From NCBI RefSeq assembly GCF_040499845.1, contig NZ_CP159342.1:6076001-6140000 (forward strand): 64,000 nt of DNA, written 5' to 3'. Origin of the DNA: Micromonospora sp. CCTCC AA 2012012. Lineage in GTDB: Bacteria > Actinomycetota > Actinomycetes > Mycobacteriales > Micromonosporaceae. The notes under the pieces were generated by a model. The model was not told the origin of the DNA, searched no databases, and was given only the letters and a program-made list of their open reading frames with translations. Shown here piece after piece: positions 1-64,000 of this stretch (positions are counted from its first letter, which is position 1; the number at the start of each line of letters is the position of its first letter). Both the position numbers and the translations under genes were made by a program.

Positions 1-360
1 GACCTCCCCCGCGAGAAGCGGATGGAGATCGCGCTCACCTACATCTTCGGGGTCGGTCGTACCCGTGCCCTGGAGACGCTCGCTGCGACCGGCATCTCGC
101 CGGACAAGCGGGTCCGGGACCTCACGGACGAGGAGCTGGTCCAGCTCCGGAACCACATCGAGGGCAACTACAAGGTTGAAGGCGACCTGCGCCGCGAGGT
201 CGCTGCTGACATCCGCCGCAAGGTCGAGATCGGCTGCTACGCCGGCATCCGGCACCGCCGCGGTCTGCCGGTGCGCGGTCAGCGCACCAAGACCAACGCG
301 CGTACCCGTAAGGGCCCGAAGCGGACCGTGGCCGGCAAGAAGAAGCCCGGCAAGAAGTAA
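1..360 (+). CDS. rpsM: 30S ribosomal protein S13 (5' end outside window)
   Basis: Ribosomal protein S13 of the small-subunit head, which contacts the P-site tRNA and 23S rRNA through bridge B1. The frame is open from base 1 (D-L-P-R-E-K-R, then M-E-I-A-L-T-Y), so the true start, expected to encode an N-terminus like MARLAGVDLPREKR, lies upstream of the window; the ATG at 22 is internal. The helix-two-turns-helix region and the basic tail ending KKKPGKK are typical of S13. It is the first visible gene of the rpsM-rpsK-rpsD-rpoA-rplQ operon, with rpsK starting 18 nt after its stop. Identity is certain; only the 5' end is missing. Confidence 0.97.
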
Positions 361-378
361 TAGGAGCGCAGAAGACTT

Positions 379-786
379 ATGCCACCGAAGGCTCGTGCCG
401 GAGCCGCCGTCAAGAAGGTCCGGCGCAAGGAACGCAAGAACGTCGCCCACGGGCAGGCGCACATCAAGAGCACCTTCAACAACACCATCGTGTCGATCAC
501 CGACCCGACCGGTGCGGTCATCTCCTGGGCCTCGTCCGGCCAGGTGGGCTTCAAGGGCTCCCGCAAGTCGACTCCGTTCGCCGCGCAGCTGGCCGCCGAG
601 GCCGCCGCGCGTCGGGCCATGGAGCACGGCATGCGGAAGGTCGACGTGTTCGTCAAGGGCCCCGGCTCCGGCCGGGAGACCGCCATCCGTTCGCTGCAGG
701 CCGCCGGGCTGGAGGTCGGGCAGATCTCCGACGTCACGCCGCAGCCGCACAACGGATGCCGTCCGCCCAAGCGTCGCCGGGTCTGA
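379..786 (+). CDS. rpsK: 30S ribosomal protein S11
   Basis: Ribosomal protein S11, which forms part of the platform of the 30S subunit near the mRNA Shine-Dalgarno binding cleft. The 135-residue length is normal. The sequence has the family core ([12 protein letters not shown], then [14 protein letters not shown]) and the signature near the C-terminus ([18 protein letters not shown]). The ATG at 379 follows a purine-rich stretch (ggagcgcagaag). It lies 18 nt after rpsM and 13 nt before rpsD, so it is co-transcribed with them. Nothing is unusual. Confidence 0.98.
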
Positions 787-799
787 GAGGTAGAGAGAG

Positions 800-1426
800 A
801 TGGCTCGTTACACCGGTGCTGACTGCCGCCGTTGCCGGCGGGAGAAGATGAAGCTGTTCCTCAAGGGCAGCAAGTGCGATGGTCCGAAGTGCCCGTTCGA
901 GTCCCGGCCGTTCCCGCCCGGGCAGCACGGCCGCGGCCGCACCAAGGAGACGGAGTACCTGCTCCAGCTCCGGGAGAAGCAGAAGGCCCGTCGTGTCTAC
1001 GGCGTGCTGGAGAAGCAGTTCCGCGGCTACTACGAAGAGGCCGTGAACAAGAAGGCCAAGACGGGTGAGGTTCTGCTGCAGATCCTCGAGTCGCGGCTGG
1101 ACAACGTGGTCTACCGGGCCGGCTACGCCAAGTCCCGGGACATGGCCCGCCAGCTGGTCAAGCACGGTCACTTCACGGTGAACGGCAAGAAGGTCGACAT
1201 CCCGTCGTACCGCGTCAAGGAGCACGACATCATCGAGGTCCGGGGCAAGAGCAAGGAGCTCACCCCGTTCATCGTGGCGGCGGCCGAGGCCGGCTCCAAG
1301 ACCGTTCCGGCGTGGCTCGAGGCCATCCCCAGCCAGATGAAGGTTCTCGTGCACTCGCTCCCGGCCCGCCAGGTGATCGACACCCAGGTCCAGGAGCAGC
1401 TGATCGTCGAGCTCTACTCCAAGTAA
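800..1426 (+). CDS. rpsD: 30S ribosomal protein S4
   Basis: Ribosomal protein S4, a primary 16S rRNA binder that nucleates 30S assembly and contributes to decoding fidelity. At 208 residues it is full length. The N-terminus carries four cysteines (C9, C12, C26, C31), the zinc-binding 'C+' form of S4, rather than the zinc-free form found as a paralogue in some bacteria. The S4 RNA-binding domain follows ([20 protein letters not shown] and the [14 protein letters not shown] strand). The ATG at 800 has an upstream gagaggtagagaga purine tract. A GC hairpin (1438-1465) separates it from rpoA, so S4/alpha ratios may be set by partial termination or RNA processing there (inference). Confidence 0.98.
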
Positions 1427-1437
1427 GGGCTCGTTGC

Positions 1438-1465
1438 GGTGGTCCGCCCTCCGGGGCGGGCCACC
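1438..1465 (+). terminator. GC hairpin between rpsD and rpoA
   Basis: A 12-bp stem with one G-T wobble (arms 1438-1449 and 1454-1465) is closed by a TCCG tetraloop. No T-tract follows, and the rpoA ribosome-binding region starts about 50 nt downstream. It is therefore more likely an attenuator, pause or processing hairpin inside the operon than a full terminator. Confidence 0.5.
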
Positions 1466-1522
1466 GGAACAGTTTGTGTCGTGGGCGTCAAATAGCGGGC
1501 GCCCCGGAAGAGAAGAGAAGAA

Positions 1523-2545
1523 ATGCTCATCAGCCAGCGACCGTCTCTCTCCGAAGAGTCGATCAACGAGACCCGCTCCCGGTTCACCATCGAGCCGCTG
1601 GAGCCGGGCTTCGGCTACACCCTGGGCAACTCGCTGCGGCGTACGCTGCTGTCGTCCATCCCGGGTGCGGCGGTCACCTCGATCAAGATCGACGGTGTCC
1701 TGCACGAGTTCACCACCATCCCCGGTGTCAAGGAGGACGTGGTCGAGCTCGTCATGAACATCAAGGAGCTCTGCGTCAGCTCCGAGCACGACGAGCCGGT
1801 CAGCATGTACCTGCGCAAGCAGGGCCCGGGCGACGTGACCGCCGGTGACATCCAGCCCCCGGCCGGTGTCTCGGTGCACAACCCGGACCTGAAGCTCGCC
1901 ACCCTGAACGGCAAGGGCCGGCTCGACATGGAGCTGACCGTCGAGCGGGGTCGTGGCTACGTCACGGCGGCGCAGAACAAGCAGGCCGGCGCCGAGATCG
2001 GCCGGATCCCGGTCGACTCGATCTACTCGCCGGTGCTGAAGGTGACGTACCGCGTCGAGGCGACCCGGGTCGAGCAGCGGACCGACTTCGACCGGCTGAT
2101 CATCGACGTCGAGACCAAGCCGTCGATGGGCCCGCGTACCGCGCTGGCCTCCGCCGGCTCGACGCTGGTGGAGCTCTTCGGGCTGGCCCGGGAGCTGGAC
2201 GAGACCGCCGAGGGCATCGACATCGGGCCGTCCCCGCAGGACGCCCAGCTGGCGGCGGACCTGGCCCTGCCGATCGAGGAGCTGGACCTCACCGTCCGCT
2301 CCTACAACTGCCTCAAGCGCGAGGGCATCAACTCCGTTGGTGAGCTCATCGGGCGTACCGAGGCCGACCTCCTCGACATCCGGAATTTCGGTCAGAAGTC
2401 GATCGACGAGGTCAAGATGAAGCTCGCCGGGATGGGGCTCGGGCTGAAGGACTCGGCTCCGAACTTCGACCCGGCGCACGTCGTGGACGCCTTCGGCGAG
2501 GCCGACTACGACACCGACGACTACCGCGAGACCGAGCAGCTCTAG
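1523..2545 (+). CDS. rpoA: DNA-directed RNA polymerase alpha subunit
   Basis: Alpha subunit of RNA polymerase, which dimerises to nucleate core assembly and binds activators and UP elements through its C-terminal domain. At 340 residues it is normal for Actinobacteria. The N-terminal assembly domain (about 1-235) contains the conserved [15 protein letters not shown] helix. The C-terminal domain (about 255-320) carries the HhH-like [20 protein letters not shown] motif. The tail is acidic. The ATG at 1523 follows a GA-rich tract (ggaagagaagagaag). It sits 96 nt after rpsD and 34 nt before rplQ, the usual order. Confidence 0.98.
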
Positions 2546-2579
2546 TCCGCGCTGCCGCCACACCTGAGGAGCACCAAGC

Positions 2580-3158
2580 ATGCCCACGCCCACCAAGGGC
2601 CCCCGCCTCGGCGGCAGCCCCGCGCACGAGCGGCTGATGCTGGCCAACCTGGCCACCGCGCTGTTCCAGCACGGAAAGATCAAGACCACCGAGACGAAGG
2701 CCCGGCGGCTGCGTCCGCTGGCCGAGCAGCTCATCACCAAGGCCAAGCGGGGCGACCTCGCCGCGCGGCGTCGGGTGCTGGGCGTCGTCAAGGACAAGGA
2801 CGTGGTCTACGCCCTGTTCGACCAGATCGCGCCCCGGTACGCCAACCGCAACGGTGGCTACACCCGGATCGTGAAGACCGGTCCGCGCAAGGGCGACAAC
2901 GCTCCGATGGCGGTCATCGAGCTGGTCGAGGAGCTTCAGGTCGCCGAGCCCAAGGCGAACAAGAAGACCGCCGCCCGCAAGGCCGCCCAGCAGGACAAGG
3001 TCGAGGCGCTCGCCCCGGCCGAGGAGACCCCGACCTCGACCCCGGCGGACGCCGACGTCGACCAGGACTCCGAGGCTCCGGTGCACGCCTCCGGTGACAC
3101 CGCCGCCGCCCGCGAGGACAGCGACGAGGCCACCGAGGCCACCGAGAACAAGGCCTGA
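2580..3158 (+). CDS. rplQ: 50S ribosomal protein L17 with C-terminal extension
   Basis: Ribosomal protein L17, located near the peptide exit tunnel of the 50S subunit. Residues 1 to about 120 are the normal L17 core ([19 protein letters not shown], then [16 protein letters not shown]). The protein is 192 residues long, and the extra ~70 residues form a low-complexity Ala/Glu/Asp/Thr-rich acidic tail, a type of extension known in actinobacterial L17. The ATG at 2580 follows a gaggagc ribosome-binding site. It is the last ribosomal gene of the operon; a strong hairpin (3176-3208) follows its stop before truA. Confidence 0.97.
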
Positions 3159-3175
3159 GCACAGGCAGCAGCGCC

Positions 3176-3208
3176 GGGCCCGGCCTCCCTTCGGGGAGTG
3201 CCGGGCCC
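3176..3208 (+). terminator. rplQ-truA hairpin with UUCG tetraloop
   Basis: A 14-bp stem with one bulged T at 3199 (arms 3176-3189 and 3194-3208) is closed by a stable cUUCGg tetraloop. It ends 12 nt before the truA ribosome-binding site. There is no T-run, so it may act as an operon-end terminator or as a barrier lowering truA expression relative to ribosomal genes. Confidence 0.7.
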
Positions 3209-3232
3209 GACGCCGTGAACGGGAGGTACGAG

Positions 3233-4066
3233 GTGGACGAGCGGATCCGGCTGCGGCTGGACGTCTCGTACGACGGCACCGACTTCTCCGGCTGGGCTGC
3301 CCAGCCGACCCGCCGTACCGTGGCCGGCGTGCTGGTCGAGACGCTGGACCTGGTCCTCGGCGCGGGCACCGCGACCGGGTTGACCGTCGCCGGCCGGACC
3401 GACGCCGGAGTGCACGCCACCGGGCAGGTCTGCCACCTCGACCTGCCCGCGGCGGTGTGGCGGGAGCACGACGGCCGGTTGCTGCGCCGGCTGGCCCGGC
3501 TGCTCCCCACCGACGTGCGGGTCCGGGCGATGACCGAGGTCCCCGCCGACTTCGACGCCCGCTTCTCGGCGACCTTCCGCCGCTACGAGTACCGGGTGAC
3601 CGACGCCCCGTGGGGCGCCGAGCCGCTGCGCCGGCACGACACGCTCGCCTGGCCGAAGCCGCTGGACCTGGCCGCGCTGAACGCCGCCGCGGCGGGCCTG
3701 GTGGGGGAGCACGACTTCGCCGCGTACTGCCGGCGCAAGGAGCACGCCACCACGCTGCGCGAGGTGACCCGGCTGGACTGGCGGCGGGACGCGGACGGCA
3801 TCCTGGTCGCCACCGTCCAGGCCGACGCGTTCTGTCAGGCGATGGTGCGCAGCCTGGTCGGCGCGATGCTGGTCGCCGGGGACGGCCGCCGGCCGGTCGA
3901 GTGGCCGGCGGGGCTGCTGACCCGGCGGGACCGGTCCAGTGAGGTCACGGTGGCGGGTGCGCACGGGCTCACCCTGGTGGCGGTGGGCTACCCCGACGAC
4001 CCGGCCGAGTACGCGCGCCGCGCCGACCTGACCCGCCGACTGCGGGTCCCCGTCGCCGAGGGCTGA
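3233..4066 (+). CDS. truA: tRNA pseudouridine(38-40) synthase TruA
   Basis: Converts uridines 38-40 in the anticodon stem of tRNAs to pseudouridine. The catalytic aspartate lies in the TVAGRTDAGVHA motif (GRTDAGVHATGQV), the hallmark of TruA, and the second half of the protein has the expected RRYEYRV and AFCQAMVRSLVGAML motifs. The GTG at 3233 is chosen because a gggagg ribosome-binding site (3221-3226) lies 6 nt upstream; an in-frame GTG at 3215 would place that site inside the gene. The product is 277 residues, within the family range. It sits directly after the rpsM-rplQ operon, as in many actinobacteria, and is followed by a bidirectional hairpin. Confidence 0.96.
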   Translation: MDERIRLRLDVSYDGTDFSGWAAQPTRRTVAGVLVETLDLVLGAGTATGLTVAGRTDAGVHATGQVCHLDLPAAVWREHDGRLLRRLARLLPTDVRVRAMTEVPADFDARFSATFRRYEYRVTDAPWGAEPLRRHDTLAWPKPLDLAALNAAAAGLVGEHDFAAYCRRKEHATTLREVTRLDWRRDADGILVATVQADAFCQAMVRSLVGAMLVAGDGRRPVEWPAGLLTRRDRSSEVTVAGAHGLTLVAVGYPDDPAEYARRADLTRRLRVPVAEG

Positions 4067-4087
4067 CCGAGCCACGTCGTCCGTGGA

Positions 4088-4127
4088 GAACGGGCCGGTC
4101 CACCCCGAGGGGTCGACCGGCCCGTTC
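4088..4127. terminator. bidirectional terminator between truA and the membrane protein gene
   Basis: A perfect 13-bp stem (arms 4088-4100 and 4115-4127) with a 14-nt loop that itself contains ccccgagggg. It lies between the convergent truA stop (4066) and the minus-strand stop (4139), so it can serve both. Confidence 0.8.
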
Positions 4128-4138
4128 CCGACGGAGGT

Positions 4139-5275
4139 TCAGTTCTCGCTGCGGGTGTCCTCCTGCGCGGCGGTGCTCTCCTCGGGCGTGGGCTGGCCGG
4201 TGTCGCCGCTGTTCGCCCGGCGCTCCAGCACCCCGCCGGTGAGGTACTGCTCGATCAGGTCGGTGAGGATCTCCCGCGCCTTCGGGTCGTCGCCGCTGAT
4301 CCGCTCACCGTCGGCCCGGGTGACCAGGCAGTACGCCAGGTAGTGCCCGCGTACCTGCCAGCCGACCCGGGCCGCCGCCTTCGCCACCGCCTCGGTGTCG
4401 TCGCCGGCCGTCATGCCCCGGAACCGGCCCTGCCGCTCGTCGAGCAGCTGCCGGATCCGGTCCCGGGCCCGCTGCGAGCTGGCCAGGTCGGTGAGGTTGA
4501 ACAGACCCGTGGTGAGCAGGTATCTGCCGTCGGGGGAGCGCAGGGTGGCCCGGACCACCTGGTTGCAGCCGAGGCGGACCAGCAGGTCGGCGACCTCGTC
4601 GGTGGCCGCGACCGCGCAGTCGGCGCTGAGCTGGGTCTTGAGCACCCGGTACGCGGGCCGCCCGTCGGTGACCACCAGGGTGCGACCCGGGAAGACCTCC
4701 TTGGCGGTGAGCGCCACCTGGTCGGTGTCCCGGGAGTCGAGGTCGTGCCCGCCGGCCGCGGCGGACTGTTCGACGCCGGGCTGGTAGGTGGGGGTCACCG
4801 CTTCGGGGGTGACCTGCCGGTCCTTGATCAGTGCCGCGCCGGCCAGCCCGCTGAGGACCAGCAGCGCCAGGACGGCGGCGCCGCCGATGAGCACCCGCCA
4901 GGCGCGTCCACCCCCGCCGCTGCCGCTGCGGCCGGCCCGGTCGACCCGGGGCGGCTCGGGCGGTGGTGTGCTCGCGTACACCTGGCTGCGGGAGGGGGGC
5001 GTGGGCGTCGGGGACGACGGGACCGGGATGCGGGGCGCGGCGGTGGCGACGGGCGTGGCCGGCACCGGCACGGTGGCCCGGGTGGGTTCGGGCGGCGGGT
5101 CGACGTGGACCGACGGTCGGCCCGCGCGGGCGGGTGGGGGGAGCGACGGGGTGGGGAAGCGGGAGGGGGAGGGTCCCGCGGGAGGGGGCGTGCCGACGCC
5201 GGGCACCGACGCGTCGGGCCCCGCCTGCGGGGACTCCGGGAAGGCGTCCTCATCGGACTCGTACCGATACACCAT
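4139..5275 (-). CDS. proline-rich single-pass membrane protein, unknown function
   Basis: I do not recognise a named family. The 378-residue product has a Pro/Thr/Ser-rich cytoplasmic N-terminus (about residues 10-135), one transmembrane helix (RVLIGGAAVLALLVLSGLAG), and an extracytoplasmic domain of about 200 residues with cysteines near SADCAVAAT, RLGCNQV and AYCLVT that could form disulfides. It ends in a Glu/Thr/Ser-rich tail. The ATG at 5275 is preferred: a TAGTGT -10-like element (5283-5288 on the minus strand) lies 7 nt upstream, as expected of a leaderless transcript. The longer frame to 5398 has no such support. An imperfect inverted repeat (5295-5315) overlaps the promoter and may be an operator. 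Confidence 0.75.
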   Translation of the reverse strand: MVYRYESDEDAFPESPQAGPDASVPGVGTPPPAGPSPSRFPTPSLPPPARAGRPSVHVDPPPEPTRATVPVPATPVATAAPRIPVPSSPTPTPPSRSQVYASTPPPEPPRVDRAGRSGSGGGGRAWRVLIGGAAVLALLVLSGLAGAALIKDRQVTPEAVTPTYQPGVEQSAAAGGHDLDSRDTDQVALTAKEVFPGRTLVVTDGRPAYRVLKTQLSADCAVAATDEVADLLVRLGCNQVVRATLRSPDGRYLLTTGLFNLTDLASSQRARDRIRQLLDERQGRFRGMTAGDDTEAVAKAAARVGWQVRGHYLAYCLVTRADGERISGDDPKAREILTDLIEQYLTGGVLERRANSGDTGQPTPEESTAAQEDTRSEN

Positions 5276-5294
5276 GTCGCACACACTAGGGCTG

Positions 5295-5315
5295 ATTATC
5301 CCTTTCGGGGGTAAT
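5295..5315. promoter_or_regulatory. inverted repeat over divergent promoter region
   Basis: Arms 5295-5302 (ATTATCCC) and 5308-5315 (GGGGTAAT) match at 7 of 8 positions around a 5-nt spacer. The element lies where the -35 of the minus-strand gene starting at 5275 is expected. It is AT-rich relative to its surroundings. Possible repressor operator; no regulator can be named. Confidence 0.4.
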
Positions 5316-5399
5316 ATCGGGAAATTCCGGCGGGGGTGGCGTGGCCGCGCGGCCCCACCGTCGACGAGCGGGCCCTGGCCCGGTGCGACAATGCGCAAC

Positions 5400-6008
5400 G
5401 TGACCGGCGACCACTACTTCACCGCTGAACCCGCGACCGACGCCCACCCGCGCGAGGTCGAGTTCTCCGTCGCCGGGCGCGACTACACGCTCACCTCGGC
5501 CGGCGGGGTCTTCTCCGCCGACCGGCTCGACGCCGGCACCGCGGTGCTGCTGCGCAAGGCCGAGCTGCCGGCCCCCGACACCGGCGGCGCCCTGCTCGAC
5601 CTCGGCTGCGGCTTCGGGCCGATCACCTGCGTGCTCGCCGACCACGCGCCGGCCGCGACGGTCTGGGCGGTCGACGTCAACCAGCGCGCCCGCGACCTCA
5701 CCGCCGCCAACGCCGCCCGGGTCGGTGCCGCCGACCGGGTCCGGGTCGCCGCCCCCGACGACGTACCGGCCGACGTCTCGTTCGCCGAGATCTGGTCCAA
5801 CCCACCGATCCGGATCGGCAAGAGCGACCTGCACGACCTGCTGCGCCGCTGGCTGCCCCGACTCGCCCCGGACGGCGTCGCCTGGCTGGTCGTCGCCCGG
5901 CACCTCGGCGGTGACTCGCTGCACCGCTGGCTCGTCGAGGAACAGGGCTGGCAGGTCGAGCGGCACGCCAGCCAGAAGGGCTACCGGGTGCTGCGGGTCA
6001 CCCGGTAA
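5400..6008 (+). CDS. RsmC-like class I methyltransferase
   Basis: SAM-dependent methyltransferase of the RsmC/RlmG type (MTS small domain, 16S rRNA guanine-N2 methylation in characterised homologues). The SAM-binding motif I is LLDLGCGFGPI and the catalytic/target-binding motif is SNPPIRIG, the NPP[FY] signature of N-methyltransferases. The product is about 202 residues, so it resembles the single-domain C-terminal half of E. coli RsmC and lacks the N-terminal pseudo-methyltransferase domain. GTG 5400 is chosen because GACAAT (5387-5392) lies 7 nt upstream, the leaderless pattern repeated in this window; ATG 5391 in the same frame is the alternative. The actual RNA target is an inference. Confidence 0.85.
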   Translation: MTGDHYFTAEPATDAHPREVEFSVAGRDYTLTSAGGVFSADRLDAGTAVLLRKAELPAPDTGGALLDLGCGFGPITCVLADHAPAATVWAVDVNQRARDLTAANAARVGAADRVRVAAPDDVPADVSFAEIWSNPPIRIGKSDLHDLLRRWLPRLAPDGVAWLVVARHLGGDSLHRWLVEEQGWQVERHASQKGYRVLRVTR

Positions 6009-6049
6009 TCCGGTGTCGGCCGGCCCGGTCGCTCGGGCAGGATGCCGGC

Positions 6050-7729
<1,680 letters not shown>

Positions 7730-7758
7730 GCCGCAGCCGACCGGCATAGGCTGGCCCC

Positions 7759-8712
7759 GTGACTGAGATGACCTACCGCCGGCTGGGCGACTCCGGGCTC
7801 GTGGTGTCCGTCGTCGGCATCGGCTGCAACAACTTCGGCCGCAAGCTGGACCTCGACGGCACCCGGGCGGTCGTCGACGCCGCCCTCGACGCCGGGATCA
7901 ACTTCTTCGACACCGCCGACATCTACGGTGAGCCGCAGGGCGGCTCCGAGGAGCTGCTCGGCCAGGCGCTCAAGGGGCGCCGCGACGACGTGGTGGTCGC
8001 CACCAAGTTCGGCATGGACATGCACGGGCTCAACGGCCCCGACCACGGTGCCCGGGGCGCCCGGCGCTACATCACCCGGGCCGTCGAGGCGTCCCTGCGC
8101 CGGCTCGACACCGACCACATCGACCTGTACCAGATGCACGAACCCGACCCGGGCACCCCGATCGACGAGACCCTCTCCGCCCTGGACGACCTGGTCCGCG
8201 CCGGCAAGGTGCGCTACCTCGGCAACTCCAACTTCGCCGGCTGGCAGATCGCCGACGCCGACTGGACCGCCTCCTCCCAGGGCCGGGCCCGCTTCATCTC
8301 CGCGCAGAACCACTACTCGCTGCTGGAGCGCTCCGTCGAGGCCGAGGTCATCCCCGCCTGTGAGCGGTTCGGCCTCGGCATGCTGCCGTTCTTCCCGCTC
8401 GCCAACGGCCTGCTCACCGGCAAGTACCAGCGCGACCAGGCCCCGCCCGCCGGCAGCCGGCTCTCCGGCGGCGGCCGGTACGCCGAGCGTCTCGCCGCCG
8501 CGAAGTGGGACACCATCGAGGCGATCTCGGAGTTCGCGGCGCAGCGCGGGCTCAGCATGCTCCAGGTCGCCATCGGTGGACTCGCCGCGCAGCCGGCGGT
8601 GACCTCGGTGATCGCCGGTGCCACCACGCCCGACCAGGTACGCGCCAACGCCGAGGCGGGCGTCTGGCAGCCGACCGACGAGGACCTGGACGCCCTCGAC
8701 GCCATCCTCTGA
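7759..8712 (+). CDS. aldo/keto reductase
   Basis: NAD(P)H-dependent oxidoreductase of the aldo/keto reductase superfamily (TIM barrel, probably the AKR11/YhdN-like bacterial group). The catalytic tetrad is visible: Asp in FFDTADIYG, Tyr in the same motif, Lys in VVATKFG, and His in LYQMHEPD. The C-terminal NADP-binding segment includes SVIAGATTPDQV. The 317-residue length is normal. GTG 7759 lies 6 nt after TAGGCT (7747-7752), a leaderless-type promoter. A strong T-tailed intrinsic terminator follows (8732-8774). The physiological carbonyl substrate cannot be inferred. Confidence 0.93.
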   Translation: MTEMTYRRLGDSGLVVSVVGIGCNNFGRKLDLDGTRAVVDAALDAGINFFDTADIYGEPQGGSEELLGQALKGRRDDVVVATKFGMDMHGLNGPDHGARGARRYITRAVEASLRRLDTDHIDLYQMHEPDPGTPIDETLSALDDLVRAGKVRYLGNSNFAGWQIADADWTASSQGRARFISAQNHYSLLERSVEAEVIPACERFGLGMLPFFPLANGLLTGKYQRDQAPPAGSRLSGGGRYAERLAAAKWDTIEAISEFAAQRGLSMLQVAIGGLAAQPAVTSVIAGATTPDQVRANAEAGVWQPTDEDLDALDAIL

Positions 8713-8731
8713 GCCCGGCTCGTCCCTGCCT

Positions 8732-8774
8732 GCCCCGCCCCGGCCCGCTCGACGGCGCCGGGGCGGGGCTTTTT
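8732..8774 (+). terminator. intrinsic terminator of the aldo/keto reductase gene
   Basis: A perfect 12-bp GC stem (arms 8732-8743 and 8758-8769) is followed directly by TTTTT (8770-8774). It is the most canonical Rho-independent terminator in the window and separates the upstream gene from the thiamine operon. Confidence 0.92.
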
Positions 8775-8879
8775 CCGTCCCGGGTGGACGAGGGCATCCG
8801 GACAGCATGGGGGACGGGGCGGTCACGCGCTGTCCCGGTCTCCACTCCGGACGGTGAATGGGAAAAACGTCACCGACTC

Positions 8880-8908
8880 TTCCGCCGACGCGCGGCGCGT
8901 CGTACGGT
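8880..8908 (+). promoter_or_regulatory. candidate promoter of the thiamine operon
   Basis: A TACGGT -10 element (8903-8908) lies 17 nt after TTCCGC (8880-8885), a weak -35. It sits just upstream of the TPP aptamer, so the transcript would start near 8915 and carry the whole riboswitch. The -10 is convincing; the -35 is weak. Confidence 0.5.
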
Positions 8909-8923
8909 AGGCCCCGCAAGTGA

Positions 8924-9014
8924 CCCACGGGAGCCCGGTGCACCGGGCTGAGAGGGGGGCTGAAGCCCCCGACCGTCGAACCTGATCCGGGTAATGCCGG
9001 CGCAGGGAGGAGTG
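8924..9014 (+). promoter_or_regulatory. TPP (THI-box) riboswitch
   Basis: Thiamine pyrophosphate-sensing aptamer upstream of thiE. The invariant CTGAGA (8948-8953) and the downstream ACCTGATC...GGTAATGCCGGCG block (about 8980-9002) are present. A variable P3-type hairpin of G/C-runs lies near 8955-8970. The closing stem pairs CAC (8926-8928) with GTG (9012-9014), directly abutting the thiE ribosome-binding site (GGGAGGAG, 9005-9012). TPP binding should therefore hide the site and block translation of thiE, the mode known for high-GC bacteria. There is no terminator between aptamer and gene. Confidence 0.95.
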
Positions 9015-9019
9015 TTGCC

Positions 9020-9646
9020 GTGCCGTCCCTGGGACGACTGCATCTGATCACCGACACCCGGCCGGGGCGGCAGCCGCTCACCGTGCTGCGGGCCGCCCTG
9101 CCGGTGGCCCGCGCCGAGCTGGTCGTCCAGGTCCGGGTGGCGGACGACGCCACCGACCGTGAGGCGTACGAGCTGGCCCGCCGGGTGCTCGCGCTCTGCC
9201 GGCCGTACGGGGCGACCTGCCTGGTCAACGACCGGCTGCACGTGGCACTCGCGGTGGGCGCGGCGGGCGGGCACGTCGGCGCGGAGGACCTGCCGGTGCG
9301 GGCCGCCCGTCGGGTGCTCGGCTCCGCCGCGGTGCTCGGCGCCACCGCCCGGGAACCGGGTGCCGCCGCCGCGGCGGTCACCGCCGGGGCGAGCTATCTG
9401 GGCGTCGGCCCCTGCCATCCCACCAGCACCAAACCCGGCCTGCCCACGCCGATCGGCGCGGCCGGGGTGCGGGCGGTCGCCGAGGCGGTGGCCGTACCGG
9501 TGATCGCCATCGGCGGGGTCACGGCGGCGACCGTGCCGGCGCTGCGGGCCGCCGGGGCGTACGGGGTGGCGGTGGTCGGGGCGGTCTCCGGGGCGGCCGA
9601 CCCGGGGCGGGCCACCGCCGAGCTGCTCGGGGCGCTGACGTGCTGA
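9020..9646 (+). CDS. thiE: thiamine-phosphate synthase
   Basis: Joins HMP-pyrophosphate and the thiazole phosphate to make thiamine monophosphate in the cytoplasm. The 208-residue TIM barrel keeps the family motifs: VQVR near residue 37, LVNDRLHVA, GGHVGAEDLP, the pyrophosphate-loop GVGPCHPTSTK, and IAIGGVT. The lysine that usually follows the first motif (REK) appears replaced (VRVAD), which is a small departure. GTG 9020 lies 7 nt after a GGGAGGAG ribosome-binding site embedded in the TPP riboswitch closing stem. It heads the thi operon and overlaps thiO by 7 nt. A second ThiE-like gene occurs in the same operon at 11743. Confidence 0.95.
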   Translation: MPSLGRLHLITDTRPGRQPLTVLRAALPVARAELVVQVRVADDATDREAYELARRVLALCRPYGATCLVNDRLHVALAVGAAGGHVGAEDLPVRAARRVLGSAAVLGATAREPGAAAAAVTAGASYLGVGPCHPTSTKPGLPTPIGAAGVRAVAEAVAVPVIAIGGVTAATVPALRAAGAYGVAVVGAVSGAADPGRATAELLGALTC

Positions 9647-10769
9647 CGCCCGATGTGGCGGTGGTGGGGGCGGGGCCGGTCGGGTTGGCGATCGCCTGGC
9701 GGTGCGCGCAGCGGGGGCTGCGGGTGGTGGTGCACGATCCGGCGCCGGGGTCGGGGGCGTCGCACGTCGCGGCGGGGATGCTGGCGCCGGTCGCCGAGGC
9801 GTACTTCGGGGAGCCCGAGCTGACCGGGCTGCTCACCGAGTCCGCTGCCCGCTGGCCGGGCTTCGCCGCCGAGCTGACCGCCGCCGCCGGGCGCGGGTTC
9901 GGGCACCGGACCGAGGGGACGCTGGTGGTCGGGCTGACCGGCGACGACCTGGCGGAGGCGCGGCGGCTCTGGGCGTACCAGCAGGGGCTGGGCCTGCCGA
10001 TCACGCCGCTGCGCCCCTCGGAGCTGCGGGACCGCGAGCCGGCGCTGGCCCCCCGGGTGCGCGGCGGTGCGGTCGCGCCCGGCGACCACCAGGTCGACCC
10101 GCGGCGGCTGGTGACCGCGCTGCGGACCGCCGCCGAGCGGGCCGGCGCGACGCTGCTCCCCGGTCGGGTCGACCGGCTGACCGACGTGGCCGCCCGGGTC
10201 ACCGTGGTCGCGGCCGGCTGCGGGGCCGCCGCGCTCACCGGCCTCCCGGTCCGTCCGGTGAAGGGGCAGGTGCTGCGGCTGCGCGCGCCCGGTCGCGGCG
10301 CGCCGGGCTTCCGGCACGTGATCCGGGGGTACGCCGACGGCGAGTCGGTCTATCTGGTGCCCCGGGACGGCGGCGAGGTGGTGGTCGGGGCGACCGTCGA
10401 GGAGCGCGCCGACACCGAGGTGACCGCCGGGGCGGTGCTGCGGCTGCTCCGCGCCGCCGTGGACCTGGTCCCCGAGCTGGCCGAGTACGACCTGGTCGAG
10501 GCGACCGCCGGGCTGCGCCCCGGCACCCCGGACAACGCGCCGATCCTCGGCGCGCTGCCCGGCCGGCCCGGCGTGCTCGCCGCCGCCGGCCACCACCGGC
10601 ACGGCATCGTGCTCACCCCGGTCACCGCCGACCTGATCACCGAGCTGATCGTCACCGCCGAGCCGGACCCGCTGCTCGCCCCCTTCCGCCCGGACCGGTT
10701 CCCCGGGTTGCCGGTCGGTGGGGTGCGGGTGGTGGCCGGCGCGGGCGGGGCCGAGATGGAGGAGGAGAC

Positions 10770-10779
<10 letters not shown>
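9640..10779 (+). CDS. thiO: glycine oxidase ThiO
   Basis: FAD-dependent oxidation of glycine to dehydroglycine (iminoglycine), the C-N donor for the thiazole ring in aerobic thiamine synthesis. The N-terminal Rossmann motif VVGAGPVGLAIAW binds FAD. The DAO-family core includes the GASHVAAGMLAP segment and the C-terminal HHRHGIVLTPVTADLI helix motif. Length is 379 residues, normal for ThiO. GTG 9640 overlaps the end of thiE and the gene overlaps thiS by 10 nt, so translation is probably coupled. Presence of thiO rather than thiH indicates the oxygen-dependent route. Confidence 0.95.
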
Positions 10780-14782
<4,003 letters not shown>

Positions 14783-14791
14783 GTCCCGTGG

Positions 14792-14824
14792 GTCGGGCCG
14801 GCCCGGTCCACGGGTCGGCCCGAC
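14792..14824. terminator. bidirectional hairpin between thiC and the convergent membrane protein gene
   Basis: A 9-bp perfect stem (arms 14792-14800 and 14816-14824) with a 15-nt GC-rich loop lies between the thiC stop (14782) and the minus-strand stop (14840). No T-tract is present. Confidence 0.6.
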
Positions 14825-14839
14825 CTCGTCGGGTCGGCG

Positions 14840-17800
14840 TCAGTCGCGGTGGTGGCGGCCGGTCCGGAGCGTACGGGCCTCGTCGGACTCGGTGTCCCGG
14901 GCGGGGCCGGCGAGGCCGGTGACCCAGTCGACGTACTCCTCGTCGTGCGCCGGCACGGCCTCCGGGTCGCGGCCGGTCCGGTCGGTGGAGTGCTCCTCGA
15001 CGCCCTTCCCCCGGTTCCGCCGGAACAGGCCCCGCCGCAGCCGGAACTTCCCGCCGCCGGACTCGTCGCCGTCCTCGGCCGTCGACCGCTCCGTCGCGTC
15101 CGGCGTCGGCCCGTCGGCGGGCCGGGTCGGGGTGCCCTGGTCAGGGGTGCGCGCCGTCGGGACGTCGCTGCCCGTGGCACCGCCGTCCGGGGCGGCGGTG
15201 CGCCGGGCGGCGCCGAAGGCGTCCCAGCTGGCCGCCCGGTCCAGGTCGGGCAGCGCCCGGTGCCGGGGCCGCGGCGCGGGGTCGGCCGGCGTACGTCCGT
15301 CGCCGCCGTTCGGCGCCGGATCCGGGGTGCCGGTGGTGCCGCGCGGGGTGACCGGCCAGGCCGGTGCCGGGCGGATCGGCCAGGCGGGCCGGACGTCGCC
15401 GGGGCGCTCCGTGGCGTCCTCGAAGATCGGGAAACGCGGGCGGGGCGACGGGGCGGTGTCGGTGGTCGGCGTGACCCCGGTTCCGCCGGTCGGCACCTCG
15501 CCGCTCACCGCGGCGTCCGCCGGATGGCCCGACGCCGCTGCCGGGTAGCCCGGGCCGTGGTCGGGGGTGGCCGGCTCGGCCGGAGTACGACGGGTGCGGC
15601 GCGCGGAGCGGCCGGTCGGGGCCCCGGTGGCCTGGACGCCGTCGGTGTCCTCGCCGGTGCTGGTCGGTGCGCCGGTCGTCGGGCGGTCCGTCTCCGGGGT
15701 CGGCCGGTCCGTTGCCCGGTCGGCGGGGGCCTGCGGTGCGGTCCCGCTCACCGCCGACGGGCTGGCCGGGGTCGGTGCGGTCGAGCCGGCGCCCACCGGC
15801 AACGCGCTCGGTGCGGCCGACGCCGCGCCCTTCTCGCCCGAGGCAGGGCCGGTCGACGCCTTTCCACCCGGACCAGAGGCGCTGCCGCGCGGGGCCTTGT
15901 CGCCCGGGCCGAAGGCGGTGCCGGTCGGGGCCCTCTCACCCGGGCCCGACGCGCTGCCGATCGGGGTCTTCCTGTCGCTGGTCGGGGTCTTTCCGTCCGG
16001 GCCCGAGGTGCTGCCTGCCGAGGTCTTTTCGTCCGGGCCCGAGGCGGTGCCGGTCGGGGTCGACGGCGCGGCGGTACGCGGCTTGCGGGCCCGCTTGGCC
16101 CGGCCGGTCGGGGGAGCGGTGGCCGGTGCCGGTTCCCCGGGCGGCGCCGGTGTGACCTCCGGTCCGGCCGACGGGGTGTCGCCCGGGGTGGTGGACGGGG
16201 CTGCGGTGGGGACGACAGCCGGGCGACCCGACGTCGTGGAGCCCGGCGCGGTGGTCGGGCCCGCCGAGGTCCCGGCCCGGTCCGACCCGTCCTTCGCCGG
16301 GGTCGACTCCGCCGCGGCACGGGGCGTGACCGGCTGCGTTGCCGGGACCGGCCGGGCCGCCGTGGCCGACGGAACCGGCTGCTTCGACCGGGCCGCCGAC
16401 GGGACCGGCTGCTTGGGCGGCGCGGCCGACGCCACCGGGTCGGCCGGGACCGGTGCCAGGAACGAGGCCGGGGCCGGAATGGTGGCCGGCAACGGGGTGG
16501 CCGGCGCCGGAGCCGTCGGCGCGACCGGCGTCGGGGCCGAGACACCGGCGCCGGGGGTCCGCGCCGGGGTGTCGGTGTCCGGGGTCGAGGTGTCGGTGTC
16601 CGGGGTACGCGTCGGGCGGCCGGCGGCGAGCACGTCGATCGCGGAGGTCCGCCGGGTCGGCGTGGTCCGGAGCGGGTCGTCGGCGTCCGGCTCGGCCGTC
16701 GGGCCGGACTGTGCCGGGGGAGGGGTCCCGGGGCCGGCCGGTGCGGCGGGGAACGCCCCGACCTCACGATGGTCACCGACCGGCCGGGGCTCGGCCGGGG
16801 TCGCCGGGCTCTCCGCGCCGGACGGAGCCGGGGTGCTGCCGGCGCTGACCGGCCAGTCCCAGTGCGCCGGGGTGGGCCGGTCCGCGTCGGGGGATCCGGC
16901 GGCGACGAGGTCGACCGGACCGGTGGCGTGCGGCGCGGCACCGGGGACGGCCGGGTGGGCGAGGTGCGGCAGTCCACCGGCGTCGCCGGGCAGCGGCTGG
17001 AGGATCTCGCTCGGTGCGATCGCCGCGGTGGCCGGTTCGCCGGCCGCCGCGGGCCGGCGCAGCACGGTCGCGGCCGTCGAGCCGAGCGCCCCGGCGGCGA
17101 CCGCGATCAGGGCACCGTAGTAGGGCGCGAGCTGGTAACGGTCGGTCCCGTCGCCCGGCCCGGCGGTCAGGTAGGCGAACGCCACCAGGACCGGGCCGGC
17201 CGCGCCCGCGGCGCCACCGACCAGCGGGGTGTGGCCGTGCCGGCGGGCCAGCGCGCCGACCGCCGCGCCGGCGAGCAGGGCCAGCGTGGGCAGGATCAGC
17301 ATGGCCAGGCGCTGGGCGGTGGCCGCGTCCAGCCAGGAGGGTTCGAGGACCCCGAGTCGTACGGTCGGCAGCGGGCCGGTCGAGGCGAGCGCCGGCGCCA
17401 CCGAGATCAGCGCGAGCAGCCAGACGACCCCGGTCGTCATGGCGACGTTCCAGCCCAGCGGGGGACAGAGCAGTACGGCGAGCGCGGCACCGGCACCGAC
17501 CACCGCGCCGAGGACGGCGCAGATGCCGACCGCCCAGACGGGGTCCACGGTGTTCAGTTCGGCGGCCCGGGCCGGCTGCATGCACAGCGGCGCGACGATG
17601 GTGGCGCCCAGCGCGGCGGCCCCGGCGACGGCGAGCTGCTCGCTGGTGCCGCCGGGGAAACCCTCCCGACGGGCCAGCCGTTCGGTGAGCACGGCACCGG
17701 CCACCGCGGCGATCGCCGCGGACCAGCCCACCCAGACGAGCTGGGCGGGCCACCGGTTGACCGTCCCGTCGGTGAACGCGCCACCCAGGCGCACGATGCC

Positions 17801-17893
17801 GAACCCGTACGCGATGCCGAGCTGGCCGGCCCCGGCCAGCACGCTCACCCCGAGCGCCGTGAGCAGCAGTCTGCCCCACGTCCGAAAGGCCAT
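14840..17893 (-). CDS. large membrane protein with long Pro/Ala/Thr-rich C-terminal region
   Basis: Unrecognised 1017-residue protein. The first ~290 residues hold about eight hydrophobic helices (for example LLLTALGVSVLAGAGQLGIA and LLAGAAVGAL). The remaining ~720 residues are low complexity, rich in Pro, Ala, Thr, Gly and Ser, with acidic and basic patches toward the end. Degenerate repeats of about 14 residues (SGPGxKAPxGSA type) are encoded near 15830-16060, and TPDTDT repeats near 16560-16610. ATG 17893 is chosen because TAACGT (17901-17906 on the minus strand) lies 7 nt upstream, a leaderless pattern; the GTG at 17902 overlaps that -10. The topology suggests a membrane anchor with a disordered cytoplasmic tail. 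Function unknown. Confidence 0.75.
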   Translation of the reverse strand: MAFRTWGRLLLTALGVSVLAGAGQLGIAYGFGIVRLGGAFTDGTVNRWPAQLVWVGWSAAIAAVAGAVLTERLARREGFPGGTSEQLAVAGAAALGATIVAPLCMQPARAAELNTVDPVWAVGICAVLGAVVGAGAALAVLLCPPLGWNVAMTTGVVWLLALISVAPALASTGPLPTVRLGVLEPSWLDAATAQRLAMLILPTLALLAGAAVGALARRHGHTPLVGGAAGAAGPVLVAFAYLTAGPGDGTDRYQLAPYYGALIAVAAGALGSTAATVLRRPAAAGEPATAAIAPSEILQPLPGDAGGLPHLAHPAVPGAAPHATGPVDLVAAGSPDADRPTPAHWDWPVSAGSTPAPSGAESPATPAEPRPVGDHREVGAFPAAPAGPGTPPPAQSGPTAEPDADDPLRTTPTRRTSAIDVLAAGRPTRTPDTDTSTPDTDTPARTPGAGVSAPTPVAPTAPAPATPLPATIPAPASFLAPVPADPVASAAPPKQPVPSAARSKQPVPSATAARPVPATQPVTPRAAAESTPAKDGSDRAGTSAGPTTAPGSTTSGRPAVVPTAAPSTTPGDTPSAGPEVTPAPPGEPAPATAPPTGRAKRARKPRTAAPSTPTGTASGPDEKTSAGSTSGPDGKTPTSDRKTPIGSASGPGERAPTGTAFGPGDKAPRGSASGPGGKASTGPASGEKGAASAAPSALPVGAGSTAPTPASPSAVSGTAPQAPADRATDRPTPETDRPTTGAPTSTGEDTDGVQATGAPTGRSARRTRRTPAEPATPDHGPGYPAAASGHPADAAVSGEVPTGGTGVTPTTDTAPSPRPRFPIFEDATERPGDVRPAWPIRPAPAWPVTPRGTTGTPDPAPNGGDGRTPADPAPRPRHRALPDLDRAASWDAFGAARRTAAPDGGATGSDVPTARTPDQGTPTRPADGPTPDATERSTAEDGDESGGGKFRLRRGLFRRNRGKGVEEHSTDRTGRDPEAVPAHDEEYVDWVTGLAGPARDTESDEARTLRTGRHHRD

Positions 17894-17969
17894 GTCGGGC
17901 ACGTTACGGCCCGGTGCGCCCGATCGCCACCTTGGCGCAGCGCGGCGCGGCGACGTGCCGTCGGCGTGG

Positions 17970-18278
17970 CTACTTCAGCTCGACCAGCCGCGCCAGATAG
18001 GTCGTGTCGCCGACGTTGGTGAGCATGTGCACCGCACCCGGGTCGCGGTAGACGACGCCCCCGGTCGGCTCGTCGGCGTCGATCCGGGTGCCGTCGACGG
18101 TCTGCACCACGTTCTTCGCGCCCTCGATCGCCACCACCAGGTACGGGTGGTCGTGCCGGTGCAGCGGCTGCCGCTCGCCCGGCGCCAGGCGGATGTGCCA
18201 GACCCGGACCCGGTCGTTCTCGAAGACGATCTCCTGCCCGACCGGGCCGAGTTCGGGTGTGTCGGAGGCGGCGGTCAT
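17970..18278 (-). CDS. small cupin-domain protein
   Basis: A 102-residue single-domain cupin. The metal-binding motif is visible as PLHRHDHPYLVVAIEG, with two histidines and the following strand, and a second-motif histidine lies in GAVHMLTNVG. Single-domain cupins of this size often act as small-molecule-binding or dioxygenase-like proteins. ATG 18278 overlaps the stop of the upstream LLM oxidoreductase (ATGA), so it is the third gene of the minus-strand ABC ATPase-oxidoreductase-cupin operon. It probably acts on the compound handled by that cluster, which cannot be identified. Confidence 0.85.
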   Translation of the reverse strand: MTAASDTPELGPVGQEIVFENDRVRVWHIRLAPGERQPLHRHDHPYLVVAIEGAKNVVQTVDGTRIDADEPTGGVVYRDPGAVHMLTNVGDTTYLARLVELK

Positions 18279-19225
18279 CGGGCACCGTCCAGCTGGGGGA
18301 GCACCTCGGCGGCGATGAGCTCCAGGTGGTCGAGGTCGTCGAAGTCGATCAGGCGCAGGTGCACCCGGGTGGTGCCGATCGCGGCGAACTCGCCGAGCCG
18401 GTCGACGAGCTGCGCGGGGGAGCCGACCACCGGGTCCTCCGGCGGCAGGGCGCTCTTGACGTGCAGCGGCGCGGCCCGGCGCTGCGCCTCCGCGTCGGTA
18501 CGCCCGATCGCCACCACCACCCCGGCGGAGAGCACCAGCGGCGCCCGCCCCGACGCGCTGCGCCCGGTCCGCTCGCTGGCCTCCCGCACCCGCTCGTACG
18601 CGGTGGCGGTCTCGGTGATGCTCTTGAAGGGCATGTTGAACTCGTCGGCGTACCGGGCGGCCAGTTCGGGGGTGCGCTTGGGGCCCCGGCCGCCGACGAT
18701 CACGGGTGGGCCGGGCTGCTGCACCGGCTTGGGCAGGGCGGGGGCGTCGACCAGCGTGTAGTGGTCGCCGGTGAAGCTGTACGTCTCGCCGGGCGGGGTG
18801 CGCCACAGCCCGGTGACGATCTCCAGCTGCTCGGCCAGCCGGTCGAACCGTTCGCCGACCGGGGGGAAGGGGATGCCGTAGGCGGTGTGCTCGCGCTCGT
18901 ACCAGCCGGCGCCGATGCCCAGCTCGACCCGGCCGCCGCTCATCTGGTCGACCTGGGCGACCAGCACGGCCAGCGGTCCGGGCAGCCGGAAGGTGGCCGA
19001 GGTGACCAGCGTGCCGAGCCGGATCCGGGAGGTCTCCCGGGCCAGCGCGGCCAGCGTCAGCCAGGCGTCGGTCGGACCGGGCAGCCCCGGGTCGTCGCCC
19101 ATCGACCGGTAGTGGTCGGCCCGGAAGAACCCCTCGTAACCGGCCGCCTCGACCAGTCGGGCGAAGCGCAGCTGGTCGTCGTAGCTCGCGCCGCGGTGCG
19201 GCTCGGTGAAGACCGACACCCGCAT
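18275..19225 (-). CDS. LLM-class flavin-dependent oxidoreductase (F420 type)
   Basis: Luciferase-like TIM-barrel oxidoreductase of 316 residues. Family features are the N-terminal VSVFTEP strand, the FFRADHY segment, LGTLVTSATFRLPGPLAV, the GRVELGIGAGWYEREHTAYG motif typical of the F420-dependent group, and PPVIVGGRGPKRTPELAARYAD. ATG 19225 starts 3 nt after the ATPase stop region; GTG 19231, overlapping that stop, is an alternative. Between an ABC ATPase gene and a cupin gene, it probably oxidises or reduces an imported organic substrate. Cofactor (F420 versus FMN) is inferred from motif similarity. Confidence 0.9.
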   Translation of the reverse strand: MRVSVFTEPHRGASYDDQLRFARLVEAAGYEGFFRADHYRSMGDDPGLPGPTDAWLTLAALARETSRIRLGTLVTSATFRLPGPLAVLVAQVDQMSGGRVELGIGAGWYEREHTAYGIPFPPVGERFDRLAEQLEIVTGLWRTPPGETYSFTGDHYTLVDAPALPKPVQQPGPPVIVGGRGPKRTPELAARYADEFNMPFKSITETATAYERVREASERTGRSASGRAPLVLSAGVVVAIGRTDAEAQRRAAPLHVKSALPPEDPVVGSPAQLVDRLGEFAAIGTTRVHLRLIDFDDLDHLELIAAEVLPQLDGAR

Positions 19226-19227
19226 GG

Positions 19228-20019
19228 TCACCGCCCTCCCGCCCCGGCGGCCAGGTCCACCGGCGCGTCCCGTTCCATCAGCAGTTCGTGCAGGTCGGCG
19301 CTGACCCGGGCCACCTCGGCCAGGTGCGCGTTGCGGCCGAGGGTGCGCGGCCGGGGGATGTCCACCGGCACGATCCTGCGGATCCGGCCGGGGCGTGGGC
19401 TGAGCACCACCACCCGGTCGGCGAGCAGCACCGCCTCGTCGATCGAGTGGGTGACGAAGACGATGGTCGCCTTCGTCTCCATGTGCACCCGTTGGAGTTC
19501 GCCGGAGAGTTCCTCGCGGGTGAGCGCGTCCAGCGCGGAGAAGGGCTCGTCCATCAGCATCACCCGCGGCTCGCCGACGAGGGAGCGGCAGAGCGACACC
19601 CGCTGCTGCATGCCGCCGGAGAGCTCGTGCGGCAGGCGCTTCTCGAAGCCGCCCAGCCCGGCGAGGTCGAGCAGCTCGCGGGCGCGTTCCCGGTGCTTCG
19701 CCCGGCTCCAGCCGAAGATCTCGACCGGCAGCAGGACGTTGTCCAGCACCGAGCGCCACGGCAGCAGGGCGGGGCGTTGGAACAGCATGGCGATGTCGCG
19801 GCGCGGTTTCGTGATCGGCGTACCGGCGACGGTGATCTCGCCGGCGGTGACCGGCAGCAGGCCGGCGACCATGCGCAGCAGGGTGGACTTCCCGCAGCCG
19901 GAGCGGCCGAGGACCGCGACGAACTCACCCTCGGCGACGTCGAGGTCGATGCCGCGCAGCGCCTCCACCCGGCCGGACCGGCCTTCGAAGGTACGGGACA
20001 CGCCGGACAGCCGGATCAT
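19228..20019 (-). CDS. ABC transporter ATP-binding protein (NitT/TauT family)
   Basis: ATPase of a nitrate/sulfonate/bicarbonate-type importer. Walker A GRSGCGKST, Q-loop LFQRPALLPWRS, signature LSGGMQQR, Walker B VMLMDEPFSALD and the H-loop VTHSIDEA are all present in 263 residues. ATG 20019 (MIRLSGVSRTF) is preferred over 20061 because homologous domains begin here; an aggaggga tract lies about 13 nt upstream, a longer spacing than ideal. Its partner permease (21433) and binding protein (20304) are divergently transcribed across a 284-nt gap holding two 19-nt-spaced direct repeats, so shared regulation is likely. Confidence 0.93.
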   Translation of the reverse strand: MIRLSGVSRTFEGRSGRVEALRGIDLDVAEGEFVAVLGRSGCGKSTLLRMVAGLLPVTAGEITVAGTPITKPRRDIAMLFQRPALLPWRSVLDNVLLPVEIFGWSRAKHRERARELLDLAGLGGFEKRLPHELSGGMQQRVSLCRSLVGEPRVMLMDEPFSALDALTREELSGELQRVHMETKATIVFVTHSIDEAVLLADRVVVLSPRPGRIRRIVPVDIPRPRTLGRNAHLAEVARVSADLHELLMERDAPVDLAAGAGGR

Positions 20020-20111
20020 CTCCGCCGGTCTCCCTCCTGCTCGACGTCGCGAGTCGGGCAAGGTTAACCGCCATCGCTCCCCATAGCACCGTCCGGGGTG
20101 GACTGGTGTCA

Positions 20112-20146
20112 GTTTCCGTCACGCAACTTCGTTTCCGTTCCGCAAC
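20112..20146. repeat. two direct repeats in the divergent ABC transporter promoter region
   Basis: Copies at 20112-20127 and 20131-20146 share 14 of 16 bases (GTTTCCGTnnCGCAAC). On the minus strand each reads GTTGC-n6-GAAAC, reminiscent of a GlnR a-n6-b pair, but the centre-to-centre period is 19 nt rather than 22. They sit between the two divergent operons (20020-20303) and are the best candidate operator of that gap. A TACGCT -10-like element (20181-20186) lies downstream on the plus strand; I see nothing else in the gap. Confidence 0.5.
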
Positions 20147-20303
20147 CGGTACGCACGAACACGTTCTGCCAGCCTTCTCGTACGCTGTGCCAGCGAATAG
20201 TCCCCTCACGACGGTCCGGACGGCTCCCCCCTCCTGCCGTCACCGTCGGCCCCACGACCCGTCCGGGTGAAGACGACCTGGTCGGAAAGGACATGGTGCA
20301 CTG

Positions 20304-21332
20304 ATGAGAAGGCTGACCCGTACGGTCGCCGCCGCCGCGCTGGCCACCGCCCTCGCCCTGGTCTCCGGGTGTGGCAGCGACTCGGACAAGTCCGACGCCA
20401 AGGCCCCGAACGGTGCCGCGCTGGAGAAGGTGACCTACCTCACCTCCTTCGGCAACTTCGGCCGGGACTCCTACGCCTGGGTGGCGAAGGAGAAGGGGTT
20501 CTTTAAGGACGCCGGCTTCGACGTGGAGATCAAGCCCGGTCAGGGCACCGGCTCGGTCATCCAGACCATCGTGGGCGGCCAGGCCGACTTCGGCCCGATC
20601 GACCTCACCGGCGGCCTGCTCCAGTTCGGCAACGGCCAGGCCAAGGACTTCGTCGCGGTGGCGGCGATCCAGCAGCGCACCATGGCCGCCATCGTCTCGG
20701 TCGAGGGCAAGAACATCGCCACCCCGAAGGACCTGGAGGGCAAGAAGCTCGCCGACGCCCCCAGCTCCGTGGTGAAGAACCTCTTCCCCACGTACGCAAA
20801 GCTGGCCGGCATCGACGCCAGCAAGGTGACCTGGGTCAACGGTGAGCCGGCGACGCTGATCGGCACGCTCGCCTCCGGTTCGGTCGACGGCATCGGCCAG
20901 TTCGTCGTCGGTCAGCCGACCGTCGAGGCGGTGACCAAGAAGAAGCCGGTGGTGCTGCCGTACAGCAACGTGATGCAGGACCTCTACGGCAACGCGCTGA
21001 TCACCTCGACCAAGATGGCCAAGGAGAAGCCGGACACGGTCAAGCGCTTCACCGCCGCGCTGCTCAAGGGCCTGGAGTACGCCCTCGCGCACCCGCAGGA
21101 GGCGGCGGACATGCTGAAGAAGAACGTGGACGCCACCAACCCGGCCGCCGCGGCCGCCGAGCTCCAGCTGATGGCCGCGTACGTCCGGTCCAGCAACTCC
21201 GGCACCGCCCTGGGCACCCTGGACAGCGGCCGGGTCGCCAAGAGCATCGCCCTGCTTCAGGGCGCGGGCGCGCTCAAGCAGAACTTCACCCCCGACCAGA
21301 TCATCGACTTCGACCTCGCGCCGAAGGCCTGA
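20304..21332 (+). CDS. ABC transporter substrate-binding lipoprotein (NMT1/THI5-like)
   Basis: Periplasmic-type binding protein anchored as a lipoprotein: a basic start MRRLTR, a hydrophobic stretch, and a lipobox ending in SGC at about residue 25. The mature part is an NMT1/THI5-like type II fold (VAKEKGFFKDAGFDVEI, GQADFGPID, GQFVVGQPTVEAV), as in importers of taurine, sulfonates, nitrate or thiamine precursors. Length is 342 residues. ATG 20304 follows a ggaaagga tract (20283-20290), a rather long spacing. It is the first gene of the plus-strand arm with the permease at 21433. Proximity to the thi operon makes a pyrimidine-precursor transporter conceivable, but no TPP riboswitch precedes it, so the substrate is left open. 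Confidence 0.92.
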   Translation: MRRLTRTVAAAALATALALVSGCGSDSDKSDAKAPNGAALEKVTYLTSFGNFGRDSYAWVAKEKGFFKDAGFDVEIKPGQGTGSVIQTIVGGQADFGPIDLTGGLLQFGNGQAKDFVAVAAIQQRTMAAIVSVEGKNIATPKDLEGKKLADAPSSVVKNLFPTYAKLAGIDASKVTWVNGEPATLIGTLASGSVDGIGQFVVGQPTVEAVTKKKPVVLPYSNVMQDLYGNALITSTKMAKEKPDTVKRFTAALLKGLEYALAHPQEAADMLKKNVDATNPAAAAAELQLMAAYVRSSNSGTALGTLDSGRVAKSIALLQGAGALKQNFTPDQIIDFDLAPKA

Positions 21333-21432
21333 CGGGTCGGTTCGGAGACTCCGGGTGCGGCCCGCCGGGGGGTCCGGTGGGTCGCACCCTTTCGCGTACC
21401 GGTCGTCGACCGGCCCTGACGAGGAGGACACG

Positions 21433-22266
21433 ATGGCGGAGCAGGCTCCGACGGTGGCCGGCGCCCCGGCACCCGACGTCGCGCCCCCGCGCCGCGACGG
21501 CGTACGCCCGGCGGCGGTGGGGCTGCCGGCACTCGGCCTGGTGATCGCGGTGGGGGTGTGGTGGCTGGTCACCTCGGGCCTGCACCTGGTCCACCCGGCG
21601 TCCCTGCCGCCGCCGCAGGCGGTGTGGCGGGCGTTCACCGGGAGCGGGCACGTGCTGCTGCCCGCGCTGGGGATCACCACGCTGATGACCGTGGTCGGCT
21701 TCGCGCTCTCCGCGGTCGCCGGGGTGCTGATCGGGATGGCCCTGGCCGCGTCGCGCCGGGCCGAGCGGATGTTCGCGCCCCTGCTGGTGGCGGTCAACGC
21801 GGTACCGAAGATCGCTCTCGGCCCGCTGCTGGTGGTCTCGGTGGGCTGGGGGCACAAGCCCATCCTGACCATGGTCTTCCTGCTCTGCTTCTTTCCGATC
21901 GTGCTCTCCACCGCGACCGGCCTGACCACCACCCCGGCGGACCTGGCCGAGTTGGCCCGGTCGCTGAACGCCTCGTGGTGGCAGTCGTTCCGCAAGGTGC
22001 GGTTCCCGGCGGCGCTGCCGCAGATCTTCGTGGGGCTGAAGGTGGCGATGCCGCTGGCGGCGATCGGCGCGGTGATCGGCGAGTTCTATTCCGACCAGCC
22101 GGGCCTGGGCTTCCAGATCCTCCAGTACAACGGCATCGGGGACACCGCGACGGCGTGGGCGGCGATCGTGCTGATCGCGCTGATGAGCATCCTGCTGTAC
22201 GCCGCGCTCACCCTGGTCGAGCGCCTCGCCCTGCCCTGGGTGCGGGCCACCACCTCGGCCCGCTGA
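21433..22266 (+). CDS. ABC transporter permease (NitT/TauT family)
   Basis: Inner-membrane permease of the BPD_transp_1 fold with about six transmembrane helices in 277 residues. The EAA-like cytoplasmic loop that docks the ATPase is visible as ELARSLNASWWQSFRKVRFPAALPQIFVGLK. ATG 21433 has a gaggagga ribosome-binding site (21421-21428) 4 nt upstream. It follows the binding-protein gene by 100 nt and is followed by a strong hairpin (22277-22306). Together with the divergent ATPase it completes one importer. Confidence 0.94.
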   Translation: MAEQAPTVAGAPAPDVAPPRRDGVRPAAVGLPALGLVIAVGVWWLVTSGLHLVHPASLPPPQAVWRAFTGSGHVLLPALGITTLMTVVGFALSAVAGVLIGMALAASRRAERMFAPLLVAVNAVPKIALGPLLVVSVGWGHKPILTMVFLLCFFPIVLSTATGLTTTPADLAELARSLNASWWQSFRKVRFPAALPQIFVGLKVAMPLAAIGAVIGEFYSDQPGLGFQILQYNGIGDTATAWAAIVLIALMSILLYAALTLVERLALPWVRATTSAR

Positions 22267-22276
22267 CCCTCCCGGT

Positions 22277-22306
22277 GCGGCCCGCCGGCGGATTCCGGCG
22301 GGCCGC
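22277..22306. terminator. bidirectional terminator after the permease gene
   Basis: A perfect 12-bp GC stem (arms 22277-22288 and 22295-22306) with a 6-nt loop lies between the plus-strand permease stop (22266) and the minus-strand stop (22318). Confidence 0.8.
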
Positions 22307-22317
22307 GGCGGACGGGC

Positions 22318-23499
22318 TCAGCCCGAGAGGCGCCAGCGACCGCCCCGGGCGACCAGCGTGGTCAGCGCCTGCGGCATCAGTCCGGAGTGGTTGTCCGGGG
22401 TCATCCTGATCGGCCCGGAGAGGCCGTCCAGCTGCGAGGTCTCCAGGACGTCCCGGACGGCCTCGCGGTCCACCTTGCCCGCGGCTCCACCGGCGCGCAG
22501 CTCGGCGTCGGCGATGAGCTGGACCGCGTCCGCGGCGAACGAGGAGTAGCCGTTGTAGCTGCCGAAGCGGGCGGTGTAGTCCTGGAACCACTGCCGGCGG
22601 GCGGCCTTGGCCGGGGTGGTGGCGATGACGTCGTCGATCACCATGGTCTGGGTGAAGACCAGCGTGGCCCGCTCGACCGAGCGGGCCGAGCCGCCCAGGA
22701 AGAGGTCCCCGGCGGCGGACGCGTCGAAGAAGAGCGAACCGGTGAACTTCGCCTGCTGGGCGTTGGCGGCGGCCAGGGACGCCTGCTCCGGTGGGGTCCA
22801 GACGACGAGCGCGTCGGGCTTGCGGCCGACCAGCGCGCCGACCTGACTGCTCACATCCGTGTCGGTGGTCCGGACCGACTCGGCGCGCAGCAGCTTGATG
22901 CCGGTGCGGGCGAACTGGTTGCGCAGCGCCGAGAGCCCCTCCTGGCCGTACGTGTCGGCGCTGTTGAGCACCGCCACCTTGCGGATGCCGCGCCGGGTCA
23001 GTTCGTTGGTCAGGGTGGCCGCGCTGTCGGCGGCGTTGGGGGCCAGTTTGAAGACGTAGCGACGTTCGGCGACCGGCTCGGTGATGCCGCTGGCAGAGGC
23101 CAGCGCGATGGTCGGAATCCGCTTGTCGACGATGGTCCGGGCCGCGCCGACCGCGCATTCGTTGCAGCCGCCCATGATGATGGCGCTGACGTGGGAATCG
23201 TTGCTGAAATCGTTGATGTTCCGCAAGGATTCACTGGCGTCGGAGCGGTTGTCCTTCACCTTGAGCTCGATCTTCCGGCCGCCGAGCGCGCCGGAGGAGT
23301 TCAACTGCTCGACCTTCAGATCCAACGCCCGCTGGTACGCCTTCCCGATGGGCGCGGCGGCACCGGACAGTTCGAGGTCCGCGGCGATGACGATGGGACT
23401 GGTGTCCTGCTGCTCCTCGCCGAACTGGCAGCCGGTGAGCGTGGTGGCCAGTACGGCCGAGGCGAGCGCCGCGACGCTCGCGGAGCGGATGGGGCTCAA
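22318..23499 (-). CDS. branched-chain amino-acid-type ABC substrate-binding lipoprotein
   Basis: Type I periplasmic-binding protein of the LivJ/K family, 393 residues, with a lipoprotein signal (hydrophobic ALASAVLATTLTG followed by C). The ligand-binding fold shows IAADLELSGAAAPIGKAYQ at its start and MGGCNECAVGAAR, FKLAPNAADSA further on. The start is taken as TTG 23499, because a ggagg ribosome-binding site lies about 8 nt upstream and the signal peptide begins just after; the longer frame to 23673 has no site. No permease or ATPase genes accompany it, and it stands divergent to the conservon, so it could serve as a sensory ligand receptor rather than a transporter part (inference). Confidence 0.88.
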   Translation of the reverse strand: MSPIRSASVAALASAVLATTLTGCQFGEEQQDTSPIVIAADLELSGAAAPIGKAYQRALDLKVEQLNSSGALGGRKIELKVKDNRSDASESLRNINDFSNDSHVSAIIMGGCNECAVGAARTIVDKRIPTIALASASGITEPVAERRYVFKLAPNAADSAATLTNELTRRGIRKVAVLNSADTYGQEGLSALRNQFARTGIKLLRAESVRTTDTDVSSQVGALVGRKPDALVVWTPPEQASLAAANAQQAKFTGSLFFDASAAGDLFLGGSARSVERATLVFTQTMVIDDVIATTPAKAARRQWFQDYTARFGSYNGYSSFAADAVQLIADAELRAGGAAGKVDREAVRDVLETSQLDGLSGPIRMTPDNHSGLMPQALTTLVARGGRWRLSG

Positions 23500-23607
23500 C
23501 TTGGGTCCTCCAGGTGCGGCGCGGGCGGAGCCCGGACACCGCCGCTTGTCCGTCCTCAGTGGAGGAACGGGATTGGTCTGCCGTACGGTGTGCGCGAAGC
23601 CTGCAAA

Positions 23608-23636
23608 ACCTTGCCAATGCCGGGCCCTGTGGTCAA
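23608..23636 (-). promoter_or_regulatory. candidate promoter of the LivJ-type lipoprotein gene
   Basis: On the minus strand TTGACC (23631-23636) and CAAGGT (23608-23613) are separated by 17 nt. The transcript would have a leader of roughly 100 nt. The rest of the 23500-23944 gap is unusually AT-rich near 23690-23790 and contains further promoter-like hexamers (TTGACC at 23778, TATACA at 23735) on the plus strand that may serve the conservon. Confidence 0.45.
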
Positions 23637-23944
23637 GCGCGGGTGGTGGAGCTTTTCGGGACGCCCATCCCACATCGTGGGGTAACGGAATGTTTACGAA
23701 CCATCACTTTGCAGATGCGAGTGACCACTCTGGATATACATCCCCAGTTCAGGGGCGTGGAGAAAAGTAGGTATTTCTTGACCGGATCACGGGTTCCGTC
23801 CCCGCCGACCGATTCCTGCCACACCGCCGCTTCCCAAACAGGATCTTCTCTGATGAAATCGCGGCCGTGCCGCGCGTGGCGCTGGCCGCTGCACCAGGCG
23901 CGGGTCAGCGGGTCAGGCGTGGAAAGAACGACGGAGGCGATGTC

Positions 23945-26900
23945 GTGAGCGGACCTACGACCCTGCCCGAGAGCACCGGCGCGGGAGAGCGGAACCGCCG
24001 ACGGATGCCCCGGATCCGGGATGCCCGCATCCGCTCCAAGCTCGCCCTCATCCTGGTCGTCCCGGTCGCCGCCGTCATCGCACTGGCAGGTATCCGACTC
24101 GTCTCGGTCGGTGAGGACGCCTCCGACGCCACCCGGATCCGGTCCCTGACCGCGCTCTCCATCGACATCTCCGCGCTCACCCAGGACCTGCACAAGGAAC
24201 GCATGGCGGCGGCGACCTACCTGGCCCTGCCGAACCAGCGCCCGGACGACTACAACCTGCGGGTACGCCGTACCGACGAGCGGATCGCCGCGTACCGCGA
24301 CGAGCGGGGCCGGCTCAACGACCTGCCCGCGGCGGTGCGCGACCGGCTCAAGGTGATCGACGACCACCTGGCCACCCTCAACGGCACCCGCCAGGAGGTG
24401 CTCGACCGGCAGCAGATGCCGGTGGCCGAGGCCAGCCTGCGCTACGGCATCATCCTCACCGACCTGGTCGCCTACGGCGACGTCCTGGCACAGCAGCCCG
24501 GCGCGGAGAGCCTCGCGGCCGACCTGCGGGCGGTCGCCGCGTTCAGCCGGGCCAAGGCGGCCGTGGCCGAGGAGGAGGCGGTGGCGTACACCGCGCTCCT
24601 CGCCGGCCGGGTCGACGACGAACGGTTCTCCTCCTTCGTCGCCACCCTCACCGGGCAGCAGGAGGCCCTGCTCACCTTCTCCCGCTCCGCCGACCCGGAC
24701 CAGCGGGCACTGGTCGACCGCACCGTCTCCGGCGACGCGGTCACCCTCGCCGACCGGGTGGCCGGCGACATCTCCCGCTCGGTCGGTACGCGGCCGCTGG
24801 TGAGGCCGGAGGAGGCCACCGCCGCGATCGGCGCGGTCGACGACCTGATGCGGTGGGCCGAGATCCAGCTCCAGGACGGTCTCCTCGCCGACGCCGAGCA
24901 GGCCCGTACCGACGTGATCCGGCAGGCGGTCGTCGAGTCGCTGCTGGTGCTGCTCACCCTGATCATCGCGGTGACCCTCGCCGTGGTGCTGGCCCGCTCG
25001 CTCAACCACTCGCTGCGCCGGCTGCGCGAGGGCGCCCTGGCGGTGGCGAACCACGACCTGCCCGACGCGGTCGCCCGGCTGCAGAACGTCAACGCGATCG
25101 GCGACGGCGGCGTGGACGAGATCGTCCGGCAGGTCCGCGACCCGATCCGGCTCACCAACCGGGACGAGGTCGGCCAGGTGGCGGTCGCCTTCAACGTGGT
25201 GCACCGGGAGGCCGTCCGGGTCGCCGCCGAACAGGCCGCGCTGCGGACCAGCGTCTCGGCGATGTTCCTCAACCTCGCCCGGCGCAGCCAGAACCTGGTC
25301 GACCGGATGATCGGCGAGCTGGACGCGATCGAGCGCGGCGAGGAGGACCCGAAGCGCCTCGCCCAGCTCTTCGAACTCGACCACCTGGCCACCCGGATGC
25401 GTCGCAACGACGAGAACCTGCTGGTCCTGGCCGGTGCCGACTCGACCGTGCCGCGCCGCGACGACGCCCTCCTGGTGGACGTGCTGCGGGCCGCCCAGTC
25501 CGAGGTGGAGCTCTACAACCGGATCGAGTTCGGCACGGTCGACACCGACATCTCCGTCGCCGCGCACGCCGTCAACGACGTCGTCCGCCTGGTCGCCGAG
25601 CTGCTCGACAACGCGACCCGGTTCTCCCCGCCGAACACCACCGTGGTGGCCGACGGCCGCCGGATCCGCGACTACGTGCTGATCCAGGTGGAGGATCGGG
25701 GCCTCGGGCTGACCGACGAGCAGATGGACTCCCTCAACCGGCGGCTGGCCGCGCCGCCGAGCGTGGACGTGGCGGCGTTCCGGCTGATGGGTCTGGCCGT
25801 GGTGAGCCGGCTCGCCTCCCGCTACGGCATCCGGGTGGAGCTGCGTCGCAACGTCGAGGGCGGCACCGTCGCCCAGGTGACCCTGCCGAACTCCACCGTG
25901 GTCCTGCCGGCGGGTCGGGGCCGCGACCAGGCCTCGCTGACCCGGCCGCGGCAGCCGGCGGCCGTCGAGCAGACGCCGCTGACCCCGCTCGGCCAGTCCG
26001 ACCCGCTGGTCGGCGCCGGTCGTACCGCGACGCTGACCGAGCAGTGGCGCAGCGCGGCACCGGCGGCGCCCGCCCCGTGGCAGGCCCCGGCCGAGCCGCG
26101 GGAGACCGCCCCGGCGGTGCAGTTCGGCGGCACCGACGCGCTGCCCCCGCTGCCGGTCGCCCCGGTCTCCGCGCCGCCGGTTCCCGCGCAGCCCGCCTTC
26201 GCCGACAACGGCGGGGTCTCGGTGGGCACGCCCACCGTCGCGTACTCCACCCTGCCGCCGCTGCCCAAGCGGACCCCCGGCAGCGCCGACGCCCCCGCCC
26301 CGATGACGTCCGCCTTCGCGGCCGCCGCACCGTCGGCTGCCGCACCGTCGGCTGCCGCACCGTCGGCCGCCGCGGCGCCCGCCGCCCCGGTGCTCCCGGT
26401 CGGCCCGGTGGCCGGTGCGACCGCCGCCGCCAGCCCGCCGAGCGTGCCCGTGGCGCCGGCCGCCCCGGTCCTGGCCCGGCCGGCCCTCCCGGCCGAGGCG
26501 CCGATCTTCCGGGAGATGGAAGCGGTCTGGTTCCGCTCGCACGGCGACGACGCGACGGCCATCTTCACCCGTCCCGACTTCGACCAGCCGCCGGCCGCGG
26601 CGGCACCGCAGCCGGCCGCCGCGCCCGCACCGCAGCCGGTCGCGACCCCGGCCCGGCCGCCGCTGGCCACCCGGACCCCGGGCGCCCAGGCGGACGGCGG
26701 CGGGACCACCCAGCCGCCACCGCCGTCGTACACTCCGCCGTCGGCGTCGCCCGCCGCCCCCGTACCCCCGCCCGTGACGCCCGTGTCGGCGCCGCCGGCG
26801 GTGGATCCGGAGGCCTGGCGGACGGCGGCCGACGAGGGGTGGAACCGGGCGTCGAAGGCCGCCGAGCCGGCGACCGCCGGGACCACCCGCTCCGGGCTGC

Positions 26901-27085
26901 CGAAGCGGGTGCCGCAGGCGCAGCTCGTGCCCGGCGGCATCGAACCGAAGGGCGGCCGGGACCGCAGCCGGCGCACCCCGGACGAAGTACGCGGCCTGCT
27001 CTCCGCCTACCACCGCGGTGTGCAGCGCGGCAGGACGGCCGGCGCGGACCTGAACAGCACCTCGACCAAGGAGACGAACCGATGA
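23945..27085 (+). CDS. cvnA: conservon sensor histidine kinase-like protein (CvnA)
   Basis: Membrane sensor of a conservon. Order of parts in 1046 residues: first transmembrane helix (about 33-53), extracytoplasmic nitrate/nitrite-sensor-like (NIT) helical domain (about 60-320), second helix (VVESLLVLLTLIIAVTLAVV), HAMP-like linker, dimerisation region with NLARRSQNLVDRM and LDHLATRMRR, then a HATPase domain with N-box ELLDNATRFSPP and G-box DRGLGL. The final ~370 residues are Pro/Ala-rich and hold a 15-bp triplicated repeat (26325-26369). GTG 23945 is chosen for the cggagg site 7 nt upstream. ATGA overlap links it to cvnB. In Streptomyces such kinases signal through the partner roadblock and GTPase proteins without a response regulator. 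Confidence 0.93.
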   Translation: MSGPTTLPESTGAGERNRRRMPRIRDARIRSKLALILVVPVAAVIALAGIRLVSVGEDASDATRIRSLTALSIDISALTQDLHKERMAAATYLALPNQRPDDYNLRVRRTDERIAAYRDERGRLNDLPAAVRDRLKVIDDHLATLNGTRQEVLDRQQMPVAEASLRYGIILTDLVAYGDVLAQQPGAESLAADLRAVAAFSRAKAAVAEEEAVAYTALLAGRVDDERFSSFVATLTGQQEALLTFSRSADPDQRALVDRTVSGDAVTLADRVAGDISRSVGTRPLVRPEEATAAIGAVDDLMRWAEIQLQDGLLADAEQARTDVIRQAVVESLLVLLTLIIAVTLAVVLARSLNHSLRRLREGALAVANHDLPDAVARLQNVNAIGDGGVDEIVRQVRDPIRLTNRDEVGQVAVAFNVVHREAVRVAAEQAALRTSVSAMFLNLARRSQNLVDRMIGELDAIERGEEDPKRLAQLFELDHLATRMRRNDENLLVLAGADSTVPRRDDALLVDVLRAAQSEVELYNRIEFGTVDTDISVAAHAVNDVVRLVAELLDNATRFSPPNTTVVADGRRIRDYVLIQVEDRGLGLTDEQMDSLNRRLAAPPSVDVAAFRLMGLAVVSRLASRYGIRVELRRNVEGGTVAQVTLPNSTVVLPAGRGRDQASLTRPRQPAAVEQTPLTPLGQSDPLVGAGRTATLTEQWRSAAPAAPAPWQAPAEPRETAPAVQFGGTDALPPLPVAPVSAPPVPAQPAFADNGGVSVGTPTVAYSTLPPLPKRTPGSADAPAPMTSAFAAAAPSAAAPSAAAPSAAAAPAAPVLPVGPVAGATAAASPPSVPVAPAAPVLARPALPAEAPIFREMEAVWFRSHGDDATAIFTRPDFDQPPAAAAPQPAAAPAPQPVATPARPPLATRTPGAQADGGGTTQPPPPSYTPPSASPAAPVPPPVTPVSAPPAVDPEAWRTAADEGWNRASKAAEPATAGTTRSGLPKRVPQAQLVPGGIEPKGGRDRSRRTPDEVRGLLSAYHRGVQRGRTAGADLNSTSTKETNR
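26325..26369 (+). repeat. 15-bp tandem repeat, three copies, inside cvnA
   Basis: Three units at 26325-26339, 26340-26354 and 26355-26369 (consensus CCGCACCGTCGGCTG, the last with one change) encode repeated Ala-Pro-Ser-Ala. The repeat is in frame in the disordered linker, so copy-number changes would keep the frame. Confidence 0.85.
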
Positions 27086-27489
27086 ACAGGCCAGCGGCCA
27101 TGCAGGACATGGGTTGGCTGCTCACCAACTTCGCCGACAGCGTGGCGGGCATCGCCCACGTGGTGGCGGTGTCGGCGGACGGGCTGCTGCTCGCGTCCTC
27201 GCGGGACCTGCCCGGGGACCGGGCCGACCAGCTCGCCGCCATCACCTCCGGCGTGGTGAGCCTGACCGAGGGTGCCGCGCGGATGTTCAGCGCGGGCGGG
27301 GTGCTCCAGACGGTGATCGAGATGGACAGCGGCTACCTGTTCCTCATGTCGATCAGTGACGGCTCCTCGATGGCGGTGCTCGCCGCGCGCAGCTGTGACG
27401 TGGGCCAGGTCGGCTACGAGATGGCGCTGCTGGTGGAGCGGGTCGGCGCGGCCCTGGTCCCGCTGCCCCGGGACGCCGTCCGGTCCTGA
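27082..27489 (+). CDS. cvnB: roadblock/LC7-domain protein (CvnB)
   Basis: A 135-residue roadblock/LC7 protein, the family that acts as GTPase regulator or scaffold (MglB-like). Visible features are GIAHVVAVSADGLLLASS, the AAITSGVVSLTEGAARMF helix, and the closing VLAARSCDVGQVGYEMALLV. ATG 27082 overlaps the cvnA stop. It precedes the DUF742 gene by 68 nt. In the conservon model it bridges the sensor kinase and the GTPase CvnD at the membrane. Confidence 0.95.
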   Translation: MNRPAAMQDMGWLLTNFADSVAGIAHVVAVSADGLLLASSRDLPGDRADQLAAITSGVVSLTEGAARMFSAGGVLQTVIEMDSGYLFLMSISDGSSMAVLAARSCDVGQVGYEMALLVERVGAALVPLPRDAVRS

Positions 27490-27557
27490 CCACGCACGTC
27501 ACAGGGGAAAGGTGATCCGGAGCCGACCCGGCTCCGTACGGAGGGAGGTGATCGCGA

Positions 27558-27920
27558 ATGGACCAACGGCGGGACCCGCGCGGCGCGCTGGTGCGACCGT
27601 ACGCGGTCACCCGTGGCCGCACCGAGCCCCTCCAGGACATCGCCCTGGAAGCGGTGCTGTCGTGCACTCCCACCCAGGTCGCCGAGTCCCGCTTCGCCGG
27701 GCACGACAAGTACCGCATCGCCACGGTCTGCGAAGGCCGGGCACAGTCGCTGGCGGAGATCGCCGCGTACACCCGGATGCCGCTCGGCGTCACCCGGGTA
27801 CTGGTCGCCGACCTGGTGGCCGAGGGCCTGCTGACGCTACACACTGCCGCTCCCGCTGAGGGGTTCGAGGAGCGGATGAACCTGCTTGGAAGGGTGCTAA
27901 GTGGACTTCGCGAACTATGA
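27558..27920 (+). CDS. cvnC: DUF742 protein (CvnC)
   Basis: A 120-residue DUF742 protein with a predicted winged-helix-like core. Motifs: LVRPYAVTRGRTEP at the N-terminus, the IATVCEGRAQSLAEIAAYTRMPLGVTRVLVADL helix-turn-helix-like stretch, and a C-terminal LLGRVLSGLREL. ATG 27558 has an excellent ggaggtgatc ribosome-binding site 5 nt upstream. Its last 20 nt overlap cvnD, indicating coupled translation. DUF742 proteins are found almost only in conservons; their molecular role is still poorly defined. Confidence 0.95.
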   Translation: MDQRRDPRGALVRPYAVTRGRTEPLQDIALEAVLSCTPTQVAESRFAGHDKYRIATVCEGRAQSLAEIAAYTRMPLGVTRVLVADLVAEGLLTLHTAAPAEGFEERMNLLGRVLSGLREL

Positions 27921-28524
27921 CCCCGCCGGGGCACGCCGCAGCCGGGAGATCATCTCCGCGAAGATCGTCGTCGCGGGTGGCTTCGGCGTGGGCAAGACGA
28001 CCCTGGTCGGTGCGATCTCCGAGATCACACCGTTGACCACCGAGGCGTTGATGACCGCCGCCGGCGTCGGCATCGACGACCCGTCCAAGGTGCCGGGCAA
28101 GGAGACCACCACGGTCGCCATGGACTTCGGCCGGATCACCATGGCGCAGGACCTGATCCTGTACCTGTTCGGCACGCCGGGCCAGACCCGCTTCTGGTTC
28201 ATGTGGGACGAGATCATCCGGGGTGCGGTGGGCGCGGCCGTGCTGGTCGACACCCGGCGGATCACCGACGCCTTCGCACCGCTGGACTACTTCGAGAACC
28301 GCAACCTGCCGTACGTGGTGGCGCTGAACCGGTTCGACGGTGCCCCGCAGTACGAGCTGGAGGAGGTCCGCGAGGCGCTCGCCATCTCGCGCGACGTGCC
28401 GCTGGTGCAGTGCGACGCCCGACACCGGGACTCGGTCAAGCAGGTGCTGGTGACGGTCGTCGAGCACGCCATGCTGCGCCTCCAGGCGGAGCACGGCCGG
28501 GGCTACCCGGCCCCCGTCGGCTGA
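27901..28524 (+). CDS. cvnD: conservon small GTPase (CvnD)
   Basis: Ras-like P-loop GTPase of 207 residues related to MglA/SRPRB-type bacterial GTPases. G1 is GGFGVGKTT, the switch II/G3 region is LFGTPGQTRFWFMWDEI (with Gly-Gln as in active GTPases), and G4 is ALNRFD (NKxD variant with Arg). GTG 27901 overlaps the end of cvnC by 20 nt. It ends the conservon and is followed by a 14-bp terminator hairpin (28543-28583). No cytochrome P450 gene follows, unlike some Streptomyces conservons. Confidence 0.94.
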   Translation: MDFANYDPAGARRSREIISAKIVVAGGFGVGKTTLVGAISEITPLTTEALMTAAGVGIDDPSKVPGKETTTVAMDFGRITMAQDLILYLFGTPGQTRFWFMWDEIIRGAVGAAVLVDTRRITDAFAPLDYFENRNLPYVVALNRFDGAPQYELEEVREALAISRDVPLVQCDARHRDSVKQVLVTVVEHAMLRLQAEHGRGYPAPVG

Positions 28525-28542
28525 GCCGGCGACCCGGCTCCC

Positions 28543-28583
28543 GGACGGGCCCCTTCGCCACCCCGGTGGGAAGGGGCCCGTCC
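28543..28583. terminator. bidirectional terminator after cvnD
   Basis: A perfect 14-bp stem (arms 28543-28556 and 28570-28583) with a 13-nt loop ends just before the stop codon (28585) of the convergent HemD-regulator gene, and can end transcripts from both sides. Confidence 0.85.
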
Positions 28584-28584
28584 G

Positions 28585-29673
28585 TCAGTCGACCCGGAGC
28601 CGGTAGCCGCGCTTGACGACGGTCTGCACCACCCGGGGGGCCCGCAACCCCACCCGGAGCCGGGCCACCGCCATCTCCACCGCGTGTTCGTCAGCGCCGC
28701 GCGGCAGCGTACGCAGCAGCGCGGTCCGGGACAGCACCCGACCGGGGGTGGCGGCGAGCGCCCGCAGCACCGCCATCGGCGCGGGGGCGAGCGGACGCAG
28801 TTCCCCGTCGACCACGGCGGCGTGCCCGCGCAGGGTCAGCAGGTGCCCGGCCGCCTTGACGGTGACCGTGCGGCGGGGCAGCTCGTCGACGATCTGCCGG
28901 ACCAGGGCGCCGAGCCGGGCCCGGGCGGGGGCGCTGACCGGCACCCCGCGCCGGACCAGGGGTTCCGCGGTGACCGCGCCGACGCAGCTGGCCAGCACGT
29001 CCCCGCGCAGCGCCGCCAGCACCGTCTCGGTACGGTCCCCGGCCGCCCGCAGCAGCGCCTCGGCGGCCGGCGCGGAGGTGAACGTCACCGCGTCCACCAG
29101 CCGCCCGGCGACCAGGTCGATCAGCCGGTGCAGCGGGGCCGGATCGGTCGGCGGGGCCCACCGGTAGACGGGCACCTCGATCACCGTCGCCCCGGCCGCC
29201 TCCAGCGCCTCGGTGCACTCCGGCTGCCGGTCGCCGTGCAGCTGCATGGCGACGACCTGCCCGGCCACTCCGCGCCGGCACAGGTGGGCGATCACCTCCT
29301 CGCAGCTCTCCGAGTCGGGCGACCACTGGTCGTGCAGCCCGGCGGCCCGGATCGCGCCGCGCGCCTTGGGGCCACGGGCCACCACGTACGACCGGCCGAG
29401 CACCGACCGGAGCGGCTCGGCGAGCCCCCAGCCCTCGGCCGCCTCCAGCCAGCCGCGCATCCCGATGCCGGTGTTCGCCATCAGCACGTCCGGCGGCCGG
29501 TCCAGGCAGGCCCGGGTGGCCTCGCGCAGGTCGGTGTCGTCGGCCAGCGGCACGATCCGCAGGGCGGGGGCGAGCACCACCCGGGCGCCGCGCCGCTGGA
29601 GCAGCGCGGCCAGCTCGTCGCGGCGCCGGTCGGCGGTCACCCCGATCGTGAAGCCCGCCAGTTCGTCCGCCAT
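28585..29673 (-). CDS. uroporphyrinogen-III synthase / winged-helix regulator fusion
   Basis: Two-domain protein of 362 residues. The N-terminal ~260 residues are a HemD (uroporphyrinogen-III synthase) fold: FTIGVTADRRRDELAALL, VLMANTGIGMRGWLE, VMEVPVYRW-like EVPVYRWAPP, and VTFTSAPAAEALL. The C-terminal ~95 residues are an OmpR/PhoB-type DNA-binding domain (LRPLAPAPMAVLRALAATPGRVLSRTALLRTL, then HAVEMAVARLR, VVQTVVKRGYRL). Such fusions accompany nitrite reductase genes in actinobacteria (for example near nirBD/narK3 in mycobacteria). ATG 29673 has a clear aggag site. It is the last gene of the nas-nir operon and may sense a tetrapyrrole linked to siroheme supply (inference). Confidence 0.92.
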   Translation of the reverse strand: MADELAGFTIGVTADRRRDELAALLQRRGARVVLAPALRIVPLADDTDLREATRACLDRPPDVLMANTGIGMRGWLEAAEGWGLAEPLRSVLGRSYVVARGPKARGAIRAAGLHDQWSPDSESCEEVIAHLCRRGVAGQVVAMQLHGDRQPECTEALEAAGATVIEVPVYRWAPPTDPAPLHRLIDLVAGRLVDAVTFTSAPAAEALLRAAGDRTETVLAALRGDVLASCVGAVTAEPLVRRGVPVSAPARARLGALVRQIVDELPRRTVTVKAAGHLLTLRGHAAVVDGELRPLAPAPMAVLRALAATPGRVLSRTALLRTLPRGADEHAVEMAVARLRVGLRAPRVVQTVVKRGYRLRVD

Positions 29674-30020
29674 CACTCCTCCTGTCGCAGCCGCACCTCG
29701 ACCACCCCGTCCCGGCAGCGGACCTCGTGCCGGCGCAGCAGCACGCCGGAGAGGTCCAGGCAGCGCCCGGTCCGCAGGTCGTAGACCTGCTTGTGCAGCG
29801 GGGACGCGAGCGTGGGCACGCCGGCCCGGCTGCCGACGATGCCGCGGGACATCACGTACGCGCCGCCGACCGGGTCGAGGTTGTCCACCGCGTACAGCTC
29901 GCCGCCGGTGCGGAAGAGGGCCACCTGCACGCCGTCGACCAGCGCGGCGACGCCCCGGTCGGGGTCCAGCCGGTCCAGCCGGCAGACCGGCGTCCAGGTG
30001 AGGGTGTCGAGGGTGATCAT
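29673..30020 (-). CDS. nirD: nitrite reductase [NAD(P)H] small subunit
   Basis: Small subunit of assimilatory NAD(P)H nitrite reductase, which reduces nitrite to ammonium with NirB. The 115-residue Rieske-like fold includes VCRLDRLDPDRGVAALVDG, VDNLDPVGGAYVMSRG and LASPLHKQVYDLRTGRCLD. The Rieske cluster cysteine-histidine pairs are not conserved, as is normal for NirD. ATG 30020 overlaps the nirB stop (ATGA) and its stop touches the start of the regulator gene (TGATG), so translation is tightly coupled. Confidence 0.95.
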   Translation of the reverse strand: MITLDTLTWTPVCRLDRLDPDRGVAALVDGVQVALFRTGGELYAVDNLDPVGGAYVMSRGIVGSRAGVPTLASPLHKQVYDLRTGRCLDLSGVLLRRHEVRCRDGVVEVRLRQEE

Positions 30021-32542
30021 CCGCGTACCTCCGGGAGTCCGAGCGCGACCGGCTGCCGCCGGCGTTCCGTGGTGGCCGTCGGCGTGCCTGCCGGTACGGG
30101 CTGGCCGCGTTCGACGGCGAAGGTGATGGAGGGGTCCGGCACGTCCGGCGCGTTGACGAAGGAGGTGAAGCGGCGCAGCCGGTCCGGGTCGTCGAGGACG
30201 TCCCGCCACTCGTCGGAGTACGACGCGACGTGCCGGGCCATCGCCGCGTCGAGGTCGGCGCAGAGCCCGAGGGAGTCGTCGACGATGACCGCGCGCAGGT
30301 GGTCGAGGCCGCCCTCCATCGCCTCGATCCAGGCGGCGGTGCGCTGCAACCGGTCGGCGGTGCGGACATAGAACATCAGGAACCGGTCGATCAGCCGGAC
30401 CAGTTCCGCGGTGCTCAGGTCGGTGGCGAAGAGGTCGGCGTGCCGGGGCCGGAAACCGCCGTTGCCGCCGAGGTAGAGGTTCCAGCCGGTGTCGGTGGCG
30501 ATGATGCCGAAGTCCTTGCTGCGTGCCTCGGCGCACTCGCGGGCGCAGCCGGAGACCGCCGACTTGAGCTTGTGCGGCGCGCGCAGTCCCCGGTAGCGCA
30601 GCTCCAGTGCGACGGCCAGCCCGACGGAGTCCTGAACCCCGTACCGGCACCAGGTCTCGCCGACGCAGGACTTCACCGTGCGTAGCGCCTTGCCGTACGC
30701 GTGGCCGGACTCGAAGCCGGCGTCGACCAGCCGGCGCCAGATCTGCGGCAACTGCTCGACCCGCGCCCCGAACAGGTCGATCCGCTGCCCACCGGTGATC
30801 TTGGTGTAGAGCCGGAAGTCCCGGGCCACCTCGCCGATCACGATCAGCTTCTCGGGGGTGATCTCGCCGCCCGGGATCCGGGGCACCACCGAGTAGCTGC
30901 CGTCGCGTTGCAGGTTGGCCAGGAAGTGGTCGTTGGTGTCCTGCAACGACGCCGCCTCGCCGTCGAGCACGTGCCCGGCGCCGAGCGAGGCGAGGATCGA
31001 GGCGACCACCGGCTTGCAGATGTCGCAGCCCCGGCCGCGCCCGTGCTCGGCGACGAGCTGGGAGAAGGTGCGGACGCCACGGACCCGGACGATCTCGAAC
31101 AGCTCCTGGCGGCTGGCGTCGAAGTGCTCGCAGAGCGCGGTGGACTGCCGCACCCCGGCCGCGTCGAGGAGCTGCTTCAGCATCGGCACGCAGGAGCCGC
31201 AGCTCGTACCGGCCCGCGTACACGCCTTCAGCGCCGGCACGTCGGCGCAGCCGTCGGCGATCGCCGCGTCGATCTGCTCCCGGGTCACCGCGTTGCAGGA
31301 GCAGACCTGCGCCGCCGCGGGCAGCGCGCCCGCCCCGGCCCCCGCGCCGCCGGCCGGCGCCAGCAGCGCCAGCGGGGGACCGGGCAGCGGCCCGCCCACG
31401 CTGGCCCGCAACGTCGGATAGGCGCTCGCGTCCCCGACCAGCACGCCGCCGAGCAGCGTCCGCGCGTCGTCGGAGAGGACCAGCTTCGCGTACGACCGGG
31501 TGGCCGGGTCGGTGAAGGTGACGTCCAGGCAACCCGGGGTGGTGCCGTGCGCGTCGCCGAACGACGCCACGTCCACCCCGAGCAGCTTCAGCTTGGTGGC
31601 GGTGTCCGCGCCGGGGAAGGTGGCCGCCCCGCCGAGCAGCCGGTCGGCGACCACCTCGGCGGTGGCGTAGCCGGGGGCGACCAGGCCGTGGCAGGTGCCG
31701 TCGACCGCCGCGCACTCGCCGACCGCCCAGATCCGCTCGTCGGCGGTCCGGCAGGTCGCGTCGACCAGCACCCCGCCGCGCGGGCCGAGCGCCAGCCCGG
31801 CCGCCCGGGCCAGCTCGTCCCGGGGCCGGATACCGGCGGCCACCACCACCAGGTCGGCGTCGACCGTGCCGCCGTCGGAGAGGTCCAGCGCGGCGACCGC
31901 GCCGTCCGGGCCCGGCCGCAGCGCGGTGGTGGCCACCCCGAGGTACGTGCGCACGCCCAGCTCCTGCACGTAGCGCCGGAGCATCGCCCCGCCCGCCTCG
32001 TCCACCTGCACCGGCATCAGCCGGGGCGCGAACTCGACGACGCTGGTCGCCAGGCCGAGCAGGCGCAGCGCGTTCGCCGCTTCCAGGCCGAGCAGGCCGC
32101 CGCCGATCACCGCGCCGGTCCGCCGACCCTCGGCGTGCGCCCGGATCGCCGTCAGATCGTCCAGCGTCCGATAGACGAAGACGCCCGGCAGCTCGGTGCC
32201 GGGCACCGGGGGCACGAAGGCGGACGACCCGGTGGCGAGCACCAGCGCGTCGTACGGGTGCTCCCCGGCCGCCGTGGTCACCACCCGCCGGGCCCGGTCG
32301 ATTCCGGTGGCCGGCTCGCCGAGCCGCAGCTCGACCCCGTCGTCGGGGGTGTGCAGGTTCAGCTCGTCGGCGTCCACCCCGTCGAAGAAGGCCGACAGCC
32401 GCACCCGGTCGTACGCGGGCCGCCGCTCCTCGGCCAGCACCGTCACCCGCCAGCGCCCGTCGGTGTCCCGGGCCCGCAACGCCTCGACGAAGCGCTGCCC
32501 GACCATGCCGTTGCCGATGACGACCAGCCTGCCGCCGTTCAT
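30017..32542 (-). CDS. nirB: nitrite reductase [NAD(P)H] large subunit
   Basis: Siroheme/[4Fe-4S] flavoenzyme reducing nitrite to ammonium. Order in 841 residues: FAD/NAD(P)-binding domains (VVIGNGMVGQRFVEAL; GAVIGGGLLGLEAANAL), a BFD-like [2Fe-2S] domain with CSCNAV and GTSCGSC, a second such segment (GRGCDICKP), a ferredoxin-half domain, and the siroheme-[4Fe-4S] domain with cysteines in SCVGETWCRYG and SGCARECAEA. ATG 32542 is chosen because GGAGGTGGGG lies immediately upstream; in-frame ATGs at 32569 and 32599 lack this. It follows the FAD protein gene by 88 nt, in which I see nothing else. Confidence 0.96.
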   Translation of the reverse strand: MNGGRLVVIGNGMVGQRFVEALRARDTDGRWRVTVLAEERRPAYDRVRLSAFFDGVDADELNLHTPDDGVELRLGEPATGIDRARRVVTTAAGEHPYDALVLATGSSAFVPPVPGTELPGVFVYRTLDDLTAIRAHAEGRRTGAVIGGGLLGLEAANALRLLGLATSVVEFAPRLMPVQVDEAGGAMLRRYVQELGVRTYLGVATTALRPGPDGAVAALDLSDGGTVDADLVVVAAGIRPRDELARAAGLALGPRGGVLVDATCRTADERIWAVGECAAVDGTCHGLVAPGYATAEVVADRLLGGAATFPGADTATKLKLLGVDVASFGDAHGTTPGCLDVTFTDPATRSYAKLVLSDDARTLLGGVLVGDASAYPTLRASVGGPLPGPPLALLAPAGGAGAGAGALPAAAQVCSCNAVTREQIDAAIADGCADVPALKACTRAGTSCGSCVPMLKQLLDAAGVRQSTALCEHFDASRQELFEIVRVRGVRTFSQLVAEHGRGRGCDICKPVVASILASLGAGHVLDGEAASLQDTNDHFLANLQRDGSYSVVPRIPGGEITPEKLIVIGEVARDFRLYTKITGGQRIDLFGARVEQLPQIWRRLVDAGFESGHAYGKALRTVKSCVGETWCRYGVQDSVGLAVALELRYRGLRAPHKLKSAVSGCARECAEARSKDFGIIATDTGWNLYLGGNGGFRPRHADLFATDLSTAELVRLIDRFLMFYVRTADRLQRTAAWIEAMEGGLDHLRAVIVDDSLGLCADLDAAMARHVASYSDEWRDVLDDPDRLRRFTSFVNAPDVPDPSITFAVERGQPVPAGTPTATTERRRQPVALGLPEVRG

Positions 32543-32630
32543 CCCCACCTCCACCGCATCGGGGTCCATCCCGTCACCTCCACCGGGTCGTCGGGTCATC
32601 GCTGCCGCCGCCGCGCGGCGGGTCGCCCGG

Positions 32631-34073
32631 TCATCGGGTCGCCACCGGGTCGGCCTCGGCGAGCCAGCCGGCGATGCCGGCGAGGGCGTCCCGGCAGCCG
32701 CCGCAGCCGGTGCCGGCCCGGGTCGCGGTCGACAGCGCGTCGACCGTCCGCGCGCCCGTACGCCAGCAGGCCACCAGCTCGCCCTTGCTGACGTCGTTGC
32801 ACTGGCAGACCGTCGCCGCGTCCGGCATCAGCGCCGGGGACGCCGCGGGCGCCGCCGGCACCGCGCCGAACGCCCGGCCCAGCAGCAGCGAGCGGCGGTC
32901 CGCCGGCACCGGCGCGCCGCGGTCGAAGAGCTGCACCACCGTGCCGACGGCCGGGTTGTCGCCGAGCAGGATCGCGCCGGTCACCCGCTCGTCGCGGATC
33001 CGCAGCCGGGCGTACGTGCCCCGGGCCGGATCGGCGAAGGTCAGCTCCTCCACCGGGTCCCCGGCGGGCGGGTCACCCACCGCGTCGCCCATCGCGGCCA
33101 GGTCGATCCCGGCCGCCTTGAGCCGGGTCACCGCCGGACGGGGCCGGTAGCGGGCCAGCGGGTCCGCGCCGGCCAGCACCCGGGCCACCACCCGGGCCTG
33201 CGCCCAGGCGGGGGCGACCAGCCCGGTCAGCGTCCCGTCGTGCTGGGCGCAGTCACCGATCGCCGAGATCCGCCGGTCGCTGGTGCGCAGCCGGTCGTCC
33301 ACCACCACGCCCCGGTCCACGGTGAGCCCGGCGGCGGCGGCGAGGGTGGTGTCGGGGCGTACGCCGCAGGAGAGGACCAGCAGGTCGGCGTGGAGGTGGC
33401 GGCCGTCGGCCAGGTCGAGGCGGACCCCGTCGGCGTCGGCGGTCACCCCGGTCGCCGGGACCGCCAGCGAGGTCCGCACCCCCAGGCGCGCGAGGGTGCC
33501 GGCCAGCACCGCCCCGGCCACCGGGTCGAGCTGCCGCTCCATCAGGTGCCCCGTCGGGTGCACCACGGTCACGGCCAGCCCCCGCGCGGCGAGCCCGCGT
33601 GCGGCCTCCAGGCCGAGCAGCCCACCACCGAGCACCAGGGCGCTGCGGGCGGTACGGGCGACGGCGAGGATGCGCCGGCAGTCGTCCAGGGTGCGGAACG
33701 GGACCACCCGCTCGGGCAGCGGGTCGAGCCCGGGCAGCGGCGGCACCAGCGCCCGGCTGCCGGTGGCGAGGACCAGGTGGTCGTAGCGGTGCCGGTCGCC
33801 GTCGTCGGTGCGTACCTGCCGGGCGGCCCGGTCGATCGCGGTGACCGCCGCGCCGGTCCGCACGTCCACGCCCTGCCCGGCGAGGTCGGTCAGCTCCACG
33901 TCCGGCTCGTCGAGCTTCCCGGCGAGCAGGGTGGAGAGCATGATCCGGTTGTACGCCCGGTGCGGCTCCGCCCCGAGCACGGTGACCTTGCGGTCCCCGC
34001 CCAGCGCGTGCAGCTCGGCGGCGAGGCGGGCGCCGGCCATGCCGTACCCGACGATCACGATCCGCTCGCTCAC
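32631..34073 (-). CDS. FAD-dependent nitrate/nitrite reductase electron-transfer protein (NasB/NirB N-half-like)
   Basis: A 480-residue flavoprotein resembling the N-terminal half of NirB. It has FAD-binding VIVGYGMAGARLAAEL, the NAD-binding ALVLGGGLLGLEAARGL, the AIGDCAQHDG motif, and a C-terminal BFD-like [2Fe-2S] domain (CQCNDVSKGE and GTGCGGCRDAL). It lacks the siroheme domain. Located between the nitrate reductase gene (ATGA overlap) and nirB, it most likely passes electrons from NAD(P)H to the molybdenum nitrate reductase, as NasB does in Bacillus. Role inferred from context and domain content. Confidence 0.88.
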   Translation of the reverse strand: MSERIVIVGYGMAGARLAAELHALGGDRKVTVLGAEPHRAYNRIMLSTLLAGKLDEPDVELTDLAGQGVDVRTGAAVTAIDRAARQVRTDDGDRHRYDHLVLATGSRALVPPLPGLDPLPERVVPFRTLDDCRRILAVARTARSALVLGGGLLGLEAARGLAARGLAVTVVHPTGHLMERQLDPVAGAVLAGTLARLGVRTSLAVPATGVTADADGVRLDLADGRHLHADLLVLSCGVRPDTTLAAAAGLTVDRGVVVDDRLRTSDRRISAIGDCAQHDGTLTGLVAPAWAQARVVARVLAGADPLARYRPRPAVTRLKAAGIDLAAMGDAVGDPPAGDPVEELTFADPARGTYARLRIRDERVTGAILLGDNPAVGTVVQLFDRGAPVPADRRSLLLGRAFGAVPAAPAASPALMPDAATVCQCNDVSKGELVACWRTGARTVDALSTATRAGTGCGGCRDALAGIAGWLAEADPVATR

Positions 34074-36196
34074 GGCTCCGCCCTCTCGACGCGTACGGCG
34101 CAGATCTTGAATTCCGGCATCCCGGAGACCGGGTCGACGGCGTCGTTGGTGACCGAGTTGGCGCGGGCCGCGCCCGGCCAGTGGAACGGCGCGAAGACGG
34201 TGTCCGGCCGGATCGTCGGCGTGAGCCGGGCCGGTGCGCGCAGCTCACCCCGGCGGGAGACGACGCGTACCTCGTCGCCGTCGGCCACGCCGAGTCGGGC
34301 GGCCAGGTCGGGGTGCAGCTCGACGAAGCCGCCCGGGGCGGCCCGGCGCAGCGCGTCGACCCGCCGGGTCTGCGCGCCCGACTGGTAGTGGGCGAGCACC
34401 CGGCCGGTGGTGAAGTGCAGCGGATGGGCGGCGTCGACCGGTTCGGCCGCCGGGCGGTGCGTCACCGGCCGGAACCGGGCCCGCCCGTCCGGCGTGGGGA
34501 AGGAGTCCACGAAGAGCCGGGGGGTGTCCGGGCCGTCGACCACCGGGCACGGCCAGAAGACACCGGTGTCGGTGTCGATCCGGTCCCAGGTCACCCCCGC
34601 GTAGTCCGCCGGACCGCCGGCCGAGGCGCGTCGCAGCTCCTCGAAGACCGCCCGCGGATCCGCCGACCGGGGATCGGACGGGTGGGCGGAAGCGTCCAGC
34701 CGGGCGGTGAGGTCGGCGAGGACGGCGAGGTCGGTGCGGACGCCGGGGGGCGGTTCGCGCAGGGCGCGGCGGCGCAGCACCCGACCCTCCAGGTTGGTCA
34801 TCGTGCCGTCCTCCTCGGCCCACTGCGCGACGGGCAGCACCACGTCGGCCAGCTCGGCCGTCTCGGAGCGCAGGAAGTCGGCCACCACCAGCAGGTCCAG
34901 CGCGCGCAGCCGGGACTCGACCCGGGCCGCCCGGGGCGCGGAGACCACCGGGTTCGAGCCGAGGACCAGCAGTGCCTTCGGCCCCTCCGGCGTGCCGAGC
35001 GAGTCCAGCAGCTCGTACGCCGGCACCCCCGGCCCGGGCAGCTCGTCGACCGGCACCCCCCAGACCCCGGCCACGTGCGCGCGGGCCACCGGGTCGTCGA
35101 TCCGGCGGTAGCCGGGGAGCTGGTCGGCCTTCTGCCCGTGTTCCCGACCGCCCTGCCCGTTGCCCTGCCCGGTGAGGCAGCCGTAGCCGGAGCCGGGGCG
35201 GCCGGGCAGGCCGAGGGCGAGCGCCAGGTTGATGAAGGCGGTGACGGTGTCCACGCCCTTGGCGTGCTGCTCGGCGCCCCGGGCGGTGAGGATGATCGCC
35301 CGGTCGGCGGTGGCGAGCGCCCGGGCGGTGGCTTCCAGGTCGGCCACCGGCACCCCGGAGAGCCGTTCCACCTCGGCCGGCAGGCAGCCGGCGACGGTCC
35401 GACGGACCTCGTCGAAGCCGGTGGTGCGGGCGGCCACGTAGTCCCGGTCGAGCAGGCCCTCGGTGAGTGCGATGTGCAGCAGCGCGTTGGCGACGGCGAG
35501 GTCGGTGCCGGGCAGCGGTTGCAGGTGCAGGTCGGCCTGGCGGGCGGTGGCGGTGACCCGGGGGTCGACCACGATCAGTCGACCGCCCCGCCGCCGCTGG
35601 TCGGCGAGGTGCCGCATCAGCGGGGGCATCGTCTCGGCCGGGTTCGCCCCGACCAGCAGCAGGGTGTCCGCGTGGCCCAGGTCGGTCAGCGGGAAGGGCA
35701 GCCCCCGGTCGATGCCGAAGGCCCGGGTCCCGGCCGCCGCCGCCGACGACATGCACCAGCGGCCGTTGTAGTCGATCAGCCTGGTCCGCAGCGTGACCCG
35801 GGCGAACCGGCCGAGGGCGTACGCCTTCTCGTTGGTCAGTCCGCCGCCGCCGAAGACGGCGACCGCGTCCCGCCCGTGTCCGGCCTGGACGGTGCGGATG
35901 CCGGTGACGATCCGGTCCAGCGCCTCGTCCCAGCTGGCCGGGCGCAGCTCGCCGCCGGGCCGGTCGCGCAGCAGCGGGGTGGTCAGCCGGTCCGGGTGGT
36001 CGAGCAGCTCGGCGGCGGTCCAGCCCTTCTGGCAGAGCCCGCCCCGGTTGGTGGGGAACTGCCGGGGCAGCACCTCCACCCGACCGTCGGTCTCGCGCAG
36101 CGTCATGCCGCACTGGAGCGCGCAGTACGGGCAGTGCGTGGCCGCCTGGCGGGGCGCAGGCCCCGGTCGGGTCGCCGTCCGTGCACCGTCTGTCAT
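34070..36196 (-). CDS. nasA: assimilatory nitrate reductase catalytic subunit
   Basis: Molybdopterin oxidoreductase of the NasA/NarB family that reduces nitrate to nitrite. The N-terminal [4Fe-4S] motif is CPYCALQCGM with the fourth cysteine in GGLCQKG. The molybdopterin domain includes DPRVTATARQADLHLQPLPG, GQGNGQGGREHGQKADQLPG, and the C-terminal dinucleotide-binding domain starts near HFTTGRVLAHYQSGAQTR. No additional NAD or [2Fe-2S] domain is fused, matching a separate electron-transfer partner encoded next door. Length is 708 residues. ATG 36196 lies 8 nt after CACGCT (36205-36210), so the transcript may be leaderless, with a GlnR-like box just upstream. Confidence 0.95.
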   Translation of the reverse strand: MTDGARTATRPGPAPRQAATHCPYCALQCGMTLRETDGRVEVLPRQFPTNRGGLCQKGWTAAELLDHPDRLTTPLLRDRPGGELRPASWDEALDRIVTGIRTVQAGHGRDAVAVFGGGGLTNEKAYALGRFARVTLRTRLIDYNGRWCMSSAAAAGTRAFGIDRGLPFPLTDLGHADTLLLVGANPAETMPPLMRHLADQRRRGGRLIVVDPRVTATARQADLHLQPLPGTDLAVANALLHIALTEGLLDRDYVAARTTGFDEVRRTVAGCLPAEVERLSGVPVADLEATARALATADRAIILTARGAEQHAKGVDTVTAFINLALALGLPGRPGSGYGCLTGQGNGQGGREHGQKADQLPGYRRIDDPVARAHVAGVWGVPVDELPGPGVPAYELLDSLGTPEGPKALLVLGSNPVVSAPRAARVESRLRALDLLVVADFLRSETAELADVVLPVAQWAEEDGTMTNLEGRVLRRRALREPPPGVRTDLAVLADLTARLDASAHPSDPRSADPRAVFEELRRASAGGPADYAGVTWDRIDTDTGVFWPCPVVDGPDTPRLFVDSFPTPDGRARFRPVTHRPAAEPVDAAHPLHFTTGRVLAHYQSGAQTRRVDALRRAAPGGFVELHPDLAARLGVADGDEVRVVSRRGELRAPARLTPTIRPDTVFAPFHWPGAARANSVTNDAVDPVSGMPEFKICAVRVERAEP

Positions 36197-36220
36197 GTCG
36201 GCAAAGCGTGCCGTCGGGCA

Positions 36221-36258
36221 GTTTCCGCTCCGGGTCCCTTCTGTTTCGGTCCTGTCAA
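36221..36258 (-). promoter_or_regulatory. GlnR-like binding box upstream of nasA
   Basis: On the minus strand four half-sites occur at exact 11-nt steps: TTGAC (36254-36258), GAAAC (36243-36247), GACCC (36232-36236) and GAAAC (36221-36225), each separated by 6 nt. This matches the actinomycete GlnR pattern gTnAc-n6-GaAAc repeated twice; both b-sites are perfect, the first a-site matches 4 of 5. The box ends 10 nt before the CACGCT -10 element of nasA, so it occupies the -35 region as expected of an activator. Confidence 0.8.
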
Positions 36259-36280
36259 GAGCGCCTCACACCGCACGACA

Positions 36281-36309
36281 GTGACGGAACGGTCCGCACG
36301 GTTTAGAAT
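36281..36309 (+). promoter_or_regulatory. promoter of the methyltransferase gene
   Basis: GTGACG (36281-36286) and TAGAAT (36304-36309) are separated by 17 nt. The -10 is one of the best sigma-70-type matches in the window. Transcription would start near 36316, giving a leader of about 25 nt before ATG 36343. Confidence 0.7.
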
Positions 36310-36342
36310 GTGGGACAAAAATCCTGAATAGTGGGAGACATG

Positions 36343-37038
36343 ATGAGTGTGGCGGACGCGTTCGACGCGGTGGCGGGCAGCTACGACCAGGCCCGCCGCC
36401 GGCTGGTGCCCTGCTTCGACGCCTTCTACGGCACGGCGGTCGAGGTGGCCGCCCCACCACTGCGGGCGGCGCTGGCCGCCGGGCGTACCCCGGAGGTGCT
36501 GGACCTGGGCGCGGGCACCGGACTGCTCTCGCTGCTGCTCGCCGCGGCCGTCCCCGGGGTGCGGCTGACCCTGGTCGACGGCGCGCCCGGCATGCTCGCG
36601 GTCGCCGCCGGCCACCTGGCCGAGCGGGGCGTGCCGCACCGCACCGTGCTGGCCGACCTGACCGACCCGCTCCCCGCCGGGCGGTACGACGCCGTCGTCT
36701 CCGCGCTGGCGATCCACCACCTCGACGACGACGGCAAGCGGGCGCTCTACCGGCGGGCCGCCGGGGCGCTGGTGCCCGGCGGGGTCTTCGTCAACGCCGA
36801 GCAGGTGGCCGGGCCGACACCGGCGCTGGACCGCCGCTACGACGAGGTCTGGACGGCCCGGATCACCGAGCTGGGCTCGGACGCCGAGGAGATCGCCGCC
36901 TCCCGGGAGCGGATGCGGTACGACCGGCCGTCGACCGTCGCCGACCAGTGCCACTGGCTCACCGAGGCCGGGCTGACCGACGTCGACTGCTTCTTCAAGG
37001 AGTGGCGCTTCGCCGTCTTCGGCGGGACGGCGGTTTGA
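36343..37038 (+). CDS. class I SAM-dependent methyltransferase
   Basis: Methyltransferase of about 231 residues with motif I VLDLGAGTGLLSLLLA, an acidic SAM ribose contact in LTLVDGAPGML, motif II YDAVVSALAIHHLDD and post-motif LVPGGVFVNAEQ. The arrangement is that of small-molecule or quinone methyltransferases (UbiE/Methyltransf_25 type); the substrate is unknown. ATG 36343 is preferred over ATG 36340 because the gggag site (36333-36337) is then 5 nt away. It is transcribed divergently from nasA, which shares a 146-nt promoter gap. Confidence 0.87.
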   Translation: MSVADAFDAVAGSYDQARRRLVPCFDAFYGTAVEVAAPPLRAALAAGRTPEVLDLGAGTGLLSLLLAAAVPGVRLTLVDGAPGMLAVAAGHLAERGVPHRTVLADLTDPLPAGRYDAVVSALAIHHLDDDGKRALYRRAAGALVPGGVFVNAEQVAGPTPALDRRYDEVWTARITELGSDAEEIAASRERMRYDRPSTVADQCHWLTEAGLTDVDCFFKEWRFAVFGGTAV

Positions 37039-37065
37039 CCGGTTCGACGACCGGTGCGAGCGGGG

Positions 37066-37101
37066 ATGACTGGCGGTCATACCGGTGGGTAGTCTCACCG
37101 G
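37066..37101. promoter_or_regulatory. two inverted repeats over the toxin-antitoxin promoter
   Basis: IR1 is ATGAC-n5-GTCAT (37066-37080), IR2 is CCGGTG-n8-CACCGG (37082-37087 and 37096-37101). IR2 encloses the TAGTCT -10 element (37090-37095) and IR1 covers the -35 region. The antitoxin start codon (37103) is 7 nt after the -10. This layout is what autoregulating antitoxins use as operators. Confidence 0.6.
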
Positions 37102-37102
37102 C

Positions 37103-37360
37103 ATGACCGCCAAGGTGACACTCTCGTTCTCCGACGAGACGATCGAGGAGGCGCGCCGGTTCGCCAAGCGCGAGGGCCTCTCCCTCTCCGCGTGGATGGA
37201 CCAGGCCGCCCGGGAGAAGGCGCTGCGCGAGGTCTTCACCGCCCACGCCGCCGCCGTCGAGCGCGCCGGGATCGACCTGGAGTCGGCCGCGCTCGCCGAC
37301 GCCCAGGAGGTCGGCATGGTCGACGACGTGCTCTTCGGTGGGCGCCCGCGTGCTGCGTAG
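37103..37360 (+). CDS. ribbon-helix-helix-type antitoxin
   Basis: A small 85-residue protein preceding a MazF/PemK-type toxin. The N-terminus (TAKVTLSFSDETIEEARRFAKREGLSLSAWMDQAAREKAL) fits a ribbon-helix-helix: a beta strand, then two helices, as in MetJ/Arc-like antitoxins. The rest is acidic and helical, likely the toxin-binding tail. ATG 37103 lies 7 nt after TAGTCT, so the transcript is probably leaderless. It overlaps the toxin gene by 11 nt. The dyads over its promoter suggest autoregulation. Antitoxin role is inferred from fold and pairing. Confidence 0.82.
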   Translation: MTAKVTLSFSDETIEEARRFAKREGLSLSAWMDQAAREKALREVFTAHAAAVERAGIDLESAALADAQEVGMVDDVLFGGRPRAA

Positions 37361-37643
37361 GGGAGAGGTCTGGCGCATCGAGGGCGCCCGGGAACGGCTC
37401 GGCCTGGTGATCAGCTCCGACGTCTACAACTCCACCGACGTGCCGATCGTGATCGTGGCCGAGGTGGTCGACGAGTCGCTGCTGCGCGACTCCCCGCTCG
37501 CGGTGCCGATGGACCGCTGGGTGGTGATGCCCGACCGGCTCTCCTCGCCGATGAAGAAGTGGTTCACCGAGTGCGTCGACGTGGCCGACACCGAGACCAT
37601 GCAGCGGGTCGGCCGGGCGCTGCGGATCCTCCAGGAACTCTGA
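37350..37643 (+). CDS. MazF/PemK-family toxin
   Basis: A 97-residue PemK/MazF-like endoribonuclease. The SH3-like core begins LRRGEVWRIEG, has LGLVISSDVYN (the family's L-V-I-S-x-D/N-x-x-N strand), and IVIVAEVVDES and VMPDRLSSPMKKWFTE follow. MazF toxins cleave mRNA or tRNA at specific short sequences. GTG 37350 is chosen because ggtggg lies 7 nt upstream; GTG 37338 in the same frame is an alternative giving 101 residues. Overlap with the antitoxin gene implies coupled translation. The RNA target is not predictable. Confidence 0.87.
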   Translation: MLRRGEVWRIEGARERLGLVISSDVYNSTDVPIVIVAEVVDESLLRDSPLAVPMDRWVVMPDRLSSPMKKWFTECVDVADTETMQRVGRALRILQEL

Positions 37644-37681
37644 CCGGCTCACCACCGCCGCCGGGCGGACGTGCGATTCCC

Positions 37682-37735
37682 GTTTCCGGAACGACCCGTC
37701 ACGGGCACGCCCGGGAAACCGCCCGTTCCTAGCGT
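37682..37735 (+). promoter_or_regulatory. GlnR-like box and -10 element of narK
   Basis: Four half-sites at 11-nt steps: GTTTC (37682-37686), GACCC (37693-37697), GGCAC (37704-37708) and GAAAC (37715-37719). They fit gTnAc-n6-GaAAc twice with 4/5, 3/5, 4/5 and 5/5 matches. TAGCGT (37730-37735), a good -10, begins exactly 10 nt after the box, the same geometry as at nasA. The narK start is 30 nt further with a gaggaggag ribosome-binding site. Confidence 0.72.
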
Positions 37736-37765
37736 CCCCCTCGTCATCGACGAGGAGGAGTCGCC

Positions 37766-39139
37766 GTGAGCACGCTCGCCCCCAGCGCCACCCTGGCCCC
37801 GGCCGCCGCCGGCCGCCGGGCGCCGATCACCGACTGGCGTCCCGAGGACCCGGAATTCTGGCGTACGACCGGAGCGCCGATCGCCCGCCGCAACCTGTAC
37901 GTCTCGATCTTCGCGGAGCACGTCGGCTTCTCGGTGTGGAGCCTCTGGTCGGTGATGGTGCTCTTCCTCGGCCCCGCGTACGGCATCGATCCGGCCGGGA
38001 AGTTCCTGCTCACCGCCGTACCGGCCGCGCTGGGCGGGCTGCTGCGGCTGCCGTACACCCTGGCGGTGGCCCGGTTCGGCGGGCGGAACTGGACCATCGT
38101 GAGCGCGCTGCTGCTGCTGGTCCCGGCGGTGCCGATGGCGCTGCTGATCGAGCCCGGGGTGTCGTACTCCACGCTGATGGTGCTGGCCTGCCTGACCGGG
38201 GTCGGCGGCGGCAACTTCGCCTCCTCGATGGCGAACATCAACCTCTTCTTCCCGGACCGGCTCAAGGGCCGGGCGCTGGGGCTCAACGCGGGCGGCGGCA
38301 ACCTCGGCGTACCGGCGGTGCAACTGGTCGCGCTGGCGGTGCTGGCGACGGCGGGGGCCGCGTACCCCCGGTTGGTGCCGGCGGTCTATCTGCCGCTGAT
38401 CGTGCTGGCGGCGCTGGCCGCGGCGCGCTGGCTGGACACCGTCCCCGGGGCGCGCAACGAGCCCGGCGCGCTGCGCGAGGCCGCCCGGGAACCGCACACC
38501 TGGGTGATGTCGGTGCTCTACATCGGCACCTTCGGCTCCTTCATCGGCTTCGGCTTCGCCTTCGGCCAGGTGCTCCAGCTCCAGTTCCACGACCGGTTCC
38601 CCACCCCGGTCGACGCCGCCTGGCTGACCTTCCTCGGGCCGCTGATCGGCTCGCTGGTCCGGCCGCTCGGTGGGCAGCTCGCCGACCGGCTCGGCGGGGC
38701 CCGGGTGACCTTCTGGAACTTCGTCGCCATGGCCGGCGGCGCGGGGCTGGTGCTGTACGCCGCCCGGGACCGGTCCCTCCCGCTCTACCTGGCCGGGTTC
38801 CTGGCGCTCTTCGTCCTCTCCGGGATCGGCAACGGGTCGACGTACAAGATGATCCCGGCGATCTTCCGGGCCCGGGCCGCCGCCGAGGCGGAGCTGACCG
38901 GCGACCGGGAGGCGGCCGACCGGCGGGCCCGGCGGCTCTCCGGGGCGCTGATCGGCATCGCGGGCGCGGTCGGCGCCGCCGGCGGGGTGCTGGTGAACGT
39001 GGCGTTCCGGCAGTCGTTCCTGACCGCCGGCACCGCCGACGCGGCCTACCTCGCCTTCATCGCCTGGTACGCCCTCTGCTGCCTGGTGACCTGGCTGGTC
39101 CACCTGCGGCCGGGGTCCCGCCGACTGGCCGGCGTGTGA
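37766..39139 (+). CDS. narK: nitrate/nitrite MFS transporter
   Basis: NarK/NasA-type major facilitator of 457 residues with 12 predicted transmembrane helices. Both nitrate signatures are present: GVGGGNFASSMANINLFFP in helix 5 and GIGNGSTYKMIPAIFR in helix 11. It imports nitrate (and may exchange nitrite) for the adjacent assimilatory reductases. GTG 37766 follows a cgaggaggag ribosome-binding site by 5 nt. It is transcribed on the opposite strand to the nas-nir operon but shares the GlnR-like box architecture, so the two units are probably co-regulated by nitrogen status. Confidence 0.95.
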   Translation: MSTLAPSATLAPAAAGRRAPITDWRPEDPEFWRTTGAPIARRNLYVSIFAEHVGFSVWSLWSVMVLFLGPAYGIDPAGKFLLTAVPAALGGLLRLPYTLAVARFGGRNWTIVSALLLLVPAVPMALLIEPGVSYSTLMVLACLTGVGGGNFASSMANINLFFPDRLKGRALGLNAGGGNLGVPAVQLVALAVLATAGAAYPRLVPAVYLPLIVLAALAAARWLDTVPGARNEPGALREAAREPHTWVMSVLYIGTFGSFIGFGFAFGQVLQLQFHDRFPTPVDAAWLTFLGPLIGSLVRPLGGQLADRLGGARVTFWNFVAMAGGAGLVLYAARDRSLPLYLAGFLALFVLSGIGNGSTYKMIPAIFRARAAAEAELTGDREAADRRARRLSGALIGIAGAVGAAGGVLVNVAFRQSFLTAGTADAAYLAFIAWYALCCLVTWLVHLRPGSRRLAGV

Positions 39140-39185
39140 CCTCTGCCATGATGAACCCGCAGGCCACGCGGGCCGACCCCCCGTT

Positions 39186-39215
39186 TTGACCTGTCGACAC
39201 GACGCCGGGTATCGT
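39186..39215 (+). promoter_or_regulatory. promoter of rplM-rpsI
   Basis: TTGACC (39186-39191) and TATCGT (39210-39215) are separated by 18 nt, a strong sigma-70-type promoter. A second -10-like TACGCT occurs at 39257-39262. The leader to rplM would be about 130 nt, long enough for autogenous control by L13, though I cannot identify a structured L13 site. Confidence 0.75.
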
Positions 39216-39349
39216 TGCCTGCTGTTGTACGACATTCAGAGGCGTGCCGCATCAGGTACGCTTGGTCGTTCGTGCGCGCTGGCCCGGCCGGGGAAGCCCT
39301 GGTCACCTCGGCGCGCGACCCCAGACCGACGACGAGACAAGGTAGACCT

Positions 39350-39793
39350 GTGCGTACGTACAGCCCGAAGCCGGGTGAGATCGAGCGTCAGTGGCACGTC
39401 ATCGACGCCTCTGACGTCGTGCTGGGCCGCCTCGCGACCCACGCCGCCACGCTCCTGCGTGGTAAGCACAAGCCGACTTTCGCGCCGCACGTCGACACGG
39501 GCGACTTCGTCGTCATCGTGAACGCGGGCAAGGTCGCGCTGACCGGCAACAAGCGCCACACCAAGATCGCCTACCGCCACTCCGGCTACCCGGGCGGTCT
39601 GAAGCAGGTCGGCTACGACGAGCTGCTGACCAAGCGTCCCGAGCGGGCCATCGAGCTGGCCGTGAAGGGGATGCTCCCGCACAACAAGCTCGGCCGTCAG
39701 CTGATCAAGAAGCTGAAGGTCTACGCCGGTGCCGAGCACCCGCACGGCGCGCAGCAGCCGGTGCCGTTCGAGATCAAGCAGATCGCGCAGTGA
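39350..39793 (+). CDS. rplM: 50S ribosomal protein L13
   Basis: Early-assembly large-subunit protein. The 147-residue product begins [19 protein letters not shown] and has the L13 signature near [24 protein letters not shown] 39350 is chosen because L13 proteins begin at this motif and aaggt lies just upstream; the in-frame ORF extending to 39215 runs through the promoter. Its stop is followed 20 nt later by rpsI, the universal rplM-rpsI pair. Confidence 0.97.
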
Positions 39794-39813
39794 GCGCGGG
39801 CGAAGGAAACAGC

Positions 39814-40278
39814 ATGACCGACATCACCGAGACCGAGGTCGCCCCCGAGGCCACCGAGGCGCCGGCGCCCGTCGCCCGCGCGCCGCGTGGTGACCGCCCG
39901 ATCCAGACCGTGGGTCGGCGCAAGGAGGCCATCGTCCGGGTGCGTATCGTCCCCGGCAGCGGTAAGATCACCTGCAACGGCCGCGACCTCGAGGCCTACT
40001 TCCCGAGCAAGGTGCACCAGCAGCTCATCAAGGACCCGCTGGTCACCGCCGAGAAGCCCGAGGCCTTCGACGTCATCGCGAACCTGCGGGGCGGCGGCAC
40101 CACCGGCCAGGCCGGTGCGCTGCGGCTGGCCATCGCGCGGGCGCTGATCGTCAACGAGCCCGACGACCGCCCGGCCCTCAAGAAGGCCGGCTTCCTGACC
40201 CGTGACGCCCGGGTCAAGGAGAGCAAGAAGTACGGCCTCAAGAAGGCCCGTAAGGCTCCTCAGTACTCGAAGCGCTGA
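39814..40278 (+). CDS. rpsI: 30S ribosomal protein S9
   Basis: Small-subunit protein whose C-terminal tail reaches the P-site tRNA anticodon. The 154-residue product has an Ala/Glu/Pro-rich N-terminal extension of about 25 residues common in actinobacteria, then [20 protein letters not shown] and the tail [15 protein letters not shown] 39814 follows a gaagga site; an upstream GTG at 39790 overlaps rplM and is unlikely. A strong hairpin follows at 40308-40351. Confidence 0.97.
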
Positions 40279-40307
40279 TCACCACCAGCGCGTTGTACTT
40301 CTGACGG

Positions 40308-40351
40308 ACGGCCGGTCCGCCTCCCCTCCACTCGGGGAGGTGGCCGGCCGT
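40308..40351 (+). terminator. terminator after rpsI
   Basis: An interrupted stem: 8-bp base (40308-40315 with 40344-40351) and 7-bp top (40320-40326 with 40334-40340) with small internal loops, followed by a pyrimidine-rich tccgctttctcctct. It ends the rplM-rpsI operon 45 nt before glmM. Confidence 0.8.
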
Positions 40352-40396
40352 TCCGCTTTCTCCTCTCTACGGCACTTCCATCGGAGGTTGGCGGGT

Positions 40397-41752
40397 ATGG
40401 GCCGGTTGTTCGGCACGGACGGCGTACGCGGGCGGGCGAACGCGGATCTCACCCCGGAGTTGGCGCTCGCGGTGGCGGTGGCCGCCGCGCACACCCTCGC
40501 CGAGACGGACCGGAGTCATCCCCCGCTCGCCGTCGTGGGCCGGGACACCCGGGCCAGCGGCGAGATGCTGGAGGCGGCCGTGGTGGCCGGCCTCACCAGC
40601 GCCGGCGCGAACGTGGTCCGGGTCGGCGTGCTGCCCACCCCCGCGGTGGCGTTCCTCACCGCCGAGGCCAAGGCCGACCTGGGCGTGATGCTCTCGGCCT
40701 CGCACAACCCCATGCCGGACAACGGCATCAAGCTCTTCGCCGCCGGTGGGCACAAGCTCCCCGACGAGCTGGAGATGAAGATCGAGGCGGCCGTCGAGGC
40801 GAACGCCACCACCGCCTGGGACCGGCCGGTCGGTGCCGGCGTCGGCCGGGTGCACGACCTGCTCGACGGTGCCGACCACTACGTCCAGCACCTGATCGGC
40901 ACGGTCCCGCACCGGCTCGACGGGATCAAGGTCGTGGTCGACTGCGCGAACGGCGCCGCAGCCGAGGTCGCCCCGGTGGCGTACCGGGAGGCGGGCGCCG
41001 AGGTGATCGCGATCTACGCCGAGCCGGACGGCCTCAACATCAACGACGAGTGCGGCTCCAACCACATCGACGCGCTGCGCGCCGCCGTGGTGGAGCACGG
41101 CGCCCACCTGGGCCTCGCCCACGACGGCGACGCCGACCGCTGCGTGGCGGTCACCGCCGACGGCGACGAGGTGGACGGCGACCAGGTGATGGCGATCCTC
41201 GCGCTCGCGATGCGGGAGGCCGGCGAGCTGACCCAGGACACCCTGGTCGCCACCGTGATGAGCAACCTCGGCCTGCGGCTGGCGATGTCCGCCGAGGGCA
41301 TCCGGCTGCTCGAGACCAAGGTCGGCGACCGGTACGTGCTGGAGGAGCTGCGCGCCTCCGGGCTCGCCCTCGGCGGCGAGCAGAGCGGCCACATCGTCAT
41401 GCCCGCGCACGCCACCACCGGCGACGGGGTCCTGACCGGGCTGCACCTGATGGCCCGGATGGCCGCCACCGGCAAGTCCCTGGCGGAGCTGGGCTCGGTC
41501 GTCACCAAGCTGCCGCAGGTCCTGATCAACGTGCCGGTCGGTGACCGGAAGGTGGGCGCTGCCGCGCCGGAGGTCCGGGCCGAGGTGGAACGGGCCGAGG
41601 CCGAACTCGGCGAGACCGGCCGGGTGCTGCTGCGCCCGTCGGGCACCGAGCCGCTGGTCCGGGTGATGGTCGAGGCGGCCACCGAGGCGACCGCGCGCGA
41701 GGTCGCCGAGCGCATCGCCGCCCACGTCCGCACCGCCAGCCCCGCCGCCTGA
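40397..41752 (+). CDS. glmM: phosphoglucosamine mutase
   Basis: Interconverts glucosamine-6-phosphate and glucosamine-1-phosphate for UDP-GlcNAc and cell-wall synthesis. The active-site phosphoserine lies in [13 protein letters not shown], the metal-binding loop is DGDADRC, the sugar-binding loop GGEQSGH, and the phosphate-binding loop [12 protein letters not shown]. Length is 451 residues. ATG 40397 follows a tcggaggt site by 8 nt. It belongs to the rplM-rpsI-glmM order common in actinobacteria, and works directly after GlmS (44730) in the same pathway. Confidence 0.97.
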
Positions 41753-41769
41753 CGCCGTCCTCTGTCGGG

Positions 41770-41824
41770 CCGGCCCTGCTCTGGTGGGGCTGGCCCTGCT
41801 CTGGTGGGGGCTGGCCCTGCTCTG
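41770..41824 (+). repeat. 20-bp tandem repeat after glmM, about 2.7 copies
   Basis: Units of CTGGCCCTGCTCTGGTGGGG start near 41770, 41790 and 41811, the last truncated. They lie right after the glmM stop in a 495-nt gap (41753-42247) without any supported gene. Confidence 0.8.
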
Positions 41825-41855
41825 CCGGCTCCGGGCGTCGGCGGGGTCAGATTCG

Positions 41856-41977
41856 GACGCTACGAACTTGATGGCAAAGATGAATCAGACCGGGGCGGCT
41901 GCCCGCCGGGCGCGGGTCGCTCTTCATGAGGCGTGATCACTCCGGTGATTCACATATGTAATCAAGTTCGTAGCGTC
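41856..41977. repeat. 32-bp inverted repeat flanking a 58-nt core
   Basis: Arms 41856-41887 and 41946-41977 match at 27 of 32 positions when one is reverse-complemented; the outer 17 bp (GACGCTACGAACTTGAT) are identical. The arms are AT-richer than the neighbourhood. No obvious target-site duplication flanks them and no ORF is inside. Candidates are a miniature inverted-repeat element, a remnant of an insertion element, or a long hairpin RNA at the 3' side of glmM. Confidence 0.85.
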
Positions 41978-42097
41978 GTCGGACTGGACCGTGGCGGCGC
42001 CACTTGGTTCCCGAATGCGCGGTGCTCGGGTCGCGGTGCCGGCGTGGATCTGCGCATTCAGCGCCGCGCTCAGGGGGATCGTGCTGTCCGAGGCGTG

Positions 42098-42229
42098 CGC
42101 ACCGGTCCGAACGTCTGGGACTGGTCCGACGTGTGGGACTGGTTCGGCCGTGTGGTGCCGGTCCGGGCGTTTGGTGCCGGTCCGGGCGTTTGGTGCCGGT
42201 CCGGGCGTTTGGGATTGGTCCGGGTGTGC
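42098..42229 (+). repeat. 18-19-bp tandem array, seven units
   Basis: Three identical 19-bp units (GGTGCCGGTCCGGGCGTTT; 42154-42172, 42173-42191, 42192-42210) are flanked by degenerate units at 42098-42116, 42117-42134, 42135-42153 and 42211-42229. It ends 18 nt before the stop of the convergent aldolase gene. The array is non-coding as far as I can see. Confidence 0.88.
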
Positions 42230-42247
42230 GAGCGGCGGGCGGCGGGG

Positions 42248-43357
42248 TCAGGTGGGCGGGAGGCGGCGGAGGAAGCGGTCGGCCAGGTCGGTGATCCCGT
42301 CGGCGTCCAGTTCCAGGGCGGGCGCGGCCACGGTCACCTCCGCCATCGAGACGCCGGGCACCTCGGTCTCCCGCCAACCGCCGACGAACCACGCCCGCTC
42401 CTGTTCGGCGAGGGCGAGGTTGGCGTCGTTGAGGGCCGCCGCGGGGTGCGGCAGCCAGAGCCGGAACTGGTGGGTCTGCGGCGGCGCCGGATGCACCTGG
42501 GCGCCGGGCAGCCCGGTCAGCGCCTCCGCCACCCGCTTCGCGTGTGCCACGTAGTCGGGCAGCCGGGGCAGCTCCCGATCCAGGCCGGCCAACGCGGCCA
42601 GCGCCGCCGGCCACTGCTGGAACAGCATCCCGCCGTAGCGGTGCCGCCAGGCGCGGGCGTACCGGACCAGCTCGGCGGAGCCGGCCAGGGCGGCACCCGA
42701 GTGGCCGCCCAGCGACTTGTAGAACGAGACATAGACGCTGTCGGCCAGGGCGGCGACCTCGGCCGCCGAGTGCCCCAGGTGCACGGTGGACTCCCAGAGC
42801 CGGGCACCGTCCAGGTGCACCCGGAAGCCGCGCTCCCGGGCCGCGGTGACCACCGCGGTCAGCTCGTCCCACGTCGGCAGGACGAAACCCGCGTCGCGTA
42901 ACGGCAGCTCCAGCAGCAGGGTGCCGACCGGCTCGTCGAGCGCCGCGACCTCCTCGGCGGTCGGATTGCGCGGTGCGCCGGTGGTGAGCACCGCCCGCAG
43001 GCCGCCGAGCACCGCGTACGCGTCGCGCTCGTGCACCAGCGGGTGGCTGAGCGGGTGCAGCCCGACCGCGTCCCGGCCGGTGACCTCGGCGCCGTACCGC
43101 ATGGCGACCTGCTGGGCGAGCGTGCCGGTGGGGAAGAAGGCGACCGCCTCGGTCCCGAGCAGCTCGGCGACCCGGCGCTCCACCAGCTCCACCGCCCCGC
43201 CCTCGCCGTAGAAGTCGGGGAGCAGCTCCGCCCCGGCGGTCGCCCGCATCGCGTCGAGCTGCTCGGCCACCGACGCCGGCCGGGACCCGGACAGCACCGT
43301 GTCGCACGCGCGCAGCGCCGTGACGCGTCGGACGCGGTCGGCGTACCCGTCGGTCAT
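42248..43357 (-). CDS. threonine aldolase-family (beta-eliminating lyase) PLP enzyme
   Basis: PLP-dependent fold-type I enzyme of 369 residues in the low-specificity threonine aldolase/beta-eliminating lyase family, which cleaves threonine to glycine and acetaldehyde. The Schiff-base lysine lies in VYVSFYKSLGGHSGAALAG and the cofactor aspartate in VHLDGARLWES. AVAFFPTGTLAQQVA is the glycine/threonine phosphate-binding loop. ATG 43357 overlaps the stop of the upstream aminotransferase (ATGA), so the two form an operon. The true amino-acid substrate is not certain. Confidence 0.88.
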   Translation of the reverse strand: MTDGYADRVRRVTALRACDTVLSGSRPASVAEQLDAMRATAGAELLPDFYGEGGAVELVERRVAELLGTEAVAFFPTGTLAQQVAMRYGAEVTGRDAVGLHPLSHPLVHERDAYAVLGGLRAVLTTGAPRNPTAEEVAALDEPVGTLLLELPLRDAGFVLPTWDELTAVVTAARERGFRVHLDGARLWESTVHLGHSAAEVAALADSVYVSFYKSLGGHSGAALAGSAELVRYARAWRHRYGGMLFQQWPAALAALAGLDRELPRLPDYVAHAKRVAEALTGLPGAQVHPAPPQTHQFRLWLPHPAAALNDANLALAEQERAWFVGGWRETEVPGVSMAEVTVAAPALELDADGITDLADRFLRRLPPT

Positions 43358-44550
43358 CGGGACTCCCCGAGGCGGCGCAGCCGACCGACCGCCTCGGTCA
43401 GCACCTCGGGGCGCTTGCAGAAGGCGAACCGGACGAGTCGCCGCCCTGCCTCGGCGTCGTCGTAGAAGACCTGGGTCGGCACCCCCACCACCCCGCACCG
43501 CTCGGGCAGCGACCGGCAGAACTCCACGCCGTCCCGCCCGCCCAGCGGGGTGACGTCGGCCGTCACGAAGTACGTCCCCTCCGGCGCGTACACCCCGAAG
43601 CCGGCGTCGCGCAGCCCGTCGACCAGCATGTCCCGCCGACGCCGCATGCCGTCGGCGAAGCCCGTGAAGTAGCTGTCGGGCAGGGCCAGCGCGACCGCGA
43701 CGGCGGGTTGCAGCGGCGCCGCGTTGACGAAGGTGAGGAACTGCTTGACCCGCAGCACCGCCGAGACCAGCGCGGCGGGGCCGCTCACCCAGCCGACCTT
43801 CCAGCCCGTGCAGGAGAAGGTCTTGCCGGCCGACGAGATCCGCAGTGTCCGCTCCCGCATCCCGGGCAGCGTGGCCAGTGGCACGTGCGGCGCGGCGGCG
43901 TCCGGGAAGACCAGGTGCTCGTACACCTCGTCGGTGGCCGCGTACGCGTCGTGCTCCTGGCAGAGTTCGGCGACCAGGGCCAGCTCGGCGGGGGTGAAGA
44001 CCTTCCCGGTCGGGTTGTGCGGCGAGTTCAACAGCACCAGGCGGGTCCGCGGGCCGAACGCCGCGCGCAGCTCCGCCGGGTCGAAGGAATACCGGCCGTC
44101 GTCGCCGGGGCGCAGCGTCACCGGGCGGCGGACCGCGCCGGCCAGCGCGATCGACGCGGCGTACGAGTCGTAGTACGGCTCGAAGCAGACCACCTCGTCG
44201 CCCGGCTCGCAGAGGGCGAGGATGGTGGCCGCGATCGCCTCGGTGGCACCGGCGGTGACCACGATCTCGCCGTCGGGGTCGTACTCCAGGCCCCAGAACC
44301 GGCGCTGGTGCTCGGCGACCGCCGCGCGCAGGGCCGGGATGCCCGGGCCCGGTGGATATTGATTCTGGCCGGCGCGCAGCGCCTCGGCCGCGGCGGCCAG
44401 CATCTCCGGCGGACCGTCCGTGTCGGGGAAGCCCTGCCCCAGGTTCACCGCCCCGGTCCGCAGGGCGAGCGCCGACATCTCGGCGAAGATGGTCGTCCCG
44501 AACGGCCGCATCCGGGCCACCAGCGGGTCGGTGTTCGCGGTCGTCGTCAC
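43354..44550 (-). CDS. class I/II pyridoxal phosphate aminotransferase
   Basis: Fold-type I aminotransferase of 398 residues. LNSPHNPTGKVF (substrate/cofactor Asn), DEVYEHLVF (Asp-Tyr cofactor contacts), and the PLP lysine in RISSAGKTFSCTGWKVGWV are present. The sequence resembles kynurenine/methionine aminotransferase-like and DapC-like enzymes. GTG 44550 lies 7 nt after TAGGCT (44558-44563 on the minus strand), a leaderless promoter. It overlaps the aldolase gene. Substrate is open: methionine/kynurenine-type transamination or succinyl-diaminopimelate are both plausible. Confidence 0.9.
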   Translation of the reverse strand: MTTTANTDPLVARMRPFGTTIFAEMSALALRTGAVNLGQGFPDTDGPPEMLAAAAEALRAGQNQYPPGPGIPALRAAVAEHQRRFWGLEYDPDGEIVVTAGATEAIAATILALCEPGDEVVCFEPYYDSYAASIALAGAVRRPVTLRPGDDGRYSFDPAELRAAFGPRTRLVLLNSPHNPTGKVFTPAELALVAELCQEHDAYAATDEVYEHLVFPDAAAPHVPLATLPGMRERTLRISSAGKTFSCTGWKVGWVSGPAALVSAVLRVKQFLTFVNAAPLQPAVAVALALPDSYFTGFADGMRRRRDMLVDGLRDAGFGVYAPEGTYFVTADVTPLGGRDGVEFCRSLPERCGVVGVPTQVFYDDAEAGRRLVRFAFCKRPEVLTEAVGRLRRLGESR

Positions 44551-44716
44551 GCGCGTCAGCCTACGGCCAGAGCCGGACACTTCAACCCCGCCGGCAACCG
44601 GCCCCGGAGGGCGGTTTCGTCCGATCCTCACCCTCCGCTCACCGTCCGCTCCGGATCGCTCAAATTCAGTGATCGTTTACCCGAGTTCCGAGCAAACGCG
44701 ATGAGCGAAGCTGGGT

Positions 44717-44722
44717 TAAGCT
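44717..44722 (+). promoter_or_regulatory. -10 element of glmS
   Basis: TAAGCT lies 7 nt before ATG 44730, so the glmS transcript is probably leaderless. No glmS ribozyme-like leader is possible at this distance. The rest of the 44551-44729 divergent gap holds the aminotransferase promoter and an imperfect CGTTT...AAACG dyad near 44674-44698. Confidence 0.65.
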
Positions 44723-44729
44723 GCGAACC

Positions 44730-46643
44730 ATGTGTGGAATCGTGGGTTACGCCGGCGCGCGTCCGGCGCTCGGCATCGTGCTCGACGGACTGCGGCGGCT
44801 GGAATACCGCGGCTACGACTCGGCCGGCGTCGCCATCGTCTGCGACGACCAGCTGCTGACCGAGAAGAAGGCCGGCAAGCTGGCCAACCTGGAGAAGGTG
44901 CTCTCCGAGCGCGCCGCCAGCAACCCGGACGACTGCGCCGCCAGCCCGATCGGCATCGGCGACGGCACCACCGGCATCGGGCACACCCGCTGGGCCACCC
45001 ACGGCGGGCCCACCGACCGCAACGCCCACCCGCACCTCGGCCCGGACGGCCGCGTCGCCGTGATCCACAACGGCATCATCGAGAACTTCGCGAAGCTCCG
45101 CACCGAGCTGGAGGCCGACGGCGTCCAGTTCACCAGCGACACCGACACCGAGTGCGCCGCCCACCTGCTCTCCGCCGCGCTGGCCGACCTGCGCGCGGCC
45201 GGTGAGGTGGACAGCCCCCAGCTGCTCGCCTCGGCCATGCGGCTGGTCTGCCAGCGCCTGGAGGGCGCCTTCACGCTGCTCGCCGTCGACGCCGCGATCC
45301 CCGGCGCGGTGGTCGGCGCCCGGCGCAACTCGCCCCTGGTCGTCGGCCGGGGCGACGGCGAGAACTACCTGGCCAGCGACGTGGCCGCGTTCATCGAGCA
45401 CACCCGTGAAGCGGTCGAGCTGGGCCAGGACCAGATCGTCCTGATCACCGGCGAGAGCATCGAGATCACCGACTTCGCCGGCCAGCCCGCCACCGGCAAG
45501 GACTTCCACATCGACTGGGACTCCTCCGCCGCCGAGAAGGGCGGCTACGACTGGTTCATGCTCAAGGAGATCGAGGAGCAGCCGCAGGCCATCGCCGACA
45601 CGCTGCTCGGCCGGCTCACCGAGACCGGCGAGATCGCCCTCGACGAGGTCCGCCTCAGCGACCAGGACCTGCGCGACGTCGACAAGATCTTCATCGTCGC
45701 CTGCGGCACCGCGTACCACTCGGGTCTCGTCGCCAAGTACGCGATCGAGCACTGGACCCGGATCCCCTGCGAGGTGGAGCTGGCCAGCGAGTTCCGCTAC
45801 CGCGACCCGGTCCTCGACCGGTCCACGCTGATCGTGGTGATCTCGCAGTCCGGCGAGACCATGGACACCCTGATGGCGCTGCGCCACGCCAAGGAGCAGA
45901 AGGCCCGGGTGCTGGCGATCTGCAACACCAACGGCTCGACCATCCCGCGCGAGTCCGACGCCGTGCTCTACACCCACGGTGGCCCCGAGATCGCCGTCGC
46001 CTCCACCAAGGCGTTCCTCACCCAGCTCGTCGCCTGCTATCTGATCGGCCTGCACCTGGCCCAGGTGCGCGGCATCAAGTTCGCCGACGAGGTCGGCGCG
46101 GTCGTCTCGCAGCTCCAGGAGATGCCGGGCAAGCTGCGTGAGCTGCTGGACCGCATCGAGCCGGTCCGCGAGCTGGCCCGCGACCTGAAGTCGGAGCCGA
46201 CGGTGCTCTTCATCGGTCGGCACGTGGGCTACCCGGTGGCCCTGGAGGGCGCGCTGAAGCTCAAGGAGCTGGCGTACATGCACGCCGAGGGCTTCGCCGC
46301 CGGTGAGCTGAAGCACGGCCCGATCGCGCTGATCGACAAGGGCACGCCGGTGATCTGCGTGGTGCCGTCCCCGGTCGGTCGGGGCATGCTGCACGACAAG
46401 GTCGTCTCCAACATCCAGGAGGTCCGCGCCCGGGGCGCCCGGACCATCGTGATCGCTGAGGAGGGCGACGAGGCGGTCGTCCGCTACGCCGACCACCTGA
46501 TCTATGTGCCGCGCACGCCGACGCTGCTCGCCCCGCTGGTGACCACGGTCCCGCTCCAGGTGCTCGCGGCCGAGATCGCCGCGGCCCGGGGCCACGACGT
46601 GGACCAGCCGCGGAACCTCGCCAAGTCGGTCACCGTCGAGTAG
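44730..46643 (+). CDS. glmS: glutamine-fructose-6-phosphate aminotransferase (isomerizing)
   Basis: Makes glucosamine-6-phosphate from fructose-6-phosphate and glutamine. The N-terminal nucleophile Cys2 begins MCGIVGYAG, and the glutaminase domain (1-~240) has GIGHTRWATHG. Two SIS isomerase domains follow (ACGTAYHSGLVAKY with SQSGETMDT; GRHVGYPVALEGALKLKEL) and the C-terminus ends KSVTVE, the family signature. Length is 637 residues. ATG 44730 is fixed by the obligatory Cys2. It supplies GlmM (40397). Confidence 0.98.
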   Translation: MCGIVGYAGARPALGIVLDGLRRLEYRGYDSAGVAIVCDDQLLTEKKAGKLANLEKVLSERAASNPDDCAASPIGIGDGTTGIGHTRWATHGGPTDRNAHPHLGPDGRVAVIHNGIIENFAKLRTELEADGVQFTSDTDTECAAHLLSAALADLRAAGEVDSPQLLASAMRLVCQRLEGAFTLLAVDAAIPGAVVGARRNSPLVVGRGDGENYLASDVAAFIEHTREAVELGQDQIVLITGESIEITDFAGQPATGKDFHIDWDSSAAEKGGYDWFMLKEIEEQPQAIADTLLGRLTETGEIALDEVRLSDQDLRDVDKIFIVACGTAYHSGLVAKYAIEHWTRIPCEVELASEFRYRDPVLDRSTLIVVISQSGETMDTLMALRHAKEQKARVLAICNTNGSTIPRESDAVLYTHGGPEIAVASTKAFLTQLVACYLIGLHLAQVRGIKFADEVGAVVSQLQEMPGKLRELLDRIEPVRELARDLKSEPTVLFIGRHVGYPVALEGALKLKELAYMHAEGFAAGELKHGPIALIDKGTPVICVVPSPVGRGMLHDKVVSNIQEVRARGARTIVIAEEGDEAVVRYADHLIYVPRTPTLLAPLVTTVPLQVLAAEIAAARGHDVDQPRNLAKSVTVE

Positions 46644-46666
46644 CCGACCCGCCCCACCCGGCACCC

Positions 46667-46701
46667 GGAGCCCCCTGCGCCGCCCGCGGCCAGGGGGCTC
46701 C
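46667..46701. terminator. bidirectional terminator after glmS
   Basis: A perfect 11-bp stem (arms 46667-46677 and 46691-46701) with a 13-nt loop lies between the glmS stop (46643) and the minus-strand hydrolase stop (46714). Confidence 0.8.
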
Positions 46702-46713
46702 GCCGTACGCCCG

Positions 46714-48645
46714 TCATCGGCCCAGCACGATCCGGGCCATGCCGTCGAGGGCGGGGTTGGCCGGGTCCCAGTAGCCGGTGTGGCCGTACCGGCCGCTGGG
46801 GAAGCGCCGGCCGCCGAAGGACGGGTCGCTCGGGTCCGGCCCGAACCACAGCTCGTGACCGGCGCGGTCCAGGAGCGCCGCCGCCGGACCGAGCGGGGTG
46901 CCGGCCAGCAGCGCCCGGCGGGCCAGCTCGTCCGGCGGCCGGGTCAACCGGATCACGTCGTCCGGTGCCCTGCTCGCCCAGACCTGTCCCGCCGGCACGC
47001 CCAGCTCTCCGGCGTGCGCCACGCCCACCCCCGGCGACCCCACGAAGACCAGCGCGTCGGCGCTCAGCCCGTGGCCCCGGGCGGCGGCGCCCACCACCAG
47101 CGACCCGTAGCTGTGGCCGAGCACGGTCTGCCGGGCCGGCGGCCCGTCGTGGGAGGCGCGCAGCCCCTCCTGGAACCGGTGCAGCGCCGGGCCGGCGTCC
47201 CGGGCCTGCGCGTCGCGTACCGCCTCGTGCAGGAAGTCCGGCGCGTCGTAGTCGAGCCAGAGCACCGCCGCCGTCTCCTCGGTCGGGGCGAGCGCCGCGC
47301 AGCGGTCCCGCACCCGGGCCGCCCGGCCCAGCTCGCCGGGGGCGTCGGCCAGGCTGCTGCCCATCCCCGGCACGTACGTCAGCACCGCGCCGGCCCGGTC
47401 GGGATTGCCCAGCGCCACGATCGCCCGCCCGTCCCCGGCCGGCTCCAGCCCGACCAGGTAAGCCCGGGGTCGCTGCGCCCCGGTCAACCGCTCGGTCAAC
47501 CCGTCCAGCCCGCGCAGCGCCCCCTCCACCCCGGCGAGCCGGACCCGCCGGGCCAGCTCCAGCGGCCCCGGTGGCAGCGGCCGCAGCAGTCGGCTGCGCA
47601 GCGCCACCAACGCGTTCCGCCGGTCGGCCAGCAGCAGCCGGTTGGCCTGGTCCCGCGCGGCCACCGGCACCCCGTCGAGGCGCCCCACCCGGGCCGGCTC
47701 GTGCCGCACCAGCCAGCGCCGCTCGGCCGAGGTGAGCCCGGCCCACCAGCGGCCCACCTCCGCCGCTCCGGCACCGGCCGGCGGTCGCCAGGCGGGCGGC
47801 ACACTCACCCACCCGGTCACGGCCGCCGTCGACAGGGCGGCCAGCCGACCGGCTGCCTCCCGGTCGGCGGCGCCGGCGAGGGCCAGCGCCTCGCGGACGG
47901 CCGCCGCCACCTGGACCACCGCGGGGCCGGCCCGCCCGGTGGGACGGGGACGGGCCGGGTCGGGGTGGACCGCCCCGGTCCGGTCGACCAGCAGCCCGCC
48001 CGCGTCGGCGAGCGTGACGGCGGCGGCGAGCCGGGCCTTGGCCGCGCCCAGCCGGGCCGCGAACTCGGCGAGCACCTGGTCCGCCTCGACCAGCGCGGGG
48101 AGCACGTCGGTCAGGTCGGCACGCAGCCCGGCGAGGCGCTCCCGCGCCGCGACGGCGGCCCCGCCGGACCAGCCGGGACGCAGCGTGGTCGCCCGGGTGC
48201 CGAGGTCGTCGGCCCGACTGCGCAGCGGACCCGTGAGCCCGCACCAGGCCGCCCCCGCGGCGGCCCAGCGGGCCGGGTCGGCGGCCCAGAGCTGGGCGTA
48301 ACCGACATCGCCGGTCGAGGGCGACGCGGCCCCGGGCGAGGCGGGCCGGGGTGGGACCGCCCCCACCGAGGCGGACTCGCGCGGGGCGGGCGCGGGCGGC
48401 ACGGCCCTGGCCGACGCGGCGGGCCGGGGTGAGGTGATCCGGGCTGAGGTGGCCCGGGGTGAGCTGGCCCGGGGTGAGGTGGCCCGGGGTGAGGTGGCCC
48501 GGGGTGAGGCGGTCGTGGACGAGGCGGGTGCGGGCGAGGGGAAGCCGGTCGAGGTGCGCCCCGGTGAGGGGGTCCGGCCCAGCGGGCGACCCGGATGCCC
48601 GGCGGGGTGGGTCGACGCGCGCCCGGGCCGGCCGGGGCCGGTCAC
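46714..48645 (-). CDS. DUF1023 alpha/beta hydrolase with repeat-rich N-terminus
   Basis: The C-terminal ~190 residues are a DUF1023 alpha/beta hydrolase: nucleophile serine in VLGHSYGSLVVGAA, preceded by YVPGMGSSL and followed by FVGSPGVGV and a late histidine in YGHTGYW. The middle (from GYAQLWAADPARW) is helical. The first ~110 residues are low complexity with five Ser-Pro-Arg-Ala-Thr-type repeats (DNA 48431-48505). The start GTG 48645 overlaps the upstream stop (GTGA), giving 643 residues, but a later start is possible because the repeat region is not conserved in general. Pairing with an EspC-like gene suggests a type VII-secretion-linked or cell-envelope role (inference). Confidence 0.8.
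   Translation of the reverse strand: MTGPGRPGRASTHPAGHPGRPLGRTPSPGRTSTGFPSPAPASSTTASPRATSPRATSPRASSPRATSARITSPRPAASARAVPPAPAPRESASVGAVPPRPASPGAASPSTGDVGYAQLWAADPARWAAAGAAWCGLTGPLRSRADDLGTRATTLRPGWSGGAAVAARERLAGLRADLTDVLPALVEADQVLAEFAARLGAAKARLAAAVTLADAGGLLVDRTGAVHPDPARPRPTGRAGPAVVQVAAAVREALALAGAADREAAGRLAALSTAAVTGWVSVPPAWRPPAGAGAAEVGRWWAGLTSAERRWLVRHEPARVGRLDGVPVAARDQANRLLLADRRNALVALRSRLLRPLPPGPLELARRVRLAGVEGALRGLDGLTERLTGAQRPRAYLVGLEPAGDGRAIVALGNPDRAGAVLTYVPGMGSSLADAPGELGRAARVRDRCAALAPTEETAAVLWLDYDAPDFLHEAVRDAQARDAGPALHRFQEGLRASHDGPPARQTVLGHSYGSLVVGAAARGHGLSADALVFVGSPGVGVAHAGELGVPAGQVWASRAPDDVIRLTRPPDELARRALLAGTPLGPAAALLDRAGHELWFGPDPSDPSFGGRRFPSGRYGHTGYWDPANPALDGMARIVLGR
48431..48505. repeat. 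15-bp tandem repeat, five copies
   Basis: Units of 15 nt (gaggtggcccggggt on plus) at 48431-48445, 48446-48460, 48461-48475, 48476-48490 and 48491-48505; the first is degenerate. They encode the Thr-Ser-Pro-Arg-Ala repeats of the DUF1023 gene on the minus strand, keeping the frame. Confidence 0.85.
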
Positions 48646-48938
48646 CGGGGCAGCCCGGTGAGCCGGCCGGCGGCGCGGGTGTCGACGTCGGTGTAGCCGT
48701 CGGCGGCGGTGCGCAGGGCCGCCCCGGTGTCCGCGACCCGGGCGCCGAGCGTGCCGCACCAGCGGTGCACCGCCGACTCCAGCTCGGCCAGCGCCGCGCC
48801 GGCCCGCCAGCCGTCCGGCGGCACCACCAGCCCGGTCACCCCGGCCAGCCCGTACGCCAGCCGGTACGCGTCGTCGTCGAGTGCCCGGGCCACCTCGTGC
48901 AGCAGCTCCGGCCGGACGGTGAACGGCTCCTCGCTCAT
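48642..48938 (-). CDS. EspC-like / WXG-type small protein
   Basis: A 98-residue helical protein resembling the EspC family of ESX-associated proteins: FTVRPELLHEVARALDDDAYRL, a mid-protein PDGWRAG (W-x-G turn), and a second helix ending YTDVDTRAAGRL, close to the YxxxD motif of ESX substrates. ATG 48938 has a ggagga site 6 nt upstream. It overlaps the DUF1023 hydrolase gene (GTGA). No ESX core genes (EccB/C/D) lie in the window, so secretion is only suggested. Confidence 0.78.
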   Translation of the reverse strand: MSEEPFTVRPELLHEVARALDDDAYRLAYGLAGVTGLVVPPDGWRAGAALAELESAVHRWCGTLGARVADTGAALRTAADGYTDVDTRAAGRLTGLPR

Positions 48939-49126
48939 CGGTGCTCCTCCCCGGGATCCCCGGCGCGAGCCGGGCGGTCGACGGGGACGACGGTAGGCAC
49001 CCCGGCACCGTCCGGGCCGACCCTGTGGACGAGCGCCGGTGGTCGTACCCCCGGGTTGTCCACAGGCGTTGCCCACCGCGGACCCGGTGGCTAATCTGCG
49101 GCCGCACGCGCCGGTAGGGTGAGGTC

Positions 49127-49495
49127 GTGATCGTGGCGGTCGGCATCGACGTCGTGCTGGTGGACCGGTTCGCCCGGGCCCTGGCGAGGACGCCGCTGCT
49201 GGCCGACCGGCTCTTCACCGAGGCCGAGCGGTTCACCCGCGCCGGCAACCCGCGCTCGCCCGAGTCGATGGCCGCCCGGTTCGCGGCCAAGGAGGCCGTC
49301 GCCAAGGCGCTCGGTGCCCCGGGCGGGCTGAGCTGGCACGACTGCGAGATCGTGCCGGACCCGGACGGCCGGCCCTGGCTGACCGTCTCCGGTACGGTGG
49401 CCGCCGCCGCGACCGAACGCGGGATCAACCGCTGGCACCTGTCGCTGTCGCACGACGGCGGCATCGCCTCGGCCATGGTGGTCGCGGAACGCTGA
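49127..49495 (+). CDS. acpS: holo-[acyl-carrier-protein] synthase
   Basis: Transfers 4'-phosphopantetheine from CoA to acyl carrier proteins. The magnesium-binding aspartate is in [11 protein letters not shown], and the second signature is [13 protein letters not shown]. The C-terminal [15 protein letters not shown] strand is typical. Length is 122 residues. GTG 49127 lies 6 nt after TAGGGT (49115-49120), a leaderless promoter. It starts the acpS-nnr-alr-hydrolase-tsaE series. Confidence 0.95.
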
Positions 49496-49500
49496 GCTGA

Positions 49501-49520
49501 CCGGCGGGTCGACCCGCCGG
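49501..49520. promoter_or_regulatory. 20-bp perfect palindrome between acpS and nnr
   Basis: A perfect 20-bp palindrome at 49501-49520 starts 6 nt after the acpS stop and ends 14 nt before the nnr start. As RNA it makes an 8-bp stem with a UCGA loop; as DNA it could be an operator. The nnr ribosome-binding site aggacgggg follows directly. Confidence 0.5.
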
Positions 49521-49534
49521 AGGACGGGGTACGC

Positions 49535-51004
49535 ATGAAACCGGTGTGGCGGGTCGCGGACGTACGCGCGGCGGAGGCCGGCCTGATGGCGACCGTGCCG
49601 CCGGGGACGCTGATGCAGCGGGCGGCGGCCGGGCTGGCCCGCCGCTGCGCCCTGCTCCTGGCGGACCGGGGCGGGGTCTACGGCGCCCGGGTGCTGCTGC
49701 TGGTCGGCTCCGGCGACAACGGCGGCGACACCCTCTACGCGGGTGCCCACCTGGCCCGGCGCGGCGCGGCGGTGTCCGCCCTGCTGCTGAGTCCCGACCG
49801 GGCGCACGCCGAGGGGTCGGCCGCGTTCCGGGCCGCCGGTGGCCGGCTGGTGGACCGGCCCCCGGCCCTGGTCGACCTGGTGCTCGACGGCATCGTCGGG
49901 ATCGGCGGCACCGGAGGGCTGCGGGAGACCGCCGACCAGCTCGCGGCGAGCCTGGTCCGGCACTGCGGGCGGGACGGCGCCCGGGCCACGGTGGTGGCGG
50001 TGGACGTGCCCAGCGGCGTCGCGGTGGACACCGGGGACGTGCCGCTGACCGAGTCCGGCCGGCCCAGGGCGGTACGGGCCGACGTGACGGTGGCGTTCGG
50101 CGCGCTGAAGCCCGCCCTGGTGGTGGGGCCCGCCGCCGCCCTGGCCGGGCAGGTGGAGCTGGTCGACATCGGGCTGGCGCCCTGGCTGCGCGGCACGCCC
50201 GCGCTGTCGGTGACCGAGTGGTCGGACGTCGTGGACTGGTGGCCCCGGCTCGGCCCGTCCTCGGAGAAGTACACCCGGGGCGTGGTGGGGCTGGCGACCG
50301 GTTCGGCGACGTATCCGGGGGCGGCCGTGCTCTCGGTGGGCGGCGCGCTGGCCGGGCCGACCGGCCTGGTCCGCTACGCGGGCGGGGCGCGGGCCGAGGT
50401 GCTGCACCAGCACCCGTCGGTGATCGCCGCCGGCCGGGTCGCCGACGCCGGCCGGGTGCAGGCCTGGGTGTGCGGCTCGGGACTGGGCACCGGCGAGGAG
50501 TCGGCCGCCGAGCTGCGCGCGGTGCTCGCCGCGCCGGTCCCGGTGGTGCTCGACGCCGACGCGCTGACCCTGCTGGTCGACGGCCGGATGGCCGACCGGC
50601 TGCGCGACCGGGACGCGCCGATCGTGGTGACCCCGCACGACCGGGAGTACGCCCGGCTCTGCGGGGAGACCCCGGGCGCGGACCGGGTGGCGGCGGCGCT
50701 GCGGCTGGCCGCCTGGATGAACGCGGTGGTGCTGCTGAAGGGGGACCGCACGGTGATCGGCACCCCGGACGGCCGGGCGTACGTCAACCCGACCGGCACC
50801 CCGGCGCTGGCCACCGGGGGCACCGGGGACGTGCTGGCGGGGCTGCTCGGCTCGCTGCTCGCGGCCGGGGTGCGGGCCGACCGGGCGGCTGCCGCGGCGG
50901 CGTACCTGCACGGCCTGGCCGGTCGGGAGGCGGCCCGGGGTGGGCCGGTGACCGCGCCCGACGTGGCCACCGCCCTGCGTCCGGTGATCGCCCGGCTGTC
51001 CTGA
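49535..51004 (+). CDS. nnr: bifunctional NAD(P)HX epimerase/dehydratase
   Basis: Repairs hydrated NAD(P)H. The N-terminal YjeF_N epimerase domain (1 to about 215) has LVGSGDNGGDTLYAGAHLARRG and VAVDVPSGVAVDTG; the C-terminal ADP-dependent dehydratase (ribokinase-like, about 235-489) has KYTRGVVGLATGS, VTPHDREYARL, and NPTGTPALATGGTGDVLAGLLGSLLA with its catalytic Asp. The 489-residue fusion is the common actinobacterial form. ATG 49535 follows an aggacgggg site. The gene lies 73 nt before alr. Confidence 0.95.
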   Translation: MKPVWRVADVRAAEAGLMATVPPGTLMQRAAAGLARRCALLLADRGGVYGARVLLLVGSGDNGGDTLYAGAHLARRGAAVSALLLSPDRAHAEGSAAFRAAGGRLVDRPPALVDLVLDGIVGIGGTGGLRETADQLAASLVRHCGRDGARATVVAVDVPSGVAVDTGDVPLTESGRPRAVRADVTVAFGALKPALVVGPAAALAGQVELVDIGLAPWLRGTPALSVTEWSDVVDWWPRLGPSSEKYTRGVVGLATGSATYPGAAVLSVGGALAGPTGLVRYAGGARAEVLHQHPSVIAAGRVADAGRVQAWVCGSGLGTGEESAAELRAVLAAPVPVVLDADALTLLVDGRMADRLRDRDAPIVVTPHDREYARLCGETPGADRVAAALRLAAWMNAVVLLKGDRTVIGTPDGRAYVNPTGTPALATGGTGDVLAGLLGSLLAAGVRADRAAAAAAYLHGLAGREAARGGPVTAPDVATALRPVIARLS

Positions 51005-51077
51005 TCCGGCGACGCGCGGGCCCGGTCGGGTCGCCGCCGAGCCGCGCGGTGATCACCGACGGAAGTAGGCTGGGGGC

Positions 51078-52196
51078 ATGTGGCAGTCGGAGGTGCGCGT
51101 CGACCTGGACGCGATCCGGGAGAACGTGGCCCGGCTGAGGTCGGGCACCAGCGCCGAGTTGATGGCGGTGGTGAAGGCCGACGGGTACGGCCACGGCATG
51201 GTCCCGGCCGCCCGCGCCGCGCTGGACGCCGGCGCCGACTGGCTCGGGGTCTGCACCCTCGACGAGGCGTTGACCCTGCGCCGGGAGGGGATCACGGTCC
51301 CGGTGCTGGCCTGGCTGCTCGACCCGGGGCTGCCGCTGCACGACGGCGTCGCCGTCGGCGTGGACCTGGGCTGCGCCAGCCTGCCGCAGCTGGACGAGAT
51401 GGTCGAGGCGGCCCGGCGGGCGGACCGCCCGGCCCGGCTGCACCTGAAGATCGACACCGGGTTGTCCCGGGGCGGGGCGACCGTCGCCGACTGGCCCACC
51501 CTGCTGGAGGCCGCCGCGAAGGCCCAAGCCGACGGCCTGGTCGAGGTGGTCGGGGTGTGGAGCCACTTCGTGTACGCGGACTCGCCCGGCCACCCGACCA
51601 CAGACCGCCAGCTCGCCGTCTTCCACGAGGGGCTGGCGATGGTGGAGCGGGCCGGGCTGCGCCCGCGCTACCGGCACCTGGCGAACTCGGCCGCCACGCT
51701 GACCCGTCCGGACACCCACTTCGACCTGGTCCGGCCGGGCATCGCGATCTACGGCCTCTCCCCGGTGACGGGCGAGACGTACGGCCTGCGCCCGGCGATG
51801 AGCGCCCGGGCCCGGGTGATGCTGACCAAGCGGGTGCCGGCCGGCACCGGCGTCTCCTACGGCCACACCTACCTCACCGAGACCGAGGCCAACCTCGCGG
51901 TGGTGCCGCTGGGCTATGCCGACGGGGTGCCCCGGCACGCCTCGAACACCGGCCCGGTGCAGCTCGGCGGCAAGCGCCGGACCATCTCCGGTCGGGTCTG
52001 CATGGACCAGTTCGTGCTGGACTGCGGCGAGGACGAGATCGCCGCGGGTGACGTGGCGACGCTCTTCGGCAGCGGCGCCGACGGTGAGCCGACGGCCGAC
52101 GACTGGGCCGACGCGGTCGGCACCATCAACTACGAGATCGTGACCCGGTTCGGCGGGGTCCGGGTGCCCCGCGTCTACGACGGCGAACGGCCATGA
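51078..52196 (+). CDS. alr: alanine racemase
   Basis: PLP-dependent racemase producing D-alanine for peptidoglycan. The PLP lysine is K33 in AVVKADGYGHG, and the catalytic tyrosine of the opposite subunit lies in GVSYGHTYLT. RPGIAIYGLSP and RVCMDQFVLD are family motifs. Length is 372 residues. ATG 51078 lies 6 nt after TAGGCT (51066-51071), a leaderless promoter, so it has its own transcription start within the cluster. It overlaps the next gene by ATGA. Confidence 0.97.
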   Translation: MWQSEVRVDLDAIRENVARLRSGTSAELMAVVKADGYGHGMVPAARAALDAGADWLGVCTLDEALTLRREGITVPVLAWLLDPGLPLHDGVAVGVDLGCASLPQLDEMVEAARRADRPARLHLKIDTGLSRGGATVADWPTLLEAAAKAQADGLVEVVGVWSHFVYADSPGHPTTDRQLAVFHEGLAMVERAGLRPRYRHLANSAATLTRPDTHFDLVRPGIAIYGLSPVTGETYGLRPAMSARARVMLTKRVPAGTGVSYGHTYLTETEANLAVVPLGYADGVPRHASNTGPVQLGGKRRTISGRVCMDQFVLDCGEDEIAAGDVATLFGSGADGEPTADDWADAVGTINYEIVTRFGGVRVPRVYDGERP

Positions 52197-53302
52197 CGTC
52201 CCCGTCCCCGTCCCCTTCCCGGTTCCGGATTCCCCGGCCCCGGACGGCGGCCGGGAAGGTCGCCGGGCTGCTGGGGGCGGCGGTCGGCGTGGCCGCCGCC
52301 GGGCTCGCCGCGGGCGTGGTGAGCGAACGCGTCCTGGTCCGCCGGCTCAAGGCCGACCCCGCCGACCCGTACGCGGACGAGGTCTTCGGCGAGCAGCGCT
52401 ACGACGAGTCGTACCGGTTCGAGATGCCGGACGGCACCGACATCCACGTCGAGGTGGTCGAGCCGACCCGGCCGGTGCCGGGGCACCCGACGGTGGTGCT
52501 GGTGCACGGCTTCTGCCTGGACATGGGGACGTTCCACTTCCAGCGCAAGATGCTCGCCGCGCGCGGCGACTACCGGATCGTCGCGTACGACCAGCCCGGC
52601 CACGGCCGGTCGGGCCGGCTGGAGTCCGGGGAGTACGACCTCGCGGCGCTGGGTCGGACGCTGCGCCGGGTGCTCGACGAGACCGCCCCGGAGGGGCCGC
52701 TGGTGCTGGTCGGCCACTCGATGGGCGGCATGACGATCATGGCGTTGGCCGAGCTGTACCCGGAGCTGTTCGGCGACCGGGTGGTCGGGACCGTGCTGAT
52801 GGCCACCTCGGGCGGCCTGCTCGCCGAGACCAAGCTGGTCGCGCCGGCCCTGATCGGTCGGGTCGGCGCCCCGGTGCTCTACATGATGAGCAACGCCACC
52901 CGGTACGGCGGCACGATCATCGACAAGGCCCGCCAGTCCACCGCCAACGTGGCCTGGCTGCTGACCCGTAAGTACGGCTTCGGCACCCCGAAGCCGAGCC
53001 CGGCCCTGGTGTCGTACGTGGAGACGATGAACTCACGGACGTCGGCCGACACGGTGACCCGCTACCTGCGCACCCTGGCCACCCACTCCCGCTATCCGGC
53101 GCTGGCCGCGCTGGCCGCCACGCCGGTGCTGGTGGTGGTCGGGGACAAGGACATGATCACTCCGGTGACCCATTCGGAGGAGATCGTCCGGCGGCTGCCG
53201 CACGCCGAGTTCATCAAGATCCACGACAGTGGGCACGTGGTGATGCTGGAGCACGCCGACCAGGTCAACGCGGCGCTGGAGAGGTTCCTGGAATCGCTAT
53301 GA
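52193..53302 (+). CDS. alpha/beta-fold hydrolase with N-terminal hydrophobic segment
   Basis: A 369-residue alpha/beta hydrolase. After a Pro/Ser-rich start there is one hydrophobic segment (KVAGLLGAAVGVAAAGLAAGVV), probably a membrane anchor. The catalytic triad is visible: Ser in VGHSMGGM, Asp in VVVGDKDMITP, His in HDSGHVVMLEH, with the oxyanion VLVHGFCLDMGTF. It is encoded between alr and tsaE with ATGA overlaps on both sides, a conserved placement in actinobacteria. Substrate unknown; lipase/esterase-like. Confidence 0.9.
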   Translation: MTSPSPSPSRFRIPRPRTAAGKVAGLLGAAVGVAAAGLAAGVVSERVLVRRLKADPADPYADEVFGEQRYDESYRFEMPDGTDIHVEVVEPTRPVPGHPTVVLVHGFCLDMGTFHFQRKMLAARGDYRIVAYDQPGHGRSGRLESGEYDLAALGRTLRRVLDETAPEGPLVLVGHSMGGMTIMALAELYPELFGDRVVGTVLMATSGGLLAETKLVAPALIGRVGAPVLYMMSNATRYGGTIIDKARQSTANVAWLLTRKYGFGTPKPSPALVSYVETMNSRTSADTVTRYLRTLATHSRYPALAALAATPVLVVVGDKDMITPVTHSEEIVRRLPHAEFIKIHDSGHVVMLEHADQVNAALERFLESL

Positions 53303-53781
53303 CGGTCGTGGTGGAGCTGAAGACCGTCGACGACACGCACGAGTTCGGCCGCCGGCTGGCCGGCGTGCTGCGCGCCGGTGACCTGCTGCTGCTCAGCGGC
53401 CCGTTGGGCGCCGGCAAGACCGCGCTCACCCAGGGCATCGGCGCCGGTCTCGGGGTACGCGGGGACATCACCTCGCCGACCTTCGTGATCGCCCGGGTGC
53501 ACCGGCCCGACCCGGCCCGGGGCGGCCGGGTGACCCTGGTGCACGCGGACGCGTACCGGCTGGGGGACGCGGCGGACCCGCGCGCCGAGATCGACGACCT
53601 GGACCTGGACGCCTCGGTGGACGAGGCGGTGACCGTGGTCGAGTGGGGCGAAGGGCTGGTCGAGCAGCTGGTCGACGCGCACCTGCGGGTGCGGATCGAC
53701 CGGCACGACGACGACAGCCGTACCGTCGAACTGACGCCCGTCGGCGGCGACTGGACCGAGCGCCTCGCGGCCCTCGCCTGA
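53299..53781 (+). CDS. tsaE: tRNA threonylcarbamoyladenosine biosynthesis protein TsaE
   Basis: P-loop ATPase that works with TsaB and TsaD in N6-threonylcarbamoyladenosine (t6A37) formation. Walker A is GPLGAGKTALTQG, the family motif SPTFVIARVH follows, and VEWGEGL near residue 115 is the TsaE signature. Length is 160 residues. ATG 53299 overlaps the hydrolase stop. In related genomes tsaB follows directly; here tsaB is 8.2 kb away (61982), with accessory genes between. A perfect palindrome (53778-53791) overlaps its stop codon. Confidence 0.95.
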   Translation: MTVVVELKTVDDTHEFGRRLAGVLRAGDLLLLSGPLGAGKTALTQGIGAGLGVRGDITSPTFVIARVHRPDPARGGRVTLVHADAYRLGDAADPRAEIDDLDLDASVDEAVTVVEWGEGLVEQLVDAHLRVRIDRHDDDSRTVELTPVGGDWTERLAALA

Positions 53782-53791
53782 AAATTTTCAG
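53778..53791. promoter_or_regulatory. 14-bp perfect palindrome at the end of tsaE
   Basis: CTGAAAATTTTCAG (53778-53791) is a perfect palindrome, sharply AT-rich in a GC-rich context, and overlaps the tsaE stop. It lies 50 nt upstream of the glycosidase gene promoter and may be an operator, possibly for the LacI protein encoded at 57307-58311. Confidence 0.45.
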
Positions 53792-53840
53792 CCGTCGCAA
53801 CCGGCTGACCAGGCCTTCTGTCCGGATGCGAGGCAGCGGA

Positions 53841-53870
53841 TTGACGGAGGAAAATTCCTGCTCATAGCGT
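53841..53870 (+). promoter_or_regulatory. promoter of the CBM32 glycosidase gene with dyad in the spacer
   Basis: TTGACG (53841-53846) and TAGCGT (53865-53870) are 18 nt apart. The spacer holds AGGAAAATTCCT (53848-53859), symmetric except at its centre. A perfect TGATATCA (53877-53884) follows near the expected start site. These dyads are plausible operators for the nearby LacI repressor. Confidence 0.65.
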
Positions 53871-53951
53871 CCCAAGTGATATCAGGTGGCACGTGTCGTA
53901 CTCGTCCGAATACGGAGCGTCTTCCACCCTGTTTTCACGAAGGGAACCCCT

Positions 53952-55781
53952 ATGCAAGCCTCGACCCATCGGGCCGGCGCTCCGAAATGGATTGCGGCGG
54001 TCGCCGTGGCGGTCGTGACGGTGGTGCTGGCGACGGTCGCCTTCTACTACAGCGCGACCGCGGATGCCGCCACCGGCATCGCTGACGGCAAGAAGGTGAC
54101 CGTGTCCTCCACCGAACGGAAGACCGGCCACGACCTCAGCGGTCGCAACGCGGTGGACGGTGATTCCCGCACTCGCTGGTCGAGCAGGTTCGCCGACAAG
54201 CAGTGGATCCGGATCGACCTCGGTAGGAAGGTCCACATCGGCCGGGTGGTGCTCCGCTGGGAGGCGGCCTACGGCAAGGCGTACGAGATCCAGGTCTCGG
54301 CGAACGGCGACGACTGGAAGACGGCCTACCGCACCACCACCGGTGACGGTGGCAAGGACGAGCTGACCGTGAACGCCACCGGCCGGTACGTCCGGATGTA
54401 CGGCACGGTGCGGGCCACCCGTTACGGCTTCTCCCTGTACGAGTTCGAGGTCCACGCCGCCACGTCGGGCTCGACCCCGCCGCCGACGAAGGCGTCCGCG
54501 ACCCCGACGGCGAAGCCGTCACCGGGCACGTCCCGGTCGTCCGCGCCGGGCTCGACCGTCATGCCGTCCGCCGGCGGCCCGGCGATCAGTCCGCTGCTCG
54601 TCGGCAACAACGCCTGGTACTACCCGAGCGACAAGGTGTGGAAGGCGAGCCGCGGCGCCGGCCTGAAGATCGTCCGCATCGGCGGCCACGACTACGACGA
54701 GAAGATGCCGTCGAACGCGCAGCTGGAGACCTGGGTCAAGCAGATCAAGGCGATGGGTGCCGAGCCGATGATCCAGGTGTCGAAGCACCGCAGCCCGGAA
54801 GACGCGGCGAACGTCGTCCGGTACTTCAACAGCAAGGGCGGCAACTACGTCAAGTACTGGAACATCGGCAACGAGACGTGGATCGACGCCGGAAAGCCGA
54901 GCAAGAACGAAGAGCTGCGCAAGCTCGCGTTCCAGGAGGCCGGCTACATCAAGGCGCGTTCCTCGGCGATGAAGGCGGTCGACCCGTCCATCAGGATCTT
55001 CGGACCGGACGAGGCCGGCTACATCGACACCATCTACAACAGCCTGCTGGGCGGCGAGGCCGACATCACCGGCAAGGACGCGAAGGGCCGGTACTACATC
55101 GACGGCGTCACCTGGCACCGCTACGTCGGCGGGGATCTGGCCACGGCCGGGGCGAACGACATCATCTCGGGGATCAAGAAGGCCCGGGCCAAGGTCGACG
55201 AGGTCAACAAGAAGCGGGGCCGCACCGGCGGAAACGCCCTCCAGTGGGGCATCGGCGAGTTCAACAGCAAGGCCGGCGGCGGGGCCTGCTCGTACGCCGC
55301 CGGGCAGATGTTCGCACAGGTCTACGGTGCGGTGATGAAGTACGGGGGCGCCTACGCCACCGCGTGGTCGATGGCCGAGCACGGCGGTAGCTGCACCGAG
55401 AGCGACTTCGGTTTCCTCGACGCCAACCTGAAGCCGCGGTCGACCTATTACCACCTGCAGCTGGTGTCGCAGAACTTCACCGGTCGGTACGCGGACGGCA
55501 CCTCCAACGTCTCCACGATGCGGACCTACGGTGCGGTCGACGGCGGCAAGGTCGCGGTGATGCTGGTCAACGTCGGCGGGAAGCAGACCTGCAAGGTCCG
55601 GCTGAACACCGACGGCCAGACCGGCGGCTGCACGGTCGACATCGGCGCGGGTCTCAAGGTCACGCACACCCAGACGATCGGCGCGGCGACGTCGATGGTG
55701 CTGGTCTTCGACAAGAGCGGCAAGCTGACCAAGCGGATCACCTACGCCGCGGGTGGCGCGCCGAGGACCGAGACGTTCTGA
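53952..55781 (+). CDS. secreted F5/8 type C (CBM32) glycoside hydrolase
   Basis: A 609-residue exported protein: N-terminal signal-type segment (WIAAVAVAVVTVVLATVAFYYS), a discoidin/CBM32 carbohydrate-binding domain (about 42-175; DGDSRTRWSS, WIRIDLGRKVHIGRVVLRWE), a Pro/Thr/Ser linker, and a TIM-barrel catalytic domain of clan GH-A type. Likely acid/base Glu308 (WNIGNETW) and nucleophile Glu436 (GIGEFNS). A C-terminal beta-sandwich (VAVMLVNVGGKQTCKVRL) follows, as in arabinofuranosidase-like GH51/GH39 enzymes. ATG 53952 follows gaaggga. It stands opposite a LacI-kinase operon that may control it. Exact glycan specificity is unknown. Confidence 0.85.
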   Translation: MQASTHRAGAPKWIAAVAVAVVTVVLATVAFYYSATADAATGIADGKKVTVSSTERKTGHDLSGRNAVDGDSRTRWSSRFADKQWIRIDLGRKVHIGRVVLRWEAAYGKAYEIQVSANGDDWKTAYRTTTGDGGKDELTVNATGRYVRMYGTVRATRYGFSLYEFEVHAATSGSTPPPTKASATPTAKPSPGTSRSSAPGSTVMPSAGGPAISPLLVGNNAWYYPSDKVWKASRGAGLKIVRIGGHDYDEKMPSNAQLETWVKQIKAMGAEPMIQVSKHRSPEDAANVVRYFNSKGGNYVKYWNIGNETWIDAGKPSKNEELRKLAFQEAGYIKARSSAMKAVDPSIRIFGPDEAGYIDTIYNSLLGGEADITGKDAKGRYYIDGVTWHRYVGGDLATAGANDIISGIKKARAKVDEVNKKRGRTGGNALQWGIGEFNSKAGGGACSYAAGQMFAQVYGAVMKYGGAYATAWSMAEHGGSCTESDFGFLDANLKPRSTYYHLQLVSQNFTGRYADGTSNVSTMRTYGAVDGGKVAVMLVNVGGKQTCKVRLNTDGQTGGCTVDIGAGLKVTHTQTIGAATSMVLVFDKSGKLTKRITYAAGGAPRTETF

Positions 55782-55828
55782 GCGGACGGCCCGGGCGACC
55801 GCGTTCCGGAGCGTGAGCGACAGCGGGC

Positions 55829-55860
55829 GGGTCCCGGGGTGCAGGGCACTCCCGGGACCC
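55829..55860. terminator. terminator after the glycosidase gene
   Basis: A 14-bp stem with one bulged T at 55850 (arms 55829-55842 and 55846-55860) and a 3-nt loop. It lies between the glycosidase stop (55781) and the convergent kinase stop (55907). Confidence 0.8.
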
Positions 55861-55906
55861 GTTCCGCGCGTCCACGAGGTGGCGGTCCGGCGGCCGGCGC
55901 CGCTCG

Positions 55907-57310
55907 TCAGCCGCCGGTCGACCCGTCGCCCCGGGCACCGAGAGCCGTCCGGAAGGCCACGGCGAACCGCTCAAGGGCGCGGTCGAGTTCCGCTGCCGCG
56001 GCGGCGGTGACCCGGCCCTCGCGTACGCGATCGGCGACGCGGCGCCGGAGGGCGCCCATCTCACGGTCCAGGGCACGGCCGTCCGACACCCCGTTCCTCG
56101 TCAGGTTGGCAAGGGCCTGCCGCAGGTCCTGTGCCGCGTCCGGGGACATCCCGCCCTGCCGCGCGTTGCGGTCGATCACCGCGTACACCTGCTCCCGCGC
56201 TGCGGACACGGTCAACAACGGCGTCCGGCCGGTACGGCGGGGCGGGGCGGGGCGCGGGCTGCCCACGGTTGCGCCCGTCGTCCTCGGCGGGCCCGGCGTG
56301 CCGGGCACCGGAGTGGCCGGCGGCGTCGGCGCGGTACGCGGCGGTGGGTCGCCCGGCGACGACGCCCAGACCGCGACGACGCCGACGGCGGCGGCGAGGC
56401 CGAGGCCGGTCGTCACGATCGCCCGGCGTCGGGCCGGCCGTCGGGGCGGCGGTCCGGGCCAGGCCCGGACCGCCGCCGAGGATCGGCCGTCCACCAGGGC
56501 CATGAGGCTCGCGGCGACCTCCGCCGCGCTCGGTCGCAGGTCCGGCTCGGGACGCAGGCAGCGCTGACAGAGTTCCGCCAGCTCGGCCGGCGCGCCGGGG
56601 GGTGCCGGCGGCACGCTCGGCCGCCGGACCGCCGCCAGCTCGTCCCAGGTGGTCTCGGGGTACGGCGGCCGGCCGGCCAGCATCTCGAACAGCAGCGCGC
56701 CCAGTGCGTAGACGTCGCTCGCCGGTGCCACGGCCGCCCCGGCGACCCGCTCCGGCGGGACGTACGGCGGCGTGCCGAACGTCCAGCCCGACCCGTCGTC
56801 GGGTTCGCCGATCCGGGCGTTGATCCCGAAGTCGACGACTTTGACACCGTCCGGTGTGAGCAGCACGTTCTCCGGGTTGATGTCCCGGTGCACGATCGCG
56901 TCGGCGTGCGCCGCCACCAGCACCCGGGCGACCCGTTGGGCGATCCGCGCCGCGTCCGGCCAGGACAGCGGCCCGTCCGCGAGCACTTCGGCGAGGGGCT
57001 CGCCGGTCACCAACTGCATGACCATGAAGAAGACCCGGTCGCCGTCGGGGGAGGTGGCCTCGCCGCAGTCGTGGACGGTGACCACGTCGGGGTGGGCGAG
57101 CCGGGCGGTGGCGCGCGACTCACGCCGGAGCAACTCGTGTGCAGCGGCGCGCAGCGGCGCGTCGACGACCGGCAGCTTGACCGCCACCATCCGGTGCAGC
57201 GTCTCGTCGTGAGCCCGCCAGATCACCGACATGCCGCCCAGGCGCAGCCGCTCCGTCATCCGGTAGCGGCCGGCGAGCAGGTCGCCCTCGACCGGCCAGG
57301 GCCGGCTCAT
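55907..57310 (-). CDS. Ser/Thr protein kinase with atypical catalytic loop
   Basis: Hanks-type kinase of 467 residues: N-terminal kinase domain (about 15-270), Pro/Arg juxtamembrane stretch, one transmembrane helix (IVTTGLGLAAAVGVVAVWAS), and a ~150-residue extracytoplasmic Pro-rich and helical part without PASTA repeats. VAVK Lys45, the catalytic HRD (141-143) and DFG (160-162) are present, but the loop is HRDINPEN, with Asn145 where Ser/Thr kinases have Lys, and the P-loop is short (LRLGGMSVIW). APE is PPE. It may be weakly active or a pseudokinase. ATG 57310 overlaps the LacI gene stop (ATGA). Confidence 0.88.
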   Translation of the reverse strand: MSRPWPVEGDLLAGRYRMTERLRLGGMSVIWRAHDETLHRMVAVKLPVVDAPLRAAAHELLRRESRATARLAHPDVVTVHDCGEATSPDGDRVFFMVMQLVTGEPLAEVLADGPLSWPDAARIAQRVARVLVAAHADAIVHRDINPENVLLTPDGVKVVDFGINARIGEPDDGSGWTFGTPPYVPPERVAGAAVAPASDVYALGALLFEMLAGRPPYPETTWDELAAVRRPSVPPAPPGAPAELAELCQRCLRPEPDLRPSAAEVAASLMALVDGRSSAAVRAWPGPPPRRPARRRAIVTTGLGLAAAVGVVAVWASSPGDPPPRTAPTPPATPVPGTPGPPRTTGATVGSPRPAPPRRTGRTPLLTVSAAREQVYAVIDRNARQGGMSPDAAQDLRQALANLTRNGVSDGRALDREMGALRRRVADRVREGRVTAAAAAELDRALERFAVAFRTALGARGDGSTGG

Positions 57311-58311
57311 GCCGACTCGCGCAGGACCAGCTCGATCGGCAGCACGGCGTCGCCGGACGGCTCGCCGGGCGTCGACAGGTCCGTGAGCAGCAGCTCCGCG
57401 GCGAGCCTGCCGAGCGTCTCGATCGGCTGGCGTACGGTCGAGAGCGCGGGCGTCGCCATCCGGGCGACGGCCGCGTCGTCGAATCCGATGACGGCGACGT
57501 CGTCGGGGACGCGGCGCCCGGCCCGGCGCAGCGCGTGCAGCGCGCCCACCGCCATCAGGTCCGAGGCGACGAAGACCGCGTCCAGGCGGGGTTGCCGGTC
57601 CAACAGCCAGTTCATGGCGTGGGCGCCGGAACCCTGGGTGAAGTCGCCGTGGGCGACCGGCGGAACGGGCAACCCGGCACTCGCCAGCGCGGACCGGTAT
57701 CCGGTCAGCCGGCCGTCGGCGGCGGAGACCCCCGGTGGGCCGGCGATGTTGGTGATCACGCGACGGCCCTGGTGCGCCAGGTACTCGACGGCCTGCCGCG
57801 CGCCACCGGCGTTGTCGACGTCGACGTACCGGCCGGAGGCCCTGCCGGGTGGGCGTCCGATCCAGCGCAGCGGGACGCCGGCGCCGGCCACGACGGTGGC
57901 CAGTGGGTCCTCCTTGTGGAGGCTGGCCACCAGGAGAGCGTCGGCGTGCCGGCCGGCCAGGAACCGCTCGGTCGAGTGCAGCGCGTCGCTGCACGACGAG
58001 GTCAGGACCAGGGAGATGCCCTCGCGGGACAGGGCCTGCTCCACCCCGGCGACCAGGCGGGCGAAGTACGGGTCGGCGAACATGCGGCTGGTCGACCGGC
58101 CGATCAGAAGGGCGACGGCGGCCGGGGCCCCGCTGCTCGTCGTGCCGGCGAGGCGCTGACGGCGCTGGTATCCGAGGCTGCCCAGCGCGGCGTGGACCCG
58201 CTGGCGGACCTGGGTGGTGACCCGGGCCGACCCGGTCAGCACCCGGGAGACTGTGGCCTGCGACACGCCAGCGGCCGCCGCCACGTCCGAGAGTCTGGGC
58301 TTCTCAGGCAT
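57307..58311 (-). CDS. LacI-family transcriptional regulator
   Basis: A 334-residue LacI/GalR repressor. The N-terminal helix-turn-helix is RLSDVAAAAGVSQATVSRVLTGS followed by the hinge helix; the ligand-binding type I periplasmic fold has VALLIGRSTSRMFADPYFARLV and DDVAVIGFDDAAVARMATPALSTVRQP. ATG 58311 (MPEKPRL) is the expected family start. It heads a two-gene minus-strand operon with the kinase and lies near a secreted glycosidase gene, so control of glycan use is the natural hypothesis. A candidate promoter (ATGACC, 18 nt, CATTCT) lies in the 116-nt gap to ung. Confidence 0.93.
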   Translation of the reverse strand: MPEKPRLSDVAAAAGVSQATVSRVLTGSARVTTQVRQRVHAALGSLGYQRRQRLAGTTSSGAPAAVALLIGRSTSRMFADPYFARLVAGVEQALSREGISLVLTSSCSDALHSTERFLAGRHADALLVASLHKEDPLATVVAGAGVPLRWIGRPPGRASGRYVDVDNAGGARQAVEYLAHQGRRVITNIAGPPGVSAADGRLTGYRSALASAGLPVPPVAHGDFTQGSGAHAMNWLLDRQPRLDAVFVASDLMAVGALHALRRAGRRVPDDVAVIGFDDAAVARMATPALSTVRQPIETLGRLAAELLLTDLSTPGEPSGDAVLPIELVLRESA

Positions 58312-58427
58312 CGAACTCCGCTGTTCGTTCGGCCGGGGAATCACAGAATGCCCTATCCTCCCGTGCCGGGTCATGTCGGTCGCGGCTGGTAGGAAAGAGG
58401 CCCGACCCAGCCGACGAGAGGTTGCCG

Positions 58428-59129
58428 ATGCCCGACGACACCCCCACCCTCGACCTGTTGGCGCTGCTCCCCGACGACTGGCGCGAGGTGCTCACCCCGC
58501 ACCTCGACCCGGCCCGCACCGCCGCGCTGGCCGAGTTCGTCGCCCGGGAGTACGCGACGCAGACCGTCTTCCCGCCGGTCGAGGACCTCTTCTCCGCCTA
58601 CCGGCTGTGCGGGCCGGCGCAGTGCCGGGTGCTGATCCTCGGGCAGGACCCCTACCACAAGGCGGGGCAGGCGCACGGCCTCAGCTTCAGCGTGCGCGAG
58701 GGCGTGACGGTGCCGCCGTCGCTGCGCAACGTCTTCAAGGAGTTGGGCGAGGACCTGGGCGTGCCGAAGCCCCGCAGCGGCAACCTGGACGGCTGGGCGG
58801 CGCAGGGTGTGCTGCTGCTCAACTCGGTGCTCACCGTCCGCCAGGCCACCCCCGGGTCGCACGCGAACTCCGGGTGGGAGGAGTTCACCGACGCCACCAT
58901 CCGTGCCCTGGACGCCCTCGACCAGCGTGTCGTCTTCCTGCTCTGGGGCGGGTACGCCCGCAAGAAGGCGGCCCTGGTCACCAACCCGCGGCACGTGGTG
59001 CTGGAGGCGGGGCATCCCAGCCCGATGAACCCGCGCGGCTTCCTCGGCAGCCGGCCGTTCAGCGCGGCCAACAAGGCCCTCGCCGACGCCGGCCTGCCCA
59101 CCGTCGACTGGGAGCGGTCAGCCGGCTGA
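58428..59129 (+). CDS. ung: uracil-DNA glycosylase (family 1)
   Basis: Removes uracil from DNA in base-excision repair. The catalytic aspartate is D74 in ILGQDPYHKAGQAHGLSFSV, and the leucine-intercalation/His loop is GHPSPMNPRGF. Length is 233 residues. ATG 58428 follows gagagg by 6 nt; a TTG at 58422 in frame would overlap that site. It stands alone between the LacI gene (divergent) and the radical SAM cassette, and is followed by a hairpin. Confidence 0.97.
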   Translation: MPDDTPTLDLLALLPDDWREVLTPHLDPARTAALAEFVAREYATQTVFPPVEDLFSAYRLCGPAQCRVLILGQDPYHKAGQAHGLSFSVREGVTVPPSLRNVFKELGEDLGVPKPRSGNLDGWAAQGVLLLNSVLTVRQATPGSHANSGWEEFTDATIRALDALDQRVVFLLWGGYARKKAALVTNPRHVVLEAGHPSPMNPRGFLGSRPFSAANKALADAGLPTVDWERSAG

Positions 59130-59132
59130 CCT

Positions 59133-59161
59133 GCCCGGCCGGGCGGCGCCGGCGGCCGGGC
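59133..59161 (+). terminator. hairpin after ung
   Basis: A perfect 9-bp GC stem (arms 59133-59141 and 59153-59161) with an 11-nt loop starts 4 nt after the ung stop. No T-tract. Confidence 0.65.
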
Positions 59162-59252
59162 GGACGTGTCAGCTCAAGGACAGGTGCCTGGACGGCGACG
59201 GTTCGTGGTCGCACCGTCATGAGCAGTAATCCCACTCTCCGTGAGGTGGCTC

Positions 59253-59645
59253 ATGGCAAAGATCATCAACCTGCGCGCGCCGGAATCGATGCGCCTGCAC
59301 GACCTGCCCGAGCGGGAGATCGAGAAGTACGTCACCGAGCAGGCCGACCGGATCCTCTCCGTGCTCCCGGAGGAGATCCGGCCGGCTGGCGTCAACACCG
59401 TCGTCATCGACGCGCTGCGTCCCGGCACGGCGGCGGACCCGGGTGTCTGGGCCGAGTGGAGCCGGGCCTGCTGCGGACACCGCAGCCGGATCGAGGACTT
59501 CGAGGAGCCGGTCCTGCAGGAGTGGACCGCCGACGGCAGCCTGACGCACATCGACGCCCGCGGTCAGCACGTCGAGTCCCAGCTGCGCCACACCACCCTC
59601 GAATATCCCGACATGCACCAGGCCGGCGGGGCCGGCGCGGCGTAG
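59253..59645 (+). CDS. 130-residue protein of unknown family, first gene of the radical SAM cassette
   Basis: I do not recognise this protein. The 130 residues start MAKIINLRAPESMRLHDLP, continue with a charged helical segment (EREIEKYVTEQADRIL), then RPGTAADPGVWAEWSRACCGHRSR with an adjacent Cys pair, and end in a Gly/Ala-rich tail (QAGGAGAA). There is no signal peptide. ATG 59253 follows gtgaggtgg. It precedes the radical SAM gene by 11 nt, the position where a RiPP precursor or its leader-binding partner would sit. Candidate modifiable residues include the Trp pair (VWAEW), the Cys pair and the Tyr near the end, but this is speculation. Confidence 0.75.
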   Translation: MAKIINLRAPESMRLHDLPEREIEKYVTEQADRILSVLPEEIRPAGVNTVVIDALRPGTAADPGVWAEWSRACCGHRSRIEDFEEPVLQEWTADGSLTHIDARGQHVESQLRHTTLEYPDMHQAGGAGAA

Positions 59646-59656
59646 GTCCGGCCGCC

Positions 59657-61042
59657 ATGCCACCGGTCGCGCTCACCCTGCACCGGAGCCGGTTCGACCC
59701 GGACCGGGTTCGGACCCTGCCCCGCGACGGGCACCTCCTGGTCATCGACCAGGTCTCCGGCCGGTGGACCACGGTCGACCAGCGGGTGGAGCCCCTGCTC
59801 CCGCTGGTCGACCAGCCGCCGGCGCTGCTGCCCACCGCCGCCCGGGAGCCGGTCGCCCGGCTCCGCCAGCTCCTGCTCGACCAGGGGATCGGGGTGGTCG
59901 GCGGTGAGAAACGGTTCAGCGAGCTGAACACGCTGATCCTGAAACTCACCAACGCGTGCAACCACGCCTGTGCCTACTGCTACGACTTCGAGGTCTTCGA
60001 GAAGGCCACCACCATCGACCGGGCGGTCGCGGTGGCCGCGATCGAGCAGGCTCTGGAGATCGCACCGGCCGAGCTGGCGGTGATCCTGCACGGCGGCGAA
60101 CCGATGCTGCTCTGGCCGCTCATCGAGGACCTGGTGGTCACCGGGGAACGGCTCGCCGCCGAGCGCGGCCGGCGGATCCGGTTCGTCGGGCAGAGCAACT
60201 TCTCCCGGCTCACCGACCGGGTGGTGGAGTTCTCCGGCGCCCACGACATCGCCTGGGGTGTCTCGGTCGACGGGCCACCGCCGGTGCACGACCTGTTCCG
60301 CCGGGACCACCGCGGGCGCGGCACGTACGACGCGTTCGCCTCGGCGCTGGCCCGCTACCCGGACTTCGTCCGGTCGGCCGGGGTGATGAGCACCATCACG
60401 GCCGCGAACCAGCGGCTGCTGCTGCCGCTGGCCCGGCACTTCCGGGACGTCGGGATGACTACCTGGGACTGAAGCCTCTTCCAACCGATCGGGCGCGGTC
60501 GCGCCGACGCGGCCCGGTTCGGTCTGGATCCGGCGGTGCTGGCCGAGGCGTGGGAGGAGCTCTTCGTGGCGGTGGAGGGCGGCGAGTTTGCCGGCTTCGC
60601 CGTGCTGCCGGTGAAGAAGTACCTGGACAACTTCCTCGCCGGGCCGGGCGGCAACATGTGCCTGCGCGGCGACTGCGGGGCCGCCCGGGACCTGCTCTCG
60701 GTCTCCTCGGACGGCACCGTGGAGGCGTGCGACTGCATCGACCCGACCGGCCCCCTCGCCGGGCTCGGCACGGTGGCCGGCGGTCTGGCCGACGCCCGAC
60801 GCAGTGACGTCGCCACCACCATCCGGCACCGTGACCTCTCGGCGAGCCGGTGCGCGGACTGCCTCTGGCTGGGGGTGTGCGGCGGCACCTGCCTGGCGCA
60901 CGCCCCGTCGCTCAACGAGGTGTGGGACAGCGGCTGCGCGGTGGCGTTGAGCGCCTTCGACCGGATCTCGCTCTCGCTGGTGCGCGGGGACGGGCTGCTG
61001 GACTGGCTGCGCAGCCTGACGGCGGGATGCGCCCATGCGTAG
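59657..61042 (+). pseudogene. radical SAM/SPASM maturase-like gene interrupted by in-frame TGA
   Basis: A 462-codon frame from ATG 59657 with one TGA at codon 272 (60470-60472); both halves are in the same frame. The first half has the radical SAM CX3CX2C motif (C101, C105, C108; CNHACAYC), ILHGGEPMLLW and GVSVDGPP. The second half resumes with SLFQPIGRG and carries a SPASM-type cluster set: CLRGDC, EACDC, CX2CX5CX3C (CADCLWLGVCGGTC) and a final Cys. Such proteins usually modify peptides. TGA could be a TGG (Trp) nonsense change, a sequencing error, or a recoded codon. Its stop overlaps the next gene by 8 nt. If translation ends at the TGA, the SPASM domain is lost. Confidence 0.85.
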
Positions 61043-61910
61043 CCTGGCCGCCGCGCTCCAGGAGCTCTCCTTCGACCCGCTTTACGCCCGGGTCCTCGGC
61101 GACCGGGGCACTGCGGAGGTCGACGAGCTGGCCGGCTGGCTCGCCGCGGGCGACCCGTACCGGGAGAACCAGCGGATCGGGCAGGCGTTGGCGGCGGTCG
61201 ACGGTGACAGCGGGCCCGAAGCCGTCCGGCGGGTGCTGGCCCACCAGCTCTGGTGTGCCTGGCGGCAGGCCCGCTGGACGGCGGGGGCGGCCCGGCCGCT
61301 GCCGGTCGCGCAGGTGGTGGGTGCCGAGTGGCTGACCGAGACCGCCGGCCACCCCACGGTGCTGGTGTCCCCGCTGACCGTGCCCGCCCCGGACGCGTTG
61401 CACGCCGTGGCCGAGGTCTTCGGTGACCGTCCGCTGGTCGCCTTCGGCGAGGAGACCAGCAGCGCCGAACTGCCCGACGGGGTCCGGGTGCCGGTGGTCT
61501 CCGAGGGCAGCGGGGCGCTGCGCCGGATCCTGGCCACCCTCGCCGGCGGTGGGGTGCTGTGCACCTACCCGGACTTCGTCTATCCGGGGCGGGGCGTGGA
61601 ACCGGTCACCCTGTTCGGGCGGCGCCGACCGATCTCCGCGGGCTTCGTCTCGCTGGCCGCCCGACCGGGCACCATGCTGCTCCCGGCGGTTCTGCACCGC
61701 CGCGACGACCGGCTGGTCCTGCGGCTCGAGGAGCCGCTGCTGGTCGGTGACCGTCCCGCCGACCGGGCGGCGGCCCGGGCCGGGCTGCGACAGGTGCTGG
61801 CCGACGTGCTGGCCGCGCTGATCAGCCGGGCACCGGAGCAGTGGCTGCTGCTGCCCACGCTGACCTTCGACAGCCCGCAGCTCGCGCCGCTGCCGGCCGC
61901 TGGTCGCTGA
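61035..61910 (+). CDS. LpxL/HtrB-like acyltransferase-domain protein
   Basis: A 291-residue protein whose second half resembles bacterial lipid A/phosphatidylinositol mannoside-type acyltransferases: GGGVLCTYPDFVYPGRG, VTLFGRRRPISAGFVSLA, MLLPAVLHRRDDRLVLRLEEPL, and RAPEQWLLLPTLTFDSP, matching the PEQW-type end motif. The usual catalytic HxxxxD/E is not obvious, since the N-terminal half is diverged, so activity is uncertain. No transmembrane helix is evident. ATG 61035 overlaps the radical SAM frame, so the three genes at 59253-61910 form one operon. The family assignment is moderate. Confidence 0.7.
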   Translation: MRSLAAALQELSFDPLYARVLGDRGTAEVDELAGWLAAGDPYRENQRIGQALAAVDGDSGPEAVRRVLAHQLWCAWRQARWTAGAARPLPVAQVVGAEWLTETAGHPTVLVSPLTVPAPDALHAVAEVFGDRPLVAFGEETSSAELPDGVRVPVVSEGSGALRRILATLAGGGVLCTYPDFVYPGRGVEPVTLFGRRRPISAGFVSLAARPGTMLLPAVLHRRDDRLVLRLEEPLLVGDRPADRAAARAGLRQVLADVLAALISRAPEQWLLLPTLTFDSPQLAPLPAAGR

Positions 61911-61981
61911 TCCGGTGGCGGGCCGGCGGACGGCCGGGGGGTGACGGGGGGTGACCGGGGCGGCGGCTAGGCTGGCTTACC

Positions 61982-62659
61982 GTGCTCGTACTGGTGGTGG
62001 ACTCCTCGACGCCCGCGGTGACCGCGGCGCTGGTCGAGGTCTCGGCGGACGGCGTCACGCCCCGCGCGCAGCGGTGCACCGTCGACGCGCGGGCGCACGG
62101 TGAGCTGCTCGCCCCGCAGGTCGACGCGGTGCTGGCCGACCTCGACGCCCGCCCGCGTGACCTGACCGCGATCGTCGCGGGGCTCGGCCCCGGCCCGTTC
62201 ACCGGCCTGCGGGTGGGGCTGGTCACGGCCGCCACCATGGGGCAGGTGCTCGGCATCCCCACGTACGGTGTCTGCTCGCTGGACGGCATCGGCCACCCGG
62301 CGGCGGCCGGCGAGCCGGTCCTCGCGGCGAGCGACGCCCGGCGTCGGGAGGTCTACTGGGCCGTCTACGACGGCGCGGGCCAGCGGATCGCCGGGCCGAA
62401 CGTGGACGCCCCCGCGGTCGCCGCCGAGCGGGCCCGCGACCTGGCCGTCACGGTCGCGGTCGGTGACGGCGCGCACCGGTACGCGGACGTGCTCGGGCTG
62501 CCGCTGCGGGCCGAGCCGCGCTACCCGGACCCGACGGTGCTGGCCGCGCTGGCCGCGGAGCGGATCCGGGCGCAGGCCCCCGGCGAGCCGCTCACCCCGC
62601 TCTACCTGCGCCGCCCCGACGCGGTCGCCGCGACCGGCCACAAGCCGGTCCTGCCATGA
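61982..62659 (+). CDS. tsaB: tRNA threonylcarbamoyladenosine biosynthesis protein TsaB
   Basis: Non-catalytic ASKHA-fold partner of TsaD in t6A37 synthesis. The N-terminal VVDSSTPAVTAAL and the signature GLGPGPFTGLRVGLVTA are clear. The length, 225 residues, is normal. GTG 61982 lies 8 nt after TAGGCT (61968-61973), so it has its own promoter, needed here because tsaE is far upstream. It overlaps rimI by 4 nt (ATGA). Confidence 0.95.
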   Translation: MLVLVVDSSTPAVTAALVEVSADGVTPRAQRCTVDARAHGELLAPQVDAVLADLDARPRDLTAIVAGLGPGPFTGLRVGLVTAATMGQVLGIPTYGVCSLDGIGHPAAAGEPVLAASDARRREVYWAVYDGAGQRIAGPNVDAPAVAAERARDLAVTVAVGDGAHRYADVLGLPLRAEPRYPDPTVLAALAAERIRAQAPGEPLTPLYLRRPDAVAATGHKPVLP

Positions 62660-63120
62660 GTGAGGTGCGGCTGGGGCGGTTCCGCTGGTGGCACATCGAC
62701 CAGGTGCTGCCGATCGAGGCGGACCTCTTCGGCGCCGAGCAGTGGTCCCCGGCGATGTTCTGGAACGAACTGGCCAACGGCCACCACTACCTGGTCGCCA
62801 CCGACGACGACGGCGCGGTGCTCGGCTACGCCGGGCTCGCCGTGGCGCCGCCCGACGAGGCCTGGGTGCAGAACATCGCGGTGCGGCGGGACGTCCAGCG
62901 GCGAGGGGTCGGCCGGCTGCTGCTGGAGGCGCTGCTCGCCGAGGCCGCCCGGCGCGGTGCCCGGAGCACGCTGCTGGAGGTCGCGGCGGACAACGGCCCG
63001 GCTCAGCGGCTTTACGCCACGTACGGCTTCGAACCGATCGGGGTGCGGCGCGGCTACTACCAACCGAGCAACACCGACGCGCTGGTCATGCAGCGGAACC
63101 AGGAACAAGATCATGGCTGA
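62656..63120 (+). CDS. rimI: ribosomal protein S18 alanine N-acetyltransferase-like GNAT
   Basis: GNAT acetyltransferase of 154 residues. The acetyl-CoA pyrophosphate loop is [22 protein letters not shown], and the C-terminal [20 protein letters not shown] is the RimI signature. ATG 62656 overlaps the tsaB stop and its own end overlaps tsaD by 8 nt. The tsaB-rimI-tsaD order is conserved in actinobacteria. The substrate (S18 N-terminus in E. coli) is inferred. Confidence 0.95.
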
Positions 63121-64000
63121 CGAACCACTGGTCCTCGGCATCGAGACCTCCTGCGACGAGACCGGCGTGGGCATCGTGCGGGGCCACACCCTGCTGGCCG
63201 ACGCGATCGCCTCCAGCGTGGACGAGCACGCCCGGTTCGGCGGTGTGGTGCCGGAGGTGGCCAGCCGGGCGCACCTGGAGGCCATCGTGCCGACCATGGA
63301 GCGGGCGCTCGCCGAGGCGGGGGTGACGATCGCCGACATCGACGCGATCGCGGTCACCTCCGGGCCGGGCCTGGCCGGTGCGCTGCTGGTCGGGGTGGCC
63401 GCCGCGAAGGGCTACGCGCTCGCCGCCGAGAAGCCGGTCTACGGGGTGAACCACCTCGCCGCACACGTCGCCGTGGACACCCTGGAGCACGGCCCGCTGC
63501 CCGAGCCGGCGATCGCCCTGCTGGTCTCCGGCGGGCACTCGTCGCTGCTGCGGGTCGACGACCTGGCCGGCGGTGTCACCCCGCTCGGCGCGACCATCGA
63601 CGACGCGGCCGGTGAGGCGTTCGACAAGGTGGCCCGCCTGCTCGGGCTGCCGTTCCCCGGCGGACCGTGGATCGACCGGGAGGCCCGGGCCGGGGACGCC
63701 GGGGCGATCGGCTTCCCGCGTGGCCTCACCGCCGCCAAGGATCTCGCCGCGCACCGCTACGACTTCTCCTTCTCCGGGCTGAAGACCGCGGTGGCCCGCT
63801 GGGTGGAGGCGCGGCAGCGGGCCGGCGAGCCGGTGCCGGTGGCCGACGTCGCCGCGTCCTTCCAGGAGGCGGTCTGCGACGTGCTGGTCGGCAAGGCGCT
63901 GGACGCCTGCCGTACGAGCGGGATCGACACGCTGGTGATCGGTGGGGGAGTGGCGGCCAACTCGCGGCTGCGGGCGATGGCCGAGCACCGCGCCGCGAAG
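63113..64000 (+). CDS. tsaD: tRNA N6-adenosine threonylcarbamoyltransferase TsaD (3' end outside window)
   Basis: Catalytic subunit transferring threonylcarbamoyl to A37 of ANN-decoding tRNAs. The first 296 residues are present: [11 protein letters not shown] at the N-terminus, the [12 protein letters not shown] loop, metal-binding His pair in [17 protein letters not shown], and [11 protein letters not shown] near the window end. The reading frame is open to base 64000, so roughly 50 C-terminal residues are missing. ATG 63113 overlaps the end of rimI by 8 nt. Confidence 0.97.

Follow-up and report, generated by a model that had tools for sequence, protein, structure and literature searches.

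What do a small protein of no recognized family, a radical SAM/SPASM enzyme and an LpxL-like protein do together when their genes lie side by side? This question is raised by three genes, A, B and C, in the window, the 64,000-nucleotide stretch of Micromonospora sp. CCTCC AA 2012012 DNA that we analyzed. A sequence-only reading had proposed that they form an undescribed peptide-modification cassette with a possibly lipidated product. We reproduced the positions of the three tightly packed genes, with a gap of 11 nt between A and B and an 8-nt overlap of B and C, and placed the cysteine pair noted in the small protein at residues 73 and 74. The Gly/Ala tail described for gene A did not prove to be a family-wide feature. 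The cassette has the following features:

59253..59645, + strand: gene A, 130-aa probable substrate protein; no Pfam or NCBIfam family
59448..59474, + strand: candidate modified motif W66-A-E-W69-S-R71-A-C73-C74 in gene A, from family conservation
59657..61042, + strand: gene B, radical SAM/SPASM maturase, interrupted; PF04055 and TIGR04085
59957..59980, + strand: CxxxCxxC radical SAM cluster motif (C101, C105, C108) of gene B, present in 39/39 relatives
60470..60472, + strand: in-frame TGA splitting gene B, which is intact in sister genome G266
61035..61910, + strand: gene C, 291-aa LpxL-like (PF03279-related) protein without the HX4D/E dyad, from weak profile matches and alignment

The cassette is flanked by ung (58422-59129; Pfam UDG) and tsaB (61982-62659; Pfam TsaD family). 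We compared this site in seven same-genus relatives in which both flanking genes are visible. The ung-tsaB spacing is 160-180 bp in two of them (G256 and G302), and the other five carry an interval of about 1.1-1.3 kb without a match to A, B or C. This variation within the genus makes the cassette a probable insertion. By eye, no transporter or protease was recognized beside the window cassette, and no amine dehydrogenase gene was recognized in the listed stretch of the window.

Gene B carries the expected domains but is not a single open frame. Pfam places a Radical_SAM domain (PF04055, 8e-12) in its first half. The second half matches the NCBIfam SPASM model TIGR04085 at 35.9 bits, above the cut-off of 27, and the Pfam SPASM model at 17.8 bits, under the cut-off of 21.5. 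The sequence-only reading was thus right about the domains and had missed the in-frame TGA at 60470-60472, which ends B after 271 aa. The same frame runs on for 189 codons to 61042, with the radical SAM domain before the stop and the SPASM domain after it. We examined 85 relatives of B (P0005-P0089; 44-66% identity) for the stop site and dN/dS. The site holds Trp in 81 of the 85, that is, in every relative that covers it, and never Cys; the remaining four end or appear frameshifted upstream. Trp was also found in 39/39 separately aligned relatives. B is intact in the sister genome, and dN/dS between the window and sister genes is about 0.05 on either side of the stop. The equally low values in the two halves point to a recent stop, a sequencing error or, improbably, recoding. 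The truncated protein is represented in the protein database by three member sequences on three contigs, which are not necessarily independent strains.

Decoding of the TGA as selenocysteine, or its readthrough, would give the window strain a full-length enzyme. The genome has a gene for a SelA-like protein (1.1e-97), there is a stable hairpin downstream of the stop (z -2.47), and dN/dS is as low in the second half as in the first. However, the invariable Trp and the lack of Cys among the 81 covering relatives do not fit a selenocysteine site, the sister has a similar hairpin after a sense codon (-35.2 vs -35.7 kcal/mol; z -0.66), and none of the four short relatives terminates at the stop position. 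We regard recoding as very improbable. The premature stop suggests instead that the cassette of the window strain is probably non-working at present.

We compared the intact relative P0005 with the NCBIfam models for known maturases. PapB (NF047865) ranked highest at 132.5 bits, followed by QhpD (TIGR03906) at 105.4 and DynA at 103.2 bits. The PapB cut-off of 340 was not reached by P0005 or by three distant relatives (156.2, 121.7 and 142.8 bits), nor did P0005 reach the cut-offs for QhpD (453) or DarE (NF038005; 59.1 of 650 bits). The same was true of FxsB (67.5 of 370), XyeB (51.7 of 450), YhhB (86.7 of 445) and GrrM (49.1 of 310). Scores this far below cut-off rank distant kinship only, and by this ranking B groups with peptide and protein maturases. 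QhpD is a thioether-forming radical SAM enzyme whose substrate is an entire small protein.

The small protein belongs to a family that emerges on deeper searching. A search with A as a single sequence returned three proteins including itself, and a search with a five-sequence alignment returned 77 database matches including itself. The hosts include Streptomyces, Kitasatospora, Mycolicibacterium, Antribacter, a Frankiaceae MAG, a Verrucomicrobiae MAG and many metagenomes. (Alignment A4 is alignment A3 without L002, P0146 and P0157; P0125 is in neither.) Four residues, W69, R71, C73 and I80, are invariant in all 74 aligned sequences, and W66 (73), A72 (72), C74 (70) and R77 (69) are nearly so. 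Position 70 is T, S or E in 69, 3 and 2 sequences, respectively. An Asp or Glu occupies position 81 in 69/74 and position 82 in 73/74, and a conserved H106-x-E108-S109 lies downstream of the motif. The A members scanned had no Pfam match above cut-off and no NCBIfam family.

The sequence-only reading led us to expect a leader and a variable core in the small protein. A proteins of the window clade do not have this form. They are conserved along their whole length, mostly about 117-137 aa long, with the invariant motif mid-protein. The predicted structure of A is confident (pLDDT 87.3) and places the motif on a strand that leads into a helix; none of the solved folds compared with this model matched it well. 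A would thus be a folded protein, which is unusual for a RiPP precursor and counts against the interpretation we favor below.

Genes A and B occur together in other organisms. We matched A and B clusters by the size of their longest contig, using 76 of the 77 A matches (P0161, without a size, was left out) and 85 of the 99 B matches (P0087 and the distant P0090-P0102 were left out). A match to a B cluster was found for 27 of the 76 A clusters, one of the 27 being the window. With jittered sizes, 2000 trials averaged 0.33 matches and never exceeded 4. Mycolicibacterium helvum has both A and B by name with differing longest contigs, so the 27 is probably an undercount. The co-occurrence is far above chance. 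In readable DNA, the order A-B-C is kept in the sister species and in the Frankiaceae MAG G387. The co-occurrence of these genes elsewhere, which the sequence-only reading had put forward as a check, is thereby borne out.

The cassette is rare and widely scattered. Within its own family, 2 of 354 genomes carry gene A. Gene B was found in 2 of 394 genomes of the class (E <= 1e-50), one of them the window genome, in 1 of 297 from genus g45 and in 1 of 392 from the genus of Streptomyces sp. GQFP (both at E <= 1e-60). A further sample gave 2 of 372 genomes; nearly all of the 372 had been sampled previously, and the net gain seems to be one genome, G1413. The surveys of the Duganella genus (1 of 74) and of the family Frankiaceae (1 of 3) returned the genomes already known. 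No plasmid matched at E <= 1e-20, and no viral contig matched.

Distant relatives of B revealed a motif that recurs beside the enzyme. Nine distinct loci contain a B relative scoring at least 208 bits, compared with 395 bits for the first part of window B. A C relative lies directly downstream of B in eight of the nine, and all eight also have an adjoining small ORF bearing the motif. The exception is archaeal: locus L005, whose B relative scores 233 bits, lacks C. Five of the loci are distant from the window (Candidatus Thiodiazotropha, Duganella, two of the Streptomyces genus, and G1220), with B relatives of 208-351 bits and C immediately after. In L003, from Candidatus Thiodiazotropha, B and then a PF03279 protein (4.8e-18) follow a small ORF that ends AEWSKATC-EWSKATC. 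Duganella fentianensis (L004) has a precursor ending LWEKTTCA before B and C. Two loci from the genus of Streptomyces sp. GQFP (L090 and L094) encode a 240-aa precursor ending SSWSKTTCC or PSWSKTTCC, then B and C. In G1220, from the window's order (L095), B and C are followed by a precursor ending LWSKATCG. W-[SE]-K-[AT]-T-C thus forms the precursor C-terminus in the five distant loci, with S, S, S, S and E at its second position.

We searched for the pattern W[STE][KR][AT][TC]C in 86 records spanning 3.2 million six-frame codons and found ten matches. The eight triad loci account for nine of them, with two in L003, and L006 for the tenth. The pattern was derived from these loci, so the count measures its rarity; the specificity is partly circular and is no independent prediction. 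A generic radical SAM motif search provided the background: among the 80 loci listed, from which close relatives are missing, C is present in L003 and L004 and absent from the remaining 78. The position of the motif and its neighborhood agree across lineages whose leaders look unrelated. None of the members scanned, whether of the A family or of the distant precursors, is covered by an NCBIfam or Pfam family.

The neighbors of the distant triads fit peptide processing, but none is common to the lineages. A PF02441 flavoprotein gene (55.8 bits) directly precedes the Streptomyces precursor ending in Cys-Cys; this superfamily includes the C-terminal Cys decarboxylases of other RiPPs. One small gene separates the Thiodiazotropha triad from a downstream S49 peptidase gene (88.9 bits). 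Near the Duganella triad, on the opposite strand, is a gene for an MNIO-type RiPP enzyme (PF05114, 134 bits; 258.7 of 400 bits for the ApyH model) with a small ORF weakly matching ApyA (22.3 of 40). These two may form a separate system.

Gene C is the near-constant partner of B, and its relationship to LpxL is detectable through weak matches. Window C scored 17.3 bits against PF03279 (gathering score 22.3) and 39.4 of 209 bits against PRK07920, a PIM acyltransferase model. Against the same PF03279 cut-off, the C proteins of Thiodiazotropha (65.8 bits) and Duganella (31.7) scored above and that of Frankiaceae (11.1) below. The one Streptomyces C scanned had no Pfam match at E <= 1. The Streptomyces proteins scored 28-29 bits against a C model built here; their matches and those of G1220 to this model are not self-matches.

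LpxL and PatA acyltransferases use an HX4D/E catalytic motif. This dyad is kept in none of the eight cassette C proteins, compared with 10 of 11 non-cassette PF03279 proteins from seven host genomes (the dyad survey comprised 13 PF03279 matches, 11 non-cassette and 2 cassette). The sole other PF03279 protein of the window genome keeps it. The non-cassette exception, L128, has H-x4-W and adjoins an ABC transporter-like gene, with no radical SAM gene in the stretch read. At the dyad site, the window, sister and Frankiaceae C proteins have T-x4-D, Thiodiazotropha has H-x4-Y, and Duganella and G1220 have H-x4-P. Both Streptomyces proteins have Q-x4-L, at a site where divergence makes the alignment less certain. 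Because different halves of the dyad were lost in different lineages, a changed role fits better than the decay of one gene. C has probably lost the ability to transfer acyl groups through the usual HX4D mechanism.

We consider it likely that the three genes make up a ribosomal peptide-modification cassette in which B acts on the motif of A, with a Trp-Arg cyclophane as the favored product. The proposal of a peptide- or protein-modification cassette outside the named families, with A as the likely substrate, was made from the sequence alone; it gains support from the co-occurrence in other organisms and from the lack of a curated family for A. The co-occurrence, the recurring motif, the stop and the dyad loss can be read directly from the sequences; the substrate role of A, the bond and the role of C we infer as follows. 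B, the radical SAM/SPASM enzyme, would modify A at W69-[T/S/E]-R71-A-C73-C74. Our first choice of chemistry is a C-C cyclophane joining the Trp69 ring to the Arg71 side chain (W-x-R/K), as between Trp3 and Lys5 of darobactin. PMC9055067 describes a bond from C6 of W3 to Cbeta of K5 in darobactin, and we favor a Trp-Arg/Lys cyclophane because W-x-[KR] equals this W3-S4-K5 site. The cysteines could serve a second modification or function. C would be a repurposed LpxL-fold partner that may bind or present the substrate or product; delivery of the substrate or a new activity would be alternatives.

The nearest models of B are thioether makers, and a cysteine thioether is for this reason a serious rival to the cyclophane, although on balance we think it unlikely. 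Cys73 or Cys74 of A would be joined to a beta or gamma carbon nearby, for example at Asp/Glu 81, 82 or 85, in the manner of PapB or QHNDH. If so, the Trp and Arg of the motif would be recognition residues. PapB forms Cys/Asp or Cys/Glu links, according to PMC9413430. PapB (132.5 bits) and QhpD (105.4 bits) are the top models for the intact B relative, and A offers both an invariant C73 and acidic residues at 81 (69/74) and 82 (73/74). However, those model scores are far under cut-off and DynA nearly equals QhpD. In the five distant loci the last motif Cys is either the final residue or the one before it, with no Asp or Glu to follow, although the first Thiodiazotropha motif copy does have a Glu next. 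W and R/K also show the same invariance as Cys.

Two further interpretations concern what becomes of the modified product. A might be a small enzyme or structural protein in which maturation by B creates a protein-embedded cofactor, as in QHNDH, with no secreted peptide. Conservation over the full length of A, its confidently modeled fold, the conserved H106-x-E108-S109 and the absence of a transporter or protease recognized by eye beside the window cassette all agree with this idea. It accounts poorly for the distant triads, where the motif ends a short ORF or follows an unrelated leader in RiPP-like fashion and where Thiodiazotropha has an S49 peptidase downstream, and we judge it rather unlikely. 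The possibility that C acylates the modified peptide, as a lipopeptide cassette would require, seems to us quite improbable. C belongs to the LpxL/PIM-acyltransferase superfamily by the Thiodiazotropha, Duganella and window PRK07920 scores, and it adjoins B in 8/9 loci. The cassette proteins nevertheless lack the dyad that nearly all non-cassette relatives retain, and this loss removes the main support for the lipidated product first suggested for this locus.

We found nothing on a radical SAM and LpxL-like peptide cassette among 5.39 million open papers, a scope that most subscription papers lie outside. The only match to the motif strings there was in a paper on cone-snail venom. Pairings of a substrate with a radical SAM/SPASM maturase have been described before; this motif and this partner seem not to have been. 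It is plausible, though short of probable, that the cassettes define a new class of radical SAM-modified peptides and proteins, with a W-[S/T/E]-[K/R]-[A/T]-[T/C]-C site and a dyad-less, LpxL-derived partner in a new role. By the same tentative proposal, the site would be C-terminal in the short or unrelated precursors of several lineages and internal to a folded protein in the window's clade. If this is correct, the radical SAM peptide modifiers would gain a recognizable cassette and a searchable substrate motif that ties known W-x-K chemistry to conserved cysteines. A conserved yet apparently dead acyltransferase fold would be an unusual partner, and the contrast between a C-terminal core and a folded-protein site would allow the passage from peptide modification to protein maturation to be explored.

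We compared the cassette to known systems. PapB ranthipeptide maturases (NF047865) resemble B in combining radical SAM and SPASM domains beside a small Cys-containing substrate. PapB is the top NCBIfam model for B and three distant relatives, yet the scores are 98-156 bits against a cut-off of 340, and the W-x-[KR]-x-x-C substrate motif and LpxL-like partner of the cassette set it apart. QHNDH maturation by QhpD provides the second-best model for B (105 of 453 bits) and differs in that gene A has no Pfam or NCBIfam match. Relative to the LpxL/HtrB/PatA family (PF03279), C aligns over the second half and Thiodiazotropha C over nearly the whole length, but the family's dyad is gone in 8/8 cassette proteins. 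Darobactin and the other daropeptides and triceptides share with the cassette a W-x-K/R motif (W3-S4-K5 in darobactin) and a radical SAM/SPASM maturase. The W-x-W-S/T-K/R core of the DarE daropeptides, which bears ether and C-C bonds, is not found in the A family, whose core W-A-E-W-T-R-A-C-C has only W-x-R in common with it. Compared with darobactin, gene A has its second Trp at -3 rather than -2 and Cys after the motif, and the bond in the cassette is a predicted one.

About 4.6 kb lie between tsaE (about 53299-53775) and ung in the window (interval 53776-58421), whereas ung directly adjoins tsaE in the sister genome. Three features of this interval were identified by eye:

53886-55781, large secreted-type protein
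55907-57994, minus strand, Ser/Thr kinase frame
57307-58374, minus strand, LacI-type regulator

This segment is a second insertion within the conserved gene row that also holds the cassette. At the gathering score, the Rfam scan of the window returned no match besides a TPP riboswitch at 8918-9025 (65.4 bits against a gathering score of 54.3).

The window's genome encodes a SelA-like protein (G000:C1:1793271-1794299; 1.1e-97), so the strain may be able to decode selenocysteine. The SelA match in the sister genome consists of four separate pieces.

A Methanomassiliicoccales contig carries a relative of the maturase B scoring 233 bits without a gene for the LpxL-like protein C (L005, 9569-12980); two further radical SAM-like genes, judged by eye, lie downstream of it. 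The HX4D/E dyad that cassette C proteins have lost is likewise absent from a non-cassette LpxL-like protein of Thiodiazotropha (L128), which reads H-x4-W. An ABC transporter-like gene adjoins the latter.

The neighbors of distant triads include genes for other enzymes:

L004 (Duganella fentianensis triad), 7675-8846, divergent and adjoining the triad, small ORF weakly matching ApyA, and MNIO enzyme (PF05114, 134 bits)
L090 (Streptomyces triad), 7856-8455, PF02441 flavoprotein gene directly before the precursor, which ends in Cys-Cys

By eye, a PF02441 flavoprotein gene likewise precedes the precursor at a second locus of that genus, L094. For the Streptomyces lineage with this neighbor, decarboxylation of the C-terminal Cys is a candidate modification.
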